Source of the DNA: Bacteroidota bacterium
Lineage (GTDB): Bacteria > Bacteroidota > Bacteroidia > CAILMK01 > JACPUW01
Length of the DNA: 64,000 nt
Reading direction: 5' to 3'
NCBI GenBank assembly: GCA_016192035.1
Contig: JACPUW010000018.1
Location: 1 to 64,000, forward strand
A program made the position numbers and the translations under genes. This document shows, one piece after another, positions 1 to 64,000 of this stretch. The notes beneath the pieces are model-generated. The model was not told the origin of the DNA, did not search any database, and saw only the letters and a list, made by a program, of their open reading frames with translations. Numbering within the stretch: the stretch's first letter is position 1; each line of letters starts with the position of its first letter.

Positions 1-250
1 ACGTAACCACCTACTTTTGACATCACTTTTTGCGCTTACGAGGCTTCATCATTGGTTCACTTTCGTTCAGCTCATTGCATTTGCACCTACAGAAATTCTA
101 ATTTCCGTTTTTCCTTATCGCTCACCACAATGCAGTTTCCTTGCAATGCGGCATAAGGTGGTTTAATAACTATTCCTGAAAATCGTTATTGAGAGGCCTA
201 CTCTCATCTGTTTTAAAGCATCAGCGGCCTAAGGCCGCTATTCAAGTCAC
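1..250. other. Unresolved AT-rich left flank of the cassette array
   Basis: No intact gene is seen. On the minus strand two short open stretches lie in different frames. One reads IVIKPPYAALQGNC and ends KLEFL-stop. The other ends in a basic tail, MMKPRKRKK-stop, near position 44. They could be pieces of one frameshifted gene, perhaps an old cassette gene or a transposase tail. I cannot assign a family, and chance open frames are possible. The stretch lies on the distal side of the first attC-like element, where the next cassette of the array would be expected. Confidence 0.3.
223..239. repeat. Short perfect palindrome (8-bp arms)
   Basis: AGCGGCCT-A-AGGCCGCT has two perfect 8-bp arms around one base. 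It sits just outside the leftmost attC-like element, in otherwise AT-rich sequence. Its role is unknown. It could be a hairpin or terminator remnant, or a protein-binding site. Confidence 0.5.
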
Positions 251-379
251 ACACGTTTTGCAGCTACCCGAAGGTGGCGATTTCGAAGCACTTCACTGTC
301 AACCAAGCAAAAACTTTGATAGAAGCACAAAGCTTGATTTAACCACTGAACCGCCACTTTTGGGTAGGTGCTGTTATGC
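251..379 (-). repeat. attC-like element 1
   Basis: An imperfect palindrome of about 128 bp. The left arm (TTTTGCAGCTACCCGAAGGT) pairs with the right arm (CCACTTTTGGGTAGGTGCTG). The right end is GTTATGCAC. Read on the minus strand this gives GTGCATAAC directly behind the stop of the gene at 389-1030, as an R''-type core. The left core is degenerate: CACACG replaces the TAACG seen in the others. It is about 96% identical to the element at 3127-3264, with roughly five differences by eye. Confidence 0.8.
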
Positions 380-388
380 ACAGTAGTT

Positions 389-1030
389 CTATATACCATA
401 ATTGTCACAAAGTTTTCTAAGAAGTCCTTTTCTATCTGTCTCTGCTTGTTCAAATTCTTTTTCGTCAACGCCTATTTTGTAATTGTCAAACATATAGAAA
501 TAACTACAACAATGATAACAATCAAGCTTTTGAATATTGCTTAGTCCCTTCTCAAGAATTGCAATTGTATTTTCTATCCCTTTTTTCTTCACTGTCAATT
601 GGTAAAACCTTTTGTCAATTGGATAATGCCATTTCTCAAAAGATATCAGTCCTGGTGACAAGCAATTTATTGCACTATCAAGTTCTCCAATAAATTCATA
701 CGCAAAAGAATACTTCAAGAGTTTGTCAAGCTTATATTCCCAATAGTCATTTGCATCTGAATAAATATTTTCTCTTTGTTTTTCATTAAATGTCCCACGA
801 AAACTTAATGCTATACGATAATATTTTTCTGCTTCAATGCTATCTCCGATGTTTAACTTATTTTCAGCTATTTTCCAATTCTTATCAAAATATGTCTGGT
901 TGGGTTGAAATGGATTTAAAAATAAAATACGGTCTTGCCCCGATTTTATATAAGTGAATTTCGCAAAGTAAAATATCGTCAGTCCAACTATCAGAATAAT
1001 TGTCAAGGTTATCTTGGCGATGGCTTTCAT
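389..1030 (-). CDS. Membrane-anchored hypothetical protein (cassette gene)
   Basis: Encodes 213 aa of no family I recognise. The start at 1030 (MKAIAKITLT) is chosen because the longer frame runs into the attC-like element, and because this start gives a clean N-terminal hydrophobic helix (about residues 5-25) before a soluble domain. That layout suggests a membrane anchor or uncleaved signal. The soluble part is helical in appearance, with possible TPR-like stretches (AEKYYRIALSF; ENTIAILEKGL), so a protein-protein interaction role is conceivable but not shown. A CYHCCSY cysteine cluster lies near residue 180. The gene is AT-rich and fills cassette 255-1044, with its start about 10 bp from one element and its stop about 10 bp from the next. 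The same tight packing is seen for every gene in this array. Confidence 0.75.
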   Translation of the reverse strand: MKAIAKITLTIILIVGLTIFYFAKFTYIKSGQDRILFLNPFQPNQTYFDKNWKIAENKLNIGDSIEAEKYYRIALSFRGTFNEKQRENIYSDANDYWEYKLDKLLKYSFAYEFIGELDSAINCLSPGLISFEKWHYPIDKRFYQLTVKKKGIENTIAILEKGLSNIQKLDCYHCCSYFYMFDNYKIGVDEKEFEQAETDRKGLLRKLCDNYGI

Positions 1031-1038
1031 ACTATTGT

Positions 1039-1171
1039 GCATAACGTTTTCGGGCTTTGCGTTCGGGCGGGTTTCGGAGCACAAAACTGTCTGCCAGCAC
1101 TACACTTGAATAGAAGCACAAAACTCCAAGTTTGCACGTCACCCCGCCTGACGCAAAACCCGTGTTAGCGG
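1039..1171 (-). repeat. attC-like element 2
   Basis: Begins ATAACGTT and ends GTGTTAGCGG. The inner arms CGGGCTTTGCG and CGCAAAACCCG, and GGCGGGT and ACCCCGCC, are inverted repeats with unpaired bases, as in attC hairpins. The middle holds the shared motifs GGAGCACAAAACTGTC and TAGAAGCACAAA. The left core TTATGCAC is complementary to the end of the cassette at 255-1044. The right core GTTAGCGGT matches the far end of the next cassette. Confidence 0.85.
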
Positions 1172-1189
1172 TTCGCCCTTCTTGTTTCG

Positions 1190-2071
1190 TCATATGATTT
1201 TGTTTACATCAATGTCATACCCTGCCGCTTTTAATTCTTTAGCCAAACTAATTTTCCAATACTCTGAACTGTCTATTTCTAAGTATAATAGTCCGTAAAG
1301 GTCACTTGGTAATTCAACGCCTTTTGTATAAAGTGGGCAAACTTTATTTCTTCCTAATTTCCCTATAAAATATCCGAGTTCAAGTATCACATTTTGTCTT
1401 GCTCGTGGATTTAAATTTTCATCTTTCTTTGCCTTTCCAAGGTCGTCATCTGTAAGCAATATGATTGCAAAACCTACATTTGAATGTTCTTCAAATTTTT
1501 CAATGATTGTTTTTCCAGAATTTGCTTGTTCGTGTAGAATTATTGGATTTAAGCCAAGTTTTTCCAATGTCCTTGCAATATTTATTTTTACTTCATTATT
1601 GTGTCCGTGAACAATAAACACATTATTGTTGCTTATATCTTCTGAACTCGTTGTCGAATTTGAAACAACTTTGTCAGGAACTTCGGATTTAATAAGCTCA
1701 ACTTTTGCAACAAGCTGTTTCAAGTTGTTTATTTTGTTTTGAACCTTGTCTTTAAACTCTTTCAGTTCGTCTCTTTGTCTGTTGCCACCAACTACCAACC
1801 CGAAGAATTGGTTAACTCTATCATAGTCAGTTTTATATTCGTTGTATTCGTTATTAAATGATTGTTTAAGAAGTTCCGAATTATAGTCGTCCCAGTCATA
1901 ATAATTTTGTTTTGCTTCTTCAAGCTGGGGTCTTGTCTGAATTTGTCTATTTAAAATTTCTTCTGCTATTTGAATTCTATTAGCTAGAACGTCTTTAAAA
2001 TAGTCCTTTCCAACAACTAAAAGTGTCGGTTGTTTTAATGGTTCTGTCTGTTTTGGTTTTCTTGTTGCCAT
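1190..2071 (-). CDS. TIR-like (predicted nucleotide-binding, PF10137-type) protein
   Basis: Encodes 293 aa. Residues 1-135 are charged and helical, probably a coiled-coil or sensing region. The C-terminal domain (about 149-285) matches the TIR-like predicted nucleotide-binding family: NNVFIVHGHN opens the Rossmann-like fold, followed by FAIILLTDDD and RARQNVILELGYFIGKLG. E231 in the VILELGYF motif is the likely catalytic glutamate. Characterised TIR relatives degrade NAD+ or sense nucleotide signals in anti-phage systems such as CBASS and Thoeris. No cyclase or ThsB-like partner lies next to it, so a stand-alone or differently triggered effector is inferred. The gene is the sole content of cassette 1045-2102. 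Its AT-rich composition suggests acquisition. Confidence 0.85.
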   Translation of the reverse strand: MATRKPKQTEPLKQPTLLVVGKDYFKDVLANRIQIAEEILNRQIQTRPQLEEAKQNYYDWDDYNSELLKQSFNNEYNEYKTDYDRVNQFFGLVVGGNRQRDELKEFKDKVQNKINNLKQLVAKVELIKSEVPDKVVSNSTTSSEDISNNNVFIVHGHNNEVKINIARTLEKLGLNPIILHEQANSGKTIIEKFEEHSNVGFAIILLTDDDLGKAKKDENLNPRARQNVILELGYFIGKLGRNKVCPLYTKGVELPSDLYGLLYLEIDSSEYWKISLAKELKAAGYDIDVNKII

Positions 2072-2093
2072 ATCTATTCTGTCTTTTTAGGGT

Positions 2094-2231
2094 GACCGCT
2101 AACGGTTTGGCGCTTGGCGCAGTGGCGGAATTCGGAGCACAAAACTGTCTATACACCACAAAAATTGATGCGAGGTAGAATGTTCAATTAACCACTTCAC
2201 CCGCCATTGAGCCAAACGCCTGTTAGCAACC
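2094..2231 (-). repeat. attC-like element 3
   Basis: Begins GCTAACGG and ends GCCTGTTAGCAACC. Arms GTTTGGCGCTTGGCG and CATTGAGCCAAACGCC, plus AGTGGCGG and CCGCCA, can pair. The middle contains GGAGCACAAAACTGTC, shared with element 2. The left core TTAGCGGT belongs to the cassette on its left. The right core GTTAGCAACC belongs to the cassette on its right. Confidence 0.85.
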
Positions 2232-2238
2232 GTAATTC

Positions 2239-3081
2239 TTAGTGTTTCGAAGTGTCTTGTCCTTTGCTGTATTTGATGTAAAATTTATCAGCCGAAACAT
2301 TCTTAAAATATTTTGTCATTGTCATACTTTTTTGTCCGCAATACTCATCATATTTTGATTCAAACATTTCGCTTTCTGGATAATTTGAAATTTCTGTTAC
2401 ATAAAATTCATTCTCAAATTTTATAAGGTTATCAGTCTGCCCTATGGTATAAGCAATTCTATTGCTGAAAACAAGAGGACTCTGTTCTTTTGAGAATGTC
2501 TTAGATTTAATCTGCTTTTTAGTTGGGTATTTAAATAAATCGCAATCTCTGAAAAATGAATCATTGATACTATATTCAGAAATAATCTTTGAAGTCTTTG
2601 ATGGAATACATACAATTTTTTCTTCATTGTAGGAAACTGAAAAACCTGAAGATGTCATTAACCCTACTGTATTAGTTGCTGAAATTCTATTCGTTTGAAT
2701 TAAATCCAAGTAATTTAATCCTGTTACTGATTTTGTTGCAGTTGTCCCACGAGAAGTATTTGCTCCTGAACTTGTCGAATTTGTAAAAACTCTATTTCTA
2801 TAGTAATTGTAAGAAACTCCGTTTAGAATAAAAAAACTTTCTTCCAAATTCAAGTAAATATTTTTGTCAGTTTTGTTAAAAAATTGGAACCCAATATTTC
2901 CACCTTCACCCCATAGGTTGTATGAAACCTTACAGTTTTCATCTTCATAAACTAAAAGGTTGTCCTTAACAACTAATTTGTCGGAAGGTGCTGTTTTATA
3001 AACTTGAAAATAAGATGTCGATACGCAAGATGTCAACATCATTGCAATTAATGCGGGTAAAAGGATTTTTTTGGTTTTCAT
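2239..3081 (-). CDS. Hypothetical lipoprotein (cassette gene)
   Basis: Encodes 280 aa with a lipoprotein signal: MKTKKILLP, a hydrophobic core, then MLTSC as lipobox with C19 as the lipidated residue. The mature part is rich in Ser, Asn, Tyr and Lys and reads as beta-rich. It has a low-complexity stretch NSTSSGANTSRGTT near residues 100-112. I recognise no family. It would sit in the inner or outer membrane facing the periplasm, or on the surface. It is the only gene of cassette 2103-3136, and its stop lies 10 bp from the attC-like element. Confidence 0.8.
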   Translation of the reverse strand: MKTKKILLPALIAMMLTSCVSTSYFQVYKTAPSDKLVVKDNLLVYEDENCKVSYNLWGEGGNIGFQFFNKTDKNIYLNLEESFFILNGVSYNYYRNRVFTNSTSSGANTSRGTTATKSVTGLNYLDLIQTNRISATNTVGLMTSSGFSVSYNEEKIVCIPSKTSKIISEYSINDSFFRDCDLFKYPTKKQIKSKTFSKEQSPLVFSNRIAYTIGQTDNLIKFENEFYVTEISNYPESEMFESKYDEYCGQKSMTMTKYFKNVSADKFYIKYSKGQDTSKH

Positions 3082-3126
3082 TGTTGATTTTATTTAAGTT
3101 AATAATGATGTGTTTCAGTTTTATTA

Positions 3127-3264
3127 TGGTTGCTAACGTTTTGCAGCTACCCGAAGGTGGCGATTTAGAAGCACTTCACTGTCAACCAAGCACAAACTTT
3201 GATAGAAGCACAGGGCTTGATTTAACCACTGAACCGCCACTTTTGGGTAGGTGTTGTTATGGGC
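3127..3264 (-). repeat. attC-like element 4
   Basis: Begins GGTTGCTAACGTTTTGCAG and ends GGTGTTGTTATGGGC. It has the same arm sequences as element 1 and differs from it at about five positions. Unlike element 1 it keeps the TAACG core. The left core (TTAGCAACC on the minus strand) matches the end of cassette 2103-3136. The right core (GTTATGGGC) matches the far end of cassette 3137-5060. Confidence 0.85.
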
Positions 3265-3274
3265 TGGGCATCGG

Positions 3275-4207
3275 TTATTCAATCAACTTAACGTCTTTGG
3301 CGATTTGCTCCCCCTTGTCATTTTTGGTTATACTAAATGATACTTTGTCACCGACTTCTAAGTCATTGAAATCTGTATCAATTAGGCTTGTAAAATGAAA
3401 AAATAGATTATTTGGAGGGTATTTAATGAAACCAAAACCTCCTTTGAGAGTTAAAATCTCGCTTGAATTGATTTTCTCAGTAGTTGAATCTGTTTTTACT
3501 TGTGATGTTCCTTCAGGTTTCTTAAAAACACGGTCTTTATTTTGTGGGACGAATAGGTTGTTAATCAATGGTTCGTTTTTTCTAACTCTGTTATCTATAA
3601 CTTCATGCATTGCAACTGGATAGGTCACTTCTTCTAATAAATCTTGGGAAGTTCTTGTTACCATTTCCTTACCATAGTTGTTTGTGTATTCAAAATCCCA
3701 GCTCAGCACCATGACTCTAGTGCCAAGAGTGTTTAGTTTTCGGATTAGAGGAACATAATCCCCATCTGATGCAATAAGAACAAGAACATTAAATCGTTTG
3801 TAGAATGCGAGTTCAAATGCTTCCAAAGCTAGCCAAACATCTATACCTTTTTCGTGCCTTACTCCGCTTTGGGAAGTTTTTACTGGCAAATAGTGAGTTG
3901 TTACACCTTCTGAGCTAAGAATATCATCAAACATTCTATCGTAGAAAAGTGAATTTCCTTGTTGAGATGCCTCTTGAGCATTTAATCTGCCTCTGAAATA
4001 ATGTGCATCTACTATTTGGCAAAGTCTCTCATCAGTGCCTTCTTGTTGAGCTACTTGGTTTCTTATAAAATGATGTAAACCAGAAATACTTATTCTGCTT
4101 TTTCTTTCATGGAAGTAGTTGTAAAAGTTACTCACATGAAGAAAGTAGTTTCCATCATAGAATACTCCGATTCTAGTAAGGCTTAGGTCTTTGTTGTTTG
4201 CGGTCAT
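3275..4207 (-). CDS. NYN-domain ribonuclease with C-terminal cold-shock domain
   Basis: Encodes 310 aa. The N-terminal NYN (PIN-like) domain spans about residues 12-190. Acidic residues expected to bind metal appear in GVFYDGNYF (D18), KGIDVWLALEA and LIASDGDYVPL. A linker leads to a cold-shock-type OB fold in the last 65 residues, with its two RNA-binding strands visible as GGFGFIKY and LFFHF. The protein is therefore best read as a metal-dependent RNase brought to single-stranded RNA by the OB fold. It is transcribed just downstream of another NYN gene (8 bp between 4213 and 4207 ends, same strand), and the two share cassette 3137-5060. Pairing of two NYN nucleases with different RNA-binding modules suggests joint action on RNA. 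The target is unknown. Confidence 0.85.
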   Translation of the reverse strand: MTANNKDLSLTRIGVFYDGNYFLHVSNFYNYFHERKSRISISGLHHFIRNQVAQQEGTDERLCQIVDAHYFRGRLNAQEASQQGNSLFYDRMFDDILSSEGVTTHYLPVKTSQSGVRHEKGIDVWLALEAFELAFYKRFNVLVLIASDGDYVPLIRKLNTLGTRVMVLSWDFEYTNNYGKEMVTRTSQDLLEEVTYPVAMHEVIDNRVRKNEPLINNLFVPQNKDRVFKKPEGTSQVKTDSTTEKINSSEILTLKGGFGFIKYPPNNLFFHFTSLIDTDFNDLEVGDKVSFSITKNDKGEQIAKDVKLIE

Positions 4208-4212
4208 CTTTA

Positions 4213-5004
4213 TTATTTTATTTTTACGAATACATGTTTAATGTTGGCTTTTCCAGTAACTCTTTCATCAACTTCAATTGATGATATGCTTTTAACCAAT
4301 GGCACCAATTTAGTAAACCCATAGTTCCTAGAATCAAAATTAGATTTTTTCTTCAGAAGTAAATTCCCTACTTCAGCAAGCGAAGCCCAACCACTTTCAT
4401 CTGCTAAGTCTGTTATAGTATTTGTCAAAAGTTTAATTGCTTCTTCATCAATTTTGCTCACATTGGAGTTAGATGGAGTCGAAATTGTTTGCTTATTCTC
4501 TTTAGTTTTATTCGATTTTGAGGTAGGTGCCACAACTAGACCATCTCCAATTGTGCTAAGGACTTCGATATAAATAAACTTGTTACACGCAGATACGAAA
4601 GGGTTGGGCGTTTGCTTTTTCCCTAAACCAAATACTTTCATTCCTGCTTCTCTAAGTCTTGAGGCAAGTCTAGTAAAGTCACTATCACTGGAAACGAGGA
4701 AAAATCCCTCAACACGTCCGGTGTATAAAATATCCATTGCATCTATTATCATGGCCGAATCCGTTGCGTTCTTTCCAGTGGTATAAGCATACTGTTGTAT
4801 CGGGATGATGGAATTATCTAATAGGACTTTCTTCCAATGGTCTAGATTTGGCTTTGTCCAATCACCATAAATTCTTTTATAGGTAGGAGTGCCATATTTG
4901 GCTATTTCTTCAAGCATTTCACGAATATTGGCACTTGGGACATTGTCAGCATCGATTAAGACTGCTAATTTAATGTCGATGCTTGTTTCAATTGAAGTAT
5001 TCAT
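4213..5004 (-). CDS. NYN-domain ribonuclease with LOTUS/OST-HTH-like C-terminus
   Basis: Encodes 263 aa. The NYN domain covers about residues 10-150: LAVLIDADNVP carries D18 and D20, ATDSAMIIDAMDIL and FFLVSSDSDFTRLASRL complete the acidic site, followed by the typical GMKVFGLG strand. A Ser/Thr/Lys-rich linker leads to a winged-helix-like C-terminus (about 185-263, with DESGWASLAEVGNLLLKK and DSRNYGFTKLVPLV) that fits the OST-HTH/LOTUS family, an RNA-binding domain often fused to NYN in bacteria. It is the first gene of its cassette. The companion gene at 3275-4207 follows directly. The RNase role is family knowledge; the partnership is inferred. Confidence 0.85.
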   Translation of the reverse strand: MNTSIETSIDIKLAVLIDADNVPSANIREMLEEIAKYGTPTYKRIYGDWTKPNLDHWKKVLLDNSIIPIQQYAYTTGKNATDSAMIIDAMDILYTGRVEGFFLVSSDSDFTRLASRLREAGMKVFGLGKKQTPNPFVSACNKFIYIEVLSTIGDGLVVAPTSKSNKTKENKQTISTPSNSNVSKIDEEAIKLLTNTITDLADESGWASLAEVGNLLLKKKSNFDSRNYGFTKLVPLVKSISSIEVDERVTGKANIKHVFVKIK

Positions 5005-5052
5005 AGTAATGATTAATTGGTTATCTCAGTTAATTGTTGTCGTTTTTGCCTT

Positions 5053-5188
5053 GCCCATAACGTTCGGCCGCTTTGCGAAGGCGGGGATTTTCAGCACTAA
5101 ACTTCATTAAATGCACAAAGCTTGGATTTAGCACTTCTCTGTCATAGAAGGACGAAACCCCCGCTTTTGCAAAACGGCTGTTGGCGGT
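5053..5188 (-). repeat. attC-like element 5
   Basis: Begins CCCATAACGTTCGGCCGCTTTGCG and ends ACGGCTGTTGGCGGTTCG. Arms CGGCCGCTTTGCGAAGGCGG and CCGCTTTTGCAAAACGGCTG pair with bulges. The interior has CAGCAC and TGCACAAAGC, echoing the GCACAAA motif of the other elements. The left core TTATGGGC matches the end of cassette 3137-5060. The right core GTTGGCGGT matches the start of cassette 5061-8256. Confidence 0.85.
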
Positions 5189-5201
5189 TCGTTGTTCTTT
5201 G

Positions 5202-7127
5202 TCAGTCGAATTTAAGTTGTCCATTGTCAATTAGTTCTGCATACATTGTTGCACCTTTTTTAGTTATTTTTATTCTGTCTTGCAATTGACTATTTATAAG
5301 GTTTTCAACGTCTCCATTTGTCTTGAAGCTTTTGGAAAGGCTTTTTAAGTCAGCAAGTTTCAATTTCTTTTTCAACTCTACTTGTTCAAGAATTTGACTA
5401 CCTAAAACTGAAATTGTTGGTGTGTATTTTTCAGTTGGCTCATTTACAGTATTTGATTCGATTGATGAAGCCTTTAAATCTTCTTCAATTTGTTCCTTTT
5501 TTTCTTGCTCGGTCTTGCTTTGGGAGCTTTCAAATTCTATATGTCTTTCCGTTTTATTTTTTTGATATTCTCCAATTGTTTCAGAGTATGCGGAAATTAA
5601 TGTCTTAACATTTGATTTGTCTTCGGTAATAGATTCTGTTAAGGTCTTTGGGAGAATTGCTGCCCCATAAATGCTACCCCAAAGAGTGTAGTAAATTAAT
5701 GAGTGTTGAATTTCTTCTCTTTCATTGTTTTCAATGAACCTTAAGAAATCCCTACCTGATGTAAACAGAACAGCTATAGATTTTAAAACTTCGTTTGAAG
5801 TTCTTGAAATGTCAAAACCGCCCCTTAGGCTGTCAAATGATTTTAGTAATTCAACAAGATATTCCCGCTCTTTAGAACCGTCAAAATTGTCAATTGTGTC
5901 TTTAAAGTGTTTGGCAAGGTCAATGAGAATAGTTTTTCGATTAGTGAAAAAAGTTTCAAGGTCAGGGATGTTGTCAGTTTCAATGAAGAATTTCAAGCAT
6001 TGAAGCAAATATTTCTTTTCATTTTCTAAAAGACCTTCTGGAATAAATAGTTCCATTTTGTCATTTACAAAATGGGGTCTTACAAGTGACTCAAATGTTA
6101 GCTTGTTGGTTTTTCTTGATAGATTAATTTCATCTTCAATTTTATTTCTAACATCTGAAAATGCATTGTTGACTCTTTCAATATAGTTACTTGGATACTT
6201 TGAATTGAACTTTGAATTAATTGCTCTTTTTAGTTTTTCTAGCTTTAGTGAAAGTGGAAGTTCTGCCTTTGATGTTATAAGTAAACCTTCAATAAGAAGA
6301 TTAAATGCAGATATGCCAAATACTTTAGATTGTTTTAGGGTGTTTAGTAACTCAGATGTGAATGAAGAATTAGAACCTAACATTATAGCTTCTTCTAATT
6401 TTTCAACTGTTTCATAAGTCTTGAGTATTTTGTCAATTATTTCTAAAACCTGCTTTTTTTCAAATTCATTATTGTCCGAAACCTTGTTTAGAAACAATGA
6501 AAGGTTGTTATTCAAAAACCTTAGCAGAATTGAAATTTCTTGCCATTCTTTTGTCGTTAAATTTGTATAAGCAATTGAACTACCTAGAATAGCACCAAGT
6601 ATTCTGTTTAGTTTTCTTTCCTTATAGAAAGTCAAGGAATTGAAATTGTTATTAACGGTTGGAAATACTATTAATGGTATTTCATTGACGTAGCAATCTA
6701 CTTTTATAACTTCAGAATTTTGTTTCGCCAAAGCAGAATACTTTGTTTCTATACTCTTTAATGACTTAGCAAAGGTTTCATTGAGTTCTTTCTCTCTCCT
6801 GAACAATAATTTGAAGTTGTTAAACAGAAATACAGTATTATCAATTATTACATAATTGAGTCCATTTTCTGTAGTTTGCCATTTGCTTTCGGTTTTTTCA
6901 ATTTCAATTTCAATTAAGACTGGAAAGCCATAGTCCTTGTCAAGTTCTCGGTTGTGGAATATGGGTTTTTCATAGCCAACCAAAAAGTCTTCACATTCAT
7001 TTAAAAAGGTCGTTGTTGCCCTTTTGAAACTGTATTTTCTATTAGGATAAAAGGAACAGGGCGAAATTGATAGTGTTGTAAAAACACTATTGAAGTCGTT
7101 TGAATTGAACGGAATATATACTCTCAT
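5202..7127 (-). CDS. Large hypothetical protein paired with an SF1 helicase (cassette gene)
   Basis: Encodes 641 aa. I recognise no domain and see no signal peptide or membrane helix. The first 110 residues look like a mixed alpha/beta fold, the middle (about 110-520) is helical, and a charged linker near 540-580 (ERHIEFESSQSKTEQEKKEQ) leads to a C-terminal piece resembling a winged helix (KSLSKSFKTNGDVENLINS). It is downstream of the helicase gene, 12 bp apart on the same strand, in the same cassette (5061-8256). The pair is therefore probably one functional unit. Helicases coupled to an unknown large partner are common in phage-defence modules, but no direct evidence of that role is present here. 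Confidence 0.75.
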   Translation of the reverse strand: MRVYIPFNSNDFNSVFTTLSISPCSFYPNRKYSFKRATTTFLNECEDFLVGYEKPIFHNRELDKDYGFPVLIEIEIEKTESKWQTTENGLNYVIIDNTVFLFNNFKLLFRREKELNETFAKSLKSIETKYSALAKQNSEVIKVDCYVNEIPLIVFPTVNNNFNSLTFYKERKLNRILGAILGSSIAYTNLTTKEWQEISILLRFLNNNLSLFLNKVSDNNEFEKKQVLEIIDKILKTYETVEKLEEAIMLGSNSSFTSELLNTLKQSKVFGISAFNLLIEGLLITSKAELPLSLKLEKLKRAINSKFNSKYPSNYIERVNNAFSDVRNKIEDEINLSRKTNKLTFESLVRPHFVNDKMELFIPEGLLENEKKYLLQCLKFFIETDNIPDLETFFTNRKTILIDLAKHFKDTIDNFDGSKEREYLVELLKSFDSLRGGFDISRTSNEVLKSIAVLFTSGRDFLRFIENNEREEIQHSLIYYTLWGSIYGAAILPKTLTESITEDKSNVKTLISAYSETIGEYQKNKTERHIEFESSQSKTEQEKKEQIEEDLKASSIESNTVNEPTEKYTPTISVLGSQILEQVELKKKLKLADLKSLSKSFKTNGDVENLINSQLQDRIKITKKGATMYAELIDNGQLKFD

Positions 7128-7139
7128 TTTGTCATTTCT

Positions 7140-8195
7140 TTAGAAGGGTAAATCGCTGCTTGCAGATGATTTGTTTTTTTCGTTGTGATACTCAAACAAG
7201 TTTCTGTCAATGTTTGCAATGAAAGTAGAAAGGTGGTTTGAATACAGGATGAATAAATCTCTATAGCTCCTTGTTAAAGCTACATAAAGAGGATTTCTAT
7301 CTTTCTCGTCACCGGAAATACACATAGGAATGAAAACTGCTTCAAATTGCAACCCTTTTGCACTATGGTATGTCATTAGCTTTGGGTTGTCTGTTTTAAA
7401 GTCCAAATCCATAGAACCTGCACCATATCCAATCTTAGCTTCAACTCCCCATTTTTTACTGTCGAAATATTTTTTTGCGGTTTGAACATCATTGTTGGTC
7501 GGAAATAAAATGCCAACGTCTGTATAATTTTGAGCTTTAACTACATCAATTATGTAATCAAGTTGGTCATTGAACGTGGAGCACTCTACAAGACGTGGTT
7601 TATTTACTCCTTCTTTGTTACACCTGTCAACAAGTGGGTCGTTAGATAAACTTACTTTTTCTGCAACTCTAGCAACTTTCTTTGGTAGTCTATGGTTAAT
7701 AACCAAATTCTCCATAGGGATTCCAGTTTGAATTTGGATTTCTTCCATTGTCAATAGTTTCCCCTTATTAGGCACATTTTTGTATAACTGTTGTGCAGAG
7801 TCCCCAAATAAAATAAAATGCTTTTTGGCTGCTTGTTGCAATTCTCTTAATTCATCAGTATCGAAGTCTTGAACTTCGTCAACGATGATATATTCTGCCG
7901 ATGGTTTGTCTCGTCTGTTTATCCATTCCCAATGATAAAGAACCTTTGATTCGTCAACCCCAATGGTGTGAATACCATCTTCAATGAATTGTTTTAGTGC
8001 TTTAGTAAAGACGATAATTAGGTAGTCATTATTCCCTTGCTCAGCAAGTTCTTTTGCTCTCCATAGTGCTAGAACGGTTTTTCCACTTCCTGCACACCCT
8101 TTAACAATGAATGAACTGTTTAGATTTCGTCTTACGATTCTTACTTGATAGTCGTCAAGTTCTGATTCGTTTATATACCAAGATTCTTTTGCCAT
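7140..8195 (-). CDS. UvrD/Rep-like superfamily 1 helicase-type ATPase
   Basis: Encodes 351 aa, short for a full UvrD (about 700 aa). It keeps the core motor motifs: a Q motif (LDDYQ, Q17), Walker A GCAGSGKT (33-40), Walker B with the DEVQDF signature (about 100-108), LFGDSAQQLY (motif III region), motif V-like MTYHSAKGLQFEAV and motif VI LYVALTRSYRDLFILYS. The 1B and 2B insertion domains are missing or minimal, so processive unwinding is doubtful. It may translocate on DNA or RNA, or act as a switch for its neighbour. It is the first gene of the array-proximal cassette and is followed at 12 bp by the 641-aa gene. Confidence 0.85.
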   Translation of the reverse strand: MAKESWYINESELDDYQVRIVRRNLNSSFIVKGCAGSGKTVLALWRAKELAEQGNNDYLIIVFTKALKQFIEDGIHTIGVDESKVLYHWEWINRRDKPSAEYIIVDEVQDFDTDELRELQQAAKKHFILFGDSAQQLYKNVPNKGKLLTMEEIQIQTGIPMENLVINHRLPKKVARVAEKVSLSNDPLVDRCNKEGVNKPRLVECSTFNDQLDYIIDVVKAQNYTDVGILFPTNNDVQTAKKYFDSKKWGVEAKIGYGAGSMDLDFKTDNPKLMTYHSAKGLQFEAVFIPMCISGDEKDRNPLYVALTRSYRDLFILYSNHLSTFIANIDRNLFEYHNEKNKSSASSDLPF

Positions 8196-8244
8196 ATTTT
8201 TTTCAATTAATGTCTGTTTTTGTCTGTGTAGAGTGTCTTTTTAC

Positions 8245-8300
8245 AATGACCGCCAACATCCGTATATACGCCACTCCACTTGAGCTATTGCGTATATATT
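8245..8300 (-). other. attI-like half site at the proximal end of the cassette array
   Basis: The sequence GACCGCCAACATCCG gives, on the minus strand, G followed by TTGGCGGT. This matches the core at the far end of the first cassette (element 5). Unlike the five inner elements it has no paired attC arm on its right. Instead it is followed by the perfect palindrome CGTATATACG (8261-8270) and a second copy of CGTATATA (8291-8298), which could be recombinase-binding repeats. All cassette genes read away from this point. It is therefore the expected place of an attI site; the assignment is inferred from position and core sequence. Confidence 0.55.
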
Positions 8301-8579
8301 GACTATGTGCGAGGTTTGAGACAGCCATACGCAGGTGCCGCTGCATCATCAAAACAATCCAAAGGACTCTGCTTTGTTTTGATGTGGATGGCCTTACCCA
8401 GGTGCGTACTTGAGTGGTCTTACTGAGCTCAAATCCCAAAGCCGATGGAATTCGGCGCGTATCGGCAATAAAACCACGCATGGCTCGGTGCCTGAGCAAG
8501 AGCCGCCTAAAGCCCAGCAAGCCAGATACATGAAATGTAAGTAAAGCGCTTAACATAGAGCAAAATTTTATTGACTTGA

Positions 8580-8587
8580 CAAATGTA
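8580..8587 (-). promoter_or_regulatory. Candidate promoter -7 box reading toward the cassette array
   Basis: On the minus strand TACATTTG matches the Bacteroidota TAnnTTTG box. A good TTTG partner about 20 bp upstream is not evident. Transcription from here would cross about 300 bp of untranslated leader and then the first cassette, as an integron Pc promoter would. The whole 8301-8781 stretch has no gene I can support on either strand, and in particular no tyrosine recombinase. Confidence 0.35.
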
Positions 8588-8781
8588 GGCCATAGTTTGG
8601 TATTTGATACACCCATTGAAAAAAAAAAGTCAAAAAAAATTAAGATACCCCACCTTTTTAGGTCTTTCTTGGGCTATCCTGCCAGGTATTTTGGCTTTGG
8701 CTGCCCAAATTGGTGCCCAAAACGGGGTGCGGGCATCATATCCGGGCAAACCGTTCATCCTCCCAATAACCCATTGGCTAC

Positions 8782-9291
8782 CTACTCTTTGGCAAAGGGC
8801 AGGGTATAGGCACCGTAGGTGTCAACCACGCGGACAAAGTATAGCCCGTGGGGCAGTTTTGATATGTCTATCTGCATGTTGCGACCGCGCACAGTGCCAA
8901 AGTCACGCACCAGGACGCCGCTGGGGCCCAATAAAAGTACCTGTCGGGTGCCGGCTTGTTGAAAAGCTAAGGTGAGCTGTGACCGCGCGGGGTTGGGGTA
9001 GAGCGATGGGCGGGCTTATGACTTGTCGGTCTGCGGATTGGAAGGGGAGCCAAGGGGTGGCAGCGAACTGCCGTCCGCCGTTTCCGCGCAGGCATACACC
9101 GTGTCAAGGTCGAGCCCGTATATATCTATGGTGCCCTGCAGCACATCGAGTTCGGACTGGGTGTGGCAGCTTATGTAGTCCAGTTCCACTTCGTCTTGTG
9201 TGGCTACCCAGGCTTGCACCCCGTTGAGCACGTTGATGGCCGTGGGCTGTGGCTTAAACAGCCTAATTTTTAAGGTGGATTGTGTTTCCAT
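8782..9291 (-). pseudogene. T9SS cargo gene fragment interrupted by an in-frame stop
   Basis: The minus strand reads 91 codons from ATG at 9291 to a TAA at 9016-9018. The same frame then continues without a break for 77 more residues to TAG at 8782-8784. The downstream part is a clear type A T9SS sorting domain: SLYPNPARSQL at its start, an ILSL/LPHGLYFVRV-type core and a short basic end. The upstream part (VQAWVATQDEVELDYISC) looks protein-like but belongs to no family I know. One base change would restore a 169-aa reading frame, but it has no signal peptide, so this is probably a decayed remnant of a larger exported protein. Readthrough or an assembly error are alternatives. Confidence 0.7.
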
Positions 9292-9297
9292 GTGTCA

Positions 9298-10075
9298 TAG
9301 GGTCGTGTGAGGGAATGTCGTTTTAAAGTAGTGGGGGGCCGAGTCGCTTAAACGTGTGTAAATGTTCTTAACCGTTAAGAACGACTGTGGGCAACCGCTT
9401 GTTGACAACACCTTTGCGGTACCAATAATTCTTATAATAGCGAAATGACTATACAAAATAACGGTACCCCTACACCCCTAAACCCCTAAAACCCCAGAGA
9501 ACCCTAGCACCCGTGCCCCGCTGCGCCCGTGTGTTTTCTTAAATCCTTTGCGCTCTTTGCGTCCTTGTCCCCCAACTACCCCGCCCATCCTTTTGCCTGA
9601 ACCTTGGCAGCAATCACATGATGGGGGCCCAGGCAAGCGGCCGTTCGCTGCGCCTCGCTATTGATCGGGCGTTTCCACCTGCATGGACACCCCCATTTCT
9701 ACTTGGCTCCAATTTGTCTAAAATGTTGCTTATCAATATCTTAATCCCCTTTATTCATACCAAAAAATAGGCTTCGCCAGGTCAGTCCCATTTTCCCCCT
9801 TTGGCAGGGTGTACTTTAGGCTAACTTAATAGGAAGGCCAAATGTAGCCAAAATTTCACTAGTGCCGCCTTTGGCACTATATTTTTTGATAGCCAACTCC
9901 ATTCACTTGATTATATGAAACTTATGCTCAAGTTCCGGGGCGTTTTCGGTTGACGTGTGCTTTACCACCGCTTCCGGTACATTTCAAGTCCCCCACGCTA
10001 TTGGATTCCATTTCCAAACAAGACCCTCTGGCCCCCATCATGTGTGGGCCAATGCCTTGATGCCTACCCGCCTAC
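9298..10075. other. Non-coding stretch with a 19-bp palindrome
   Basis: No gene is seen in this 780-bp gap on either strand. It holds the GTTCTTAAC-C-GTTAAGAAC palindrome, a C-rich stretch with repeated ACCCCTAAACCCC-like words near 9470-9500, and otherwise unstructured sequence. It separates the decayed T9SS gene from atpC. Confidence 0.5.
9364..9382. repeat. Perfect 9-bp-arm palindrome
   Basis: GTTCTTAAC-C-GTTAAGAAC is an exact inverted repeat with a single central base, about 70 bp upstream of the broken T9SS gene. The symmetry fits a dimeric regulator or recombinase-binding site better than a terminator, as there is no T run. Its function is unknown. Confidence 0.5.
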
Positions 10076-10306
10076 CTAGGTCAACACAACCACCCGGTCG
10101 TGCTTCACCTCGGCCACCCCACCGCTCACGGCAAAGCGTTCTTCGCCGGCCTGGGTGCGCACCACCACCTGGCCCGGCGCCAGGCTGCTCATGATGGCCG
10201 CGTGGCCCTTGAGCACCTGAAATCGGCCCCTCGTGCCCGGCAGCTCCACCGACACGGCTTCACCCTCATACACCTTGCCCTCGGGCGATATGATTTCTAT
10301 GTGCAT
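10076..10306 (-). CDS. atpC: ATP synthase F1 epsilon subunit
   Basis: Encodes 76 aa of the F1 central stalk, which couples rotation of gamma to the c-ring and can inhibit ATPase activity. Only the N-terminal beta-sandwich is present: MHIEIISPEGKVYEGEAVSV, then GRFQVLKGHAAIMSSL and the closing VSGGVAEV strand. The usual C-terminal helical hairpin of the 130-140 aa enterobacterial protein is missing. That short form is normal for Bacteroidota. It follows atpD by 24 bp on the minus strand. The pair is separate from the other ATP synthase genes, which is also usual in this phylum. Confidence 0.95.
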   Translation of the reverse strand: MHIEIISPEGKVYEGEAVSVELPGTRGRFQVLKGHAAIMSSLAPGQVVVRTQAGEERFAVSGGVAEVKHDRVVVLT

Positions 10307-10330
10307 CTCTTTGGGTTTGTTAGCTATTGA

Positions 10331-11851
<1,521 letters not shown>

Positions 11852-11874
11852 TTAATCTGTCAGAAAATCGGGTG

Positions 11875-11882
11875 CAAAATTA
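11875..11882 (-). promoter_or_regulatory. -7 promoter box for atpDC
   Basis: TAATTTTG on the minus strand, 36 bp upstream of the atpD start, matches TAnnTTTG. No clear TTTG -33 partner is visible. Confidence 0.55.
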
Positions 11883-11953
11883 GGGTTTTTTCATACCCAC
11901 GCCTCATGTTGCGAACCCATGTTGCGCAAAAACAATACAGCATTGTTATTGAG

Positions 11954-13390
11954 CTACTTAATCGCTATCCGGCGGACAATCCTGCCCTGCGGGCCTACCA
12001 CATGCGCCAGATAGTAGCCGGGGCCTAGGCTTTTAGTACAAATTTCCAGGGTTTGGTTGGCCCTAATGGACCCCCTATACAGTACCCGGCCATCAAGCGC
12101 ATGAAGTTCCACCGGGGCATCGGCACTATGGCCAGGCGCCCGCCAGCGCACCTGCACCCAGTCATTGGCCGGATTGGGGTACACTTCCAGGCCCATATCT
12201 TCCCGCGCATCTTCTTCTATCCCAATTGATTTATCAAATACCAACAGGCCATGTACCTGGTCGGAAGCCACCACATAGCCCGAAGGCAGATAAGGGTACA
12301 CCCCCCAACAGCCATACATGCCCTTAAAATCCTTGTTTTCAGGGTAGGTGTCCCACTGGGCTACCAGGCGGGGCTGCCCAGGATTGGAAATATTGAATAC
12401 CAACAGTCCTTCATGGTAGTATGACACAAACACTTGACGCTTGTGTATGAAAGGGTTGTGGGGTATGGAGCCCTCATCGTGCCGGCTCCCAAAGGTGGAC
12501 AGCACCTCGGGTATATCGTTCCATGAAAACCGGATAAGCTTGAGTTTCATACCGTGGGTTTCATCGGCCATGGCCAGCAGGTTGCTCCCGCTGCCCATCC
12601 ACGAACTGTGGTTGTAGCCCCTAAAAGGATAGTTCACCACCGCGCCCCAGGTAAGCATGGTGTAGTTGGGCTCCCACACGGTCCAGGCACTGTCGGGGTT
12701 AGAGTAAGTCATGGAATCATGGTATTGCATGGCAAACAGGCCATCGTTGCCGGTGGAAGCATAGATGGTGTCATGGCGCACAAACATGTCATGCACCTCC
12801 TTAAACAAATAAGAACCCCCCAGTTCTGGACCATATACGTCAAGCAACAACTTGGGGTTTACCGGATTGGCTATGGAGAGTATCCTCATGGGAACCAAGT
12901 TTCCGTTGCGCAGCCTACAGGTGCCCAGGTACAGCCGCTCCCCGTCTATATATATATTGTGTACCCGCTGGGCCAGCTTGTCGGCATCATACACCTTGTG
13001 CACGGAGTCGGGCAGGAATGAGAGGTCAAACACCTGTAAGGAAGCCGGCCCCTCATCGGCCACCGCATAGCAATAGTGCCCGTAGGTCTTAAAATCCCGG
13101 TGTATGGCCTGCGCTGACCTGCCTGCCTCTACGTCCCTGAGCACCGGTTGGTTTGGGTTGGTTACTTCTATAAAGTAAATGGAATCAAGGCTACCCACTA
13201 TGGCGTATTCCCGCCCCATGCCATCGTGCCAAGCCCATATATCGTTGTACGACTGGTAGTCCACCACGGGCAAGCCCTCACGTGACCACTGCCCCAGCAA
13301 TTGCAGGCCAAAATTCTGGGCCTGTGCACTGGAGGCCAAGCCACAGGCGGCACAGAGCACCGCAAGCACCTTCCAGGTCTGCCTAGTCAT
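11954..13390 (-). CDS. Choice-of-anchor-B / LVIVD-repeat T9SS-secreted protein (copy 2)
   Basis: Encodes 478 aa with a signal peptide (MTRQTWKVLAVLCAACGLASSAQAQ). The body is built of LVIVD-like beta-propeller blades: YAIVGSLDSIYFIEVTNPNQP, CYAVADEGPASLQVFDLSFL and VSYYHEGLLVFNISNPGQP. It ends in a type A T9SS sorting domain (LEVYPNPANDWVQVRW to the basic end RRIAIK). The propeller belongs to the choice-of-anchor B family, whose function is unknown; surface display or release via T9SS is expected. It is a diverged paralogue of the gene directly upstream, sharing motifs such as DETHGMKLK and SIPHNPFI, and overlaps it by 8 bp. It is the last gene of the lpxK-punA operon. Confidence 0.85.
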   Translation of the reverse strand: MTRQTWKVLAVLCAACGLASSAQAQNFGLQLLGQWSREGLPVVDYQSYNDIWAWHDGMGREYAIVGSLDSIYFIEVTNPNQPVLRDVEAGRSAQAIHRDFKTYGHYCYAVADEGPASLQVFDLSFLPDSVHKVYDADKLAQRVHNIYIDGERLYLGTCRLRNGNLVPMRILSIANPVNPKLLLDVYGPELGGSYLFKEVHDMFVRHDTIYASTGNDGLFAMQYHDSMTYSNPDSAWTVWEPNYTMLTWGAVVNYPFRGYNHSSWMGSGSNLLAMADETHGMKLKLIRFSWNDIPEVLSTFGSRHDEGSIPHNPFIHKRQVFVSYYHEGLLVFNISNPGQPRLVAQWDTYPENKDFKGMYGCWGVYPYLPSGYVVASDQVHGLLVFDKSIGIEEDAREDMGLEVYPNPANDWVQVRWRAPGHSADAPVELHALDGRVLYRGSIRANQTLEICTKSLGPGYYLAHVVGPQGRIVRRIAIK

Positions 13391-14777
13391 GCACCACTAC
13401 TTTTATCGTTTCTCCACCCAGGTTGGTAGTGAGGCTTACCAGGTACATGCCCGGCGTAAGTCCTAGCCAAAAGGGAATCTCCACATGTCGCCCCCGAAAA
13501 TCCAATACGCGCTCTCCCAGGCCTTTACCATTCATATCCACCAAGCGCACGCGCAGGGGGCCCTCATAGGCTTGGGCAAAATCCACGGTGAGGATACCTC
13601 CTCCCAGGGTGGCCCGCAGCACCTGGCCCTTATCCAACACCTTGCGTCGGGGTGATTCCCAGTTCTTTGTGTTAAACAAAAACAAACCATGGGTCATGTC
13701 GCTGGCCGCTATGGTGCCAGAACTAAAGAAAGGGTAGGTGCCCCAGCAACCCTCGTATCCGGCATAGGCCGTGTCACCGTTATCCGGGTAGGTGTCATAC
13801 TGGCCTGCCAGCTCCACTTGCCCGGGGTTTGAAATGTCAAAAACCACCAAACCTTCGTGATAGTAGGATACAAAACACTTGTCGCCCAGTATAAAGGGAT
13901 TGTGTGGAATGCTGCCCAGCTCTGAGTGGCTGCCAAAAGTGGACAGCACCTTTATATCGCTAAGGTCTTCAATATCCAGCATCTTGAGTTTCATGCCGTG
14001 GGTCTCGTCGGCCATGGCCATATACCTTCGGTCCGCGCTGCCCCAGGCGCTATGGTTGTACCCCTGGTCAGGGTAATTGCCAAGCACCCCCTGCAACTGA
14101 AAACTATTGGGCGCATCGCCCAGCAAATAGGCGTACAGCCCACCGTTGCCATTGCTGCAATAGGCTATGTCGCCTTGCACAAACACATCATGCACATGGG
14201 TAAACTGGGGAACGCCATCAATGACCAAAGGGCTGAGGTGGGTAGAGGCGTATGGTTTCTCCGGGTTTCGCCCCAGCTCCAGCACCGACATGGGAATGAA
14301 CCCCCAATCGGGGTGGAGGTTAGAAGCCAGGTATGCCCGGTCGCCGTGGATAAAGATATTGTGGCACCTGCGCGTATATTCTTCACTGTCATACACCACA
14401 TGCACCGAATCGGGCAGGTAGGCCAGGTCAAAAACCTGTAGGCTGGAGTGCCCTTCGTCGGCCACCCCATAGGCATAGTGCCCATAGGTTTTATAGTCGC
14501 GGTGTATGCATGAGTCGTCCCTACCGGCCACCACATCGCGCAGCACCGGTTTATCAGGGAATGTTACCTCAATAAAGTAGGTAGAGTCCAGGGATCCCAT
14601 AATGACGTACTCCCGGCCCCAATCATCTTCCCAACCCCATATATCATTGTATATCTGCTTATTCAATTTGTTTAGATGGGGGTTGTGCCATCGCCCTGCC
14701 AGCTCCAGGCCAAATTGCTGCCCATGGGCCCCTAAGCCCAGGCAACAGCAACACCAAGTAAGGAAAAACCTCATCAA
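13383..14777 (-). CDS. Choice-of-anchor-B / LVIVD-repeat secreted protein (copy 1)
   Basis: Encodes 464 aa with a signal peptide (MMRFFLTWCCCCLGLGAHGQ). Propeller blades parallel those of the next gene: YVIMGSLDSTYFIEVTFPDKP, YAYGVADEGHSSLQVFDLAYL, CFVSYYHEGLVVFDISNPGQV. The C-terminus (RVRLVDMNGKGLGERVL, GLTPGMYLVSLTTN, ending KVVVHD) resembles a sorting domain but lacks the YPNP start, so it may be a diverged or weak T9SS signal. It overlaps punA by 4 bp at its start (ATGA) and the downstream paralogue by 8 bp. Tandem duplication is the likely origin of the pair. Confidence 0.82.
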   Translation of the reverse strand: MMRFFLTWCCCCLGLGAHGQQFGLELAGRWHNPHLNKLNKQIYNDIWGWEDDWGREYVIMGSLDSTYFIEVTFPDKPVLRDVVAGRDDSCIHRDYKTYGHYAYGVADEGHSSLQVFDLAYLPDSVHVVYDSEEYTRRCHNIFIHGDRAYLASNLHPDWGFIPMSVLELGRNPEKPYASTHLSPLVIDGVPQFTHVHDVFVQGDIAYCSNGNGGLYAYLLGDAPNSFQLQGVLGNYPDQGYNHSAWGSADRRYMAMADETHGMKLKMLDIEDLSDIKVLSTFGSHSELGSIPHNPFILGDKCFVSYYHEGLVVFDISNPGQVELAGQYDTYPDNGDTAYAGYEGCWGTYPFFSSGTIAASDMTHGLFLFNTKNWESPRRKVLDKGQVLRATLGGGILTVDFAQAYEGPLRVRLVDMNGKGLGERVLDFRGRHVEIPFWLGLTPGMYLVSLTTNLGGETIKVVVHD

Positions 14778-15583
14778 AGTGCGGCTATCACTCTTTTTAT
14801 CAAGGTGGTCATATAAGGTTCGGCCTGTGAAGCGGCTGAGATCACATCGTCAACCGAAACCACCGGCAGTGGGTGGAGGTAGCCTTCGTCGGTAATCACG
14901 GAAATGGCCATGACGGGCAGGCCCATGTGTACCGCCACAATGGCTTCAGGCACAGTGGACATGCCCACCACATCGCCCCCTATGATGCGCAGGTAGCGGT
15001 ACTCGGCGCTGGTTTCCAGATTGGGGCCCGCCACCACCACATACACCCCTTGGTGCACCTTGATACCCAAGTCCTTTGATTTTTCCATGGCCAGGTCTAT
15101 AAGTCCACGGTCATAGGCATGGCCCATATCGGGGAAGCGGGGCCCCAGCTCCAGGTAATTCCTGCCCCGCAACGGGTTGTCGGGCAGTAGGTTTATATGG
15201 TCATTGAGCACCATCAGTTCCCCTTTCTTTATGTCGGGGTTCAGCGCCCCGCAGGCATTTGAAATAAAAAGCGACCGGATACCCAAGGCCGCCATCACCC
15301 TTACGGGAAAGGTAACTTGCTGTAGGGTATATCCTTCATAGTAATGAAACCTGCCCTGCATCACCATCACCTTCTTGCCTTCCAGGCTGCCCAGGAGCAG
15401 GCGGCCCCTGTGGCTTTCCACGGTCGATACCGGAAAATGCGGAATGTTTTCATAGGGTATGGCATGGGCTACTTGAATTTCCTTGGCCAAGGCCCCCAGG
15501 CCGGTTCCCAGTATGATTCCATAAGTAGGCCCAAAACCATACTGCCTTAGGTAGTCGGCAGCTTCTTTTATTTCATTAATCAT
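14774..15583 (-). CDS. punA: Purine-nucleoside phosphorylase
   Basis: Encodes 269 aa of the trimeric PNP class: cleaves inosine and guanosine (and deoxy forms) with phosphate to base plus (deoxy)ribose 1-phosphate in purine salvage. Visible motifs are GIILGTGLGALAKEI (phosphate loop), VESHRGRLLLGSLEGKKVMVMQGRFHYYEG, ALGIRSLFISNACGALN, GVYVVVAGPNLETSAEYR and VGMSTVPEAIVAVHMGLPV. Length is usual. It overlaps lpxK by 4 bp upstream and the choice-of-anchor gene by 4 bp downstream, indicating one transcript, although the three functions have no obvious link. Confidence 0.95.
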   Translation of the reverse strand: MINEIKEAADYLRQYGFGPTYGIILGTGLGALAKEIQVAHAIPYENIPHFPVSTVESHRGRLLLGSLEGKKVMVMQGRFHYYEGYTLQQVTFPVRVMAALGIRSLFISNACGALNPDIKKGELMVLNDHINLLPDNPLRGRNYLELGPRFPDMGHAYDRGLIDLAMEKSKDLGIKVHQGVYVVVAGPNLETSAEYRYLRIIGGDVVGMSTVPEAIVAVHMGLPVMAISVITDEGYLHPLPVVSVDDVISAASQAEPYMTTLIKRVIAAL

Positions 15584-16635
15584 TGGTTCAATAATATGTT
15601 ATCCAATAGTTTGTAATCATTGGTGCCCAGTGAGGCATCTATGGGCCAGTAGTACAAAGGTATCCCGCTGAGCAAGTACCCATGCGGGTGGCCGTGCAAA
15701 CGGGCGGCATCCTTCTCGGTGGTGAGGGCTATCAAACCGGGTTTTTGGGCCCGCAATGCCTCAAAATTGCCCACAATTTCTTTCAGATCAGATGCTTGGT
15801 ATCCCTGGTGGTCGCGGAAGCCCCGGCACCATTCCAGACGCATATGCCGGGAGATTTCCTTAAAAAATACCTGGTTTGAAGCGGTGCCCGCAAAAGCCAG
15901 CACCTCCACATTGGGGCCTACGGCCAGTTCCTGGCCTGTATTCAGTGGCACCAAGTTGGCCTGATAGACAATGTTTGAAAAAAGCATAACCTTGTCCCTG
16001 AGCCACTCAGGCATTTTTGGCAATAGCTGTTCCCTTCCCTGCCCTTCTGGGCATTTGGCAAACACCAGGGCCTGGGCCAGGCTAGCGTGGCGCGGCCACT
16101 CGCGCAAACTGCCCATCGGGAATACCCTGTCGCTGTAAAAGGGCTTCTGATAGGGTGTGAGCAGTAGGTACTTGTGTGCATGGAGGGCCAGGTGTTGGTA
16201 CCCGTCATCAAATACCAGGTAGCTTATTTCACCCTTACTATTTATTAGGTACTCCACGGCTTTTTTACGCTGCTCACCCACCACTACCGCCACTTGAGGC
16301 AGCCTGGCCTTCACCATCAGGGCCTCATCGCCCACCTCGCTTGCGGTGTGCCCCGTGTGCACTTCTATCAAACCCCTTGTGTGCCTGCCGTATCCACGGC
16401 TTATGTAGGCGGGAGTGTGTCCCTGCTCCAGCAATCGGCGCAGGATAAGCATGGCAAACGGGGTCTTGCCGCTCCCGCCCATGGATAGGTTGCCCACCAC
16501 CACCGAGGGTATGGCAGGACGGTGCCGCGTAAGGAGTCCCAGGGCATACGCCCATCGGCGGCACTGGGCCAGGCCACCCCAGCAGAGTGACAAGGGAAAA
16601 AGGATAATGGCGCGCAAGGCGGAGAACCCTGTCAT
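15580..16635 (-). CDS. lpxK: Tetraacyldisaccharide 4'-kinase (lipid A biosynthesis)
   Basis: Encodes 351 aa from ATG 16635. Longer in-frame starts run into the divergent gene's promoter. LpxK phosphorylates the 4' position of the lipid A disaccharide at the inner membrane, so the cell makes lipopolysaccharide. The N-terminal helix (FSALRAIILFPLSLCWGGLA) is the membrane anchor, followed by the P-loop VVGNLSMGGSGKTPFAMLIL, the YISRGYGRHTRG motif and LVFDDGYQHLALH with the second acidic site. The C-terminal FRDHQGYQASDL and LTTEKDAARL are also family-typical. It heads the operon with punA. Confidence 0.95.
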   Translation of the reverse strand: MTGFSALRAIILFPLSLCWGGLAQCRRWAYALGLLTRHRPAIPSVVVGNLSMGGSGKTPFAMLILRRLLEQGHTPAYISRGYGRHTRGLIEVHTGHTASEVGDEALMVKARLPQVAVVVGEQRKKAVEYLINSKGEISYLVFDDGYQHLALHAHKYLLLTPYQKPFYSDRVFPMGSLREWPRHASLAQALVFAKCPEGQGREQLLPKMPEWLRDKVMLFSNIVYQANLVPLNTGQELAVGPNVEVLAFAGTASNQVFFKEISRHMRLEWCRGFRDHQGYQASDLKEIVGNFEALRAQKPGLIALTTEKDAARLHGHPHGYLLSGIPLYYWPIDASLGTNDYKLLDNILLNQ

Positions 16636-16667
16636 GATTGAGCCCTGCAAGATGGGCCCCGCCCCAG

Positions 16668-16675
16668 TATTTTTG
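16668..16675 (+). promoter_or_regulatory. -7 promoter box for the nif3 operon
   Basis: TATTTTTG on the plus strand, 30 bp upstream of the ATG at 16706, fits TAnnTTTG. It lies in the 70-bp gap shared with the divergent lpxK gene. Confidence 0.5.
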
Positions 16676-16705
16676 ACCAAAAGACACCATCCCTTTACCC
16701 AAAAA

Positions 16706-17800
16706 ATGCAAATAGCAACCATTCTGGATTTTCTGGAAAGCAAAGCCCCACTGGCCCTGCAAGAATCCTATGACAACTGTGGACTGCTCCTGGGCCAGAG
16801 GGAGTGGGAGGCGCGTGCCGCCCTACTTTGCCTTGACTGTACCCCTGCGGTGGTGGACGAAGCCATAGCAAGGGAGTGCAACCTTATTATTTCACACCAT
16901 CCGCTCATTTTTAAGGGATTATCAAGCATAACGGGCAAGTCGGATGTGGAAAAGGCGGTGATACAGGCCATAAGGCATGACATAGCCGTGTATGCCATAC
17001 ACACCAACCTGGACAATGTGGCCCAAGGGGTAAATGCCGCACTGGGCGCCTGTCTGGGTCTTGAAAACCTGGAAATATTGGCGCCAATGGCCAACAAGCT
17101 CAAGAAACTGGTTACCTACGTTCCTGAAGGACATTTAGATACCGTGTCGCAAGCCCTATTTGCCGCTGGGGCAGGCGCCATAGGCAAGTATGACCAATGC
17201 GGGTTTACCCAGGCCGGAATGGGCAGTTTTAGGGCCAGGGATGGTGCCAGTCCCTATGTAGGCCAGTTGGGCATAAAGCACCTAGAGCCAGAGCAAAGGC
17301 TGGAAGTGGTGGTGGAGGCCCATATGGAACAAAAAGTTGTGGATGCCCTCCTCCAGGGCCATCCCTATGAAGAAGTGGCGTATGACCTGGTGCCCCTAAG
17401 CAATGTGCACAAGTGTATTGGTTCAGGTATGGTGGGCACCCTAGCCAGGCCCATGAGCTACGACCAATTTGCCAAACATCTTAAAAAATCACTAGATATC
17501 AAGGCCTTAAGAGCGAGCCCTAGCCACTCGCTGCCCATACACAAGGTAGCCATATGTGGGGGTAGCGGGGTGTTTCTCATGCCGCAGGCCAAACGGCTGG
17601 GCGCCCAGGCCTTTGTGACCGCCGATGCCAAGTACCACGACTTTTTTGAAACCGGGCCCACACTCAGCCTTTTTGACATAGGCCACTATGAAAGCGAACG
17701 GTTTACCATTCAATTGCTCCATTCTTGGCTAAGCGAAAAATTTCCTACTTTTGCGGGCCTTATCACGGAACTGAATACCAACCCCGTAAATTACCTATAA
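16706..17800 (+). CDS. Nif3-like dinuclear metal-centre protein
   Basis: Encodes 364 aa from ATG 16706. The upstream frame is the shadow of lpxK. The family is a hexameric, toroidal metal-binding protein, sometimes called GTP cyclohydrolase I type 2, whose in vivo role is unsettled. The metal ligands are visible: NLIISHHPLIFKGLSSI (double His), YAIHTNLDNV (His and Asp), and the C-terminal DIGHYESERF (His and Glu). The extra middle domain (about residues 125-240, KLVTYVPEGHLDTVSQALFAAGAG) is the PII/CutA-like insert found in longer members. It is followed after 4 bp by the zinc-ribbon gene, an association frequent in Bacteroidota. Confidence 0.93.
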   Translation: MQIATILDFLESKAPLALQESYDNCGLLLGQREWEARAALLCLDCTPAVVDEAIARECNLIISHHPLIFKGLSSITGKSDVEKAVIQAIRHDIAVYAIHTNLDNVAQGVNAALGACLGLENLEILAPMANKLKKLVTYVPEGHLDTVSQALFAAGAGAIGKYDQCGFTQAGMGSFRARDGASPYVGQLGIKHLEPEQRLEVVVEAHMEQKVVDALLQGHPYEEVAYDLVPLSNVHKCIGSGMVGTLARPMSYDQFAKHLKKSLDIKALRASPSHSLPIHKVAICGGSGVFLMPQAKRLGAQAFVTADAKYHDFFETGPTLSLFDIGHYESERFTIQLLHSWLSEKFPTFAGLITELNTNPVNYL

Positions 17801-17804
17801 CTAA

Positions 17805-18572
17805 ATGGATATCACGGTAGAAGAAAAACTGAAGCAGCTCTACAAAGTACAGGCCATAGACTCAAAAATTGACAAGATATACTCCATAAGGGGGGAGTTG
17901 CCCATAGAGGTGGCCGACCTGGAAGACGAGATAGAGGGCTTGCGCACCAGGCTTGACAAACTAAACAGCGACATAGAAGGGCTCAACCTGGACATTACTT
18001 CAAAAAAACAGGCAATCAAGGATTGTGATAACCTGATAAAGAAATACGATGCCCAGTTGGGCGATGTGAAGAACAACCGGGAGTACCTGGCGCTCACCAA
18101 GGAAGTAGAGCTGCAGAACCTGGAAAAAATGGCCTGCGACAAGAAAATAGGAGAGTTTAAACTGGAAATTGAGCAAAAGAAAGAGCAAATAGCCGCATCA
18201 AAGGCCCTGCTCGACGACCGAAAGAAAGACTTGGAAGTAAAGCGCAAGGAGCTCAATAACATAGCCGAAGAAACCCGAAAGGAAGAGGAAACCCTCCAGG
18301 CCATGCGCAAATCTGTTATTGACGGCATAGAGCCACGTTTGTCAAAGGCTTATGAAAGGATCCGCCGCTCCTATACCAATGGCATGGCCGTGGTTCCCAT
18401 TGAGCGCGAATCATGCGGTGGGTGCTACAGCCTTATACCCCCTCAACGCCAACTCGATATTGCCACGCGCAAAAAGGTGATTGTATGCGAACACTGCGGC
18501 AGGATACTGGTGGACATAGACTTGACCGAAAAAACAAAGGCCGAAGTGAACGGCGCCCTGGCAGAGGCTTAG
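17805..18572 (+). CDS. Coiled-coil protein with C-terminal C4 zinc ribbon
   Basis: Encodes 255 aa of the CT398/PF02591-type family. Residues 5-190 form a long antiparallel coiled coil (heptads such as LEDEIEGLRTRLDKLNSDIEG). The C-terminus has a four-cysteine zinc ribbon, ESCGGCYSLIPP plus VIVCEHCGRILV. Chlamydial and helicobacter relatives interact with sigma-54 and flagellar or secretion components; in Bacteroidota the role is unknown. It lies 4 bp behind the nif3-like gene and is clearly co-transcribed. Confidence 0.9.
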   Translation: MDITVEEKLKQLYKVQAIDSKIDKIYSIRGELPIEVADLEDEIEGLRTRLDKLNSDIEGLNLDITSKKQAIKDCDNLIKKYDAQLGDVKNNREYLALTKEVELQNLEKMACDKKIGEFKLEIEQKKEQIAASKALLDDRKKDLEVKRKELNNIAEETRKEEETLQAMRKSVIDGIEPRLSKAYERIRRSYTNGMAVVPIERESCGGCYSLIPPQRQLDIATRKKVIVCEHCGRILVDIDLTEKTKAEVNGALAEA

Positions 18573-18584
18573 CCTGCCTGCCCA

Positions 18585-20075
18585 TTGCTGCGCTTCATCA
18601 TATGCGTATTGCTTTGCCTGCCGCTGTGCGGATATGGGGCATATGTATTTAGTCCCGAATGCCAACACGCCTATGCCCTAACCTTTAGGGGCAGCTTTGA
18701 AGAGGCCAGGCGCAGCCTTTCTGTAGAAAAGGAAAAATCGCCCGACAACGCCGCCATAGATTACTTACTGGTGCTGAATGCATTTATGGCCACCATCACG
18801 GTAGAAGACCCTGTGGGCGACCAAAGTTTTCTGGATGACCAAATACCCCACCTACAGGCACTGGAACAAAGCACCAAGCACCCGTTTAAACTCTATGCCC
18901 TGGGTGAGGCCTACCTGCAGCGCGGCATGGTGGCACTCAGGCTGGGCAACTATGTGAACGGACTACTAGACCTTAAAAAGTCATATGGGCTGCTGGAACG
19001 CAACCTCAAGGAGTACCCCTCCTTTCCGCTCACCAAAAAACCCCTCTACACGCTTCAGGGCATACTGAGCAACGTGCCCGACACCTATAAGCCCATATTT
19101 GAGTTCTTTGGCTACCAAACCGATCAATATGTGGCACTGGCCGAACTGGACAAGCTGCAGCAAGCCCTGCGCACCGACCCTTACTATGGTTTTTTCAGGC
19201 GCGAGGTAGAGCTGGTGCGCGGCATAATGACCCAAGCCCTCACCGATCGGCATGACGATGCCTATGCCATCATCAAAGCCATCACCACCGACTACGGCAG
19301 CAATCCACTGGCGTGCTACGTGAGGGGCAAAATGGCCCTGGACACCAAAAGAACCGATGAAGCCATAGAAATACTGCTGCACTACGCAGGTGAAAAAGCC
19401 CCATTTCAGTTTATGAACTATGACCTGGGGAACGCCTATCTATACTCACACAACAAACTGTGCCTTAAATATTTTGCCGTATTTATTTCACATAGCCCAG
19501 GGCCGGGGCTCAAGAATGATACCTATCTACGGCTGGCCTGGTGGGGCCACCTCAACGGCGATACGGCCATGCGCAGCCTATGGCTGGGTTTTATACAAGA
19601 CCCCTGCCCCTCTGCCCGCGAAAAAGACAAGGTGGCCATAGAGGAAGGCAAAACCCTGGAAATGACCCACCCAGACCTCTTGGCCGGCCGACTGTGGTTT
19701 GACGGTGGGTATTATTCCACTGCCCTGCGGGCAATGGAGGGCCAAGAAGCGGCCTTTGCCACGAGCCCATTCAACCACATACGCCACCTCTACCTCAAGG
19801 CCAGGATACTTGAAGAAATGGGCAAGTACCATGAAGCCATGATGGCCTATGACCAAGTAACCGCCCTGCCTTTTCATTATGAAGAATACTTTGTGCCGGT
19901 GGCTTATTTCCGCAAGGGATGCATATGCGAAACCGCACTCCAGGAGCCCAAAAAAGCCCTGGCGCACTACCGCACCTGCCTTACCTTTAAGAACTACCCC
20001 TACGCCGCCACCTATAAATACAAGTGTCAACTGGGACTAAACCGACTGGAAGGCACAGGGCCCGGCGGCAAGTAA
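18585..20075 (+). CDS. Secreted TPR-repeat protein, function unknown
   Basis: Encodes 496 aa. No ATG fits the start: TTG at 18585 opens a hydrophobic signal peptide ([20 protein letters not shown]), so I take TTG as initiation, 12 bp after the previous stop. The mature protein is a chain of helix pairs typical of tetratricopeptide repeats ([58 protein letters not shown] type). Similar long TPR proteins are widespread in Bacteroidota with no assigned function; a periplasmic scaffold is plausible. It is the third gene of the nif3 transcript. Confidence 0.8.
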
Positions 20076-20102
20076 TTGGCCAACGGGCAAGGAACTTATT
20101 TT

Positions 20103-20110
20103 TAGTTTTG
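20103..20110 (+). promoter_or_regulatory. -7 promoter box for the aldolase gene
   Basis: TAGTTTTG, 18 bp before the ATG at 20128, matches TAnnTTTG. The -33 element is unclear. Confidence 0.5.
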
Positions 20111-20127
20111 CCCAAAATTCTCACCGG

Positions 20128-21189
20128 ATGCACATAGACAGAATTACCGAGTTGTTGGGGACACAGGCCAACTTACTCAGCCACAAATGCCAGACCATAG
20201 ACAAAGAACTGCTTCACCTTCCTGGGCCCGATTTTGTGGACCGAGTGATGCGCGATACCAACCGGAGCAACAAGGTGCTGGTAAACCTGCAGCGGATCTT
20301 TGGGGCAGGCCGGCTGGGCAACACGGGCTATGTATCAATTCTGCCTGTGGACCAAGGCATAGAGCATACGGCAGGGGCCTCTTTTAGCCCCAACCCTAGG
20401 TATTTTGACCCAGCCAACATAGTAGAGTTGGCACTGGAAGGCGGCTGCAACGGGGTGGCATCCACCTACGGGGTGCTGGCTTCGGTATCGAGAAAATATG
20501 CCCACAAAATACCCTTTGTGGTTAAACTAAATCACAACGAGCTACTTACCTATCCCAACAAAAATGACCAGGTACTCTACGGCACGGTAGAAGATGCCTG
20601 GAACATGGGCGCAGCAGCCGTGGGGGCCACCATATACTTTGGTTCGGCCGAGAGCACCCGCCAGATAGTGGAAATAGCTGAGGCTTTTGCCCATGCACAT
20701 GAACTGGGCATGGCCACTATACTGTGGTGCTATACGCGCAACAACGCGTTTAAGAAAGATGGGGTGGACTACCATACCGCCGCCGACCTCACTGGCCAGG
20801 CCAACCACCTGGGCGTGACCATACAAGCCGATATTATAAAGCAAAAACTGCCCGACTGCAATGGGGGCTTTACTGCCATAGGATTTGGCAAGACCCACAA
20901 AAAGATGTACGGCGAGCTAAGCAGCGACAACATGATAGACCTATGCCGCTACCAGGTAGCCAACTGCTATATGGGCCGCGCGGGGCTCATCAATTCGGGA
21001 GGGGCCAGCACAGGCTCGGCCAACGATGACCTGGCAGAGGGCGTGCTCACCGCAGTGGTGAACAAACGGGCAGGCGGCACCGGGCTTATCCTGGGCCGAA
21101 AGGCATTTCAGGCACCGATAAAGGAAGGAATTGCCCTGCTCAATGCCGTGCAAGACGTGTATCTATGCCCCCAAGTAACCGTGGCATAA
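20128..21189 (+). CDS. fbaB: Class I fructose-bisphosphate aldolase (DhnA/FbaB type)
   Basis: Encodes 353 aa. The enzyme interconverts fructose 1,6-bisphosphate with DHAP and glyceraldehyde 3-phosphate through a Schiff-base lysine, in glycolysis and gluconeogenesis. Family marks include [65 protein letters not shown] and the phosphate-binding C-terminal part [20 protein letters not shown]. Length is close to E. coli FbaB (350 aa). It has its own promoter and precedes accD by 35 bp on the same strand. Confidence 0.93.
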
Positions 21190-21224
21190 GGAATTTTTGG
21201 TAAAATCATTAAAAATCAAGACCC

Positions 21225-22115
21225 ATGAAGTGGTTCAAGCGCGTGAAGGAGGGCATCCTTACTTCAACCCAGGAAAAAAAGGAAATACCCGATGGCCTGT
21301 GGTGGCAATGCCCCAGCTGTAAAGAAAAAGTCACTTCAAAGGAGCTGCAGGCCAACCTGGGCGTTTGTCCCAAATGCGGCCACCATGACCGCATTGGTTC
21401 GCAGGAATACTTTGAACTGCTCTTTGACGATGGCCAGTTCCAAGAATTAAACGCCAACATGTCATCAGCTGACCCACTGCACTTTATAGACACCAAAGCC
21501 TACCCTGACCGTTTGGTGGCCGCGCAGAAATCCACCAAATTGCGCGACGCGGTGCGCACCGCCCAGGGCAAAATAGGTGGCCACGGTGCCGTGGTGGCCT
21601 GTATGGACTTTGATTTTATTGGCGGGAGCATGGGTTCGGTGGTGGGCGAGAAGATAAGCCGGGGAATAGACTGCGCCATAAAAAACCGCCTTGGAATGAT
21701 CATCATTTCAAAATCAGGCGGGGCCCGGATGATGGAAGCCGCTTTTTCGCTTATGCAAATGGCCAAGACCTCAGCCAAATTGGCGCTGCTGGCCGAAGCC
21801 AAACTGCCCTATATATCCGTGCTAACCGACCCCACCACGGGAGGGGTAACCGCTTCATACGCCATGCTGGGCGATGTGAACCTGGCCGAACCCAATGCCC
21901 TGATCGGCTTTGCCGGCCCACGGGTAATCAAGGAAACCATTAAGAAAGACCTCCCTGCCGGTTTTCAGCGCTCAGAATTTTTACTGGAACATGGGCTGGT
22001 AGATGTGATAGTGGAACGCGCCGCACTTAAACCCACCATAAGCAACCTACTGTGCATGATGAAGGTAACCAAGAAAAAGAAACGAGAAGCCAAGGAAGAA
22101 ACGGCCCAGGCCTAG
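21225..22115 (+). CDS. accD: Acetyl-CoA carboxylase carboxyltransferase beta subunit
   Basis: Encodes 296 aa. It transfers carboxyl from biotin to acetyl-CoA as the alpha2beta2 transferase with AccA, the first step of fatty acid synthesis. The N-terminal zinc ribbon is [11 protein letters not shown]...[10 protein letters not shown]. The crotonase-fold carboxyltransferase core follows with [41 protein letters not shown] and [13 protein letters not shown]. The C-terminus is short and Lys/Glu-rich. No accA, accB or accC is nearby, as is usual in the phylum. Confidence 0.96.
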
Positions 22116-22309
22116 CGCGGCCTGTATAAATGCAGCGCACCACTTTGCTGCTTAGCTCATGCCTACCCTTTGGCAGCCATACCAAATGGCGCAGCCGCCA
22201 GCCACACAGGGGCCCGGGCGGCGCAACAATGGGGCGGGTGGATATACATAGTTGCCCATGCCCTACGCTGCCCCATTGCCCTACATTTCTCCAGCGCTAC
22301 TATGTCCTT

Positions 22310-22642
22310 TCAATCCATCTCAAAAACATAAATCCGTCCATATTCTGCCCATACAGATTGGGTAGCAACCAGCCGGTAACCCTTTTCGCGCATGATATTT
22401 AATTGATTGGTCACTGTACCCATATTAACCGCTATATCAGTGGATACCCTTTTCAATTCCACCGTTTCCACATTGCCGTCAGGGTAATTCAAAACCAAAT
22501 GAGGCTTTTTCGCAAGGGCACCACCTTCTATAACTGTCATGGTGGCGTAGCCGCCGGTAGCAGGCGCGCCGTTTCTAAATCCAAAAAAGGCCACAACGGC
22601 CATAATTATCAGGGTTCCAAAAATTAATGTTGCTTTTCTCAT
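22310..22642 (-). CDS. Small membrane-anchored hypothetical protein
   Basis: Encodes 110 aa. The N-terminal segment MRKATLIFGTLIIMAVVAFFGF is a signal anchor, and the rest is a soluble domain with GYATMTVIEGG, HLVLNYPDGNVETVELK and MREKGYRLVATQSV. The last piece resembles a DUF4177-like small alpha/beta fold, but the match is weak. It stands alone between accD and the tandem repeat, with a possible tiny partner ORF 18 bp upstream. Confidence 0.65.
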   Translation of the reverse strand: MRKATLIFGTLIIMAVVAFFGFRNGAPATGGYATMTVIEGGALAKKPHLVLNYPDGNVETVELKRVSTDIAVNMGTVTNQLNIMREKGYRLVATQSVWAEYGRIYVFEMD

Positions 22643-22660
22643 GTGGGTGTCTTGTATTTC

Positions 22661-22837
22661 CTACTCGTAAGGCTTTTCGGTTCCGCCCCGTTTGAAATGG
22701 TTTCTGGGCTCCATGTTTTTCAGCCAATTATGCCAATGTTGGCCAGGAAGGCCGGGTACCTGGCCCTTGTTCACCCCTGGCTTATAGCCAGTTTGAACCC
22801 GTGTGTACCTTTTTAAGTCATAGTCTGTATTTTTTAT
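22661..22837 (-). CDS. Possible 58-codon ORF without a standard start
   Basis: A frame open from 22837 to TAG at 22661 reads protein-like (YTRVQTGYKPGVNKGQVPGL, then HWHNWLKNMEPRNHF). It has a -7 promoter box just upstream and the 110-aa gene 18 bp downstream. There is no upstream ATG in frame. The only ATG is internal and leaves 17 codons, a GTG lies mid-frame, and an ATG in another frame stops after one codon (ATGACTTAA). It may be a remnant, a non-ATG gene or chance. Confidence 0.3.
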   Translation of the reverse strand: MKNTDYDLKRYTRVQTGYKPGVNKGQVPGLPGQHWHNWLKNMEPRNHFKRGGTEKPYE

Positions 22838-22841
22838 TTAA

Positions 22842-22849
22842 CAAATGTA
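22842..22849 (-). promoter_or_regulatory. -7 promoter box, minus strand
   Basis: TACATTTG on the minus strand fits the phylum consensus. It would drive the small ORF and the 110-aa membrane protein. Confidence 0.45.
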
Positions 22850-22980
22850 TCGATTAGTGCCCATGGCCCCATGTTCTTTTTTTGTTAAGAAAATTCCTCG
22901 CTTACCTCCCACGCCTCATACCCCTATGGCCAGGCCAATGTCCATGCAATAGCCCCATCAATCAACCATCCCCCCTAAAC

Positions 22981-23104
22981 ACTTATCACTTATCACTCAT
23001 CACTCATCACTTATCTCTCATCACTCATCACTTATCTCTCATCACTCATCACTCATCACTCATCACTCATCACTCATCACTTATCTCTCATCACTCATCA
23101 CTCA
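22981..23104. repeat. Tandem heptamer repeat (ATCACTC and variants)
   Basis: About 17 copies of a 7-bp unit, ATCACTC, with variants ATCTCTC and ACTTATC arranged in a higher-order pattern. The block runs into the stop codon of the cotH gene: on the minus strand the units read TGATGAG, so the reading frame ends in a string of TGA codons. This looks like slippage-driven expansion. The remainder of 22850-22980 holds nothing recognisable. Confidence 0.85.
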
Positions 23105-24321
23105 ATCCTAAAACTGGGCCTGTATGCATGCCAACTCCTGATTTGATCGGCCACAAACGGCCAAATGCCCGGTATTTCAAGTCCCATACCCCCATGCATG
23201 GGTCGCCTAAGCGAGCCGCGAAGCCCTTCCAATCCAAAAAAAGATACCGTGTCGGTCCTCACATACGGCCTTATCAACCGCATGTGCCTGCGCGACATTT
23301 GCTTAAAATCCCTATTGCCCAGATAGTCCGCTATTTCGTCGCAGGCATCGCGGTACATCTCGCGGTACTGTGGCAGCCTGCATATGGCAGCTATCAAGGG
23401 GTTGCCCACGTTAAACACGTTCGGCATGCGCCACACCGCCGAATCCTGCCCATAGCCAAAAGACTGGTTATAGTCCCAAGGTATCCAGTGCAATTGTCCA
23501 TCGGCAGTCTGGTATAGATAGTAGTTGTGGCACTGCCCCCAGGCCATGCCGTCGGCATTGGCCAGAAACATGTCAACCGCCAGGCAGCTTACCAACTCCT
23601 GCACATTCACCCACATGCCAAGGCTATCGGCCAGGTCGCGGTTGCTGCCCTGCTGCAGCAGCCTAATCAGGGATTGCAGGTTACCCCAGCCCTTTTTGGC
23701 CTCCTTATTCTTGGCTACCACTTTGTTGTGCTTCAAATCCCCCGGCTCAAAACAAAACCCATTTCCCTCATACAGTGCACCACCATCCTCCCCAAAATGG
23801 TGCAGCAAAAAAGGCTTTTCTATAGGTTCTACCACCACATACAGGCCCAAATACCTGCCATCAAGGTACACTGCCGCCCAGCCCGTGCGCGGCGCTGACA
23901 CCCCCAAGTGGCGCAGCAGGTCAAACGAGAGCACCTCCCGCTGAAAGGAAGGGTCCTCAAAGGCGTTGCCAAGGGTAAACTCCGCCACCCCTTCATACGT
24001 CTGTGGGGCAAACGCATTGATCTTTATCCTAAGCGGCGTCTTGCCCGACCAGGCAAAACTATTGGACAATTCCCCCTTTTCCCTTATGCCTATACTGTCA
24101 AAAAACTGCCCATTGATCATAGCATATACCTTGTGGTACTGCTTGTTGCCCTGCTTATAGTCGCGCTTCATATGGGCAGGCAGGTAGGGGTTGGTTGAAA
24201 AAATCCGCACCTCGTTCACCTTCAGGTGCTGGTACAGATATTCAGCATAGGGGCTCGCCTGCACATGGGTAGCAGCCAGCAAACTGATTATGGCCCATCC
24301 CGCCCAGCTACGCCCCCACAT
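23098..24321 (-). CDS. CotH-family secreted protein kinase-like protein
   Basis: Encodes 407 aa with a signal peptide (WAGWAIISLLAATHVQASPY). The CotH domain fills the protein: NEVRIFSTNPYLPAHMKRDY at the start, GIREKGELSNSFAWSGKTPLRIKINAF, a kinase-like lobe with YLGLYVVVEPIEKPFLL, SCLAVDMFLANADGMAWGQCHNYYLY and LHWIPWDYNQSFG carrying an aspartate of the active region. CotH of Bacillus is an atypical kinase of spore coat; in Gram-negatives the substrate is unknown. The 3' end runs into the heptamer repeat. The start overlaps the end of the aminotransferase gene by 14 bp. Confidence 0.88.
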   Translation of the reverse strand: MWGRSWAGWAIISLLAATHVQASPYAEYLYQHLKVNEVRIFSTNPYLPAHMKRDYKQGNKQYHKVYAMINGQFFDSIGIREKGELSNSFAWSGKTPLRIKINAFAPQTYEGVAEFTLGNAFEDPSFQREVLSFDLLRHLGVSAPRTGWAAVYLDGRYLGLYVVVEPIEKPFLLHHFGEDGGALYEGNGFCFEPGDLKHNKVVAKNKEAKKGWGNLQSLIRLLQQGSNRDLADSLGMWVNVQELVSCLAVDMFLANADGMAWGQCHNYYLYQTADGQLHWIPWDYNQSFGYGQDSAVWRMPNVFNVGNPLIAAICRLPQYREMYRDACDEIADYLGNRDFKQMSRRHMRLIRPYVRTDTVSFFGLEGLRGSLRRPMHGGMGLEIPGIWPFVADQIRSWHAYRPSFRIE

Positions 24322-25561
24322 GTGCTATTCCACGGTTAATGATCTCAATAGCCAAGTCCAGTTCGTCATAGCTTATGTTGAGCGGCGGCGATACCCTTAC
24401 CGCCCCATCGTTAAATAAAAACCAATCGGTAATCAACCCCTCCCCTACACAGGAATCCACCAGCGCGCCCACTTGCTTCGCGTTTTCAAGCACCAGGGCC
24501 ATCAAGAGTCCCTCCCCCCGCACCTCAGCGCCTTGTATATGCCTGGCTATATACCGCCCCTTGGCTTCTACATGGGCTACCACACCACTCAATTCCAACG
24601 CAGTACACATAGCCAGACCGGCGGCACATGATACCGGGTGCCCTCCAAAGGTGGTAATATGGCCCAGCATAGGGCTATGCGAAAAAATGGCCATCCGTTC
24701 GGCTGATGATATGAAAGCGCCCAAGGGCATGCCACCGCCCAAAGCCTTGCCCAGCAGGAGTATATCAGGTTCTACCCCGTACTTCTGGCAGGCAAACATG
24801 GCCCCCAACCTCCCAAATCCGGTTTGTATCTCGTCAAACACCAGCAGGGCGCCCACCTGTTGGCACCGTTCGCGGGCCGCCCGCAGGTAACCCGTCTGGG
24901 CTGCCACAGCGCCCGCCTCTGCCTGCACCGGCTCCACCATAAAACAGGCAGTCTGGTGGGTAATCTTTTCCAGGTCATCAAAATTGTTAAACTCAATTTG
25001 TTCACAGTTGGGCAGCAATGGCCCAAAAGGATCCTTCAGCCATGCACCCCCGGCCAGGCTTAGGGCGCCCTGGCTGCTTCCGTGGTAGGCATTGGTGCAT
25101 GATACCATGTGGCTGCGCCCGGTAATCCTTTTGGCCAGTTTCATGGCGCCTTCAGTGGCTTCGGTGCCCGAGTTGGTAAAATACACCGACGATAGACCAG
25201 CAGGCAGTCTATCCAGTATCCATTCGGCGTAGCGCACCTGCGGCGACTGTACAAACTCCCCATATACCATCACATGCAAGTGCTTGGCGGCCTGCTCCTG
25301 CACTGCATGCACCACGTCCGGGTGCTGGTGGCCCATGGCACTCACGCTTATGCCTGAAATCAAGTCCAGGTACCGCTTCCCATCGGTAGTGGTGATCCAA
25401 GGTCCCTGGGCAGAGGCTACCTCCAACATAAGGGGCCGCGGGTTGGTTTGTGCCAGGCTGTGAAGGAACCGGGCCCGCAGCGAACCGCCGGCCACGGCCT
25501 TGATTAAAGTATTAGGCAAGGGTGTTGGGTTTGTTTGGCAAAAATGGGCCTTGCAGCCCAA
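24308..25561 (-). CDS. Class III (ornithine-type) PLP aminotransferase
   Basis: Encodes up to 417 aa; the first 30 residues may not be translated. Fold type I PLP enzyme: YFTNSGTEATEGAMKLAKR, SCTNAYHGSSQGALSL, LLVFDEIQTGFGRLGAMFA (Asp binding the PLP nitrogen) and DILLLGKALGGGMPLGAF with the Schiff-base lysine, then GHITTFGGHPVSCAAG. The family contains acetylornithine, ornithine and related omega-aminotransferases. The substrate cannot be told from sequence, and no arginine genes are nearby. It is the upstream partner of the cotH gene. Confidence 0.88.
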   Translation of the reverse strand: MGCKAHFCQTNPTPLPNTLIKAVAGGSLRARFLHSLAQTNPRPLMLEVASAQGPWITTTDGKRYLDLISGISVSAMGHQHPDVVHAVQEQAAKHLHVMVYGEFVQSPQVRYAEWILDRLPAGLSSVYFTNSGTEATEGAMKLAKRITGRSHMVSCTNAYHGSSQGALSLAGGAWLKDPFGPLLPNCEQIEFNNFDDLEKITHQTACFMVEPVQAEAGAVAAQTGYLRAARERCQQVGALLVFDEIQTGFGRLGAMFACQKYGVEPDILLLGKALGGGMPLGAFISSAERMAIFSHSPMLGHITTFGGHPVSCAAGLAMCTALELSGVVAHVEAKGRYIARHIQGAEVRGEGLLMALVLENAKQVGALVDSCVGEGLITDWFLFNDGAVRVSPPLNISYDELDLAIEIINRGIAHVGA

Positions 25562-25691
25562 TCACCCACCTGTGCCGGGGCATTGAGTAGCCTCCCCTCC
25601 CCTGGGCCTACGCACCAAAAAAGCCCCAAACACTGGGTTTGGAGCTTGCCAAAACGACACGTGCGTGACACGTTACGAACAAACTAAGTGG

Positions 25692-26153
25692 CTAGCGGTC
25701 ATCCACAGGCCCTCTCATGCGCTCCAGAAGGGTGCGCTTGTACATCATTTCTGCGCGGTGTATCAAGGCCACCTTGCGTATTGGCAGTATCTTTTTGTAC
25801 TTCAAGTAGTACTCCTCCGTTAGGAGCACCTCCTCCTTTCTCAGCGCCACCATACGGTCTATCAGTTCTTCCAGTTCGGCATCATCCAGTTCGTTAAAAT
25901 TGGCCTCCACCTGGTCCCGTATATCGCGCTCCTGCGCCATAATGGCTTCCCGCTTCTCTTCCAGCTCATTGAATATTGGCCAGAATTTCTCCGCTTCGGC
26001 AGGGGTAAGGCGCAGCACCCGGGTATATATGCCTATTTTGAGTGACTTGGCCTCATCCTTATTGAATTCGCCCCGTGGTGGCTGGGCCATCAGTACTTGA
26101 GACCATGGCAACCATAGGGCTGCCGTCATCAGCAACAGTTGTATTATTTTCAT
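25692..26153 (-). CDS. Spy/CpxP-like periplasmic protein
   Basis: Encodes 153 aa with signal peptide MKIIQLLLMTAALWLPWSQVLMA. The mature part is all-helical and highly charged (LTPAEAEKFWPIFNELEEKR, DAELEELIDRMVALRKEE, EYYLKYKKILPIRKVALIHR), as in the LTxxQ/Spy-CpxP envelope-stress family, which act as periplasmic chaperones or as sensors. It ends a sigma / anti-sigma / Spy-like trio on the minus strand, so it is likely both target and modulator of that sigma factor. Confidence 0.82.
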   Translation of the reverse strand: MKIIQLLLMTAALWLPWSQVLMAQPPRGEFNKDEAKSLKIGIYTRVLRLTPAEAEKFWPIFNELEEKREAIMAQERDIRDQVEANFNELDDAELEELIDRMVALRKEEVLLTEEYYLKYKKILPIRKVALIHRAEMMYKRTLLERMRGPVDDR

Positions 26154-26155
26154 AA

Positions 26156-26608
26156 TTAGATATTTAAATACAGATATTCTATGTCATCGCCCTCCATCAA
26201 TAGGTTTTCGGCTTCCACATGGTCCACCAATCCATCGGCCGTATATAGCTCCAGCTCATACACATCCATTTCGTCCATCACCATCATCTCTTGTTCGTTG
26301 AGTGCATCCATGGCGGGGTATTCCAGTGGTTCTGGGCCAGGACTAAGCCATAGGAACAAAGCCACCGAAGCGGCTACCGCGCCCGAAACATACCAGGGCC
26401 ATAGCCTCCGTTTCTTATTAGCCTGTGCTGCTTCCGGTTGGGCAAAAAGCTGGGTGGCCACCTTTGCCCGTATATTTTCAAACAAGGCTTCGGGCATGTC
26501 ACCCTCCCCTTGGGTTGGCAGCGGATACCGGGCCCTCAGCTCCTCAAGCTTGGGAAACTGCCCCAGTTCATTGCCCAAATCGTCGTGGTGGTGGCTCATG
26601 GTGTTCAT
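26156..26608 (-). CDS. Probable anti-sigma factor, single-pass membrane protein
   Basis: Encodes about 150 aa. I take ATG 26608 (MNTMSHHHDD) because the longer form overlaps the sigma gene. The cytoplasmic N-terminus (about 75 residues) precedes one membrane helix (WYVSGAVAASVALFLWL) and an acidic periplasmic tail (EQEMMVMDEMDVYELELY). No zinc-binding ZAS motif is seen. The role is inferred from its position, 23 bp after an ECF sigma gene and 2 bp before the Spy-like gene. Confidence 0.7.
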   Translation of the reverse strand: MNTMSHHHDDLGNELGQFPKLEELRARYPLPTQGEGDMPEALFENIRAKVATQLFAQPEAAQANKKRRLWPWYVSGAVAASVALFLWLSPGPEPLEYPAMDALNEQEMMVMDEMDVYELELYTADGLVDHVEAENLLMEGDDIEYLYLNI

Positions 26609-26631
26609 TGACTGTGGAACAATAATATGGT

Positions 26632-27189
26632 TTAATCTCTGTTGCAAATGAATTTTTCAATTTTGGCCACGGCATGGTGGAAGGATGCCTTTAGTGCCCC
26701 CACGCTGGTGCCAAGTTGCCCGCTCATTTGTTCATAGCTCATTTCCTCATAGTATCTAAGGGTAAAAACCAGTTTTTGCTTGTTGGGCAGGGTATCTATG
26801 GCCTGCTGCAATTTGTCAAGTGCGGCCGCGGTGTCCATATCGGTATCGGCCTCCAGGCTTCCCAGTATGGGCAGTTCGCCATGGTCTATGGAAATCACGG
26901 CCTTGCGCTTCTGTTGGTTTATATGGTTGATGCTTTCATTCGTGGCTATCTTATATAACCACGTTGAGAGTTGGGCATCGCCCCTAAAGGATTGCAGTGC
27001 CTTCCAGGCCTTTATCATGGTGTTTTGAAACACATCGGCGGCATCGTCACGCCCACCCACATACCTCAGTATGTGCCCGTAGAGCTTTCGCCCATAGGTA
27101 TCATACAGTAGATCAAATGCTTTACCCTGGGTAGCGGGATTGGTTAAGAGTTGAAATATGCGTGTTTGCGTTTGCTCTACCTCCGTCAT
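26632..27189 (-). CDS. ECF-type RNA polymerase sigma factor
   Basis: Encodes 185 aa from ATG 27189. Region 2 is clear (DLLYDTYGRKLYGHILRYVG, DDAADVFQNTMIKAWKALQS, STWLYKIATNESINHINQQK). Region 4 follows (TLPNKQKLVFTLRYYEEMSY, MSGQLGTSVGALKASFHHAV). This is group IV, used for envelope or stress responses. The start lies 1 bp after the transketolase C-half gene, so it may also be made by readthrough from the metabolic operon, which is odd for a stress regulator. Confidence 0.93.
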   Translation of the reverse strand: MTEVEQTQTRIFQLLTNPATQGKAFDLLYDTYGRKLYGHILRYVGGRDDAADVFQNTMIKAWKALQSFRGDAQLSTWLYKIATNESINHINQQKRKAVISIDHGELPILGSLEADTDMDTAAALDKLQQAIDTLPNKQKLVFTLRYYEEMSYEQMSGQLGTSVGALKASFHHAVAKIEKFICNRD

Positions 27190-27190
27190 G

Positions 27191-28150
27191 CTAAGGCCTT
27201 TTACGGGCCAGCACCTTTTTAACAGCAAGCACTATATCGGCTACATCCAGGCCGTACTTGCGCATGAGTTCGTCAGGGGTTCCGCTCTCGCCAAAAGTAT
27301 CCCTCACCGCCACAAACTCTTGTGGGGCCGGGAATGCGCTAGCCAAAACCGCCGCAATAGACTCGCCCAGACCGCCATTGATCTGGTGTTCTTCGGCGCT
27401 CACCACACATCTTGTTTTTGACACAGACCCTAAGACGGCTTCCCTGTCCAGGGGTTTAATGGTGTGGATATTTATTATTTCGGCCTGTATGCCCATGTCT
27501 ATCAAGGCTGGTAGGGCTTCAAGCGCTTTGGCCACCAAATGTCCGGTGGCAAAAATGCTCACATCGCTGCCCTCTACCAATCTTAGTGCCTTGCCAATGG
27601 TAAATCCTGCGTCGAGATGGGTAAAATTGGGTACAGAGGGCCTTCCAAACCGCAGATAAACCGGGCCAGGATAATTGGCTATGGCTTTGGTAGCCAGCAA
27701 AGTTTGGTTATAGTCGCAGGGATTTATCACCACCATGCCGGGCAGGGCTTTCATCATGGCCAGGTCTTCCAGCACCTGGTGGGTAGCGCCGTCTTCGCCC
27801 AGGGTAAGCCCAGCGTGTGAGGCACATATCTTTACATTTTTGCCCGAATAGGCCACCGATTGGCGAATTTGGTCAAATACCCTGGAGGTAGAAAAATTGG
27901 CAAATGTGCCTGTATAGGGCACATAACCCCCGGTGGCCAGCCCAGCGGCCACCCCTATCATATTGGCCTCGGCCACCCCACACTGCACAAACCTATGGGG
28001 AAACCTGGCCTTGAAAGCGTCCATTTTCAATGACCCTATCAAATCGGCACAGAGTGCCACCACACGGTCGTTTGTTTCGCCTATTTCGAGCAGCCCCTGC
28101 CCAAATCCATCGCGGGTTGCCTTTTTTTGGTCTAGGTTATATATGGTCAT
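27191..28150 (-). CDS. Transketolase, C-terminal subunit
   Basis: Encodes 319 aa, carrying the pyrimidine-binding and C-terminal domains of a split transketolase (pentose phosphate pathway; transfers two-carbon units with thiamine diphosphate). Motifs: LCADLIGSLKMDAFKARFPHR, CGVAEANMIGVAAGLATGGYVP (Glu activating the thiazolium), GLTLGEDGATHQVLEDLAMM and PVYLRFGRPSVPNF. The N-terminal half is encoded at 29540-30382. A VWA gene separates the two, although the subunits must work together. Confidence 0.93.
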   Translation of the reverse strand: MTIYNLDQKKATRDGFGQGLLEIGETNDRVVALCADLIGSLKMDAFKARFPHRFVQCGVAEANMIGVAAGLATGGYVPYTGTFANFSTSRVFDQIRQSVAYSGKNVKICASHAGLTLGEDGATHQVLEDLAMMKALPGMVVINPCDYNQTLLATKAIANYPGPVYLRFGRPSVPNFTHLDAGFTIGKALRLVEGSDVSIFATGHLVAKALEALPALIDMGIQAEIINIHTIKPLDREAVLGSVSKTRCVVSAEEHQINGGLGESIAAVLASAFPAPQEFVAVRDTFGESGTPDELMRKYGLDVADIVLAVKKVLARKRP

Positions 28151-28161
28151 CTTTTTTTTTA

Positions 28162-29535
28162 TTAGTTGATATTCAGCTTAATGGTTGACAATCCCTTGAT
28201 TTCAAATTCCCTTGATTTGGTGTACAGGGTCTCGGTAAAATTGCTGTGACGGCTCAGTAACCTGTACTTCCCTGGCTGTAGCAGTATTATTTGCCGCCGT
28301 GTACCGGTTTCTATGGATACCACCAGTTCAGGTGTGTTGCCCGTGGTATAGATACCGCCCACAAAACTTCCTGATATGTCCAGATCCAGTTGGCCCGGGG
28401 GTGCTACCGTCACTATTTCGGTAGCTTTTGATGTTACCTTCACGTGTGCATACCGCGTTCGGGGCAGGGTGAGCACTTCTATGGTGTATGCTCCCTCAAG
28501 GTACTTTACCCGGGTGTTTATATTCTGCACATGTACCAAGTCACCCGTTTTTTCACTATATACCAAACACTTAAGGTCAGGATATTGCAAACTGCCATCC
28601 ATTTTGAGGTGCAGGATGCCCTGAGCTGCCTTCACATCAATGATGTTGTTGGTGCCGGGCTGAAGCACCAAATTGCCTAAAAATATGGGGGGAATGGTAT
28701 GTACCTTAAGGGAATACACCGGACTGGCATCTATGATAAACCTGTCGGGCTGTTTTAGCTCATCCAGGGTATGTACCAGGTTGTAGAGTACCTGCCCCGT
28801 GTGCTTATCTACAAAACTCATGGCCACATCGGTTTCGGTGGGGGCCTGGTTGTGGTCAAGCAAGTTTACCTGCACAGTGGTATTGTCCAGCACACTGGAA
28901 ACCACCACCTTCATGATGTTTTCCAGGCTGCTCTCGCTTTCGGCATTGATAAAGCGGCCCACACAGTCCAGCTTTCCCATCTTACTGTTATCCAGGCCAA
29001 GCCCTATCACAAAAGGCTTCATCACCACCCCATTTTGTTGCAGGGCCATTGCCGCCCCGCAGGGGTCGCCCCCGCACTCCTCCACCCCATCGGTGATTAG
29101 GATGAGCACATTTTTGGCGTCCCCGTCTTTGGGAAAATCATAGGCGGCCCGCTCCAGGCTATAGGCTATGGGGGTTATTCCCTTTGGGTTAAGCCCCAAG
29201 AGCACACTTTTGATGGTGGCCGCGTTTCCACTTGAAAACGGCACCTCCAATTTGGAATCCTCACAATTGCGGGGAAACTGGTGGCCGTACACCCTGAGTG
29301 CCATCTGCACATTGGCGGTGCGTTCTAGGCTGTCAACCAGGTCTATAAGCACCCTTTTGGCCGATTCCATCTTGAGTTTGCCCTGCCACTTGCCGTACAT
29401 GGAGCCCGATGCATCAAACACAAAGAGGATGCGGTATTTGGTGGGATTGGTTTGGGCCTGTAGCCCACTTGCCATGCACCAGGCAGTGAACACGCTCAGA
29501 AAATACCCGAAAAATATGCGTTTGGCGCGGTCCAT
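28162..29535 (-). CDS. Secreted von Willebrand factor A domain protein
   Basis: Encodes 457 aa from ATG 29535. Earlier starts overlap the transketolase gene. The signal peptide (FFGYFLSVFTAWCMASGLQA) is followed by a VWA domain (about residues 30-220) with an intact MIDAS: FVFDASGSMYGKW (DxSxS form) and LILITDGVEECGGDP. The rest looks like beta-sandwich repeats (GILHLKMDGSLQYP, APPGQLDLDISGSF). VWA proteins mediate metal-dependent protein binding in the periplasm or at the surface. It is inserted between the two transketolase halves, 4 bp from one and 11 bp from the other. Confidence 0.88.
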   Translation of the reverse strand: MDRAKRIFFGYFLSVFTAWCMASGLQAQTNPTKYRILFVFDASGSMYGKWQGKLKMESAKRVLIDLVDSLERTANVQMALRVYGHQFPRNCEDSKLEVPFSSGNAATIKSVLLGLNPKGITPIAYSLERAAYDFPKDGDAKNVLILITDGVEECGGDPCGAAMALQQNGVVMKPFVIGLGLDNSKMGKLDCVGRFINAESESSLENIMKVVVSSVLDNTTVQVNLLDHNQAPTETDVAMSFVDKHTGQVLYNLVHTLDELKQPDRFIIDASPVYSLKVHTIPPIFLGNLVLQPGTNNIIDVKAAQGILHLKMDGSLQYPDLKCLVYSEKTGDLVHVQNINTRVKYLEGAYTIEVLTLPRTRYAHVKVTSKATEIVTVAPPGQLDLDISGSFVGGIYTTGNTPELVVSIETGTRRQIILLQPGKYRLLSRHSNFTETLYTKSREFEIKGLSTIKLNIN

Positions 29536-29539
29536 ATGC

Positions 29540-30382
29540 CTAATAATCGCCCAATGTTTGGGGCAATTGTGCCAGTGCCATGGCCAGTTGGTCGTTATTG
29601 GGGGCCTTGCCATGCCAGTTATGGTCGTCTTCCATAAAATCAACCCCTTTGCCCATCTTGGTGCGCAGTATTATGGCGGTAGGTTTACCGGCTCCTGACA
29701 AACCCTGGGCTTTCACCAGTGAGGCATGCACTTCCCTAAGCCCGTTGCCCTGTTCCACTACCAAGGCCTGCCAGCCAAAGGCAAGCAATTTGGCCCGCAA
29801 GTCGCCCAGGCCCAGCACGTCTTCCACATTGCCATCTATCTGCTTGTTGTTAAAGTCTATGGTAGCTATTAAGTTATCTATGCCGTGATGGGCGGCAAAA
29901 AGAAAGGCCTCCCAGTTCTGGCCTTCTTGCAGTTCACCATCGCCATGTAGGCTGTACACCAAGTGCCTGTCGCCGCTGAGCTTCTTGGCCAGGGCAGCCC
30001 CACATGCCACACTCAATCCCTGGCCCAAACTGCCGGTGGCTATGCGCACCCCGGGCAATCCCTCATGGGTAGCGGGATGTCCTTGCAGGCGGGAATTGAG
30101 TTTTCTAAATGAGGCCAGCTCAGCAACCGGAAAGTAACCGCTCCTGGCCAACACACTGTAAAACACCGGGGAAATATGACCATTGGACAAAAAAAACAAG
30201 TCTTCACCATGCCCTTCCATGGTAAATGTGGGATTTCGCCTCAAGTGATGAAAATACAGCGCTACCATGAACTCCGTGCAGCCGAGCGAGCCCCCTGGAT
30301 GTCCTGAGTTCACTGCATGGGTCATCCGGAGTATATCCCGGCGCACCTGGTGGCAAACATTTTCTAAATGGGCGTAATCCAA
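29540..30382 (-). CDS. Transketolase, N-terminal subunit
   Basis: Encodes 280 aa of the thiamine-pyrophosphate-binding half: HAVNSGHPGGSLGCTEFMVAL at the start, GSLGQGLSVACGAALAKKL, and the ThDP motif GDGELQEGQNWEAFLFAAHH...IATIDFNNKQIDG. It forms the active enzyme with the 319-aa subunit at 27191-28150. It lies 11 bp after frr on the minus strand. Length is usual for split transketolases of this type. Confidence 0.93.
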   Translation of the reverse strand: MDYAHLENVCHQVRRDILRMTHAVNSGHPGGSLGCTEFMVALYFHHLRRNPTFTMEGHGEDLFFLSNGHISPVFYSVLARSGYFPVAELASFRKLNSRLQGHPATHEGLPGVRIATGSLGQGLSVACGAALAKKLSGDRHLVYSLHGDGELQEGQNWEAFLFAAHHGIDNLIATIDFNNKQIDGNVEDVLGLGDLRAKLLAFGWQALVVEQGNGLREVHASLVKAQGLSGAGKPTAIILRTKMGKGVDFMEDDHNWHGKAPNNDQLAMALAQLPQTLGDY

Positions 30383-30393
30383 AGTATTGTTGG

Positions 30394-30957
30394 TTATATG
30401 GTTAAAATATCCTTTTCCTTTTGTTCAAAGAGCTCTTCAATTTTCTTGTTGAACTCATTGGTAAGGTTTTGCACCTCGGTTTCGGCGCCTTTTCCTATGT
30501 CTTCGCTCAGGCCTTCCTTCACCATTTTCTTTATCTGCTCATTGGCATCCTTTCGCACGTTGCGCACCGAAACCTTGGCCACTTCCATCTCGCCCTTGAC
30601 CATTTTCACCAGCTGTTGGCGGCGTTCCTGGGTCAGGGCGGGTACCGTTAGGCGGATCAATTGGCCATCGTTCATGGGGGTTAAACCTATGTTGCTGTTT
30701 ATAATGGCCCGCTCTATATTGCTTATCACCCCTCTATCAAAAGGTTGTACGGTAATGGACCGGGCATCGGGCACGCTCACAGATGCCACGGAGTGAAGGG
30801 GGCTTGCCGCCCCATAGGCTTCTACCATTATGCCGTTGAGCAATTCGGGGCTAGCCTTGCCTGCCCGTATTTTCAATAGTTCAGATTTGAAATGCCCTAT
30901 GGCCTTTTCCATCTGGTCCTGTACGTCCAGCACCAGCATTTCCAACTCTTCTTCCAT
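30394..30957 (-). CDS. frr: Ribosome recycling factor
   Basis: Encodes 187 aa from ATG 30957 (MEEELEMLVLDVQDQMEK). RRF splits the post-termination ribosome with EF-G. The three-helix body and inserted beta domain are recognisable: HFKSELLKIRAGKASPELLN, VEAYGAASPLHSVASVSVPD, ITVQPFD, LIRLTVPALTQERRQQLVK and VRNVRKDANEQIKKM. It has its own upstream promoter box and is followed at 11 bp by the transketolase N-half. pyrH, its usual neighbour, is absent here. Confidence 0.96.
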   Translation of the reverse strand: MEEELEMLVLDVQDQMEKAIGHFKSELLKIRAGKASPELLNGIMVEAYGAASPLHSVASVSVPDARSITVQPFDRGVISNIERAIINSNIGLTPMNDGQLIRLTVPALTQERRQQLVKMVKGEMEVAKVSVRNVRKDANEQIKKMVKEGLSEDIGKGAETEVQNLTNEFNKKIEELFEQKEKDILTI

Positions 30958-31006
30958 CCTATTGGCGTTGTAGATTAAGGTATTAACTTCATTTGACTGA
31001 TAGGGG

Positions 31007-31014
31007 CAAAAATA
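31007..31014 (-). promoter_or_regulatory. -7 promoter box for frr
   Basis: TATTTTTG on the minus strand, 50 bp before the frr start, fits TAnnTTTG. Confidence 0.5.
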
Positions 31015-31018
31015 CACC

Positions 31019-31609
31019 TTAGTCTTGGGGCTCTGGGTGGCCTATCATGTCGCTTTCCACCATTTTGTGAAACATATGGTCTATCACCTTGCGCTTGCGC
31101 AGAAAAGGGCGAATGATGTCCAGATAACTGCGTATCAGCGCCTTGGTAGCACCGCAGTGCCGCAGGGTGCGGGCTTTTAGGTCGCGTATCCTTTTGTTCA
31201 ATTCCTCACCCGGCCTTCGGGTTTGCCCCAGTTCCTGGGCCAAATCATCCATTTCTTTTCTTAAACTCTGATTTTCAAATAAATATCCATCAAACTTATC
31301 CACGTAATCCTGAAACACCAACAGGGCGCTCCTATACACATTGTAGGCCACGGCCACTTCGTCGCCCCTTCCAGAAAGTTGCGGAAACACCGAATCAATC
31401 ACCAACAGCTGGGCTATCATGGTATCCACCCGCTTCTGTATCAAGTCAGGGTCCAGTGCCAGGTCTTGGTCGGCATGGGCCAGCAATTTGTCTATGGAAT
31501 CAAGCCTTTTCTCAAAATCGGCATGTTTGGTGGGGCCGCAACCCGCCACGCTAGACGACAAGGCGATTACAACACACAGACATATAGATAATTTAGTAAA
31601 ATATCTCAT
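31019..31609 (-). CDS. Hypothetical lipoprotein
   Basis: Encodes 196 aa from ATG 31609 (MRYFTKLSICLCVVIALS). The lipobox SSVAGC places the lipidated Cys at residue 24. The mature region is helical and charged (FEKRLDSIDKLLAHADQDLA; EMDDLAQELGQTRRPGEEL; LRHCGATKALIRSYLD), suggesting a coiled-coil bundle. No family is recognised. It heads the long minus-strand run that includes frr. Confidence 0.75.
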   Translation of the reverse strand: MRYFTKLSICLCVVIALSSSVAGCGPTKHADFEKRLDSIDKLLAHADQDLALDPDLIQKRVDTMIAQLLVIDSVFPQLSGRGDEVAVAYNVYRSALLVFQDYVDKFDGYLFENQSLRKEMDDLAQELGQTRRPGEELNKRIRDLKARTLRHCGATKALIRSYLDIIRPFLRKRKVIDHMFHKMVESDMIGHPEPQD

Positions 31610-31695
31610 GATTTGAAACGAACGATTGGATGGCAAAATTGGGCAATTACACCGGTAAGCCACGGGCGAGCCTAGAAACGTGTGGGTAAAAAAAA

Positions 31696-31729
31696 TTTTG
31701 ATGGGTACGCATCACCCTTTTTACATTTG
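31696..31729 (+). promoter_or_regulatory. Promoter of tRNA-Gln
   Basis: TTTTG at 31696-31700 and TACATTTG at 31722-31729, 21 bp apart, form a textbook Bacteroidota promoter 9 bp ahead of the tRNA. Confidence 0.75.
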
Positions 31730-31738
31730 CGCCACCAT

Positions 31739-31811
31739 TGACCCATGGTGTAACTGGCAACACGTCTGATTTTGGTTCAGAAGAGTCTAGGTTCGAGCCC
31801 TAGTGGGTCAA
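31739..31811 (+). tRNA. tRNA-Gln (TTG)
   Basis: Folds as a full cloverleaf: acceptor TGACCCA/TGGGTCA, anticodon stem TCTGA/TCAGA with loop TTTTGGT (anticodon TTG), T arm CTAGG-TTCGAGC-CCTAG. prs follows 30 bp later and may share its transcript. Confidence 0.95.
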
Positions 31812-31841
31812 CTGAATCCCCTAAAAAAGCAGTGATCCTGT

Positions 31842-32792
31842 ATGCCCTCGAGATTTAATCCCATTAAAATATTCTCGGGCGGCAAGAATACTGCGCTCGC
31901 GAAGCAAATAGCCAACGACTATGGCCTTTCATTGGGTCAATCTGCCATTAACTACTTCAGTGACGGCGAGTTCCAGCCTGAGATAAATGAAACTGTAAGG
32001 GGCTGCGACGTATTTTTTATCAAGTCGCTGGTGCCGCCTGCCGATAACCTACTAGAGCTGTTGCTCTACATAGATGCCGCCAAGCGGGCCTCAGCCCACT
32101 ACATCACTGCGGTGATTCCCTATTTTGGGTATGCCCGCCAAGACCGCAAGGACAAGCCCAGGGTGCCCATTTCGGCCAAACTCATAGCCAACCTGCTGGC
32201 CGCTGCAGGTGTGAGCCGCATTATGACCATGGACCTGCACGCACCCCAGATCCAAGGCTTTTTTGACATTCCCGTGGACCACCTGGATTCTTCTACCGTA
32301 TTTATACCCTATATCAAGCAATTGAACCTGGAGAACCCGGTGATTGGTGCCCCTGATATGGGGGGGTCCAAGCGTGCCCGCTTTTTTGCCAATCCCCTGC
32401 ACGCCGATTTGGTAATCTGCGACAAGCACCGCAAAAGGGCCAACCAAGTGGAGGAAATGCACCTCATAGGCGATGTGGATGGACGGCACGTAATCATAGT
32501 GGACGACATGATAGACACTGGTGGCACCATAGTAAGGGCCGCCGCCATGATGAAGGAAAAAGGTGCCCTGTCCGTGAGGGCCTTCTGTACCCACCCCGTA
32601 CTCTCGGGCGATGCCCATGAACGTATAGCCCATTCGGTGCTAGAAGAATTGGTGGTATGCGATACCATACCCTTGACCCAGGAAAATCCCAAGATCAAGG
32701 TGCTGAGCGTATCCAAGTTATTTGCCAATGCCATACACAATGTGTATGAGTATCAATCCATAAGCTCTCTTTTTGAATTTGGCGATGAATAA
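31842..32792 (+). CDS. prs: Ribose-phosphate pyrophosphokinase (PRPP synthetase)
   Basis: Encodes 316 aa. It makes PRPP from ribose 5-phosphate and ATP for purine, pyrimidine, His, Trp and NAD synthesis. Seen: KIFSGGKNTALAKQIANDYG, SDGEFQPEINETVRGCDVFF, PYFGYARQDRKDKPRVPISA (ATP-binding flexible loop), TMDLHAPQIQGFFDIPVDHL, and the PRPP loop HVIIVDDMIDTGGTI. Usual length. It is followed on the same strand by rplY and pth. Confidence 0.96.
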   Translation: MPSRFNPIKIFSGGKNTALAKQIANDYGLSLGQSAINYFSDGEFQPEINETVRGCDVFFIKSLVPPADNLLELLLYIDAAKRASAHYITAVIPYFGYARQDRKDKPRVPISAKLIANLLAAAGVSRIMTMDLHAPQIQGFFDIPVDHLDSSTVFIPYIKQLNLENPVIGAPDMGGSKRARFFANPLHADLVICDKHRKRANQVEEMHLIGDVDGRHVIIVDDMIDTGGTIVRAAAMMKEKGALSVRAFCTHPVLSGDAHERIAHSVLEELVVCDTIPLTQENPKIKVLSVSKLFANAIHNVYEYQSISSLFEFGDE

Positions 32793-32800
32793 GCAGTTTT

Positions 32801-32835
32801 TTTGCCCAAATGCTGGGCAAGAATCCTTACTTTTG
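32801..32835 (+). promoter_or_regulatory. Promoter of rplY-pth
   Basis: TTTG at 32801-32804 and TACTTTTG at 32828-32835 (23 bp spacing) lie 27 bp before the rplY start. Confidence 0.6.
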
Positions 32836-32861
32836 CGCCTCTTTTTTTAACCCGATATTCA

Positions 32862-33425
32862 ATGAAAGAAGCCAACTTGTTTGGAATCAAACGCGAAGAG
32901 CTTGGAAAAGGCCCTTCGGGACGCATGCGTAAGGAAGGTGTTATTCCCTGTGTAATAACCCGTAAAGAAGGAAACATCCATTTCAGTTCTTTCATCAACG
33001 ACTTCAACCCCATAGTCTTCACCCCCGACACCCATGTGGTGCACGTGGAAGTGGACGGCCAGAAGTACAAGACCATAATCAAAGAAATCCAATTTAACCC
33101 CCTAACCGAAGAAGTACGCCACGTGGACTTTTTGGAGGTGATGGATGACCAACTGGTGGAGTGCGAGTTACCCTTGGAGATTTCCGGCGTATCGCCTGGT
33201 TTGCAGGCTGGTGGCAAACTCATCACCAAAATAAGAAAACTAAAAGTGCGCGGCTTGCTCTCAAATCTGCCAACAAGGATACCCGTAAGCATCAACGGGC
33301 TGGAACTTGGCAAGAGCATCAGGGTAAAAAATGTGGCCCTTAGCGGCGTGGAGATACTCAATTCACCAAACCTGCCCATAGCTTCCATAGAAATACCCAG
33401 GGCACTGCGAGGCCAAAAGGCTTAA
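32862..33425 (+). CDS. rplY: 50S ribosomal protein L25 (general stress protein Ctc type)
   Basis: Encodes 187 aa from ATG 32862; the upstream frame overlaps the promoter. L25 binds 5S rRNA. The N-terminal L25 beta-barrel (about 1-90: REELGKGPSGRMRKEGVIPC, HVVHVEVDGQKYKTIIKEIQ, RHVDFLEV) is followed by the TL5/Ctc C-terminal domain (about 91-187: ISGVSPGLQAGGKLITKIRK, IPVSINGLELGKSIRV). It is joined to pth with a 4-bp gap, a common pairing. Confidence 0.95.
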   Translation: MKEANLFGIKREELGKGPSGRMRKEGVIPCVITRKEGNIHFSSFINDFNPIVFTPDTHVVHVEVDGQKYKTIIKEIQFNPLTEEVRHVDFLEVMDDQLVECELPLEISGVSPGLQAGGKLITKIRKLKVRGLLSNLPTRIPVSINGLELGKSIRVKNVALSGVEILNSPNLPIASIEIPRALRGQKA

Positions 33426-33429
33426 AATC

Positions 33430-33999
33430 ATGAAATTCCTTATTGCCGGTTTAGGCAATATAGGCCCTACATACGACAAAACCCGGCACAATGCCGGGTT
33501 TATCGTTTTAGACACCCTGGCCAAACGGCATGGCCAAGAGTTTCAAACCAAAAGGCTGGGTGACCTGGCCTCCCTGAGGCTCAAAAACAAATCGCTGGTG
33601 CTGCTCAAGCCGGGCACGTTTATGAACCTGAGCGGCAAGGCTGTGAATTACTGGCTTATGGACAATGGCTTGGGCCCAGAAAACCTATTAGTAGTAACCG
33701 ACGACTTATCCCTACCCGAAGGACAGATACGGCTCAAGGGCAAAGGGTCAAGTGGTGGACATAACGGCCTTGCCCATATAGAAAGCACCCTGGGCACACA
33801 GGAGTATGCACGGCTGCGTGTGGGCATAGGCAACCATTATGGCCGTGGCCAACAGGTTGACTATGTGCTTGGCAGGTGGTCTGACAATGAGTTGGCCAAT
33901 CTTGCTCCGGCATTTGAAAGGGCTGCCGACGCCGTGGAGTGTTTTGCCCTGGAGGGCTTGGTGAGGGCTATGAACACCTATAATAAACCCATCCCCTAG
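33430..33999 (+). CDS. pth: Peptidyl-tRNA hydrolase
   Basis: Encodes 189 aa. It frees tRNA from drop-off peptidyl-tRNA. Conserved residues: GLGNIGPTYDKTRHNAGF with the catalytic His, LLKPGTFMNLSGKAV (Asn), VVTDDLSLPEGQIRLKGKGS (Asp and general loop), GGHNGLAHIESTLG and YARLRVGIG. Usual length for the bacterial Pth family. Confidence 0.96.
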   Translation: MKFLIAGLGNIGPTYDKTRHNAGFIVLDTLAKRHGQEFQTKRLGDLASLRLKNKSLVLLKPGTFMNLSGKAVNYWLMDNGLGPENLLVVTDDLSLPEGQIRLKGKGSSGGHNGLAHIESTLGTQEYARLRVGIGNHYGRGQQVDYVLGRWSDNELANLAPAFERAADAVECFALEGLVRAMNTYNKPIP

Positions 34000-34008
34000 T
34001 GCCCCATA

Positions 34009-34491
34009 CTAGGGTTTGCAAAAACTCTCCCAGCTTATTGGCTTGCTAGAGCTGAGTTTCTTTCCCCCGGTTTCATAAATATCTACGGCTGCGGTTCCAC
34101 AACCTTGAAAATCAAGGCCTATGTGAAAGGTACCGACACCCTGGGCATGGTATTCTTGCTGGTGTTCATCAAAGTCATATCCATCTGAGTACCATCCTGT
34201 GTTGCGCATGGGTTCGCTGGTCCAGAAACTGGCTGCCGTATCGCCCGGGGCCAGTGGCTTGACCTCACTGGTATTGCGCAGGATAACCCTATATGAAATA
34301 CCTTGGTCCAATTGCACGATCATGGCGTACCGAAGGTTGCTGTCCAGTTTGCCCACTTCCTCATGAAGGATGTTCATTCCCGAAAAACCTGATTTTGGTG
34401 TAGCCACCAAGGTTAAGGGGTCATTGTCGCCACAGGCCGAGAGCACGCAGGCCCACATGCAAAGGACCGAGCCAAAGGTGAGATACTGCAT
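34009..34491 (-). CDS. Hypothetical lipoprotein
   Basis: Encodes 160 aa with lipoprotein signal MQYLTFGSVLCMWACVLSAC (lipobox LSAC). The mature domain seems beta-rich (LRYAMIVQLDQGISYRVILR; GVGTFHIGLDFQGCGTAAVD) with two Cys that could form a disulfide. No family is recognised. It is convergent with pth (9 bp between stops) and divergent from lpdA. Confidence 0.72.
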   Translation of the reverse strand: MQYLTFGSVLCMWACVLSACGDNDPLTLVATPKSGFSGMNILHEEVGKLDSNLRYAMIVQLDQGISYRVILRNTSEVKPLAPGDTAASFWTSEPMRNTGWYSDGYDFDEHQQEYHAQGVGTFHIGLDFQGCGTAAVDIYETGGKKLSSSKPISWESFCKP

Positions 34492-34573
34492 AGGGCAAAA
34501 ATGGGGTGAAAAACCATATTGTCCCTAAGAAATGCCCCACAATTCCGGCCCTAGGGAATGCATCGTGGGGCCT

Positions 34574-34581
34574 TACCTTTG
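34574..34581 (+). promoter_or_regulatory. -7 promoter box for lpdA
   Basis: TACCTTTG, 35 bp before the lpdA ATG, fits TAnnTTTG. Confidence 0.55.
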
Positions 34582-34616
34582 CCGCAAAATTCATTAATCG
34601 CAATTAAATCAATCAT

Positions 34617-36005
34617 ATGGCATACGATTTGGCAATTTTGGGTAGCGGCCCTGGTGGCTATGTGGCTGCTATTCGCGCTTCACAACTGGGCCTGAAAACG
34701 GCCATCATTGAACGGGAATCATTGGGTGGCATATGCCTCAACTGGGGCTGTATCCCTACCAAGGCATTGCTCAAATCGGCCCAGGTATTTGGCTATATAG
34801 GCCATGCCGCCGACTTTGGCATAGAGGTAAATGGTGCTTCGGCCAATTTTGGAAATATCATAGCCCGGTCAAGAGGGGTGGCCGAGGGCATGAGCAAGGG
34901 CGTGCAGTTTTTAATGAAAAAGAATAAGATAGATGTGATTAGCGGCACTGGAAAGCTCATTTCCCCAAAGAAAATAGAGGTAACGGCACAGGATGGCAAA
35001 AAAGAGACAGTAGAGGCTGCCCATATCATAGTGGCCACGGGGGCACGGGCCAGGGAGTTGCCGCATATTAAGATTGACGGCAATAAAGTGATTGACTACC
35101 GAAAGGCCATGTCACTGGAAAACCAGCCCAAAAAACTCGTGGTGATGGGTTCAGGGGCTATTGGCTGCGAGTTTGCCTATTTCTACCACAGCTTGGGCAC
35201 CTCGGTCACAATAGTGGAGTACCAATCGCGCATTGTGCCCAACGAAGACGAAGACATATCAAAGGAACTGGCCAGGAATTTCAAGAAACAAGGTATTGAG
35301 ATCATGACAGATGCAGAGGTAACCATGGTGGATACCTCCGGCAGCGGCTGTAGGGTAGAGGTCAAAACCAAGAAAGGCGTAGAAGCTTTGGAATGTGATG
35401 TGGTACTCTCGGCCGTGGGCATTAAATCAAACATAGAAAACATTGGGCTGGAAAACCTGGGCATTAAAACGGAGAGGGATAAGATAGTGGTGGACGACTA
35501 CTACCAAACTACCGTGCCCGGGGTATATGCCATAGGCGACGTGGTACACGGCCCTGCGCTGGCACATGTGGCATCGGCAGAGGGGATCATTTGTGTGGAA
35601 AAAATAGCGGGACACAAGCCAGAACCCCTTAACTACAACAATATACCTGGCTGTACCTACAGCAGCCCCGAGGTAGCCTCCGTGGGCTACACCGAAGCAG
35701 GCGCCAAGGCGGCTGGCTATGAAGTGAAGGTAGGTAAGTTTCCCTTCTCGGCCAGTGGCAAGGCCAAGGCCGCCGGCCACCCAGAGGGATTTGTCAAGGT
35801 GATTTTTGATGCCAAGTACGGAGAGTGGCTCGGCTGCCATATGATAGGCTACAATGTAACCGAAATGGTAGCCGAAGCCGTGGCAGCTAGAAAACTGGAA
35901 ACCACCGGCCACGACATACTGAAAACCGTACACCCCCACCCTACCATGAGCGAGGCCGTGATGGAAGCTACCGCTGCCGCTTATGGTGAGGTTATCCACC
36001 TTTAG
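34617..36005 (+). CDS. lpdA: Dihydrolipoyl dehydrogenase (E3)
   Basis: Encodes 462 aa. This flavoprotein re-oxidises dihydrolipoamide for pyruvate, 2-oxoglutarate and branched-chain dehydrogenases and the glycine cleavage system. FAD-binding GSGPGGYVAAIRASQLG, redox disulfide GGICLNWGCIPTKALL (Cys-x4-Cys), NAD-binding VVMGSGAIGCEFAYFYHSLG, second FAD motif GVYAIGDVVHGPALAHVA, and C-terminal HPHPTMSEAVMEA with the catalytic His. It stands alone with a promoter and a strong terminator. Confidence 0.97.
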   Translation: MAYDLAILGSGPGGYVAAIRASQLGLKTAIIERESLGGICLNWGCIPTKALLKSAQVFGYIGHAADFGIEVNGASANFGNIIARSRGVAEGMSKGVQFLMKKNKIDVISGTGKLISPKKIEVTAQDGKKETVEAAHIIVATGARARELPHIKIDGNKVIDYRKAMSLENQPKKLVVMGSGAIGCEFAYFYHSLGTSVTIVEYQSRIVPNEDEDISKELARNFKKQGIEIMTDAEVTMVDTSGSGCRVEVKTKKGVEALECDVVLSAVGIKSNIENIGLENLGIKTERDKIVVDDYYQTTVPGVYAIGDVVHGPALAHVASAEGIICVEKIAGHKPEPLNYNNIPGCTYSSPEVASVGYTEAGAKAAGYEVKVGKFPFSASGKAKAAGHPEGFVKVIFDAKYGEWLGCHMIGYNVTEMVAEAVAARKLETTGHDILKTVHPHPTMSEAVMEATAAAYGEVIHL

Positions 36006-36023
36006 CAACAAGATTAACCGCGC

Positions 36024-36050
36024 AAAAAAGGGGCTTAAAGCCCCTTTTTT
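36024..36050 (+). terminator. Rho-independent terminator after lpdA
   Basis: Six A, stem GGGGCTT/AAGCCCC, then six T, 19 bp after the lpdA stop. Confidence 0.9.
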
Positions 36051-36153
36051 ATTTTACATTGAAAGAAAATCTTAAATCTGAACCCCACCGGGAAGCGAAT
36101 CAGGGTTTATTTAATAACCTTGCAATCGTATTAACATTAACTTAAACCCAAAC

Positions 36154-38163
36154 ATGAAGAAGATTTACCTCTTTTCGGCCCTTGTAGGACTCGCGTTCCA
36201 GGCATCGGCCCAAACCTTTGTTAGCACCGATCCCTCCAAGCGAAATGCAGTGCTTGAGGAATTTACGGGCATTCACTGCACCTACTGCCCCGACGGGCAC
36301 AAAAGGGCACAGGCACTCAAGGCCGCCAACCCTGACAGGGTGGTGCTGATCAACATCCACCAGGGCAGCTATGCCAATCCAGGTACCGGAGAGCCTGATT
36401 TTAGGACCCAGTGGGGAGACGCCATAGCCGGACAGACCGACCTTACCGGCTACCCTGCCGCCACGGTTAACCGCCAGGTATTTACAGGAAGGTCCATGAG
36501 GGCCGGAACGGCCATGTCCCGTATTGGCACCGGCAATTTGGAGTATTGGAAGCTTAGCGCCGAGGAAGTAATGGCAGAGAATTCACCCGTGAACGTGGCC
36601 ATGAAAACATCCCTTGATATAGACAAGCGTGAGCTGACCATTGAGGTTGAGGTGTATTACACCGGCAATGCCACACAACCTACCAACCGACTGAATGTGG
36701 CCATCTTGCAAAACAACATCTTGGGCCCGCAAACCGGTGCTACCAGTTTTTATCCTGAAAAGGTACTAGACAATGGCCAGTACATACACGCCCACATGCT
36801 GCGCGATTTGCTCACCGGCCAGTGGGGCGAGGTGCTGGACAGCACCAATCCCGGCGCCTTCTATGCCAAGACCTATACCTATAAAATACCTGACAACTTG
36901 AACTCCATTCCGTTTGAAATGCAGTACCTAGAAGTGGCTGTATTTGTGACCGAAACCACCCAGGGTATCATTACCGGCGTGTCGGGTGACGTGGAAATTC
37001 CCGCTGAGTATTTGGCCGACCTATCCGTTGCCAATTCCACCGCCTCTACGGCATCTGACATCTGCGCCGAAACCATTGTCCCCAAGGTAACGGTAACCAA
37101 CGTGACCGATAACGAAATCACCAGCTTTGATATGGTAGCTACGCTCAACGGCACCAAATACACCAAGTCCTTCAGCGGCACCCTGGCCAAAGGACAATCT
37201 ACTGACATAGAGTGGGACGAACTGGCCCTGCCTGGTGGCACCTACGCCTTTACCATTGGCAGCCCTAGCAATGTAAACGGAGGCAACATGCTTGACCCCA
37301 ATTTCTTAAACTCCAAAGAAATAGGCATAAGCGGGTATTCCTTCCTTCCCGATGCACTCAAATTCCCATTTATTGCATCCTTTGAAGGCACTATGCCTTA
37401 CCACACCGGATTTGATTACTCCAAAAACGCGGCATGGGGCATGAGTACCTCATCCAGCCAAATAGGGGCCAAAGGTTCAAGGGGTGCCGTAATGTACTAC
37501 ATCCACGACACTTGGAGGGTTGCAGGTGTCCCAGCCGATATGCTTATTGGAAGGGTTGATTTATCGCAAGTTCCCAACCCTTTCGTTACCTATTACTACG
37601 CCTATAGCGATGCAAGTTATGGTGGCACACCCCCTACCGTTGAGATACACGTGTCAAATGACTGTGGTTCTTCATGGTCTAAGGTTTCTTCGCTTACCCC
37701 CGATGAAACAGGTGAACCATCACAAGTAGGATATCTCTACCAACCTGCTACCAACCACTACCGCTGGGTTAGCGTGCCTCTTTCAAATTTTGGAGATGAA
37801 GAAGTCATTGTAAAGCTTTCGGTAATACCGGGAAGCACCGGAAACTCCCTATGGATTGATGAGGTGTCCTTAATAGACGATGCCAGCTCAATTGATGCAC
37901 CCGCACCGATTGACTTCTCCATTTTCCCAAATCCATTTGAGAATGACATGAATGTTTCATTCAAATTGGAAAACGAGCAACCCATAGAAGTAAAGGTATA
38001 TGATGCTACCGGACGTATGGTGCTCAACGGCAACCGTGAGGTGCTTGGCCAAGGCAGCCATGTGCTCAACCTCAAGACCGATGGCCTGGAGCAAGGCGTG
38101 TATGTAGTTAAAGTGGAATCGGACAATACGGTCCTTTCACAAGAGGTCATCATGAAGCGCTGA
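36154..38163 (+). CDS. Omp28-related T9SS-secreted protein with thioredoxin-like domain
   Basis: Encodes 669 aa. The signal peptide MKKIYLFSALVGLAFQASAQ is followed by a thioredoxin-like domain (about 25-260) with a redox motif in EFTGIHCTYCPDGHKRAQAL (CTYC, the Omp28 pattern). It continues into Ig-like or CARDB-type segments (about 270-400), a jelly-roll-like region, and a type A T9SS sorting domain from FSIFPNPFENDMNVSF to the end EVIMKR. It is exported through T9SS and probably bound to the cell surface. A role in outside-facing thiol chemistry is inferred from the CxxC. It is monocistronic with its own terminator. Confidence 0.9.
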   Translation: MKKIYLFSALVGLAFQASAQTFVSTDPSKRNAVLEEFTGIHCTYCPDGHKRAQALKAANPDRVVLINIHQGSYANPGTGEPDFRTQWGDAIAGQTDLTGYPAATVNRQVFTGRSMRAGTAMSRIGTGNLEYWKLSAEEVMAENSPVNVAMKTSLDIDKRELTIEVEVYYTGNATQPTNRLNVAILQNNILGPQTGATSFYPEKVLDNGQYIHAHMLRDLLTGQWGEVLDSTNPGAFYAKTYTYKIPDNLNSIPFEMQYLEVAVFVTETTQGIITGVSGDVEIPAEYLADLSVANSTASTASDICAETIVPKVTVTNVTDNEITSFDMVATLNGTKYTKSFSGTLAKGQSTDIEWDELALPGGTYAFTIGSPSNVNGGNMLDPNFLNSKEIGISGYSFLPDALKFPFIASFEGTMPYHTGFDYSKNAAWGMSTSSSQIGAKGSRGAVMYYIHDTWRVAGVPADMLIGRVDLSQVPNPFVTYYYAYSDASYGGTPPTVEIHVSNDCGSSWSKVSSLTPDETGEPSQVGYLYQPATNHYRWVSVPLSNFGDEEVIVKLSVIPGSTGNSLWIDEVSLIDDASSIDAPAPIDFSIFPNPFENDMNVSFKLENEQPIEVKVYDATGRMVLNGNREVLGQGSHVLNLKTDGLEQGVYVVKVESDNTVLSQEVIMKR

Positions 38164-38188
38164 TTTTTCTATTCGCTTAATTTTTTTG

Positions 38189-38218
38189 GCCACCCTGTAC
38201 ATACAGGGTGGCTTTTTT
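38189..38218 (+). terminator. Rho-independent terminator after the Omp28-like gene
   Basis: An 11-bp stem, GCCACCCTGTA/TACAGGGTGGC, with a 2-base centre is followed by six T. It lies 10 bp before the next start, so the downstream gene needs its own signal or readthrough. Confidence 0.9.
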
Positions 38219-38228
38219 ATTTTGTGCC

Positions 38229-38759
38229 ATGATCGTGGATATTGGCAATGGATACCGACTGGGGCCTTGGTCCACCAAGGATGTACCGGCACTAACGGGC
38301 TATATGAACAACAAGGATGTGGTAGCGCACTTTTTAGACCTTCCGCAGCCCTATGGCAAATCAGAGGCCAGTGCTTGGATCAAGGATGGTTTGGCTTACC
38401 ATAAAGCCTTCCTTCACCACATGCACCTGTGCATAAGGAGCCCACAGGGCTTTCCTGTGGGCGGCATAGGCAAAAAGCTGTTTCGCGGGGGTGCGTTTGC
38501 CCATGTTGCCGAAATTGGCTATTGGGTATCGCCCCACCTATGGGGCCAAGGGATAGCCACGGGAGCCGTTAAAGCCTATACCGCACATCTCCTACATAAT
38601 GAAGGATTTGAAAGGATCATCGCCATGCCCTTTGTGCACAACTTGGCATCGGCCAGGGTACTGGATAAGTGTGGCTACTTGTTAGAGGGCATTCTCAATA
38701 AGTTTGTGGGTAAAAATGGGAGGTTTATAGACGCAAAACTGTACGCCTTCCTGAAGTAA
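38229..38759 (+). CDS. GNAT N-acetyltransferase (RimJ/RimL type)
   Basis: Encodes 176 aa from ATG 38229. The acetyl-CoA-binding GNAT core is visible: [24 protein letters not shown] (motif A, with the Q/R-x-x-G-x-A/G loop as GQGIATG) and [21 protein letters not shown] (motif B). The pattern fits the protein alpha-amino or amino-acid acetyltransferases of COG1670; the substrate is unknown. The stop overlaps the next ATG (TAATG), so it is coupled to the carboxylase gene. Confidence 0.9.
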
Positions 38760-40303
38760 TGCACATGGACAGACATACCATCCTGCTCAAGAAACGGACT
38801 GAAAGCCAGCTAGGCGGCGGTGAAGAACGGATAGCATCACAACATAGCAAGGGCAAGCTCACGGCCAGGGAACGGCTTCACTTCTTGCTGGATGAGGGAT
38901 CCTTTCAAGAAATAGGCGCTTTTGTAACCCACCGGAGCACCCAGTTTGGGTTAGAACGCCAGAAATTCCTGGGCGATGGGGTTATAACCGGCTATGGCAC
39001 CATCAACCAACGACTGGTGTATGTTTTTTCTCAAGACTTTACGGTATTTGGTGGTTCGCTGAGCGAGGCACATGCCGAAAAGATTTGCAAAATCATGGAC
39101 CTGGCCCTGCAAAACGGCGCCCCGGTCATTGGCCTAAATGATTCGGGTGGCGCGCGCATACAGGAGGGGGTGGTTTCCCTGGCCGGATATGCCGATATAT
39201 TTTACCGCAATACGCGGGCATCAGGCGTGGTACCCCAAATTTCGGCCATCATGGGGCCCTGCGCCGGTGGCGCGGTATATTCTCCTGCCATCACCGATTT
39301 TGTGTGTATGGTGGAGCAAACCTCCTACATGTTTGTGACCGGGCCCAACGTGGTTAAAACCGTGACCCACGAAAACGTGACGAGTGAAGAGCTGGGCGGT
39401 TCCTCGGCACATGCAGTTAAGTCAGGGGTAACCCACCTGACCGCGCCAAACGAAATGGACTGCCTACAGAAGCTGCGCCAACTACTGGGCTATATGCCCC
39501 AAAACTGCGAAGAAAAAGCCCCTGGCAAGCCCTATGACATGGGCCAGGAACAACGCCCCGGACTTAACCACCTGGTACCCAACAATGCCAACCAGCCCTA
39601 TGACATGCGCGAGGTGATAGACGGATGCCTGGACACAGAGTCCTTTATGGAAATACATAAGGACTACGCCGAGAACATAGTGGTGGGCTTTGGCCGATTG
39701 GCTGGCCGGAGCATTGGCGTGGTAGCCAACCAACCCGCCTACTTGGCAGGAGTGCTTGACAACAATGCCTCCATGAAGGGGGCGCGGTTTGTGCGATTCT
39801 GTGATGCATTCAACATTCCATTGCTGGTGTTTGAAGACGTGCCAGGATTCTTGCCCGGCACTGACCAAGAATGGAACGGGATCATTAAAAACGGGGCCAA
39901 GTTGCTTTATGCCTTTTGTGAAGCTACCGTGCCCCGTATTACCGTCATCACACGGAAAGCCTATGGCGGAGCTTATGATGTGATGAATTCCAAGCATATA
40001 GGAGCTGACCTGAATTTTGCTTGGCCCACGGCCGAAATAGCCGTAATGGGCGCAAAGGGAGCCGCTGAAATAATCTTTAGGGCCGAGATAAAAAATGCCA
40101 GTGACCCTGCCGCCAAACTGGCCGAACTGGAAGCGGCTTACAATGAAGAATTTGCACATCCATACAAAGCAGCCGAACGCGGATACATAGATGAAGTCAT
40201 CTTGCCAGAGGAAACCCGTGAAAAATTGATACGCGGTTTTGCCATGCTCGAAAACAAAGTGGATTCCCTGCCAAGGAAAAAACATGGCAACATACCCTTA
40301 TAG
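38759..40303 (+). CDS. Acyl-CoA carboxylase carboxyltransferase (propionyl-CoA carboxylase beta type)
   Basis: Encodes 514 aa. Two crotonase-like halves of a biotin-dependent carboxyltransferase: [41 protein letters not shown] and [20 protein letters not shown] (N-half), then [19 protein letters not shown] and [21 protein letters not shown] (C-half). It fits propionyl-, methylcrotonyl- or general acyl-CoA carboxylase beta subunits; the acyl preference is not decided by the sequence. The biotin carboxylase/carrier subunit is not adjacent. Confidence 0.92.
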
Positions 40304-40811
40304 CTTCAATCCCCTAAGGGAAAAATGGTTATTCCTCCCTTTGTTTTGGGCGGCCATCTATCCTGTCTATGGCCAAGACAGGTATATGATCGCGCTCGAT
40401 AAATCAGATGGTAGCCGTACGGAACACATTATCAAAGGCATGGAGATAATTTACTTACTGGAAGGGCAGGATGCCAAAAAAGGGCGCATCACAGCTATAC
40501 ATGCCGACATGGTCTATACCAAGCACGACTCCTTTAGCATGGACCGTGTTCGGTTTATAGGGTATGAATACCACTATGTTACTATGGGCCGATGGGCAGC
40601 CAAGGTGGTGTATGTGGGTTCTATTGTCAATCTTTTCTTGGCCTACCTGGTGTACACCAATGCTCCAGTCTATTTACAGCCGGTAGGCGATGTATTAGCC
40701 GCCCTGGGACTGGTCCCCATGGTGCTGTCAAAACAGTGGATAGACCATGCGGACTATCACATGTTCGATTGCAGCCTTCAGTGGCGTGCATACATTACAG
40801 TGTATCCATGA
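40284..40811 (+). CDS. Hypothetical secreted or membrane protein
   Basis: Encodes 175 aa from ATG 40284, which overlaps the carboxylase stop by 20 bp. Longer starts overlap still more. An N-terminal signal ([19 protein letters not shown]) is followed by a short beta-like region ([19 protein letters not shown]) and two hydrophobic segments ([17 protein letters not shown] and [13 protein letters not shown]). No family is recognised. It may be translationally coupled to the carboxylase. Confidence 0.65.
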
Positions 40812-40827
40812 TGTTGCACCAAAAGAA

Positions 40828-40860
40828 TTTGCAAGTATTGTCCTTGACTTACTACTTTTG
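40828..40860 (+). promoter_or_regulatory. Promoter of tRNA-Arg(ACG)
   Basis: TTTG at 40828-40831 and TACTTTTG at 40853-40860 are separated by 21 bp, 11 bp before the tRNA. Confidence 0.75.
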
Positions 40861-40871
40861 CGCACAGTTTA

Positions 40872-40945
40872 GGCCTCGTAGCTCAACTGAATAGAGCATC
40901 AGATTACGGCTCTGAAGGTTTCAGGTTTGAATCCTGACGAGGTCA
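40872..40945 (+). tRNA. tRNA-Arg (ACG)
   Basis: Acceptor GGCCTCG/CGAGGTC, D stem GCTC/GAGC, anticodon stem TCAGA/TCTGA with loop TTACGGC (ACG, A34 expected to become inosine), T arm TCAGG-TTTGAAT-CCTGA. Confidence 0.95.
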
Positions 40946-40964
40946 CACATAGACGCAAATTTGG

Positions 40965-40999
40965 CCCCTGTAAATCTTCGGTTTGCAGGGGTTTTTTGT
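40965..40999 (+). terminator. Terminator after tRNA-Arg(ACG)
   Basis: Stem CCCCTG/CAGGGG, extended by TAAA/TTTG pairs, then TTTTTTG. Confidence 0.8.
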
Positions 41000-41076
41000 T
41001 TAATGGGGGCTATGCCCTCTACCGCCAATGCTCCTTGCAGCGCCGATTGTCCGCATTCGCAAGGCGGGCCTTTCAT

Positions 41077-41535
41077 TTATCCTTCATTGCCAAATATCCC
41101 CAGTTCACGCTCCATTCTTTTCCTGGTAGGGCGTACCCCCAGGAGCTGAACGGTCATCAACAATGCCATGGCAATGCTGTAGTTGCTACCTGTGACCTGG
41201 TAACTTGTCCATGCAAATAGGGCTGGGCCTTCAAGCATGGAAAATAGGATAATGTTGGCCGTGGTGAATTCTGCCAATTTACTGTTTTCCTGTACTATAT
41301 GCGGAATTAGCTGGATTTTCTTGCGCTTGAGCACATACCCCAACACCGAAAAAACCACCACCACGAACGTGATGGCCATGAGCATGGGCAATGCAATCTC
41401 TTTTTGCACATGGGCACTTGAGGGGCGTGCCACAAACACCAGCACCAAGCCCAGTAGCGATGGCCCTATGACCAAGGCCGCATGTATGATCCTGATATTC
41501 TTTAGTGTTTTCTCGTACATGTTTTGGTCTTCCAT
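41077..41535 (-). CDS. Four-helix membrane protein, function unknown
   Basis: Encodes 152 aa from ATG 41535 (MEDQNMYEKTLKNIRIIHAA). Four hydrophobic helices are visible: HAALVIGPSLLGLVLVFVA, LPMLMAITFVVVVFSVLGYV, FTTANIILFSMLEGPALFAW and SIAMALLMTVQLLGV. A basic C-terminus (RPTRKRMERELGI) follows. The layout is like many small inner-membrane proteins of Bacteroidota; no family assignment. A minus-strand TACATTTG box at 41559-41566 could be its promoter. The 215-bp gap to selD holds nothing else recognisable. Confidence 0.7.
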   Translation of the reverse strand: MEDQNMYEKTLKNIRIIHAALVIGPSLLGLVLVFVARPSSAHVQKEIALPMLMAITFVVVVFSVLGYVLKRKKIQLIPHIVQENSKLAEFTTANIILFSMLEGPALFAWTSYQVTGSNYSIAMALLMTVQLLGVRPTRKRMERELGIFGNEG

Positions 41536-41750
41536 ACAATACGTATTTCTATTTGTTCCAAATGTATTTATGCCTGTCAAAATGCTTATTGCAGGCATGA
41601 ACATCTGTAGTAAAACTGTGGTATTGTCAACCATCGATTTGTACCGGGCTACCCTGGCGCTCGCGGATTCACACTTTATGAGCGCATTGCCATTAACAAG
41701 CTTGCATTCGTAATTCCCGCCCCATCATTCCACAGGTGACGGCGCGCGGG

Positions 41751-42779
41751 CTATTCCAGTTCCACCATTGCCCTTGCAGGGGGCCGCATATGTCCTATGC
41801 GGTAAGCTGGCACATTTTCCCGCCCCAGTAGGCGCTCCAAATCAGGGGCATGCACGGGGTCCACGGCGATTAACAGGCCGCCACTGGTCTGGGGATCGGC
41901 CAGTACGCACCTGGCTTGCATGTCCATAGCCCCCATGCGGTGCCCATAGCTTGACCAATTGCGCTCCGTACCCCCAGGCACTGCCCCTTGGCCCAGGTAG
42001 CCAATCGCGCCATCCAGGATGGGTATTTTATCCCAGTACACCGTGGCACTCACGCCGCTACCCTGGCACATCTCGCCCAAATGTCCCAGTAGGCCAAAAC
42101 CGGTCACGTCGGTAAGGGCATGGACATAACCCATGCCGCCCAACAGCGCGCCTATGTGGTTGGGCTTGGTCATCCAGCCTATTGCTTGGGCCATATGTGC
42201 TTCAGTGGCCATGCCTTTTTTTTGGGCCGTAGTCACTATGCCTATGCCCAGGGGCTTGGTTAGGTATAGGGCGTCGCCTTCCTTTGCCCCGTCATTGGTC
42301 TTTATGGCGCCCTTGTTCACCAAACCGGTGACTGCCAGTCCAAAAATGGGCTCGGGGGTATCTATGGAATGGCCACCGGCCAGTGGCATGCCCACGGCGG
42401 CGCAAACCTCCATGGCGCCGCGCATAACCTGGCCGGCTAGCTGTGCGGGCAGCAAGGATACTGGCCATCCCAGTATAGCTATGGCCATGAGCGGCTTACC
42501 GCCCATAGCATAGACATCGCTCACGGCATTTGCCGCCGCTATCCGCCCAAAATCAAAGGCATCGTCCACTATGGGCATGAAAAAGTCGGTGGTTGAAATC
42601 ACCGCCTTGCCTTCTCCCAGGTCAAAAACTGCCGCATCATCGCGCCCGGCATTGCCTACCAGCAAACCCGGATACACCGCTTGGTCGCGGGTGGATGACA
42701 AAATACGGTCGAGCACCTCAGGTGATATTTTGCATCCACAGCCCGCGCCGTGGCTGTATGAAGTAAGTTTTATGTCCAT
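41751..42779 (-). CDS. selD: Selenide, water dikinase (selenophosphate synthetase)
   Basis: Encodes 342 aa. It makes selenophosphate from selenide and ATP. The catalytic segment is intact near the N-terminus, [11 protein letters not shown], with Cys (not selenocysteine) at the active position and the essential Lys two residues on. Further family marks: [40 protein letters not shown] (ATP/Mg site) and [21 protein letters not shown]. It sits 8 bp after mnmH on the same strand. No selA, selB or tRNA-Sec is in the window, so tRNA 2-selenouridine is the visible use. Confidence 0.96.
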
Positions 42780-42787
42780 ATTTTCAG

Positions 42788-43810
42788 CTATATCATATCT
42801 ATCAATTCCTTGGCTATTGTTTCATCGTTGGCATCAGGCCCATAGGCCAAGTGGGTGACCATATGTGGCGGGCGCGTGTTAAATGCCGCCAAATACGCCC
42901 TGTCATAGTAGGCCAATACCAGTTGGCATACCTGGCGCAAGTCCTGTCGCCCCAGGGCCTCCAGGCAGCGCTTATGGGCATCAGGCCCCAGGCGCTTTTT
43001 GATCTTTCCTATGGATTCGGCCAGGCTTGCGGCAGGATACTGGCCATAGTGCTGCATGAGATGCGCGGTGCGGTGCTCCAGGCAGCGGTCCAAAAAAAAG
43101 GCCCTGGCCTCTCTCCGTTGGTCGTTAAACGCATTGGGCAAGAACACCCTGCCTATGTTGCGGCTCTCATCTTCTATCCATATGGGCTTAGTAAGGTCTA
43201 GTTGCTTTATGGCATGAAACAAGAGGTTTTCAAACATTTCTACGCTGGGTTGAGTCCCCTGTCCAAGGGCACCAAAAGCCGAGCCCTTGTGTTGGGCCAG
43301 TGCTTCTAGGTCAATGACTTGTGCCCCCAAGGCCGCCAGGATCCGGAGTATCTCTGTCTTGGAACTCCCCGTGTAGCCTCCCAAGACCACCAGGGGCAGT
43401 GGCGTATGGAAATATGCCTGGACCAACCGCCTATACGCCTTATACCCTCCCTGCAATACCACCACTTGAACACCCACGGTTTCAAACAACCAAGCCATGC
43501 TATGGCTCCTCATGCCTCCCCGCCAGCAGTACACTGCCAGTTGCCCTTCAGCGCCAGCCAATTGCCTGGCCAGGCTAGCCATTTGCGCCATTTTGGGCCC
43601 TACCAATTCCAAACCCCTGTTTACCGCCATTACCCTACCCTCTTGCTTATACAGGGTGCCCACTTCCTTTCTCTCCCAGTCATTGAGCAAGGGAATATTC
43701 ACTGCACCAGGCAGATGGCCATGCGCAAATTCCCCTTGAGACCGCACATCAACCACCGGTATGCGGGTGCTATGTTCAACAAATTCATGCGGGGTACAAA
43801 TTCTAGGCAT
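42788..43810 (-). CDS. mnmH: tRNA 2-selenouridine synthase
   Basis: Encodes 340 aa (also called selU or ybbB). It replaces sulfur by selenium at the wobble 2-thiouridine of tRNAs for Lys, Glu and Gln, using selenophosphate from SelD. An N-terminal rhodanese domain (about 1-130) holds the catalytic Cys in [18 protein letters not shown]-loop domain follows ([17 protein letters not shown]) for the geranyl/selenation chemistry. It is the first gene of a two-gene selenium operon. Confidence 0.95.
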
Positions 43811-43957
43811 ATGGGCCCTTTACGGTTCGCGAAGGTATTGTTGCCGTACCCCATGGATGTCCGCTTGCAAGCATCACCCAAGTCAAATCGCGGCCTTTTG
43901 GGTTTGGATGCTAATTTTACCCCCTGCTACTAATGCGTGTTGGTACACCCATATAGA

Positions 43958-43972
43958 TTGGCATCTTGCCAA
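43958..43972. promoter_or_regulatory. Inverted repeat upstream of paaA
   Basis: TTGGCA-TCT-TGCCAA, a 6-bp-arm palindrome 50 bp before the paaA start. It is a candidate operator for the paa genes. The rest of the 210-bp gap between mnmH and paaA shows no gene. Confidence 0.35.
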
Positions 43973-44022
43973 CAATATAGGGTACCTACCGGTTAGCAAG
44001 CATAGCCAATAATCAAGCAAAC

Positions 44023-45009
44023 ATGTACGGAGGCGGATACTTACCAGACGACCAGAAGCGGCATTTGCCCATAGCCGAAGACCCGGATAAACTTGCGGCC
44101 TTTGAGACCCGCATAGACCGGGGCGATAAGGTGGAACCCCAGGATTGGATGCCCACGGAATACCGCAAACAGCTCATACGCATGATAGAACAACATGCGC
44201 ACTCAGAAATCATAGGGGCACTGCCCGAGGGCACCTGGATTACCCGGGCTCCAGGGTTCAAGCGAAAAATGGCCATAATGGCCAAGGTGCAAGACGAGAT
44301 AGGCCATGCCCAGCTCTTGTATGCCGCCGCCGAAACCCTTGGCAAAACGCGTGAGGCCATGATCAATGACCTTATCAATGGCAAGAGCAAGTACAGCAAC
44401 GTGTTCAATTATCCGGCTGAAACCTGGAGCGATATAGCCGTGATCGGTTTTCTTATAGATGCAGCGGCCATAGTAAACCAAACCCTGAATGCCAAGGGGT
44501 CTTATGGCCCATACTGCAGGGCCCTGGAGCGGATATGCTATGAAGAGGCGTTTCACCTCAAGCAAGGGCATGACGCCTTTGTGGCCCTAGCCACCGGCAC
44601 AGAACGTTCGCGCAGTGAGTTACAGGCAGCCCTAAACCGCTGGTGGAAACCCATCATGCATTTCTTTGGCCCGTCTGACAAGGCTTCGGTGCATAGCGAA
44701 AAACTCATGCGCTGGAAAGTGAAAATGGCATCGAACGACGATATGAGGAACCAGTTCCTGGACATGTACGTGCCACGGATTTGGGAGCTTGACCTCACCC
44801 TGCCCGACCCAGAGTTGCGAAAGGATTCAGATACGGGCGTTTGGCTTTTTGGCGACCCCGATTGGAATGAATTCTTTGAAGTGATAAAAGGAAATGGCCC
44901 TTGCAATGCCGAACGGTTGGCTGTGAGGCGCTGGGCTGAGGAGAAAGGGGAATGGGTGAAACGCGCCCTGCGCCCCCGCAATGAAATTTACGTTACCCCA
45001 CTGGCATAA
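44023..45009 (+). CDS. paaA: 1,2-phenylacetyl-CoA epoxidase subunit A
   Basis: Encodes 328 aa, the catalytic di-iron subunit that epoxidises the ring of phenylacetyl-CoA in aerobic phenylacetate degradation. Ferritin-like ligand pairs are visible: [30 protein letters not shown] (ExxH) and [13 protein letters not shown] (ExxxH). Length is near the E. coli protein (309 aa). It is the first of three paa genes on the plus strand. Confidence 0.95.
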
Positions 45010-45025
45010 ATACTTCACCCATAAC

Positions 45026-45415
45026 ATGAAATTGGTTTCACTTGACCCCCGCGTGTGCCGAATGGACATGGCAGAAGGTGCCGCGCCCGATGCGCTGATC
45101 CAGGAAAATGACCATTGGCCTACGTATGAGGTCTTTGCACAGAAAAAACGCGGCGACCAGCACCAGCACGTGGGCATAGTGCACGCGCCCAATGGCGAAA
45201 TGGCCCTGGTACTGGCCAAAGAACAATTTGCCCGTAGGGGCATGTGTGTCAACCTTTGGGTGGTGCGTACGGCCGATGTGGTGGCTACCTCCTATGAAGA
45301 CGCCGATATTTTTGACAGCACCCCCCAAAAAACCCACCGCGAGCCAGTGGATTACAAAGTGAAAGACAAGATAAACAGATACAACCAATCCAAAAAGGAA
45401 AAGAATGAGCAATAA
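45026..45415 (+). CDS. paaB: 1,2-phenylacetyl-CoA epoxidase subunit B
   Basis: Encodes 129 aa from ATG 45026; an upstream ATG would overlap paaA. The small subunit has WPTYEVFAQKKRGDQHQHVG and ARRGMCVNLWVVRTADVVAT, matching PaaB, plus about 30 additional N-terminal residues and a Lys-rich tail. It supports assembly and electron entry in the PaaABC complex. It overlaps paaC by 11 bp. Confidence 0.92.
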   Translation: MKLVSLDPRVCRMDMAEGAAPDALIQENDHWPTYEVFAQKKRGDQHQHVGIVHAPNGEMALVLAKEQFARRGMCVNLWVVRTADVVATSYEDADIFDSTPQKTHREPVDYKVKDKINRYNQSKKEKNEQ

Positions 45416-46166
45416 AGTAATCGCCCTTAAGGAGTTGCTGTATAAAATGGCCGACGACCAACTGATAATAGGCCACCGCAACGCCGAATGGATAGGCATA
45501 GGCCCTGTGCTAGAAGAAGATATTGCTTTTGGCTCACTGGCACAGGACAAGACCGGCCAGTCATGGAACCTTTACCAACTGCTAGAGAAAATGGGAGGCG
45601 CCAATGCTGACAAGGCCGCTTTTGGCCGGGCGGAAAAGGAGTACAAATGCTGTCACTTGGTAGAGTTGCCCATAGGTGAGGACTATGCGTTTAGCCTGGC
45701 AAGGCACTTTTACTTTGACCACGCCGAATACCTGCGCATGGATGCGCTAAAAAGCTGCGCGTATCCCGATTTGGCCGGACTGGCCAAGAAGTTTCACAGT
45801 GAAATAAAGTACCACGTGTTCCACGCCAATACTTGGGTAAAAAACCTATGTCATGGCACGGAGGAGAGCAAAAGCCGCATGGTTTCGGCCCTGGCATATG
45901 CCTTTCCGTATGCACTGGGCATATTTGAGCCTGGCCCGCATGAGGATTTGTTGGTGGCCGAGAACTTGTTTATTGGAGAGCACGCCCTAAGGGAGAAATG
46001 GATAGGCCAAATAGCGGACATCCTGTCCCCGCTCGGCATATCGCTCAATATGGGCAGCTTGCCCATACTTGGTGGGCGCTACGGCTACCACAGCGAACAC
46101 CTGGCCCCACTGCTCCAGGAAATGACGGCCGTGATCCGCCTGGAAGACGATTCTATGGAGTGGTAA
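45405..46166 (+). CDS. paaC: 1,2-phenylacetyl-CoA epoxidase subunit C
   Basis: Encodes 253 aa, the structural ferritin-like partner of PaaA. Features: KMADDQLIIGHRNAEWIGIGP, EDIAFGSLAQDKTGQSWNLY, FHSEIKYHVFHANTW and the C-terminal GRYGYHSEHLAPLLQEM. Metal ligands are largely lost in PaaC by family rule. No paaD or paaE follows; the next gene is convergent. Confidence 0.94.
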   Translation: MSNKVIALKELLYKMADDQLIIGHRNAEWIGIGPVLEEDIAFGSLAQDKTGQSWNLYQLLEKMGGANADKAAFGRAEKEYKCCHLVELPIGEDYAFSLARHFYFDHAEYLRMDALKSCAYPDLAGLAKKFHSEIKYHVFHANTWVKNLCHGTEESKSRMVSALAYAFPYALGIFEPGPHEDLLVAENLFIGEHALREKWIGQIADILSPLGISLNMGSLPILGGRYGYHSEHLAPLLQEMTAVIRLEDDSMEW

Positions 46167-46186
46167 GTCCCGGAAGTGCCTTTTGG

Positions 46187-46309
46187 TTACTCTTCTTCGT
46201 CGCCCCAGGGATCTGAGTCATCGGCCACTTCCTCGTCAAACCAGCCTTCTTCCTCTTCATCGCCAAAAAGGATAGGGTCCTCATCAAGTTCAAATTCTTC
46301 GTTTTCCAT
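46187..46309 (-). CDS. Very acidic 40-aa small protein
   Basis: Encodes 40 aa from ATG 46309 to TAA 46187: MENEEFELDEDPILFGD, then runs of Glu/Asp with GWFDEEV and DPWGDEEE. More than half of the residues are acidic and none is basic. Such short acidic proteins recur in Bacteroidota next to unrelated genes, and their role is unknown. An overlapping longer frame on this strand is not convincing. It is convergent with paaC (20 bp between stops). Confidence 0.65.
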   Translation of the reverse strand: MENEEFELDEDPILFGDEEEEGWFDEEVADDSDPWGDEEE

Positions 46310-46385
46310 GTAAATATTCTGTAAAGGGTGGTGGTAGTTTCATTGCCTTGGCAGGCAATGGGGTACAAATGTCAATAAAATTTGT

Positions 46386-47342
46386 TTACACCTGCCGCAT
46401 CCACACCTGTGCGGCAAAGGCCGCCATGTATTCCGTGGCTTCATTGCCTAGCCCTGCCCCCTGCAAGTGCTGCAGTGCCCCGCGATAGTATTGCTCCATG
46501 GTGCGCTCGGCTTCCCTTTTGGCCCCTATGCGCTCAAATACAGCCTTGACCCCGGCCACCTTGGCCGCCGGAGAGCGCGCTCCAACCCATAGGGCCAGTT
46601 CACTGGCAGCTCCCAGTTCCAAGGCCTTGATGTATAGATAGGTCTTTTTGTTTTGTACAATATCGCCTCCGGTTTGTTTTCCAAATGATGCGTCGCCAAA
46701 ACAGTCCAGATAGTCATCCTTGATCTGGAAGGCCATGCCCAGGTGTACCCCAAAGTGGTACAGGGCGGTACACGCCTCTTCACCACCCTGGGCCGCCATG
46801 GCGCCAAACTCTAGGGCAGCCCCCATGAGCACCGCTGTTTTTAGGCGGATCATCTCCAGATATTCTTGGGTTGATACGGTATCCATGGTTTCAAAATCCA
46901 TGTCCATTTGCTGGCCCTCACACACTTCCAGTGCCAGCTTGCTGTATTTGCCCCGTAGTTGGTCGCGGCAGTTTCCTTGCAGCTGGTCCATTAGTTGGTA
47001 GGTCTTCACCAGCAGTGCGTCGCCGCCCAGTATGGCGGTGGCCGTATTCCATTTCTTGTGAACGGTATCCTGGCCCCTGCGCAGGTCGGCCCCATCCATG
47101 ATGTCGTCGTGCATAAGGCTGAAATTGTGGAAGGACTCTACCACCAGGGCCATGATTTCCGCGTCATGGTTCACCTGGCCCAGGGCATCGGCCCCCATCA
47201 ATACCATTACGGGCCTGAGCCGTTTGCCGCCAAGTCCAAAAATGTACCGTATGGAACCGTACAAGGCATCGGGCTTTGGGGGCAATTGAAATGACTGGAT
47301 CAATTGGGCCACTTTCTCAGCGTATAATTCTATAGATTTCAA
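46386..47342 (-). CDS. Polyprenyl (isoprenyl) diphosphate synthase
   Basis: Encodes 318 aa. trans-Prenyltransferase that condenses isopentenyl diphosphate with allylic diphosphates. First aspartate-rich motif in SLMHDDIMDGADLRRG, second in FQIKDDYLDCFGDASF, with GGKRLRPVMVLMGADALG upstream. The residues before the first motif (FHNFSLM) suggest a short to medium chain product (geranylgeranyl/farnesyl class), but chain length is not certain. It stands alone. Confidence 0.92.
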   Translation of the reverse strand: MKSIELYAEKVAQLIQSFQLPPKPDALYGSIRYIFGLGGKRLRPVMVLMGADALGQVNHDAEIMALVVESFHNFSLMHDDIMDGADLRRGQDTVHKKWNTATAILGGDALLVKTYQLMDQLQGNCRDQLRGKYSKLALEVCEGQQMDMDFETMDTVSTQEYLEMIRLKTAVLMGAALEFGAMAAQGGEEACTALYHFGVHLGMAFQIKDDYLDCFGDASFGKQTGGDIVQNKKTYLYIKALELGAASELALWVGARSPAAKVAGVKAVFERIGAKREAERTMEQYYRGALQHLQGAGLGNEATEYMAAFAAQVWMRQV

Positions 47343-47526
47343 TTGGTTATGATTCTAATGGTGATTTGGTGCCAAACTGCCAAGCGCGAAACTAGGCATT
47401 GGCATGCTCGATAGCCATGGATACACCTACGCACCTCCCCGTTTCAACTTACACCAATCTAGGCTACCCCTACTTCATTCTAGGTGGTTAAGCGTATAAA
47501 CATCAATGCCTTACTCAACCTGACCC

Positions 47527-48735
47527 TTAATTTCTTTCCTTTAGGTGCTGCCCTATTGTGTTCACGCTGAGAATAAGTCCAAAAATGGCCATGCCCGGAA
47601 ACCACACGAGCCACCAGGCCTGAAAATGTCCCCTTGCGCCCGCCAAGAGCTTGCCCCAGCTCACCACATCTGCCGGAATGCCAATACCCAGATAGGAAAG
47701 GGATGATTCGGCCATGATGGCACCGCCTACCCCAAAGGCAAAGGCCACCAATGCAGGCCCAATGGCATTGGGCAGCAAATGCTTCCAAACAATTCTCCAG
47801 GTGGACATGCCCATTACCTGGCAAGCCATCACAAAATCGCTGTTGCGCAGCTTAAGCACCTCGGCACGGGTAAACCTTGCTATGGAAATCCAGCCCGTGA
47901 ACCCTATGAGCAACACCAGGTAAAACAAACTGGGTGTAAAGAGCATGGATAGGCTTATGAGCACTATGAACAAGGGCAAACCATCAATAAACTCAATAAA
48001 CCGCCCCAGGAGATTGTCAAGTGGGAGTGCCCTGGTGCCTTGCCACGGGGTAGGCAACCGCCCCGATAACAGCCAGATGGCATAACCTATGGCGACCGCA
48101 ATGCCCACACTTGCCAAACCCTGCCACGCAAATGACCAAGGGCCCTTTTCCAGGGCTTGGGCCAGGGCTTCTTGGCGGAGCATGAACGCATAGTAGTAAA
48201 TAAACGGAAGGCCAAGAAAGAGACAAACCATCCTGGCTCCTGGCAGGCGCAAACCTTGATTGCCAAAGTATCCAGATACCAAACCCAGAAATAGGCCTAT
48301 GAACAGTGCAATGGTCATGGATGCCAGCCCAACGACCAAGGATGTGCGGCTACCGTGTACCATTTGTGCCAGTACATCTCGGCCCAGCATATCGGTACCC
48401 AGCCAGTGGGTACGCCCCAAGTGTTGGGCGCGCGGTGGCTTAAAGTACGCGCTGTGAATGTTTGGCCTGGTAGGCGAAAAAGGAATGGGCGGGAACACGG
48501 CCTGCAGTCCCGCCTCCATGATTGCATCATATTGGCAAACCACTTGCCTGCCATCCGTAGTTATCAGCACTTTATCACTATAAAAAATTGGCCAATAGGC
48601 CCTTGACCCATCATGTACGTAGTAGGGGCGGTCGTTTGCCAGCCAGGGAGCGGCCAGGCCCATGAGTACCACTACCAATAGAAACCCTGTGGCCACCCTT
48701 ACTATCCATTGGCGTATGTCCCTGGGTATCTTCAT
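47527..48735 (-). CDS. oppC: Oligopeptide ABC transporter permease (OppC/DppC type)
   Basis: Encodes 402 aa from ATG 48735 (overlap ATGA with oppB). N-terminal helix, then a large periplasmic region (about 35-110: YVHDGSRAYWPIFYSDKV) that enteric OppC lacks, the permease domain starting THWLGTDMLGRDVLAQMVHG, and the EAA loop ARFTRAEVLKLRNSDFVMAC...MSTWRIVWKHLLPNA. It ends with LLSV-type helices and GQHLKERN. It works with OppB and the binding protein; no ATPase gene is next to them. Confidence 0.92.
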   Translation of the reverse strand: MKIPRDIRQWIVRVATGFLLVVVLMGLAAPWLANDRPYYVHDGSRAYWPIFYSDKVLITTDGRQVVCQYDAIMEAGLQAVFPPIPFSPTRPNIHSAYFKPPRAQHLGRTHWLGTDMLGRDVLAQMVHGSRTSLVVGLASMTIALFIGLFLGLVSGYFGNQGLRLPGARMVCLFLGLPFIYYYAFMLRQEALAQALEKGPWSFAWQGLASVGIAVAIGYAIWLLSGRLPTPWQGTRALPLDNLLGRFIEFIDGLPLFIVLISLSMLFTPSLFYLVLLIGFTGWISIARFTRAEVLKLRNSDFVMACQVMGMSTWRIVWKHLLPNAIGPALVAFAFGVGGAIMAESSLSYLGIGIPADVVSWGKLLAGARGHFQAWWLVWFPGMAIFGLILSVNTIGQHLKERN

Positions 48736-50141
48736 AGTTTCGATAGCCGAATCCTGGGATCTACCAAGGCGTACACCACATCGCACAGCAGGTATCCCAA
48801 GGCACTCAGCAGGGCAGAGATTGATAAAATGGCCATTACGGTGGGTATGTCGTTGGAAAGTGTGGCACCAAACAACAGATAGCCCATTCCTGGAATTGAA
48901 AAAATGGTTTCGGTAATAACGCTGCCGCTAAAAAGGGCTGGCAAAATGCCGCCCATAATGGTTATGAGGGGCAGTAGGGCGTTTGGCAATACATGGCTGA
49001 CCAGTATCCGGCCCTCCCCTATTCCCTTTGCCCTAGCGGCAAAGACATAGGGCTCATGAAGTGTTTCGCTCACCGATGCCCGCATAAACCTGCCCACCAT
49101 GCAGAATCCGCCATATGACAGGCTCGCCACCGGTAGCACCAAATAGGGCCAAGCTCCCATTATATCGCCCAGGCCCCTGCCCACCCCAAACGGGAGCCCG
49201 CCGGGCGGAAACCAGTGGAGCACATCGGGGTTGGCAAAACATAGCAGCAGCAGGGTGGCCAGCCAAAATGAAGGTATGGTGTACACCAGGAACAAGCCAC
49301 CACCGGCCACCCTGGCCCAAGCCCGGTGGTGGTGGTATGCCAGCACCACGCCGAAGGCACCGCCACCAATAATTGCAACCACCAATGAAAGGGCAGATAA
49401 TACGAAAGTAATTGGCAAACTGCGCCTTAAGCTGCCAAATACCGACTTGCCCGATGACCAGCTTTGCCCAAAATCGCCCACCCAAGCACCCCTTCCCCTA
49501 CCCTGCCCGCCAAAAAGCCAGTGGTGGTACTGATTGCTGGGGTAGAAATACACCACTGGAATGGCCAAACGCCAACTGGACTTGGAAGCCAATGCCTCCT
49601 GGCAAAGCAAAGTGAGCCTGTTCACCCGATTTGACAGACCTTCATGGCCTAATAATTCGCCAATTTTGGGCAACACACGGAGTTGATGGGCAATGGATGA
49701 AAAAAATCCTTCCTCCAGCATCAGGGTTTGCACTTGCTGGTTTTGCGCCACAATAGGGGAAAATAAAAAGCTATCGTTGAGCAATTTGAGGTATTCAAGC
49801 AAGGGCCTTCCCAAATAACCCTGGTAACAGTGCATGCGCAACAAATCGCGCAGGGGGCCCTGCGGCAATTCATGGTAGCGGTACGGCAGGGTAGAAGGCG
49901 CCAATTTCAAATAAAATGGGGGGCGGTCCAAGCCCAACTCCTGTCGCAACAGTTGTTGTTGCCTTTCTGCCTCTTTCCTATTGCCCAGGTTCAGGTTGTC
50001 GGCTTCGGAAGTGGCCCCGAGATGGGCCAGTGGGTCTATGGGCGAACGGAGGGATAACGTGAAGGTAATGACCGATAAAAGAAAGACTACCAATACAGAT
50101 TGCAGGGCACGGTTAATAAAGTATGGGTACTTGCGGGCCAA
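48732..50141 (-). CDS. oppB: Oligopeptide ABC transporter permease (OppB/DppB type)
   Basis: Encodes about 469 aa; the likely start is TTG 50141 (reading MARKYPYFINRALQSVLVVF), 7 bp after the binding-protein stop, since ATG 50201 would overlap by 53 bp. First helix is standard (ALQSVLVVFLLSVITFTLSL), followed by an unusually long periplasmic insertion (about 40-240) and then five helices of the permease core, with the EAA loop MRASVSETLHEPYVFAARAK. Bacteroidota OppB proteins often carry such an insert. Confidence 0.9.
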   Translation of the reverse strand: MARKYPYFINRALQSVLVVFLLSVITFTLSLRSPIDPLAHLGATSEADNLNLGNRKEAERQQQLLRQELGLDRPPFYLKLAPSTLPYRYHELPQGPLRDLLRMHCYQGYLGRPLLEYLKLLNDSFLFSPIVAQNQQVQTLMLEEGFFSSIAHQLRVLPKIGELLGHEGLSNRVNRLTLLCQEALASKSSWRLAIPVVYFYPSNQYHHWLFGGQGRGRGAWVGDFGQSWSSGKSVFGSLRRSLPITFVLSALSLVVAIIGGGAFGVVLAYHHHRAWARVAGGGLFLVYTIPSFWLATLLLLCFANPDVLHWFPPGGLPFGVGRGLGDIMGAWPYLVLPVASLSYGGFCMVGRFMRASVSETLHEPYVFAARAKGIGEGRILVSHVLPNALLPLITIMGGILPALFSGSVITETIFSIPGMGYLLFGATLSNDIPTVMAILSISALLSALGYLLCDVVYALVDPRIRLSKL

Positions 50142-50148
50142 ACCGGTG

Positions 50149-51867
50149 CTAATTAGGCGATGGTGCCAGGGTATTGAGCATGATAATGGGAAGTACCCCA
50201 CTGGTTTTCACATCCTTATACCTCTTGTGTATGGCCATGCCCCTTCGCCCCGTGCTCACAAAAAGATAGGGCAGGTCGCGGTGGAGCACTTCTTGTATTT
50301 GGTAAAGAAGGGCATCGCGGTCGGCGGGGTCAAAAGTGCTAGAAACCTCTGCCGTAAGACTATCGATCAGGGGGTTGCTGTATCCGGAAAAATTGTTGCC
50401 GCCCGGAAAATCCTCTGAGCGGAACAGGGAAAATGGGTAGCTGGGCCCCGGTGCATTTGACACGCTTATGAAAAACATGTCAAAGTCATGGTCTTCCATA
50501 AACCGGTCGCGCCAGTCCTCTGGGCTCTCCAGTTCCGCCCCTATGCCCAATAGGTTGAGCGATTCAACAAAAAGGCCTGATACGGCCTGAAACAGTGCGG
50601 TGGGTGGGCACATGAAAGACACCTTGAAGTCCACCCGCTTGCCATTGATGGATTTATCGAGAATACCGTCGGCATTGGAGTCGGCCCAACCCGCTTGGGC
50701 AAGCAGGGCCTTTCCTTTGGCCGGGTCATAGGGATACGGCACCAAGCCCTTGTGATAGCCACTCTTATTGGGCGAAATGGGCCCTACTATGCGCATGGCT
50801 ACCCCGTTCGACAGTTGGTCCATGGCATCTTGTATGGGGAACAAGTAGGCAAATGCCGTGCGTACCAGTGGATCGGTAAAAAACGGCTGCCTTTTGGCCA
50901 TTTGCGGCTGTAGGTTAAAAGCTATGAGGGTGTGGGAGTACATGGGTTCCATACGTATGTCGTAGTGCGCCATAATTGCAGTATCCAACATAAGTTCAGC
51001 TACTTCCTTGCTATTAAAACCCACGCTTACATCTACCGTTTGGTTCTTTAGGTCCAGCATGCGCCCGGTATAGTCGGTGGCCAACTTAAAGATTATCTTA
51101 TCAGCCCTGGATTGGTGGAACCACCATCCTGTGGAGGCTAGCCAATGGCCTTCTTTTTTCTCCAAGACCATATGGGTATTGTCCCAGCCGGTGAGGGCAT
51201 AGGCCCCCAAGCCATTGATCTTGCTGGGTGCCAGTGCATATTTAGGGCCATTGAACTCTGCTACATAGCCTGACAACACACTGTCCTTGATTACAAAGTA
51301 CCGCCGTTTGAGTTGTCGGTAACTGTAGGGGGCCACCACACTGGCCGAGTCATAAAAGCTGGCCTGCAGTATGGGAAATTCAGAGAGCAGGTATATGTCC
51401 TGTATGTTTTGTTCCCTAAACTCCAGCGAAAAGGTAAAGGAGTCTATGGGCCGCACATCGGCAATATTTGCAAAATTGGTTTTGGCCGAACCGTTGCGCA
51501 CGCCCAGGCAGGCGTTCATTTTGAAGGTATAGAGCACATCATGGCTGGTAACGGGTTTGCCATTGTCAAAGCGGGCCTGCGGGTTTATGCGGCATAGGTA
51601 GGAAGTATCGGCGGGCCTAAATTCAGGAAGCTGCGCCAATACCTCAGGGTGTAGTTCGTGGCTCACTATATCCTCCCTTACCAGGTACCCATGCAGGTAG
51701 GTAAATAGCTCAAGCCGCTCGGCACTGGGGTTGTTGGTAGGATGAAGTGACTGTGGCATGGAAGCCATGTGGGCCACTACTTGTACGGGAGCCTGGGGAA
51801 CGGTTGGCTTGCACTGGCAGGCCATCAAACCTATGAAAAGAAGAGCGTTTAGCCCAAAAAATCGCAT
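50149..51867 (-). CDS. Extracellular solute-binding lipoprotein, peptide family 5
   Basis: Encodes 572 aa from ATG 51867 (MRFFGLNALLFIGLMACQCK), with lipobox LMAC. The SBP family 5 fold is clear: RINPQARFDNGKPVTSHDVL, FNLQPQMAKRQPFFTDPLVRTAFAYLF, KSGYHKGLVPYPYDPAKGKALLAQAGW, and the C-terminal DPADRDALLYQIQEVLHRDL. It captures a peptide-like ligand in the periplasm for OppBC. It is first in the three-gene transport operon. Confidence 0.93.
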   Translation of the reverse strand: MRFFGLNALLFIGLMACQCKPTVPQAPVQVVAHMASMPQSLHPTNNPSAERLELFTYLHGYLVREDIVSHELHPEVLAQLPEFRPADTSYLCRINPQARFDNGKPVTSHDVLYTFKMNACLGVRNGSAKTNFANIADVRPIDSFTFSLEFREQNIQDIYLLSEFPILQASFYDSASVVAPYSYRQLKRRYFVIKDSVLSGYVAEFNGPKYALAPSKINGLGAYALTGWDNTHMVLEKKEGHWLASTGWWFHQSRADKIIFKLATDYTGRMLDLKNQTVDVSVGFNSKEVAELMLDTAIMAHYDIRMEPMYSHTLIAFNLQPQMAKRQPFFTDPLVRTAFAYLFPIQDAMDQLSNGVAMRIVGPISPNKSGYHKGLVPYPYDPAKGKALLAQAGWADSNADGILDKSINGKRVDFKVSFMCPPTALFQAVSGLFVESLNLLGIGAELESPEDWRDRFMEDHDFDMFFISVSNAPGPSYPFSLFRSEDFPGGNNFSGYSNPLIDSLTAEVSSTFDPADRDALLYQIQEVLHRDLPYLFVSTGRRGMAIHKRYKDVKTSGVLPIIMLNTLAPSPN

Positions 51868-51935
51868 TAGTCTATGAATTTGCACAAATATAGGTAGGTG
51901 GGCCAGTGAAAAAATGGGCACTTGGGCCGCAAAAA

Positions 51936-51967
51936 TTTGTGGCGAAGGCCAGCGCCAATTACTTTTG
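51936..51967 (+). promoter_or_regulatory. Promoter of the tRNA-Ser/Pro unit
   Basis: TTTG at 51936-51939, 20 bp gap, TACTTTTG at 51960-51967, 15 bp before tRNA-Ser. It is divergent from the peptide transporter. Confidence 0.75.
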
Positions 51968-51982
51968 CACACCATTTCAGAA

Positions 51983-52068
51983 GGAGAGGTGCCAGAGTGG
52001 TAATGGAGCGGATTGCTAATCCGTCACCGCCTTAAAGCGGTGCCAGGGTTCGAGTCCCTGTCTCTCCG
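51983..52068 (+). tRNA. tRNA-Ser (GCT)
   Basis: Acceptor GGAGAGG/TCTCTCC, anticodon stem GCGGA/TCCGT with loop TTGCTAA (GCT), a long variable arm (CACCGCCTTAAAGCGGTG) and T arm CAGGG-TTCGAGT-CCCTG. Confidence 0.95.
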
Positions 52069-52113
52069 CAATTGGTGCAGGACAAGCCTGACCACGGAGT
52101 ATGTTGGATTTTT

Positions 52114-52187
52114 CGGGGCATAGCGCAGTCCGGTAGCGCACCTGGTTTGGGACCAGGGGGTCGTAGGTTCGAATCCTGCTGCCCCGA
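52114..52187 (+). tRNA. tRNA-Pro (TGG)
   Basis: Acceptor CGGGGCA/TGCCCCG, anticodon stem CCTGG/CCAGG with loop TTTGGGA (TGG), T arm GTAGG-TTCGAAT-CCTGC. It lies 45 bp behind tRNA-Ser. Confidence 0.95.
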
Positions 52188-52210
52188 CAATTCAAAGCAA
52201 AAGGGTACAA

Positions 52211-52239
52211 GGTTGGCCGCATAGCCAACCTTTTTTTTT
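52211..52239 (+). terminator. Terminator between tRNA-Pro and tRNA-Arg
   Basis: Stem GGTTGGC/GCCAACC with loop CGCATA followed by nine T. It ends 17 bp before the next tRNA. Confidence 0.9.
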
Positions 52240-52256
52240 CTGCACCTGGCAGGTAT

Positions 52257-52330
52257 GGTCCCGTAGCTCAATTGGATAGAGCAACTGCCTTCTAAGCAGT
52301 AGGTTTCTGGTTCGAACCCAGACGGGATCA
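52257..52330 (+). tRNA. tRNA-Arg (TCT)
   Basis: Acceptor GGTCCCG/CGGGATC, D stem GCTC/GAGC, anticodon stem ACTGC/GCAGT with loop CTTCTAA (TCT), T arm TCTGG-TTCGAAC-CCAGA. No promoter fits between the preceding terminator and this tRNA. Confidence 0.95.
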
Positions 52331-52345
52331 CAAAATTTCAAGACA

Positions 52346-52380
52346 TACCCCGTTAGTCAATGACTAACGGGGTATTTTTT
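52346..52380 (+). terminator. Strong terminator after tRNA-Arg(TCT)
   Basis: A 14-bp perfect arm, TACCCCGTTAGTCA, with its complement around one base, then TTTTTT. Confidence 0.9.
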
Positions 52381-52503
52381 TGGGGATACCTCAATATGGC
52401 TTTTATGGCTTACAATGAACCACCAAAGAATTTTAGTCCACTCATTTAATTATTATACGCTGTGAATCAATACAATAAAAAATAATGTCAAAGTAAAAGC
52501 ATT

Positions 52504-52538
52504 AAAGTACTTTTATTAAGGCGAGACCCCTACATTTG
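52504..52538 (+). promoter_or_regulatory. Promoter/operator of the NO-response operon
   Basis: TACATTTG at 52531-52538 is a good -7 box. The palindrome AAAGTACTTT (52504-52513, within TAAAGTACTTTTA) lies where the -33 region should be, and no TTTG is present. This suggests regulator binding; the Rrf2-type gene that ends the operon is the natural candidate. Confidence 0.5.
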
Positions 52539-52582
52539 CCCCATCAATATTATTTAGAACCATTTTAAAAAACCAAAGACAG

Positions 52583-53545
52583 ATGGACCAAGTAAGCGAC
52601 AACGTACTGAATGTAACACTTTTGGAACCCAGGATGAAGCATCCCACCATATTTTCCAGGTTTGACGCGCTGGCCGCCGGTGAAAGCCTCACCATACACA
52701 ATGACCACGATCCCAAGCCACTGTACTATCAATTGCTGGGTGAGAGGGGCAATGTATTTACGTGGGAATACCTGGAGCAAGGCCCCGAATGGTGGAAAGT
52801 GCGCATAAGCAAGCGCAACAAGGGTGCATCTGACGAAACCCTGGGCGAAATAGCCACCAAAGACCTGCGCAAGGCCCAGATTTTCAAAAAGTATGGTCTG
52901 GATTTCTGTTGCAACGGCAAGCGAACCGTGCGGGAAGCGTGCGCAGAGAAAGGCCTGGATGCCGCTCAGGTGGAGCATGAACTCCAGCAGGCCGATAAGG
53001 ATCTGGCGGCGGGAGTTCGCCCATTGCCCTACAACGAATGGGGCCTGGACTTCCTGGCCGACTATGTGGTGAACACCCACCATGCCTATGTGAAGAAAAA
53101 CATGCCCGACATGAAGGCGTATGCCCACAAAGTATATCAGGTGCATGGCAGCCATCATCCTGAGCTGCAACGCATTAACTCCCTTGTTCTGGCTATGGAT
53201 GCCGAGCTTGGCAGCCATATGCACAAGGAAGAATTCGTATTGTTTCCTGCCATCAAGCAAATGGTAGCCGCCGAACGCAGTGCCCAGCCTCACAACCCTT
53301 TTGGCACCATAAAAAGCCCAATAACGGTAATGGAACTGGAGCACGACGAACTAGGCCAAGCCCTAAGTGAGCTGCGCGAGTTGACCGGAGGATATGCCCT
53401 GCCGCAAGATGCCTGCGCCAGCTATGGCCTACTTTACCGCATGTTGGAAGAATTTGAAGGCGATATGCACGTACATATCCACTTGGAAAACAACATCTTA
53501 TTTCCAAAAGCACTTGAACTGGAAAAGACCCTTTCAAAAGCCTAG
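52583..53545 (+). CDS. ric: DUF2249-Ric (ScdA/YtfE) iron-sulfur repair protein with hemerythrin domain
   Basis: Encodes 320 aa with three modules. A DUF2249-like domain (about 8-85: HPTIFSRFDALAAGESLTIH, YLEQGPEWWKVRISK); the ScdA_N/DUF542 domain (about 92-150: GEIATKDLRKAQIFKKYGLDFCCNGKRTV with adjacent Cys109-Cys110 and later Cys120); and a di-iron hemerythrin-like domain (about 155-315) with VNTHHAYVKKNMP, GSHHPELQR, HMHKEEFVLFPAI and HVHIHLENNILFPKAL supplying His/Glu ligands. Ric proteins restore Fe-S clusters damaged by nitric oxide or oxidants. The fused DUF2249 is not in the E. coli form. It is the first gene of the operon. Confidence 0.93.
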   Translation: MDQVSDNVLNVTLLEPRMKHPTIFSRFDALAAGESLTIHNDHDPKPLYYQLLGERGNVFTWEYLEQGPEWWKVRISKRNKGASDETLGEIATKDLRKAQIFKKYGLDFCCNGKRTVREACAEKGLDAAQVEHELQQADKDLAAGVRPLPYNEWGLDFLADYVVNTHHAYVKKNMPDMKAYAHKVYQVHGSHHPELQRINSLVLAMDAELGSHMHKEEFVLFPAIKQMVAAERSAQPHNPFGTIKSPITVMELEHDELGQALSELRELTGGYALPQDACASYGLLYRMLEEFEGDMHVHIHLENNILFPKALELEKTLSKA

Positions 53546-53549
53546 GAAT

Positions 53550-54368
53550 ATGAAATCGTCCAAACGGCCACCGATTAAACGCCGCGAAGCCCTTGTACCC
53601 TACTCGCGCGACCACCACCACGGATTACTCTTGGTGTGGAAGGTTAGACAGGGGTTAAAGAAAGGAGCGGCGCCGGAACGGATAGCGGCCTATGTACACC
53701 ATTTTTATTCCCAACACTTGTTGCCCCATTTTACCGAGGAGGAAAATCACCTCTTTATCGCACTTGACCAAGGAGGGGCCATGCTTCAGGAAGCCCTTGA
53801 TGACCATGCCTATCTGGGCCAGAAAGCACAGGAATTGGCCAGCACGCCGAGCGAAAACTCACTTACCCTTTTTGCCGATAGGCTGGAACGGCACATCCGA
53901 TTTGAAGAACGGGTGCTTTTCCAACATTTGCAGGAGGTGATGCCCACCGAGATGCCCGCTGACTACCAAGGAAATATCCCTGATGATGACGATTGGCCTG
54001 ATGCCTTTTGGCTCGATGCCGCGGCCCCAGAAAAGTTGCGCATAGATCCAGCAAGTTTGGAATGGATACCCGGAAAGGTCAACTCTTTCTACGGCAAAGA
54101 ATTGCTGAACCAACCCCACGCCACTTTCAAATTGGTGAAGGCAGGGCCCATGTCATCATACCCCAGGCACACCCACCCTGACAGGACAGAATTTGTGTAT
54201 GTGCTGGAGGGTACGCCCCTATTTGAAATAGGCGGGGAGACATTTACAGCGAAACCTCACGAATTCTACCTTTTTCCGGCCCAAATACCCCACGCCATAG
54301 TAAATGACCACCCCGACCCTGCCATTATGTTGGTGGGCGGGTTTTTCGTTAATGCACCAGCACCATGA
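53550..54368 (+). CDS. Hemerythrin-cupin fusion protein
   Basis: Encodes 272 aa from ATG 53550, 4 bp after the ric stop. The N-terminal hemerythrin-like four-helix domain (about 14-140) has SRDHHHGLLLVWKVRQ, HFTEEENHLF and LERHIRFEERVLF as iron ligands. The C-terminal cupin (about 175-272) has SSYPRHTHPDRTEFVYVLEG and FPAQIPHAIVNDH with the usual metal-binding His cluster. It could sense or detoxify NO or oxygen at the di-iron site while the cupin binds a metal or small ligand. The fusion is uncommon to my knowledge. Confidence 0.85.
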   Translation: MKSSKRPPIKRREALVPYSRDHHHGLLLVWKVRQGLKKGAAPERIAAYVHHFYSQHLLPHFTEEENHLFIALDQGGAMLQEALDDHAYLGQKAQELASTPSENSLTLFADRLERHIRFEERVLFQHLQEVMPTEMPADYQGNIPDDDDWPDAFWLDAAAPEKLRIDPASLEWIPGKVNSFYGKELLNQPHATFKLVKAGPMSSYPRHTHPDRTEFVYVLEGTPLFEIGGETFTAKPHEFYLFPAQIPHAIVNDHPDPAIMLVGGFFVNAPAP

Positions 54369-55177
54369 AACCCATACACGCCAATACCAAAATAGCCGAT
54401 TTGCTCAAGGGCCATCCTGATGCATTGGAAGCCATTATTAGCCTTTCTCCCCGTTTCAACAAATTGCGCAATCCCTTGCTGCGCAAGATTATGGCCAAAA
54501 GAACGACCATAGCCATGGCCAGTAAGGTGGGTGGTTGCTCGGTGCAAGATTTTTTCCACAAGATGGCCCCCTTGGGATTTGTTGTTGACACTACCGTGCA
54601 GGCCGAAGAATTGGAAATCCCGAGCCATAAGCCACTGTTTGTGGAAGAGGTAGATCCGGCCAACTTGATAGCACTTGACGTAAGGGCACAATTGGAGACC
54701 GGAAAAGACCCCTTTGACCGGATCATGCAGGCCGTGAAACAGTTAAAGGACCATGAGGTACTCAAGATCATCAACACTTTTGAACCCACCCCGCTCATCC
54801 ACTTACTGGGCAAAAAAGGATTTGAAACCTATACCGAACAGATGGATGACCAATTGGTACACACGTATTTCCGAAAGAGTGCCAATACCACAGTGCCCCA
54901 AGAGGCAGCCACTCCAGCACAATCCTCTGACTGGGACGGCGCAATGGCACGGTTTGCCAACCAATTGACATACTTGGATGTGCGACAAATGGACATGCCA
55001 CAGCCCATGCATGCCATACTGGAATCGCTCAACAAATTGGGCCCTGAAGCTGCCCTGTTTGTGTACCACAAAAGGATACCGGTGTTTTTACTCCCCGAGC
55101 TAAAGGAAAGATGCCTTGACTACCGCACCAAAGAATTGGGTGAGGGAGAAGTACATATGCTCATTTTCAAGCCCTGA
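54365..55177 (+). CDS. DUF1858-DUF2249 protein
   Basis: Encodes 270 aa, start overlapping the previous stop (ATGA). The first 60 residues are a DUF1858-type helical domain (IHANTKIADLLKGHPDALEA, MAKRTTIAMASKVGGC). Two DUF2249-like domains follow (about 95-170: ALDVRAQLETGKDPFDRIMQ, LIHLLGKKGFETY; about 200-270: YLDVRQMDMPQPMHAILESL, RIPVFLLPELKERCLDY). DUF2249 is related to the TusA sulfur-carrier fold, though the catalytic Cys of TusA is not evident. A role in Fe-S or sulfur handling is inferred from the operon. Confidence 0.82.
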   Translation: MKPIHANTKIADLLKGHPDALEAIISLSPRFNKLRNPLLRKIMAKRTTIAMASKVGGCSVQDFFHKMAPLGFVVDTTVQAEELEIPSHKPLFVEEVDPANLIALDVRAQLETGKDPFDRIMQAVKQLKDHEVLKIINTFEPTPLIHLLGKKGFETYTEQMDDQLVHTYFRKSANTTVPQEAATPAQSSDWDGAMARFANQLTYLDVRQMDMPQPMHAILESLNKLGPEAALFVYHKRIPVFLLPELKERCLDYRTKELGEGEVHMLIFKP

Positions 55178-55178
55178 C

Positions 55179-56468
55179 ATGCCAATTCCCGGTTCGCCCA
55201 TCTTGGCCAAGACCACCTCGTCTCAAGTGGTAATGCCCTTTTATCTCTATGCCGCCCTCTCCTTTCTGGCTGCTACGCTCCTGCTGTTTGGGTCGAGCGG
55301 CGCTTTTACCGGCCACTATTTCCAGCCCTCCATCTTGGCCATTACCCATGTCATGGCCCTGGGCTGGGCTACCATGATTACCCTGGGGGCCAGTCATCAA
55401 CTGGTGCCGGTGCTTATAGAAGGAAAACTATTCAGCGAGTGGCTGGGCCGTTTGTGTTTTATACTGGCGGCCCTAGGTATCCCGCTGTTGGTGTATGGAT
55501 TGCACACCTTTCACTTGGGCTGGCCTACCCTATCCGGTGGCTTACTGGTGGTGTTGGCCATTGTGGTTTTTGTGGTAAACATAGCCCTGAGCATGTGGGA
55601 GAGCCAGCGCTGGAATATCCATGCCCTTTTTGTGCTCACCGCCGTGCTCTGGCTCTTGTTTACGGTGTGCCTGGGATTGTTGTTGGCCTATAACCTAACC
55701 CACCCCATACTCGGTATAAACTCCTTACACTACCTACCTATCCATGCACATACCGGCATCATTGGCTGGTTCCTGCTTATGGTGCTGGGCGTAGGCTCGC
55801 GCCTTATCCCCCTCTTTCTCATTTCCAAATACAGCAATCAGAAACTACTCTGGGTAGTGTATTGGTTGATCAATGCGGGGCTCATAGGCTATATGCAACT
55901 ATTTGCCCTACAGGCATCCATGCGCATGTTGGTTTTGGCAGCCCTACCCATTGCGGCTGGTTTGGGGCTATTTGTCTGGTACTGCACCAAGGCCTATAGC
56001 GAGCGCCTGCGCCGCCGCATTGATGGCCCCATGCGGCTGTCACTTGCCGCAGTTGCCATGCTGGCCATCCCACTGCTGCTGCTCCTGGCCACCGTGCTAT
56101 GGCTGGCACTGGCACAAGGACACCACACCTCATTGGTCCTTGGCTATGGGTTTTCAGTTTTCTTTGGCTGGCTCACTGCCATTATCATGGGCATGACTTT
56201 CAAGACCCTTCCCTTTATTGTTTGGAACAAAGCCTACCACCACCGCGCGGGCAAAGGGCAAACCCCCAATCCAAAAGACCTGTTCAGCTATCCTGTTTTT
56301 ATTGCCATGGGAATTAGCTACCTACTTGGCTTTGTACTCTTTGGCATAGGCATATTGGGACAGTTTATACTGCTGTTACAGGTAGGGTCAGCCCTGCTTA
56401 TAGCCTGTTCCGCATTATATAATTTCAATGTAGTAAAACTTATAACCCACAAAGCACCAACGGCATGA
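55179..56468 (+). CDS. Multi-helix heme-copper-oxidase-like / NnrS-like membrane protein
   Basis: Encodes 429 aa from ATG 55179, 1 bp after the previous stop. About 12 membrane helices. Conserved His residues lie inside helices or turns: LAITHVMALGWATMITLGAS, then HQLVPVL, YLPIHAHTGIIGWFLLMVLG (HxH) and later FKTLPFIVWNKAYHHR. This arrangement fits subunit-I-like proteins of NO-related clusters and NnrS, which bind heme and protect against NO. The copper-binding His set of true cytochrome oxidases is not apparent, so no oxidase or NO reductase activity is claimed. Confidence 0.75.
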   Translation: MPIPGSPILAKTTSSQVVMPFYLYAALSFLAATLLLFGSSGAFTGHYFQPSILAITHVMALGWATMITLGASHQLVPVLIEGKLFSEWLGRLCFILAALGIPLLVYGLHTFHLGWPTLSGGLLVVLAIVVFVVNIALSMWESQRWNIHALFVLTAVLWLLFTVCLGLLLAYNLTHPILGINSLHYLPIHAHTGIIGWFLLMVLGVGSRLIPLFLISKYSNQKLLWVVYWLINAGLIGYMQLFALQASMRMLVLAALPIAAGLGLFVWYCTKAYSERLRRRIDGPMRLSLAAVAMLAIPLLLLLATVLWLALAQGHHTSLVLGYGFSVFFGWLTAIIMGMTFKTLPFIVWNKAYHHRAGKGQTPNPKDLFSYPVFIAMGISYLLGFVLFGIGILGQFILLLQVGSALLIACSALYNFNVVKLITHKAPTA

Positions 56469-56788
56469 TGCCCCAAACCAACAACGAGGCGCTATGCGCC
56501 CTGGCCCTGGAAGGACTAAAAGATGTGATAGACCCTGAAATAGGGCTTAATGTAGTGGACCTTGGCCTGATTTACGAGCTTCACTGCAACGATGCAGAGA
56601 AAACGGTAGCATGCACCATGACACTCACTACCGAGTTTTGCCCCATGGGCGAGTCTATGGTAGGCGGGGTGCGCGAATCACTTCAAGGCACTTTTCCTGA
56701 ATACCTTATAGATGTAAAACTCAGTTTTCAACCGCCCTGGAACTACGACCGGATATCAGAAAGTGGCCGGGAATTCCTCAATATGTAG
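56465..56788 (+). CDS. MIP18/SufT-family iron-sulfur assembly protein (PaaD-like)
   Basis: Encodes 107 aa, overlapping the membrane protein gene by 4 bp. The MIP18 (DUF59) fold is clear: LKDVIDPEIGLNVVDLGLIY, TMTLTTEFCPMGESMVGGV with the conserved Cys, and VKLSFQPPWNYDRISESGRE. Members help Fe-S cluster assembly or transfer. The window's paaABC lack a paaD; this protein could serve it, but its own operon points to repair under NO stress. Confidence 0.9.
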   Translation: MMPQTNNEALCALALEGLKDVIDPEIGLNVVDLGLIYELHCNDAEKTVACTMTLTTEFCPMGESMVGGVRESLQGTFPEYLIDVKLSFQPPWNYDRISESGREFLNM

Positions 56789-56794
56789 CACCCC

Positions 56795-57232
56795 ATGCTG
56801 AGCCTTACTTGCAAAGCAGCCATAAAATCGGTGATATACCTGGTTTCTAGTTATGGGGCAGCCCATAAACCCGGCATACAAGAAATAGCGAGCCACATAC
56901 ACGAAAACGCCCATACGGTGGGCAAACTCTTACAAAAACTGGTAAAGGAGGGGATAATCAACAGCACCAAAGGCCCCAACGGCGGATTTTATGTTAATGA
57001 AAGCCAACGTTCCCAGTCAGTTATACATGTGGTGGTGGCCATTGATGGCAATGGGGTTTTTGAGCAATGCGGCCTAGGCCTTAGCACTTGCAGCGAAACC
57101 CATCCATGTCCATTTCACAATGACTATAAACCTGTTAGGGAAATGTTTGAGCGCATGTGCCGCGAAAAAACCATGCTTGACCTATACCAAAACTTGCACG
57201 ATGGGCAGGCGTTTTTGGCATCGGTAGGATAA
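56795..57232 (+). CDS. Rrf2-family regulator with three-cysteine cluster site
   Basis: Encodes 145 aa. N-terminal winged helix (ISHIHENAHTVGKLLQKLV as the recognition region; INSTKGPNGGFYV as the wing), dimer helix, and FEQCGLGLSTCSETHPC carrying three Cys spaced 6 and 5 residues apart. NsrR, IscR and RsrR bind Fe-S clusters at this place, with close but not identical spacing. It is therefore likely an NO- or redox-sensing repressor of this operon. It is last in the operon, 6 bp after the SufT-like gene. Confidence 0.9.
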   Translation: MLSLTCKAAIKSVIYLVSSYGAAHKPGIQEIASHIHENAHTVGKLLQKLVKEGIINSTKGPNGGFYVNESQRSQSVIHVVVAIDGNGVFEQCGLGLSTCSETHPCPFHNDYKPVREMFERMCREKTMLDLYQNLHDGQAFLASVG

Positions 57233-57285
57233 GGCCAATAAGTGATAGGCCATGCGGTGGCCTCCCATTGGCCCATAAATAAAAT

Positions 57286-57317
57286 AAGCCCGAAACCTTA
57301 GGGGGTTATCGGGCTTT
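57286..57317. terminator. Bidirectional terminator
   Basis: AAGCCCGAAACC pairs with GGTTATCGGGCTTTT (one bulge). It serves the Rrf2 gene on the plus strand and tRNA-Met on the minus strand. Confidence 0.75.
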
Positions 57318-57325
57318 TGGTTATG

Positions 57326-57399
57326 TAGCGAGGACGAGAATTGAACTCGTGACCTCCGGGTTATGAATCCGACGCTCTAACCAGCTGAGCTACCTCGCC
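57326..57399 (-). tRNA. tRNA-Met (CAT), elongator type
   Basis: Minus-strand cloverleaf: acceptor GGCGAGG/CCTCGCT, D stem GCTC/GAGC, anticodon loop TTCATAA (CAT), T arm ACGAG-TTCAATT-CTCGT. The body fits elongator Met rather than the initiator. Ile(CAT) is a less likely alternative. Confidence 0.92.
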
Positions 57400-57495
57400 A
57401 TACCAAATGAAAAAAGGCACTTTGACCATATTTTCCATTTTGGGGCTGCAAATATAGGTAACCGGGCACAGCGCACCAAAAAAACTCAGCCTGTA

Positions 57496-57678
57496 TTACC
57501 CCTTCCTTACTCTGGTATCGCGGAAAACCCTTATCAAGACAAGAATACCCAGGAGTGTGGGGATGAGCAACATATATTGTTTTACAGCCAGGCTGTACAG
57601 GCCCAATACACATAGAGCAAGTGCCAAGAGCACCAGTCGGAGCCATGAACCATCCCTGCCCAGGAATGCCCTTTTCAT
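57496..57678 (-). CDS. Small two-helix membrane protein
   Basis: Encodes 60 aa from ATG 57678, overlapping the upstream stop by one base (TAATG). A charged start (MKRAFLGRDGSW) precedes two hydrophobic segments (LRLVLLALALCVLGLYSLAV and MLLIPTLLGILVLIRVF) and a basic tail (RDTRVRKG). Function unknown. Coupling to the phosphatase-like gene suggests it is real. Confidence 0.7.
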   Translation of the reverse strand: MKRAFLGRDGSWLRLVLLALALCVLGLYSLAVKQYMLLIPTLLGILVLIRVFRDTRVRKG

Positions 57679-58727
57679 TATTGGCCCATTAGTTGGTGTA
57701 GGCGCCGCCACAACTCGTGATGGGCATATGCCCCTTGCAACTCATCCGCCCCTACCCCCTTGGCATACACCAGGGTTTCGGTGGCAGTGGCATCCTTGCT
57801 ATGCCAGGCCACCCCGGTAGCCCCAGCATCCTTTTTTCCCGGCAAGAGCGCCATACCACCAGTTTCATAGGGCGATACCAGCACCACAAGTGTGTTTCCG
57901 GGGCTCTGCACGGCTTGTAGCACCTTGCCGGCCAATGCATCTATATCTTCCATTTCGGTAACCAAATATTGGGGGCTGTTGGCCGCACAAGCCTGGTGCA
58001 CGTGATGTAGGTACATGACCGTAAACGATTTACCCCCGGAACCCATAGGCATCCGATATAGCACATTGTCCCATGCATCAGACAAGAAATCCTTGCGGCC
58101 TGACATGGCCGGAGGCAATACCTGGTCAGCCTCGGTTACCATCAGCCGTTCGCCTTTCATCCGTCGGGCATTGCCTTTTAGGCCGCTATAGTGGGTATAG
58201 CCCTCCTTCTGCAATGCCAGCAATACTTCCATCCTATCATCGCCATTTAATGTCCAGGCGCCGCCGCCCATGAGCAGGTCGTGGCGAAGCCCAGCTACCG
58301 TAGCCACCGGCGACCTACCTGCCAAGCCTTTCTCATCCAAGCCCAGGGTCAAAGCCCCATTGCCGGTAAACAATTGGTCAGTAGTAAGAAAAGCCGTGGC
58401 ATATCCCAATTCCTTCGCTTGCAGCAGCAGGTTACCACGGCTTCCGTCCAGCGTATCCGTCCTTCCATTGAGCAACATGCTCAGGGCGCCGGTTATCCCG
58501 CCCTGAGCCAGGGCGTAAGGCAGTAGTGTGGCCCTTACCTCAAACTGGTCCATAAACAAGGTGTTATCGCTCTGTGTCCTGGCATATGCCATCTGTGATG
58601 CGCCCAGGCCCGGCACCACCATCACTATGATGTGTTGCGGAAGGGGGTTGTCCTTGTTGGGAGGTGGGGTGGCTGTACCCAGCACCAAAACAGCAGTGAC
58701 AAGAATGGAAAATATCTTCATGATCAT
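57678..58727 (-). CDS. Alkaline-phosphatase-superfamily protein with lost active-site residues
   Basis: Encodes 349 aa with a signal peptide (IFSILVTAVLVLGTA). The fold of the PhoA family is traceable: IIVMVVPGLGASQMAYAR, GGITGALSMLLNGRTDTLDG, TEMEDIDALAGKVLQAV, LVVLVSPYETGGMALLPG and GVAWHSKDATATETLVYA. But the canonical DG-M-G, D-S nucleophile and D-H-E-T-G-G motifs read PGLG, TG and PYETGG here. The nucleophilic Ser and several metal ligands are therefore gone, while the Glu and last His remain. A non-catalytic binding role is more likely than phosphatase activity. It lies 4 bp after dprA. Confidence 0.8.
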   Translation of the reverse strand: MIMKIFSILVTAVLVLGTATPPPNKDNPLPQHIIVMVVPGLGASQMAYARTQSDNTLFMDQFEVRATLLPYALAQGGITGALSMLLNGRTDTLDGSRGNLLLQAKELGYATAFLTTDQLFTGNGALTLGLDEKGLAGRSPVATVAGLRHDLLMGGGAWTLNGDDRMEVLLALQKEGYTHYSGLKGNARRMKGERLMVTEADQVLPPAMSGRKDFLSDAWDNVLYRMPMGSGGKSFTVMYLHHVHQACAANSPQYLVTEMEDIDALAGKVLQAVQSPGNTLVVLVSPYETGGMALLPGKKDAGATGVAWHSKDATATETLVYAKGVGADELQGAYAHHELWRRLHQLMGQ

Positions 58728-58731
58728 TGAT

Positions 58732-59832
58732 TTATACGGCTTTGTAGTGGTTTCCCGGAAGTGTTTTCACGTATCCGGCAAACTCCATGTTGAGCAGCAC
58801 GAGGGCCAGCTCTGTTTGGTTCAGGTTTAGTGACAAACAAAGGTGGTCCACATGGCATTTTTGATTGGTCTGCCCATGAAGGGCGGCGTAAATACGTTTC
58901 TCAAGCCCTTGCAGTTGGCCCAGTTTTACATTTATGGAGGTTTGTGCGCCAGGTGAAGGCCAGCCCATATGCCATGCCAGGTCGGCGGCGCCTTCAATCA
59001 ATAAGGCTTTCTGTCTCTTGATTAGCATGTTGCATCCCTTTGATCGCTCATCGGTACTCTTACCGGGAAAAGCATACACATCACGGCTATATGAATGGGC
59101 TATCTCTGCGGTAATAAGAGAACCGCCCTTTTCAGCCGTTTCCACCACCACCAGGGCATCTATAAGGCCTGCCACCAAACGGTTGCGCCTGGGAAAATAC
59201 TCCTTGAGCGGCAGGGTGCCGCTGGTGTGTTCGGTCATCAATCCACCCATGCGTGCCATGTCGCGGGCCACATTGGTATGCTGGGTTGGCGAAACCATGT
59301 CAATACCATGTGCCATAACGCCTATGGTGGGAATGGCATTGGCCAGTGAGCGGCGGTGGCATTCTATGTCAATTCCATAGGCCAAACCGCTCACGGTAAT
59401 TACGTTGTACTGACGAATATCGTGTAGGAGGTTTTCCACCATTTGCCTACCATAGTCGGTGGCTTTTCTGGTGCCCACCACGCCAATGATGCGGGGGTGA
59501 TTGAGTGAGGCGGTGCCCCTGTAGTACACCACGGCAGGCGCATCGCCCAGGGCCTTAAGCCGCTGGGGGTATTCGGCATCGGAAAATGTAAAAGCCTGTA
59601 TTTTATGTCCTTCAATAAACAGCATTTCCCTGTCCACTTCAGCAAAGGCCTTGAATTGTTTGATGTTGCCTATCGTTTTTGCCCCCATTCCCGGAAGTGC
59701 CAGCAAGTCCCTTTCCTTAGCTTCAAACACGGCTTTTGCGTTGCCCATGGCCGCTATGAGCACCCTGGCGCCTTCAGGCCCCACGCCGGGCACTTTGGTC
59801 AGCGCTATGGTATGGTAGAGGTGTTCGTTCAT
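58732..59832 (-). CDS. dprA: DNA-processing protein DprA
   Basis: Encodes 366 aa from ATG 59832. It loads RecA on incoming single-stranded DNA in transformation. An N-terminal SAM/HhH-like part (ALTKVPGVGPEGARVLIAAM, LLALPGMGAKTIGNI) precedes the Rossmann core (IIGVVGTRKATDYGRQMVEN, VSGLAYGIDIECHRRSL, EYFPRRNRLVAGLIDALVVV, GSLITAEIAHSYSRDVYAFP). A C-terminal winged helix of the DprA type (LEKRIYAALHGQTNQKCHVD) closes it. No other competence gene is seen nearby. It is 4 bp after the SLC13 gene. Confidence 0.95.
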   Translation of the reverse strand: MNEHLYHTIALTKVPGVGPEGARVLIAAMGNAKAVFEAKERDLLALPGMGAKTIGNIKQFKAFAEVDREMLFIEGHKIQAFTFSDAEYPQRLKALGDAPAVVYYRGTASLNHPRIIGVVGTRKATDYGRQMVENLLHDIRQYNVITVSGLAYGIDIECHRRSLANAIPTIGVMAHGIDMVSPTQHTNVARDMARMGGLMTEHTSGTLPLKEYFPRRNRLVAGLIDALVVVETAEKGGSLITAEIAHSYSRDVYAFPGKSTDERSKGCNMLIKRQKALLIEGAADLAWHMGWPSPGAQTSINVKLGQLQGLEKRIYAALHGQTNQKCHVDHLCLSLNLNQTELALVLLNMEFAGYVKTLPGNHYKAV

Positions 59833-59836
59833 CCCG

Positions 59837-61603
59837 TTAATAAAGCCCGTAGCGCAACACAATGGCAACAATGGTAATGATGAAACAAAGGATGGTGAGC
59901 GGGAATCCAAATTTGGTGAAATCGGAAAACGCATACCCACCTGGGCCATAAACCATTAAATTGGTTTGATAGCCTATGGGGCTCAAGAAACTAAAAGAAG
60001 CGGCCAGGGCCACACAGAGCACATAGGGCTCTGGCCCTATGCCGGCCAAACGGGCAAGTGATATGGCAATGGGCAGTACCAGGGTAGCCGCCGCCACATT
60101 GGTCACAAATTCGGTAAGCAAATTGGTGAGCAGGTACACCCCAATAAGCAGTACCACTGGGCCAAACCCGCTCAGCTGTTGGTTGATTACCTCGGCTATC
60201 AGGGCAGCGGTACCGCTTTTCTCCATAGCAAAGCCAATGGTAAGCGACATGGCCGCGATAAGGCCCAGGTTTAGGTCCACACTTTTCTGCAGGTCGCGGG
60301 CATTGGTCCATTTGATGGCAAAACTGAGCCCAATGAACAAAAGAAGGCCCTTGAAAAGGCTTATTAGCCCCAGGGCCGACAAAAGGATGGTAGCCAGGGC
60401 GGTTAGGGTAATAACCCAACCTTTCTTAGCGTCAATGTTGCTTATCTGAGTAACCCTGGACAGTAGGTAAAAAGACTTCTGGTTCACGCGTTGGCGAAAG
60501 TCTTTGCCTGCCATTAGCACCAGTAGGTCACCATTTTCCAGCACTATATCGCCTATGCGCCCGGCCAGTTTTTCGCCATTGCGATGAATGGCTACTATGG
60601 CGGCATCAAAAGCCCCCCTAAAATTGGTGTCGCGCACCCTGCGGCCAGAAAGGTCTGAATTATAGGCCACCACGGCTTCCACCATCTCAATAAGTTCCTG
60701 CTTAGGTATATCCCTCAGCTTGGGCAGTTTAAGTCCCAAGTTAGAATTTATAAGCTCAGGAATACATGCCGTATCACCGGCAAAAATGAGGTGGTCCCCT
60801 TCGCGGATATTTTGGGTAGGTTTAACGGGGCCTATTATTCTTTCGCCCCGCACGATTTCCACCAAAAAAAGACCTTTCAGGGCCCGCAAATCGGCATTTG
60901 CCACCGTTTTGTCTATAAGTTTGGAACCTGGGCCCACCACCGTTTCTACCAGGTATTCGCGCGGGCTTTTTACCACACTATCAAGGGCATCAACCCGCGA
61001 TGGCAGCAATCGTTCCCCAAAAAACACAATATACAATACGCCGACTATGGTGAGCGGCAGGCCTACAAACGTGAAATCGAGTAGGCTAAATCCTTCAAGC
61101 CCATACTCCTGGGCCAGTCCATTCACTACCAGGTTGGTAGAAGTGCCTATCAGTGTGAGGGTCCCACCCAGTATGGCGGCGTATGAAAGGGGTATAAGCA
61201 ATTTGGAAGGAGATACGCCGCGGTCCTTGCCCCAGGCATACACATAGGGTATAAAGGCAGCAACGATTGGGGTATTGTTGAGGAATCCCGAAATAAAGGC
61301 TACAAAAGGGATGAACCGCCCGGTAAACCGACGGTATGTGGACGCACCACTAAAAAAGGAGTGCAGCCAATGCTCCATGAGCCGGGCTTTCTGAATAATG
61401 GAGCTCAGCACCAACAAAAAGATGATAACGGCCACCTGTTCATTGGCAAAACCCCTGAGCAAGTCGTTGGTGGATATCACATTAGTGATCAGCAACAAGC
61501 CCGCCGCAGCGATGAAAAGCACCACCGGTTTGTGCCACTCCTTATATAAGGCCATGACCAGCGCCAGGATGGTGCCAATGGTAATGATCTGCGGTGTTTC
61601 CAT
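59837..61603 (-). CDS. SLC13/DASS-type transporter with two TrkA-C domains
   Basis: Encodes 588 aa from ATG 61603. N-terminal helices of the divalent anion:Na+ symporter family (ILALVMALYKEWHKPVVLFI), signature GFLNNTPIVAAFIPYVYAWG and PLSYAAILGGTLTLIGTSTN, then two cytoplasmic TrkA-C domains (about 205-380, including VGPGSKLIDKTVANADLRAL and LPKLRDIPKQELIEMVEAVV), and a second helix block with NLLTEFVTNVAAATLVLPIA. Substrates of relatives are dicarboxylates, sulfate or similar; not decided here. First gene of an operon with dprA. Confidence 0.92.
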   Translation of the reverse strand: METPQIITIGTILALVMALYKEWHKPVVLFIAAAGLLLITNVISTNDLLRGFANEQVAVIIFLLVLSSIIQKARLMEHWLHSFFSGASTYRRFTGRFIPFVAFISGFLNNTPIVAAFIPYVYAWGKDRGVSPSKLLIPLSYAAILGGTLTLIGTSTNLVVNGLAQEYGLEGFSLLDFTFVGLPLTIVGVLYIVFFGERLLPSRVDALDSVVKSPREYLVETVVGPGSKLIDKTVANADLRALKGLFLVEIVRGERIIGPVKPTQNIREGDHLIFAGDTACIPELINSNLGLKLPKLRDIPKQELIEMVEAVVAYNSDLSGRRVRDTNFRGAFDAAIVAIHRNGEKLAGRIGDIVLENGDLLVLMAGKDFRQRVNQKSFYLLSRVTQISNIDAKKGWVITLTALATILLSALGLISLFKGLLLFIGLSFAIKWTNARDLQKSVDLNLGLIAAMSLTIGFAMEKSGTAALIAEVINQQLSGFGPVVLLIGVYLLTNLLTEFVTNVAAATLVLPIAISLARLAGIGPEPYVLCVALAASFSFLSPIGYQTNLMVYGPGGYAFSDFTKFGFPLTILCFIITIVAIVLRYGLY

Positions 61604-61689
61604 GCTGGGATAAGAGCGGCAATAGTAGGAAAAAAAGGGCCAATTGGTCAAAAACACGGTCTATGCCATGCATGGCACAAGTAGGGGGG

Positions 61690-61697
61690 TATCTTTG
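61690..61697 (+). promoter_or_regulatory. -7 promoter box for ybaB
   Basis: TATCTTTG fits TAnnTTTG, 19 bp before the ATG. Confidence 0.55.
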
Positions 61698-61716
61698 CTT
61701 CACTAAAAAAACACGC

Positions 61717-62052
61717 ATGTTTGATATGTTTAAGATGCTCGGCAAACTCAACGAACTGAAAACCGAGGCAGCCCAGATAAAGCAAGACCTGAAAACCCTA
61801 GAGGTGGAAGGCAAGAGTGCCAGTGGGCGGGTGAAGGTTACCGCCACAGCCGACAAACATGTGCATGGAGTGTGGATAGACAGCGATTTGGCCGGATGGG
61901 CCAACGCTACGGCCCTACAAGAGGAAGTGCTGGAGGCAACCCAAATGGCACTGAAGCAAGCAGCCCACCTGGCCAAGGAAACCATAAGGGCGCGTATAAA
62001 CGAAAAATTTCCGGAGGTGGCCGGCATGGGCCTGGACCAGTGGCTGGGGTAG
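61717..62052 (+). CDS. ybaB: YbaB/EbfC nucleoid-associated protein
   Basis: Encodes 111 aa from ATG 61717 (MFDMFKMLGKLNELKTEAAQ). The tweezer-like dimer binds DNA. Core: IKQDLKTLEVEGKSASGRVK, VWIDSDLAG, EEVLEATQMALKQAAHLAKE, MGLDQWLG. Usual length. No dnaX or recR is adjacent, unlike in proteobacteria. Confidence 0.92.
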   Translation: MFDMFKMLGKLNELKTEAAQIKQDLKTLEVEGKSASGRVKVTATADKHVHGVWIDSDLAGWANATALQEEVLEATQMALKQAAHLAKETIRARINEKFPEVAGMGLDQWLG

Positions 62053-62060
62053 TTTGTCCC

Positions 62061-63224
62061 CTAAGCTCCTACTATGGGGTAACGCTCAAAGTCACGGGTA
62101 CGGTCAAACAAGTAGCGATAGGTATGGTAGGTGCGGTACTTGCGCGCACCGACATTTTCTACCACATGTAGCATCTTGGGATTAAAGTCGCCTATCCAGT
62201 TCAACTCTAATGTTTTATACCTATTGAGCGGTTGCAGTAAATTGGCGGCTGATTGTATCATGGCCCCTTCTACCCCTTTTCGCTGGTGGCCAGGCGAAAC
62301 CCCAAATACCATTCCGTAGGTGTGTTCAATTGGCACAACATACCTGTACCACATAAACTTAATCTTGCCCCATAAGTTGAGTTGCCCATGTAGGTTTTTG
62401 AATATCCTGTTCATTTCAGGCAGGATGATCATAAAACTGATGGGTTCATGGTCATAATACCCAAACCAAATGAGGTGATCGACCATGATGGGTTTCAGGC
62501 TCTTTAGTACCGATTTGGCTTGAGATGAGGAAAGGGGGTTAAACCCCTGATAGGCATTGCCCCAGGCTTCATTATATACCTTTCTAAACTCTTCGGCGTA
62601 TCGATCCAGGTGTTTACTGTCCACATGGCTAAATGCATACATTGGGTCTCGGGCTATGCGTTCGGCCTTGAGTCGATATTTGTCAGGCAAGGGGGCACTA
62701 AATTCCCTTAAAAAGGTGAATTGCTTGAAATACAACTGAAATCCGTAGTTTTCAAACAATTGCTGATAATAGGGAAAGTTGTAATTCATGAGATAGGTAG
62801 GCGGGTCATATGGCCCAATGAGCAAGCCCCAAAAACGGTCGCGCTCCCCAAAATTCACAGGGCCATCCATGGCCTCAAGGCCCAGGCCTTTTAGGTAGTT
62901 CAAGCAGGTATCAAAGAGGAGGTTAGCGGCTTCTTGGCTATCAATGCAATCAAAAAAACCCATGCCACCGGCCTTGATGTTGCCGGCTGAAATGGTCTTT
63001 GGGTTCAAAAAAGCCGCCACCCGGCCTATGGCCTTGCCCTGGTGCATGAGCAACCATCGCTTGAGCTGGCCATCCTTGAATACCTTGTTTTTCTTGGGAT
63101 CAAAAATGTGGTTCACATCTTGGTCCAGGGGGCGGATGTAGTTCTTGTCAGACCTATACAAGTCAACCTGAACCTGAATAAAAGCCCTGTCAAGCGCGGG
63201 GGTATTCACCTCAACAATCTCCAT
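62061..63224 (-). CDS. Large GNAT-like protein of unknown function
   Basis: Encodes 387 aa of a family common in Bacteroidota (sometimes annotated as N-acetyltransferase). The N-terminal half shows a GNAT-like fold (WLLMHQGKAIGRVAAFLNPK, GMGFFDCIDSQEAANLLFDT, MDGPVNFGERDRFWGLLIGP). The C-terminal half has a second GNAT-like core (YGMVFGVSPGHQRKGVEGAM with the acetyl-CoA loop as HQRKGVEG). The substrate is unknown. It is convergent with ybaB (8 bp). Confidence 0.8.
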   Translation of the reverse strand: MEIVEVNTPALDRAFIQVQVDLYRSDKNYIRPLDQDVNHIFDPKKNKVFKDGQLKRWLLMHQGKAIGRVAAFLNPKTISAGNIKAGGMGFFDCIDSQEAANLLFDTCLNYLKGLGLEAMDGPVNFGERDRFWGLLIGPYDPPTYLMNYNFPYYQQLFENYGFQLYFKQFTFLREFSAPLPDKYRLKAERIARDPMYAFSHVDSKHLDRYAEEFRKVYNEAWGNAYQGFNPLSSSQAKSVLKSLKPIMVDHLIWFGYYDHEPISFMIILPEMNRIFKNLHGQLNLWGKIKFMWYRYVVPIEHTYGMVFGVSPGHQRKGVEGAMIQSAANLLQPLNRYKTLELNWIGDFNPKMLHVVENVGARKYRTYHTYRYLFDRTRDFERYPIVGA

Positions 63225-63273
63225 CGGCCAAAAATAGGGGGAGGGAACAAAAACAGCTTAGGAGGCAGAAAAC

Positions 63274-63281
63274 TATATTTG
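63274..63281 (+). promoter_or_regulatory. -7 promoter box for hppA
   Basis: TATATTTG fits TAnnTTTG, about 50 bp before the ATG at 63330. Confidence 0.5.
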
Positions 63282-63329
63282 CACCCTATTTTGCGAAAGT
63301 CAATTGTAACTTATTGAATATTAGATATA

Positions 63330-64000
63330 ATGAGTGACTTAATAATGTACTTGGTACCTGCCCTTGGTATTGTGGGCTTGCTGGTGATGGCCGTAAAATC
63401 GGCGTGGGTGAGCAAACAAGCACCAGGAGATGCCAATATGGTGGAACTGGCGGGTCATATAGCATCAGGTGCCATGGCATTTCTCAAGGCCGAATGGCGC
63501 GTGCTGGCTTTCTATGCCGCCGTGGCAGCCATACTGTTGGGGTGGTCAGGTTCGCTTGAAAGCGCTAACTCACACTGGGTGATAGCTGTAGCCTTTCTTA
63601 TAGGTGCTGTGCTCTCGGCACTGGCCGGATATTTTGGTATGAGGATAGCCACCAAAGCCAATGTACGGACTACCCAGGCAGCGCGCACCAGCCTGGCCAA
63701 GGCGCTGCAGGTATCTTTTGCCGGCGGCACGGTGATGGGCTTGGGTGTGGCCGGATTGGCCGTACTGGGGCTTGGGGGATTGTTTATTGTGTTCTATAAC
63801 TGGTTTGCCAGCGGCGCTACGGCCAATGGCCATGAAATGGAAAGGGCCCTAGAGGTATTGGCAGGATTTTCACTTGGTGCCGAGTCCATAGCGCTGTTTG
63901 CGCGGGTAGGCGGCGGTATATATACCAAGGCTGCCGACGTGGGGGCCGACCTGGTGGGCAAGGTAGAAGCAGGGATACCAGAGGACGACCCGCGCAACCC
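63330..64000 (+). CDS. hppA: Membrane-bound ion-pumping pyrophosphatase, 5' part
   Basis: The first 223 codons of a gene cut by the window end (full proteins are about 700-800 aa). Residues 1-90 are three membrane helices ([40 protein letters not shown]), then [33 protein letters not shown], and the family signature [31 protein letters not shown] with the Asp/Lys residues that bind Mg-pyrophosphate. It pumps H+ or Na+ by pyrophosphate hydrolysis; ion and K+ dependence cannot be told from this part. Confidence 0.95.

Follow-up and report, generated by a model that had tools for sequence, protein, structure and literature searches.

An integron-type cassette array in a Bacteroidota genome, of a kind that in relatives lies beside a tyrosine recombinase without the IntI additional domain

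Surveys have found integrons to be nearly absent from Bacteroidetes, recovering at first integrases without cassettes and then the integron of Salinibacter ruber, which remained the sole complete integron in Bacteroidetes proper in the IntegronFinder 2 analysis (PMC9024848). Reviews list Bacteroidota among the integron phyla without detail (PMC8618304, PMC9668308). Earlier surveys selected integrases by their additional domain (PMC2426708), and in the work of Smyshlyaev et al. 2021 the integron integrases belong to an integron-like subgroup of tyrosine recombinases that does not conserve the IntI insertion throughout (PMC8138268). The same authors call this insertion essential for integron function, whereas in the system described here cassette arrays accompany enzymes that do not have it. 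The Salinibacter ruber integron was found by standard IntI and attC models, in contrast to the present system, which fails both TIGR02249 and the canonical attC boxes. A search of published journal papers, mostly open-access ones, returned no description of this Bacteroidota system.

When compared with Vibrio-type sedentary integrons and their VCR attC sites, the Bacteroidota system is alike in its co-oriented cassettes, attC hairpins of about 125 nt, G^TT crossover, attI near a tyrosine recombinase gene and cassette numbers in the tens, the cultured strain Flavobacterium enshiense DK69 having 78 attC-like sites or more. It differs in having no IntI additional domain, in an integrase gene that is usually co-oriented with the array and upstream of it, and in an attC core of YAACA/CGTTR instead of RYYYAAC/GTTRRRY; unlike Vibrio-type integrons, it was found in Bacteroidota alone among the genomes tested. 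In the Treponema chromosomal integron the integrase also reads in the cassette direction, but it is a canonical IntI, unlike the enzyme of the Bacteroidota system.

The window analyzed here is a stretch of 64,000 nt (positions 1 to 64,000 of contig JACPUW010000018.1) from the Bacteroidota bacterium assembly GCA_016192035.1. On its minus strand, between 252 and 8257, seven co-oriented genes are arranged in five units, each closed by an imperfect palindrome of about 124 nt (Table 1). A preliminary description of this DNA had reported seven AT-rich, same-strand genes in five units, and this is confirmed by the minus-strand open reading frames and by a G+C content of 34% in the array versus 52% at 10000-64000 of the window. 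It had also reported five palindromic elements of about 130 bp that start near AAC, end near GTT and share GCACAAA; the cores proved to be 124 nt long, the motif is on the plus strand in all five, and on the gene strand the elements read 5'-AACA...CGTT-3', with the exception of the last one (252-375), which has GTG for GTT. The R'' of that site is complementary to the tail of the element before it, and its R' box is interrupted by a group II intron, of which the contig, ending inside it, includes the 5' part. The intron has the orientation of the cassettes, matches Rfam RF01999 (group-II-D1D4-2) at 85-205 with 98 bits (E 1e-19) and begins with GTGTG as read by inspection; a search of 60 genomes gave no DNA relatives of it. 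Group II intron insertion next to attC sites has been reported elsewhere (PMC7923331). Far outside the array, at 22942-23123, the window carries a run of about 150 bp made up of heptamer-like units in tandem, CATCACT and variants of it.

Table 1. Features of the cassette array in the window and the eleven attI-like copies of the same genome (G000; C, contig)
Feature	Position	Strand	Remarks
attI-like insertion site, array head	8257..8311	-	GTATATACGGATGTT; predicted crossover G^TT, G at 8257
Relic of integrase gene 3' part	8312..8823 (approximate limits)	-	upstream of attI
Cassette 1 gene a, UvrD/SF1-like helicase, 351 aa	7140..8195	-	Pfam UvrD_C, Viral_helicase1
Cassette 1 gene b, 641-aa protein	5202..7127	-	no Pfam or PADLOC match
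attC-like site, cassette 1	5059..5182	-	137 bits to R1; fold computed
Cassette 2 gene a, NYN + OST-HTH/LOTUS	4213..5004	-	Pfam NYN 2.9e-38, OST-HTH 2.2e-16
Cassette 2 gene b, NYN + cold-shock domain	3275..4207	-	Pfam NYN 2.4e-16, CSD 2.7e-11
attC-like site, cassette 2	3135..3258	-	156 bits to R1; 96% identical to 252-375 site
Cassette 3, lipoprotein-like protein	2239..3081	-	ORF; no Pfam/PADLOC family
attC-like site, cassette 3	2101..2224	-	141 bits to R1
Cassette 4, CAP12/Pycsar-type TIR effector-like protein	1190..2071	-	Pfam PF10137 9.4e-39; PADLOC PDC-S35 1.5e-84
attC-like site, cassette 4	1043..1166	-	129 bits to R1
Cassette 5, 217-231-aa protein, N-terminal hydrophobic segment	389..1084	-	ORF
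attC-like site, cassette 5	252..375	-	150 bits to R1; R' box interrupted (GTG for GTT)
Palindromic element cores	252-375, 1043-1166, 2101-2224, 3135-3258, 5059-5182	-	124 nt each
Group II intron 5' part	1..251	-	in R' box of last attC; contig ends inside intron
attI-like copies, own genome	C7:51159, C8:8285, C9:11901, C13:111 and 49950, C17:14904		
attI-like copies, own genome, rest	C18:69631, C19:77021, C31:113139, C35:8055, C38:81522		

On sequence evidence, we read the window genes, with a probability of about 0.9, as a sedentary cassette array belonging to an integron-type system that is special to Bacteroidota and moved by a dedicated integrase. In the mechanism we propose, a tyrosine recombinase of XerA/IntI-like type, dedicated to the system and about 350-400 aa long, would recognize the folded bottom strand of attC-like hairpins of about 125 nt (AACA...CGTT), would excise or insert single cassettes, each a gene with its own attC, by crossover at G^TT, and would place them at an attI some 40-140 bp from its own gene. 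The system would thus very probably work like an integron.

If the crossover lies at G^TT, a cassette carries the R'' of its own attC together with the tail of the preceding R' box, and since both then come from one cassette, complementarity is expected across the cassette and not within the element. We compared the six bases following GTT in each upstream element with the six preceding AAC in the next one downstream, and found all six to be complementary in 43 of 52 cassettes from the window's own genome and its relatives. When the two ends of a single element were compared, this was so in 1 of 70, and for random pairs in 3% (0 of 20000 permutations comparable). A second sample gave perfect complementarity in 53 of 58 cassettes of F. 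enshiense DK69 and in 9 of 11 from other genomes, versus 3 of 82 within elements, with a chance level of 3-4% over both samples. All five window cassettes pass, the complementary pairs being GTTGGCGGT/ACCGCCAAC, GTTATGGGC/GCCCATAAC, GTTAGCAACC/GGTTGCTAAC, GTTAGCGGT/ACCGCTAAC and GTTATGCACA/TGTGCATAAC, where the first joins the attI-like site to the R'' of the first attC. By this signature the elements are identified as borders of an integron-type cassette array, and not as a repeat family.

The elements were examined with a covariance model of their own and, as suggested in the preliminary description, by folding them as single strands. The model R1, built from the window elements, has 15 matches in the own genome and also matches 50 of 60 relatives of the class (maximum 47 sites per genome; best 1e-37 in other genomes), 31 of which have at least five attC-like sites. 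The attI region (E6) was part of its training and makes it noisier; matches were therefore checked by the cassette test. None of 14 non-Bacteroidota genomes was matched by R1, five of them carrying classical IntI, while all six Bacteroidota genomes in the same search were. The occurrence of the elements is far beyond chance, and the system is widespread in Bacteroidota. Across 73 elements the arms covary, with 88.7% of cells paired and a covariation of 0.616, which drops to 0.18 on shuffling and does not exceed 0.11 on sliding. In the single-stranded DNA folds, stability was higher for the bottom strand than for the top strand in 14 of 15 loci or genomes (p 0.0003), and we infer that the bottom strand is the substrate. 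AACA is present in 147 of 147 usable sites and CGTT in 145 of 147; a search of Rfam gave no attC match. The F. enshiense DK69 sites are spread over contigs 28, 29, 30, 32, 40 and 41, which make up a very large split array. Site length varies widely, with one short attC-like site of about 50 nt (AACAGCGTATAA...TTATACGCAAACCGTT) near the array head of another locus (L068, ~9700-9780).

The cassette complementarity rule also predicts the insertion site of the first cassette. In the window this sixth site (8257-8311) differs in sequence from the five elements. Among relatives, the predicted attI adjoins a tyrosine recombinase gene at the array head in about 17 loci, mostly at a distance of 37-140 bp, and a TATA-containing motif before GTT is common to the predicted sites. 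The recombinase gene is usually upstream of the array and co-oriented with it, with a divergent arrangement in two loci (L071 and L074). This placement is consistent with an integrase that would catalyze the cassette recombination.

To what extent this enzyme resembles IntI bears on whether a Bacteroidota host has acquired a classical integron, that is, an IntI with the additional domain together with canonical attC sites. The cassette logic, the attI by the integrase and the G^TT crossover are the same, and a structure model of the Algoriphagus integrase (pLDDT 82.8, pTM 0.54), in which some 70-90 residues form an additional domain at the N-terminus, has its best PDB fold match in the Vibrio integron integrase 2A3V, followed by XerA. 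However, the array integrases score 181-217 bits with the integron-integrase family model TIGR02249, for which the cut-off is 265 and four true IntI controls scored 471-489, and their match to the profile splits around 180-238. From the catalytic Arg (GLR..E) to H.LRH they have 91-92 residues versus 133 in six true IntI taken as relatives; the IntI-specific additional domain of about 41 residues near patch III is absent. No true IntI over the cut-off was found in the 60 relatives, only 7 of 147 sites fit the classical GTTRRRY and 5 of 147 RYYYAAC (AAC and GTT alone being common), and R1 matches nothing in the genomes with canonical integrons. Acquisition of a classical integron is therefore very improbable. 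By the defining features tested the system is not a classical integron, and we call it a distinct integron lineage. The preliminary reading of an integron with VCR-like sites thus holds for the mechanism, by the cassette test, but fails for classical IntI/attC membership, given the missing additional domain and the different core consensus. Within NCBIfam the integrases come closest to NF040815, which carries the description site-specific tyrosine recombinase/integron integrase. More tentatively, and at somewhat less than even odds, the system may be a second kind of integron in Bacteroidota, derived from a Xer-like recombinase independently of IntI and capturing folded attC sites without the additional domain. 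A quick tree separates IntI from the Bacteroidota integrases, but AU tests do not reject the grouping of both. If true, an independent origin would mean that evolution arrived separately at the same cassette-capture mechanism. Two tandem relatives of the array integrase were also seen on a contig labelled Candidatus Undinarchaeales archaeon (L104), through transfer or misbinning.

In the window's own 2.98-Mb assembly, no intact dedicated integrase was found, although one could be missing as the arrays lie at contig ends. The genome contains 11 copies of the attI-like site preceded by related sequence, of which the better preserved are decayed integrase 3' ends; the clearest, on contig 31, is an integrase C-terminus that still reads YIQTALGHTSSKTTEVYTRVTSINNKTLRSPLDSL. 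Behind the copies on contigs 17 and 19, no closing attC was found within the DNA stretches searched. Taken alone, the window relic gave nothing significant by tblastn and no significant protein profile match (E 0.55), and it was recognized because of its nucleotide similarity to the other attI-flanking copies (68-82% identity over 145-570 nt). Since all integrase copies detected in this genome are relics, movement of the window array has probably ceased, and the array is probably frozen or stranded, barring an integrase hidden in a gap of the assembly. Within the Bacteroidota system it has CALIN status, being likewise without an intact integrase, and differs from described CALIN by the retained attI, the integrase relic and another attC consensus. 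The preliminary reading is thus upheld for the array, but the integrase here is decayed, with intact versions in relatives. Near two of the attI copies, window 9579-9859 and positions 2668-2948 of locus L006 are 89% identical, apparently another dispersed repeat.

In the own genome, no intact tyrosine recombinases of this type were found other than XerC/D, and XerD-type enzymes are related. Both observations would suit cassettes moved by housekeeping XerC/XerD in the manner of pdif modules, with the neighboring integrase irrelevant. We give this little credence: the predicted insertion site adjoins a dedicated integrase in some 17 loci, relics of such an integrase flank the attI copies of the own genome, and the borders are AACA...CGTT hairpins of about 124 nt instead of 28-bp dif-like XerC/XerD sites.

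Against movement by a dedicated integrase, the reading we prefer, speak the missing domain, which is regarded as essential to IntI activity, the failure to find an intact integrase in the own genome, and some element-rich genomes (for example G018) that show only Xer-type recombinases. In its favor are duplicated and shared cassettes. In one locus (L064), a 1.1-kb cassette is present twice at 99.4% identity, the identity ending at CGTT on its edges, and cassettes are common to different families at 75-83% identity. In genome G040 a homologue of the window TIR gene makes up a separate cassette of 0.9 kb, and in genome G293 another homologue comes after an identical cassette start, GTTAGGCACAATTAT. 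Every one of the 43 cassette ORFs detected has the orientation of its array. The preliminary description had looked to cargo exchange as support, which these duplicated and cross-family cassettes with edges at G^TT provide, and to singly dispersed elements as a refutation. Some single elements do occur, but several of them close single cassettes with their own attI copy and are therefore not dispersed repeats of that sort. Such single elements are what speaks for non-mobile palindromes (REP/BIME-like or terminators) that separate co-directional genes by chance, the least credible explanation of all and one refuted by the cassette test, as the complementarity joins cassette ends and not element ends, duplicated and shared cassettes are edged at G^TT, and an integrase and attI stand at the array head.

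Among the cargo genes, the cassette 1 helicase is matched by the PADLOC NERD+UvrD and GajB-type models, the family PDC-S35 matched by the TIR protein is a PADLOC candidate defence family, and contig 31 cargo includes a Fic-like protein; the proteins of cassettes 3 and 5 gave no recognized family. Homologues of the NYN-LOTUS protein are mostly not beside R1 elements. Judging by family membership, the TIR, NYN, helicase and Fic proteins may serve in defence, and a cargo with candidate anti-phage genes fits integrons as stores of defence genes.

With a capture enzyme that lacks a domain thought to be essential, the Bacteroidota system is expected to be missed by standard integron searches. If the enzymes act as we infer, gene capture on a large scale in a major phylum would have gone unnoticed, since the enzyme responsible does not pass the test by which integrons are defined, and it would become directly testable whether attC recombination needs the additional domain, as has been claimed.

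What the first reader, a model, noticed from the sequence alone, without database searches (positions are those of the whole stretch)
3275..5004. Pair of NYN ribonucleases with different RNA-binding domains in one cassette
Two NYN (PIN-like) nucleases are encoded 8 bp apart, one fused to a cold-shock OB fold and one to a LOTUS/OST-HTH-like domain. Both keep acidic metal sites. They share one cassette and must have been moved as a unit. A two-component RNA-cleaving system with unknown trigger is suggested, possibly anti-phage.
Basis: partly seen in the sequence, partly recalled or inferred. Interest (0 to 1): 0.7.

Follow-up and report, generated by a model that had tools for sequence, protein, structure and literature searches.

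The report
Integron-type cassette carrying two RNA-cutting enzymes
Two predicted RNA-cutting enzymes share one mobile gene cassette here, but in every other genome examined they occur separately, so they look like independent cargo of an integron-type cassette array with defence-like neighbours rather than parts of one conserved machine.

Summary
On the minus strand, 5004-4213 encodes an NYN + OST-HTH/LOTUS protein and 4207-3275 an NYN + cold-shock protein, 5 nt apart. Both keep the conserved acidic residues and model onto solved NYN domains. They fill one cassette (about 3137-5060) of an 8-kb, AT-rich, five-cassette array. attC-like sites follow every cassette, with 9-10-nt end pairing.

The proposed two-component system is not supported. 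No other locus examined has both genes. In 395 Bacteroidota genomes, OST-HTH and the NYN-CSD protein co-occur less than expected. Each gene sits alone in a cassette elsewhere (Mangrovimonas; genome G065). The host also has its own chromosomal NYN-CSD. Best reading: two stand-alone RNases, foreign, brought in as integron-type cargo. A defence role is plausible from neighbours but unproven.

The vehicle is more interesting than the pair. In other Bacteroidota the same attC family flanks a short tyrosine recombinase lacking the IntI additional domain: 27 hits in 253 kb beside it, none in 239 kb of control DNA. A C-terminal remnant of such a recombinase lies near an attC-like site in this genome. 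Whether it moves the cassettes is untested.

The parts
4213..5004 (-). NYN + OST-HTH/LOTUS protein (263 aa), first gene of the cassette; predicted PIN-like endoribonuclease
   Evidence: Pfam; invariant D18, D20, D82, D88, D91, D107, D109; model matches MARF1 NYN 5yaa Z 19.1 and OST-HTH 2kzv Z 9.0
3275..4207 (-). NYN + cold-shock-domain protein (310 aa), second gene of the cassette
   Evidence: Pfam; invariant D18, E119, D148, D150; model matches 2qip Z 17.9 and CSDs Z 10-12; 64% identical to the host's chromosomal copy at C13:36848-37777
3137..5060 (-). The two-gene cassette, from its start (TTATGGGC...) to the end of its own attC-like site; exact crossover bases inferred from the integron rule
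   Evidence: 9-nt end pairing between GTTATGGGC read on the minus strand from 5061 and GCCCATAAC on the minus strand at 3264-3256
3129..3263 (-). attC-like site belonging to the NYN cassette
   Evidence: cmsearch 144.6 bits, E 2.2e-34; hairpin fold; 96% identical over 125 nt to a site in G038
5053..5187 (-). attC-like site of the preceding cassette (helicase module)
   Evidence: cmsearch 51.5 bits, E 7.9e-11, not in the training set
2095..2229 (-). attC-like site
   Evidence: cmsearch 109.8 bits
1037..1171 (-). attC-like site
   Evidence: cmsearch 68.2 bits
251..380 (-). attC-like site, last of the array; in the training set of the model
   Evidence: cmsearch 153.2 bits
5202..7127 (-). 641-aa protein of unknown family, second gene of the first cassette
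   Evidence: homologue beside a helicase homologue in G076
7140..8195 (-). 351-aa UvrD/HelD-like superfamily-1 helicase, first gene of the first cassette
   Evidence: Pfam and PADLOC; cassette start pairs with its own attC-like site (GTTGGCGGT 5180/8257)
1190..2071 (-). TIR-domain protein (CAP12-PCTIR_TIR; PADLOC PDC-S35 candidate defence gene), separate cassette
   Evidence: Pfam 9.4e-39; PADLOC 1.5e-84
2239..3081 (-). 280-aa putative lipoprotein of unknown function, separate cassette
   Evidence: ORF; no Pfam match
389..1042 (-). ORF of unknown function, separate cassette
   Evidence: ORF (start codon chosen at 1042); no Pfam match; cassette pairing GTTATGCAC 373/1045

Best explanation
The two genes encode independent, stand-alone NYN (PIN-like) metal-dependent endoribonucleases. 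Each is steered by its own RNA-binding domain: OST-HTH/LOTUS in one, a cold-shock OB fold in the other. They are passengers of one integron-type gene cassette that was recombined, with other defence-like cassettes, into a GC-rich Bacteroidota chromosome. The cassette has an attC-like site at its 3' end and was probably mobilised by a tyrosine recombinase that is no longer at this locus. The pairing is local: in other genomes each gene travels alone. Expressed together they would degrade RNA with different preferences; the likeliest benefit is accessory RNA turnover or phage defence. Shown: domains, conserved acids, fold, cassette structure, foreign composition, lack of conserved pairing. Inferred: RNase activity, RNA preference, physiological benefit, loss of the recombinase.
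For: Domains and acids; folds. Five attC-like sites found in the array and none in the other 55 kb. Five cassettes each with 9-10-nt end pairing. All seven genes on one strand. GC3 0.25-0.31 against 0.66-0.68 for host genes. No other locus with both genes. Co-occurrence below expectation. NYN-CSD alone in a cassette in Mangrovimonas (GTTGGGCATA at 4602, TATGCCCAAC ending at 6974 of L007). NYN-OST alone in a cassette in G065 (GTTATATGC). NYN-OST is common as a plasmid gene (374 records). Anantharaman et al. 2010 (PMC2848206) found no conserved neighbourhoods with known RNA-processing systems for bacterial NYN+OST-HTH genes and proposed a stand-alone RNA-degrading enzyme.
Against: The 5-nt spacing with no attC remnant between the genes is what a co-selected, co-translated pair would look like. 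Only one such two-gene cassette is known, so a recently formed functional partnership cannot be excluded. RNase activity was not tested. Metagenome collections could not be searched.
Confidence: 0.62

Rival explanations
1. A dedicated two-component anti-phage RNA-cleaving system: the two nucleases recognise different RNAs or make successive cuts and act together on an unknown trigger.
For: 5-nt operon spacing inside one cassette; neighbouring TIR candidate-defence cassette and helicase module; Vibrio integron cassettes include many anti-phage genes (summarised in PMC12409362).
Against: No other locus with the pair; co-occurrence of the two families lower than expected; each gene found alone in cassettes; no PADLOC hit for NYN-OST, only weak partial ones for NYN-CSD.
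Confidence: 0.12
2. One or both proteins is an independent single-gene defence effector carried in an integron-type array that acts as a store of defence genes; the other gene is incidental.
For: NYN-OST as a lone cassette stands beside a PstI-type restriction-modification pair, an AriAB(PARIS)-like ATPase and PDC-M38A in G065; here beside a PDC-S35 TIR protein. An attC-like site of the same family lies within a few kb of Kiwa and RloB genes on an Emticicia plasmid.
Against: Association only. Chromosomal NYN-OST genes sit among metabolic genes (at most 6 of 71 neighbours match PADLOC at 1e-20).
Confidence: 0.2
3. The cassette NYN-CSD is an extra, foreign copy of the host's own NYN-CSD and supplements or disturbs its RNA-turnover role; NYN-OST hitch-hikes.
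For: Host copy at C13:36848-37777, 64% identical; similar length and the same domains.
Against: No data on expression; NYN-CSD genes have no conserved neighbours that would reveal the housekeeping role.
Confidence: 0.06

Closest known systems
Bacterial LK-nuclease (DUF88/NYN) + OST-HTH proteins (Anantharaman, Zhang and Aravind 2010)
   Same: Same two-domain architecture, conserved acids, wide lateral spread, no conserved neighbours
   Different: Here the gene shares a cassette with a second NYN gene
MARF1 (Limkain b1), animal NYN-LOTUS endoribonuclease
   Same: NYN fold (Z 19.1 and 18.0), LOTUS-type domain
   Different: [quoted passage not shown] this protein has one OST-HTH and no RRM hit
VPA0982 (PDB 2qip), Vibrio parahaemolyticus NYN protein of unknown function
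   Same: Closest solved NYN structure to NYN-CSD (Z 17.9)
   Different: No CSD in the solved chain (162 residues)
Chromosomal integrons and integrase-less attC clusters (CALIN) with defence cassettes
   Same: attC-like hairpins, paired cassette ends, one gene orientation, no integrase nearby, defence-like cargo
   Different: Bacteroidota host; where a recombinase adjoins such arrays in relatives it is short and lacks the IntI additional domain
Integron integrase IntI (TIGR02249; IntI4, PDB 2a3v)
   Same: The short recombinase stands at the head of the array, divergent from the cassettes, in L128 and L165; in L128 it scores closer to IntI than to XerC/D (205 against 192 and 193 bits)
   Different: Below the IntI cut-off (265 bits) and about 43 residues shorter where IntI carries its additional domain

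Membership tests
Bacterial NYN + OST-HTH (LK-nuclease) proteins | N-terminal NYN domain followed by OST-HTH | tested here: met
   Pfam NYN 12-147, OST-HTH 183-252
Bacterial NYN + OST-HTH (LK-nuclease) proteins | Conserved acidic metal site | tested here: met
   D18, D20, D82, D88, D91, D107, D109 invariant in 22 sequences
Bacterial NYN + OST-HTH (LK-nuclease) proteins | Stand-alone gene without conserved neighbours | tested here: met
   18 chromosomal loci share no neighbour family in more than 3 loci; no NYN-CSD beside it except in the window
NYN + cold-shock-domain proteins of Bacteroidota | NYN and CSD with conserved acids over the whole length | tested here: met
   46-70% identity to relatives; fold match of both domains
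NYN endoribonucleases | Metal-dependent RNA cleavage | not testable with these tools
   No biochemical data; inferred from MARF1
MARF1 | RRMs and multiple LOTUS domains | tested here: not met
   One OST-HTH, no RRM hit at E up to 1
Integron-type gene cassette | attC-type site 3' of the gene(s) | tested here: met
   cmsearch sites after each of the five cassettes; model trained without four of them
Integron-type gene cassette | Cassette start complementary to the outer box of its own attC | tested here: met
   9-10 nt in 5 of 5 cassettes; 2 hits in 84 other loci, one of them the true cassette L070
Integron-type gene cassette | Recombination by an integrase | not testable with these tools
   needs an excision or insertion assay
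Complete integron | Adjacent integrase gene | tested here: not met
   No TIGR02249 match over cut-off in the genome; no recombinase at the head of the array; the array lies at a contig end, so the assembly may be incomplete
Canonical IntI (for the short recombinase of related loci) | IntI additional domain | tested here: not met
   23 residues where IntI4 has 66 in L128; the other short recombinases aligned show no insertion there either
Known anti-phage system (PADLOC) | Strong match to a curated defence protein | tested here: not met
   NYN-OST no match; NYN-CSD best CSD_V 2.5e-7 and HEC-09 6.1e-5, partial
Conserved two-gene system | Repeated adjacency in unrelated genomes | tested here: not met
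   none apart from the window

The most novel reading that the evidence does not exclude
The cassette array belongs to a Bacteroidota lineage of integron-like elements whose recombinase is a short (about 270-306 aa) IntI relative without the additional domain that is held to define IntI and to be needed for integron recombination. These elements would store and spread defence cassettes between distant Bacteroidota; this genome keeps the array and a remnant of the recombinase.
Probability: 0.5. Interest if true: 0.75.

Novelty: new member of a known kind. Interest (0 to 1): 0.42.

Why it matters
The pair itself shows how usually chromosomal RNA-decay proteins become mobile accessory genes, and warns against reading a shared cassette as a shared mechanism. 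The array is a cassette store with defence-like cargo in Bacteroidota, a phylum where few complete integrons have been reported (PMC9024848). If the short recombinase is the engine, a defining feature of integron integrases is dispensable, searches that demand it would miss these elements, and the question of what IntI's additional domain is for becomes testable.

Tried and rejected
(1) Conserved pair: searched 41 GTDB loci, 395 Bacteroidota genomes, viral contigs, plasmids and phages (NYN-OST only); no second example. (2) Defence-island hypothesis for chromosomal NYN-OST: neighbours are mostly metabolic; no matched control set was scanned. (3) Conserved neighbours of NYN-CSD: none beyond one genus group (a second cluster there was only the opposite-strand frame of the gene). 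(4) The first end-pairing test missed the G065 case because its stop codon lies beyond the cassette's outer box; repeated with a wider stretch. (5) Canonical integrase as the only engine: 7 of 13 genomes with the short recombinase also have a full IntI elsewhere, but six (G046, G175, G389, G314, G196, G182) do not. (6) Exact search for the attC core in viral contigs: none. (8) Toxin-antitoxin reading: neither protein carries a recognisable antitoxin domain. (9) Literature searches for NYN genes in integrons found nothing direct; only open-licence papers are held.

Full report
OBSERVATION. Two ORFs lie on the minus strand: 5004-4213 (263 aa) and 4207-3275 (310 aa). Pfam gives NYN (2.9e-38) plus OST-HTH (2.2e-16) for the first and NYN (2.4e-16) plus CSD (2.7e-11) for the second. 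They are 5 nt apart, stop to start. In alignments of 22 and 23-28 sequences the acidic residues of the NYN site are invariant or nearly so. AlphaFold models (pLDDT 84 for NYN-CSD and 80 for NYN-OST) match solved NYN domains well above background: MARF1 5yaa Z 19.1 and VPA0982 2qip Z 17.6 for NYN-OST; 2qip Z 17.9 and 5yaa Z 15.0 for NYN-CSD. The second domains match OST-HTH 2kzv (Z 9.0) and cold-shock domains (Z 10-12). Catalysis itself is inferred, not shown.

THE CASSETTE ARRAY. Window 1-8000 is 30-36% GC; the rest is about 52%. GC3 of the seven array genes is 0.25-0.31, against 0.66 for atpD and 0.68 for the host's own NYN-CSD. Repeated imperfect hairpins separate the genes. A covariance model built from six elements, only one of them from this array (251-380), finds all five array elements (E 1.5e-36 to 7.9e-11) and nothing in the remaining 55 kb. 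Ten clear copies exist in the genome. Each cassette starts with GTT(A/G)nnnnn that pairs perfectly, over 9-10 nt, with the outer box of its own attC-like element: 373/1045, 1164/2103, 2222/3137, 3256/5061, 5180/8257. A chain of five such cassettes exceeds ten shuffles (best 3) and the rest of the window (best 2). All genes point the same way with the attC-like site 3' of each. The two NYN genes together form one cassette, about 3137-5060, second from the head. No integrase lies at the head and no IntI over cut-off is in the assembly, so by layout this is an integrase-less attC cluster (CALIN-like). The left end carries an Rfam group II intron match at 85-205, next to the last attC-like site and the contig end, so the assembly may hide more.

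IS THE PAIR A SYSTEM? Forty-one NYN-CSD relatives from GTDB contigs (up to 6 kb flanks) have no NYN-OST neighbour. Across all loci fetched, 74 carry NYN-OST-like and 76 NYN-CSD-like sequence (some loci overlap), and the only six with both are overlapping fetches of the window. In an even sample of 395 Bacteroidota genomes, OST-HTH occurs in 162 and NYN-CSD in 22. They co-occur in three (the own genome, G315 on different contigs, and G178 with a weak OST-HTH hit), against 9.0 expected; P for three or fewer is 0.005 if genomes were independent, which they are not. NYN-OST is common on plasmids (374 records) where NYN-CSD is absent. Both also travel alone as cassettes. In Mangrovimonas yunxiaonensis LY01 (L007) NYN-CSD lies in an array with GTTGGGCATA at 4602 and TATGCCCAAC ending at 6974, an IS3-like element being inserted ahead of the gene. 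In genome G065 NYN-OST lies alone between GTTATATGC boxes. The host also holds a chromosomal NYN-CSD at C13:36848-37777, 64% identical. Anantharaman et al. 2010 (PMC2848206) reported no conserved neighbourhoods with known RNA-processing systems for bacterial NYN+OST-HTH genes and proposed a stand-alone RNA-degrading enzyme. The pair is therefore best read as local, though its tight spacing leaves room for a recent partnership.

FUNCTION. The most likely biochemical role is metal-dependent RNA cleavage steered by the attached RNA-binding domain. For physiological role the evidence is association. In this array there is a TIR protein (PADLOC PDC-S35, 1.5e-84) and a helicase plus 641-aa protein that also stand together, in the same order, in G076. 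In the G065 array the lone NYN-OST cassette is beside a BsuBI/PstI-type restriction pair, an AriAB-like ATPase (3.7e-42) and PDC-M38A. By contrast chromosomal NYN-OST genes sit among metabolic genes. Integron cassettes elsewhere include many anti-phage genes (PMC12409362; PMC12444791). So a defence role is plausible for the cassettes and not shown for either NYN protein.

THE VEHICLE. In G065 the array begins 87 nt from a divergent 280-aa tyrosine recombinase. It scores 205 bits against the IntI model (cut-off 265), slightly above XerD (193) and XerC (192), and has 23 residues where IntI4 (2a3v) has 66; that this stretch is IntI's additional domain rests on PMC9668308 and general knowledge. 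Relatives at E <= 1e-40 occur in 118 of 395 Bacteroidota genomes, though at that threshold not all need belong to one functional group. Stretches upstream of 18 of them (searched together with L128 and L199, 253 kb in all) contain 27 matches to the window's attC model at E < about 1e-3, spread over 10-11 of the 18 regions and all on the recombinase's strand. Eighteen control stretches (239 kb) chosen from the same set of genomes contain none at E <= 0.5. One attC-like site in G038 is 98% identical over 124 nt to a site of this array, and sites on Chryseobacterium and Emticicia plasmids are 96% and 88% identical. In G038 the head of the array lies within about 10-90 nt of the recombinase ORF, depending on the start codon. 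Seven of 13 genomes tested also carry a full canonical IntI elsewhere, but six do not. The own genome keeps a C-terminal recombinase fragment at C31:112976-113095 that matches the short recombinases (45% over 51 aa, E 2e-9) about 0.7 kb from an attC-like element. Published accounts treat the additional domain as defining and necessary (PMC9668308, PMC2426708). Whether the short recombinase moves these cassettes is untested, and subscription literature could not be searched.

VERDICT. Observation confirmed; two-component interpretation not supported; best reading is two independent RNases as cargo of an integron-type cassette array. The pair is of modest interest; the array and its likely recombinase deserve follow-up.

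Noticed in passing
L128:14825-15667, L165:12358-13278, L162:12540-13382 and others (L161-L180): Short tyrosine recombinases without the IntI additional domain lie at or near the head of arrays with the same attC-like sites: 27 strong hits in 253 kb beside them, 0 in 239 kb of control stretches.
   Followed up: partly
window 5202-8195: A helicase + 641-aa protein two-gene cassette whose pair is kept in the same order in G076 (L199:418-3504); a candidate two-gene module of unknown function.
   Followed up: partly
window 85-205 (-): Group II intron D1-D4-2 match (98 bits, Rfam RF01999) directly beside the last attC-like site and the contig end; possibly an attC-targeting intron.
   Followed up: no
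L058:4977-5096 (G000:C31:112976-113095): Truncated C-terminal fragment of a short recombinase about 0.7 kb from an attC-like element in the own genome.
   Followed up: partly
L007:1-11228 (Mangrovimonas yunxiaonensis LY01): A chain of at least six cassettes with paired ends and attC-like repeats of a different sequence family, all genes on one strand.
   Followed up: partly
L201:6567-15142 (Emticicia plasmid pEMTOL01): attC-like sites 85-88% identical to the window's lie within a few kb of Kiwa (kwaA/kwaB) and a RloB family gene on a conjugative plasmid.
   Followed up: no
L058:5248-7410 (G000:C31): A lone attC-like element lies between a 177-aa unknown gene and a Fic-domain gene, away from the main array.
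   Followed up: no

Follow-up and report, generated by a model that had tools for sequence, protein, structure and literature searches.

A dead, co-oriented integrase gene end with a probable attI heads a defence-gene cassette array in a Bacteroidota genome

The question raised by this locus is how a cassette array came to lie beside a core site with no integrase gene next to it: whether the integrase was lost, acts from elsewhere or is replaced by a different recombinase, three alternatives put forward in a first-pass annotation of the DNA. The window, the whole stretch of 64,000 nucleotides that was analysed, comprises bases 1–64000 of contig C8 in a 2.98-Mb, 44-contig Bacteroidota assembly. 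A minus-strand array of seven ORFs and five attC-like sites occupies positions 1–8257. As had been claimed for the cassette genes, all seven long ORFs (389–8195) lie on the minus strand and are directed away from the core site at 8252–8257. Read from that site, the array consists of:

7140–8195, minus strand: cassette 1, gene 1, UvrD-like helicase (Pfam; C3a187/GajB-like in PADLOC)
5202–7127, minus strand: cassette 1, gene 2, 641-residue protein without a family (ORF list, Pfam)
5054–5184, minus strand: attC 1 (covariance model CM R1, 122 bits)
4213–5004, minus strand: protein with NYN and OST-HTH/LOTUS domains (Pfam)
3275–4207, minus strand: protein with NYN and cold-shock domains (Pfam)
3130–3260, minus strand: attC 2 (CM R1, 134 bits)
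2239–3081, minus strand: lipoprotein-like cassette ORF (ORF list, Pfam)
2096–2226, minus strand: attC 3 (CM R1, 132.5 bits)
1190–2071, minus strand: CAP12/Pycsar-type TIR protein, candidate defence system PDC-S35 (Pfam, 9e-39; PADLOC, 1.5e-84)
1038–1168, minus strand: attC 4 (CM R1, 123 bits)
389–1084, minus strand: cassette ORF without a family (ORF list, Pfam)
247–377, minus strand: attC 5, with its 3′ core interrupted by a group II intron (CM R1, 133 bits; Rfam RF01999 at 85–205)

The attC covariance model was seeded from the window's own sites; a home-made scan by core motifs, in which the antisense control was not separated, was dropped in its favour. The five sites form the tandem hairpins with RYYYAAC...GTTRRRY cores that characterize an integron. 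The intron that splits attC 5 is represented by its 5′ part (85–251, minus strand; Rfam RF01999, 98 bits), which begins with GTGTGACTTG, and the contig end falls within it. The neighbouring NYN genes at 3275–5004, one with a cold-shock domain and the other with a LOTUS domain, share a cassette and are a possible RNA-targeting defence pair.

On the far side of the core site, the sequence is not unique. Comparison of positions 8245–9400 with the rest of the genome returned 13 other matching places, and in nearly every copy the similarity begins at the proposed junction (RYYYAAC followed by ATCCGTATATACG) while the left flanks are unrelated. The core reads GCCAAC before ATCC in the window and GCTAAC, CATAAC, TATAAC, CCCAAC, CACAAC and alike elsewhere, with TTAC or CTAC in two copies; the C13a and C13b copies are poor cases that have no proper core at the junction. 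One copy was probably split by assembly between contigs C27 (its end) and C13 (its start), so the modules number about 12. The first-pass annotation had staked its proposal on whether the sequence would recur without this junction; it does recur in the genome, and nearly all copies are joined at the predicted base. Unlike this edge, the upstream end of the module is diffuse, the homology fading at differing lengths between copies. A separate match of 37 identical bases between window positions 9364–9400 and the end of contig C31 (G000:C31:186517-186553) likely belongs to another repeat family. From the junction outwards, the window copy comprises:

8252–8258, minus strand: proposed recombination junction, at which the cassette core RYYYAAC/GTTRRRY (8252–8257, GTTGGC on the minus strand) is fused to the attI side (ATCC...) (homology stops sharply here in about 12 genomic copies, whose left flanks are unrelated)
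8258–8302, minus strand: putative attI, 45 nt from the dead integrase stop to the junction (dyad; layout as found 3′ of the relatives' intact integrases)
8303–8616, minus strand: decayed 3′ remnant of a tyrosine-recombinase (integrase) gene with its TAG stop at 8303–8305, the catalytic region deleted and the frame shifted (tblastn on paralogous leaders, frame table, alignment)
8580–8587, minus strand: TACATTTG, a Bacteroidota −7-like box (TAnnTTTG) and possible array promoter (TAnnTTTG kept in the paralogous copies that reach that far)

The short motifs picked out earlier (GCCAAC at 8252–8257, CGTATATACG at 8261–8270, CGTATATA at 8291–8298 and the minus-strand TACATTTG) are all present where they had been placed. 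CGTATATACG and CGTATATA, first described as two copies, are instead the arms of a single dyad formed by TATATACGC (8263–8271) and GCGTATATA (8290–8298) around an 18-nt spacer (TATATACGC-N18-GCGTATATA). The spaced pattern CGTATATAN{15,35}CGTATATA occurs far above chance, with four matches in the genome (one forward, three reverse) against none on either strand for the reversed-pattern control. Positions 8258–8302 behave as had been expected of an attI, with one exact junction in about 12 places beside unrelated gene sets. Across the copies the outer block ATAGTCAATATATACGCAATAG is almost invariant, and the junction-side arm has decayed in C38, C36, C13a, C17, C9 and C13b.

The leader next to this site proves to be what is left of an integrase gene. 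It had been reported that 8300–8780 carries no recombinase-like frame; this holds for an intact gene, no frame of recombinase length being found in 8258–8780, and fails for the decayed, frameshifted tyrosine-recombinase 3′ end that stops at 8303–8305. A profile of the leaders gave weak matches inside tyrosine-recombinase genes of two other genomes (G014 and G023), and an integrase profile matches the C31, C7 and C13 leaders. In tblastn searches with the relatives' recombinases, the C31 copy is matched with 49% identity over 51 residues (E=3e-9), and weaker matches fall in the C7, C17, C18, C13b and C19 leaders. The stop codon of the gene is retained in nearly all copies, most of which carry a frame shift between the tyrosine region and the C-terminal tail. 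A conserved small protein was considered for the leader and set aside: open frames exist, but the frame varies by part and by copy and the catalytic residues are gone, which is why the leader is read as a decayed gene. The remnant reads on the minus strand, toward the cassettes; a module that joins a dead integrase 3′ end to attI and is transcribed in this direction implies that the integrase lay behind attI and not divergent from it.

The reading that we favour, with a probability of roughly 80%, is that 8258 to about 8616 is the attI-bearing remnant of an integron-like platform, in which the dead, co-oriented 3′ end of a tyrosine-recombinase gene and its attI have been copied and served in trans. 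Another reading explains the conservation of the leader by a role in defence-gene expression, as a promoter or as a structured RNA, instead of by recombination at the site. The TAnnTTTG box is indeed retained in the copies that extend to it and the ATAGTCAATATATACGCAATAG block hardly varies, but the consensus fold of the leader amounts to −4 kcal/mol with 10 pairs and matches no Rfam family, so that a structured RNA was rejected, and neither the single-base junction nor the integrase homology is accounted for. We regard this alternative as having only a slender chance of being the explanation, while a promoter or leader function is compatible with the platform as a secondary role. The TACATTTG box, which lies inside the dead gene and has no clear −33 element, is a candidate array promoter that may be incidental.

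The copies of the dead module bear on how it came to head different arrays. In the alignment, the same stretch of about 110 nt inside the gene is missing from the window copy and from C35, C38 and C36. C7, C17, C18 and C13b have both catalytic residues, H and R, replaced in common (LRHSYATHLL to LPRAYAAQLL-like). In the leader tree, which is nested, C31 is the least changed copy. As these inactivating lesions are common to most copies, the dead module itself multiplied, after its inactivation. The window and C35 modules have their lesion in common and are 93% identical, but the genes that abut them differ, as judged by eye (a helicase pair and a subtilase-like protein, respectively), which points to a recombinase acting in trans. 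Action in trans after loss of the cis gene is probably the simplest reading. The gene sets that follow the modules include:

C38 module: type III restriction-modification
C7 module: type II restriction-modification and control protein
C17 module: NotI-like nuclease and methyltransferase
C19 module: NsnA/NsnB
C18 module: AriA/AriB-like pair
C13a module: RhuM
C31 module: Fic protein
Window module: helicase and TIR protein

The C31, C18, C7 and C9 leaders are accompanied by attC sites, all on the array strand. The covariance-model search found none downstream of the C35, C38, C36, C13a, C17 and C19 copies, whose gene sets may have decayed or entered by another way. The C18 array closes, about 3870–3895 nt beyond its junction (array strand), with the left half of a truncated attC fused to other DNA.

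The enzyme that would have served these sites is absent from the assembly. Searches with a general family profile and a specific one found no intact integrase there, but only XerC, XerD, one transposon-type integrase and the leaders; the sister species (G001) has attC matches, with neither a leader match nor an intact integrase. Of the alternatives posed at the outset, loss of the integrase is borne out for the cis gene, whose dead 3′ end is all that adjoins attI here, whereas the gene adjoins it in relatives. Modules that share one remnant and hold different cassettes imply that a recombinase once acted from elsewhere, but no intact enzyme is found in the present assembly.

In other Bacteroidota, cultured Flavobacterium included, an intact gene lies directly upstream of the same attI. 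The alignment of the relatives' recombinase covers 80 loci, among them cultured Flavobacterium, Pedobacter, Pelobium and Cyclobacterium. A search of these loci (922 kb) with the window-derived attC model yielded 150 matches, all on the recombinase strand and 149 of them downstream, although it took in 559 kb upstream and 279 kb downstream of the recombinase. Sites of this kind occur in 34 of 40 genomes. A set of 59 such sites from relatives shows the pairing of a conserved hairpin: 85% of pair cells are paired (57% when shuffled), covariation is 0.604 (shuffled, 0.181) and 318 cells carry compensatory double changes (shuffled, 107.5). At 73 of the 80 loci a site ending TATA-N5-G^TT (TATA at −9 to −6 of G^TT) follows the integrase stop, so that the fixed G^TT insertion point of the roughly 12 copies here is also the relatives' consensus. 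Among these 73 loci, the stop codon lies 64–104 nt from the junction in nearly all, TAnnTTT(G/A) occurs within 45 nt of the stop in 53, and 25 have dyad arms of 9 bp or more (2% of shuffles). An integrase just beyond the site in the usual divergent orientation, as the first-pass annotation had anticipated, is thus not what is seen: the relatives' gene is on the cassette strand and for the most part ends those 64–104 nt before the junction. Contigs end within 300 nt of the integrase stop at 18 of the 80 loci and within that distance of its start at two, a clustering expected of a repeated or population-variable attI.

Truncated or decayed integrase 3′ ends also occur at arrays of other genomes. 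In G003 a single intact gene is accompanied by five or more truncated 3′ ends, of which the C120 and C17 tails are followed by same-strand attC sites; G005 has two 54-codon integrase tails within an array. In G026, attI and then an attC follow a tail of about 100 residues, while G058 and G077 carry decayed copies of the tail. Such modules are therefore not peculiar to the source species. The G005 array (L147, 15190–15600, 17580–17980 and 18920–19001) contains a repeated unit of about 370 bp, in which some 170 nt that are not integrase sequence precede the final 54 codons of the integrase gene and attI; the first part of this unit looks group-II-intron-like.

The layout in relatives also bears on the idea that the 8258–8600 module is itself mobile (an insertion sequence, retroelement or intron) and inserts beside the attC core GTT, merely marking arrays. 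Dispersal of the module, its subfamily-like tree, its one sharp end and the group II intron within an attC of the window array would fit such an element. However, the other end fades at differing lengths, no inverted repeats or target duplications are seen, the flank is the start of a gene and not a half attC continuing beyond, and the relatives have the same junction 64–104 nt after an integrase gene, all of which makes this account highly improbable.

The relatives' enzyme differs from canonical integron integrases. It scores below the cut-off of TIGR02249 and aligns with it only as two segments, at about 2–180 and 238–315; where IntI4 has 64 residues, it has 22. Its AlphaFold model (pLDDT 84, pTM 0.53) has no extra helix at the position of the IntI-specific domain, and its top structural matches are XerA-type enzymes, followed by IntI4. 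By its sequence and predicted structure, the recombinase is not a canonical IntI and does not carry the IntI-specific additional domain of about 42 residues by which an integron integrase is otherwise recognized. This agrees with the third alternative, a different recombinase. The search of the full genome for IntI-like enzymes advised by the first-pass annotation gave none over the cut-off, and no canonical IntI above the curated cut-off was found in 100 genomes (the source genome and 99 relatives). The one strong IntI1-like N terminus, on G002:C281 (L071) in a metagenome-assembled genome of the same family, was set aside: it belongs to a class 1 integron fragment with aadA, and the contig is probably a stray one from contamination. 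In the intact integrases (L123–L248) the recombinase is preceded by a small domain of about 60 N-terminal residues, in which two Trp are invariant; this domain is predicted to fold as strand-strand-helix-strand-strand-helix, and in L131 two such domains seem to lie in tandem. It weakly resembles HARP/DUF5710, an identity that is not claimed, the Pfam matches being sub-threshold. A patch-less integron integrase in Bacteroidota is not described in the literature searched, which was covered in part, and an earlier description is possible.

These comparisons also weigh on an ordinary CALIN, in which a canonical integron lost intI once and left an attI and an array. The window does hold an attC array with no intact integrase, and CALINs are common (PMC8618304, PMC9668308). 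Such a history does not, however, produce about 12 homologous attI modules with the same dead integrase 3′ end, the ancestral enzyme had no IntI domain and the opposite orientation, and none of the 100 genomes has a canonical IntI above the cut-off. It is very unlikely, and as a full account it is mostly refuted.

We infer instead, from sequence, an integron-like platform of a new variant whose cis integrase has been inactivated. The enzyme of this family would cleave the G^TT that borders attI and join attI to the attC hairpin of a circular cassette, presumably used in single-stranded form, so that cassettes would enter directly downstream of attI and be transcribed away from it. In the source genome the cis integrase would have died, the dead module of integrase 3′ end and attI would have multiplied by some copying route to about 12 loci, and each module would have captured different cassettes, mainly anti-phage defence genes, through a trans recombinase now missing from the assembly. 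More broadly, we lean slightly towards the view that Bacteroidota possess a class-wide integron of their own, whose integrase handles folded attC without the I2 domain, perhaps by means of its N-terminal domain, and that in some lineages copies of the dead integrase 3′ end and attI act as separate docking sites, so that a single genome has a dozen places to capture defence genes, served by one trans enzyme.

In the IntegronFinder 2.0 results, complete integrons are essentially missing from Bacteroidetes, apart from one in Salinibacter (PMC9024848). Integron recombination has been said to require the extra IntI domain (Messier and Roy 2001, as cited in PMC9668308 and PMC7790495). Should attC arrays across the phylum be run by a patch-less recombinase, the IntI-specific domain would not be essential to the reaction, IntI-based searches would have overlooked a large reservoir of cassettes, and cultured Flavobacterium would offer a test of how an integron integrase evolved from Xer. 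A dozen dead-integrase docking sites in one genome, full of defence systems, would represent a new layout for defence-gene capture.

Among known systems, the platform resembles Vibrio-type chromosomal integrons in its attI–attC junction G^TTRRRY, its attC hairpins of about 130 nt, the length of Vibrio VCRs, and its co-directional cassettes with defence genes. It departs from them in a recombinase devoid of the IntI-specific domain, an integrase that reads toward the array and the dispersal of dead-integrase attI copies in a single genome. XerA-type tyrosine recombinases (PDB 5hxy; NF040815) are the nearest matches of the relatives' recombinase in sequence and fold. The relatives' enzyme, unlike XerA, has an extra N-terminal domain of about 60 residues. 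We know of no action of XerA on attC arrays. Integrase and cassettes are co-directional in Treponema integrons as well, in which an enzyme identified as IntI is transcribed toward attI in the cassette direction (PMC3607928); those are spirochete systems, whereas the enzyme here is patch-less and from Bacteroidota, with many dead attI modules per genome. With CALINs (PMC8618304, PMC9024848) the locus shares an attC array that has no intact integrase nearby, but attI and the integrase's own 3′ end, neither of which remains in a CALIN, are kept at each array. Finally, Delta-attI-type cassettes of class 1 and 2 mobile integrons carry partial attI sequences that are multiplied beside genes, as here, and still recombine (PMC12901181), whereas the modules described here are chromosomal, carry the integrase gene tail and head arrays.
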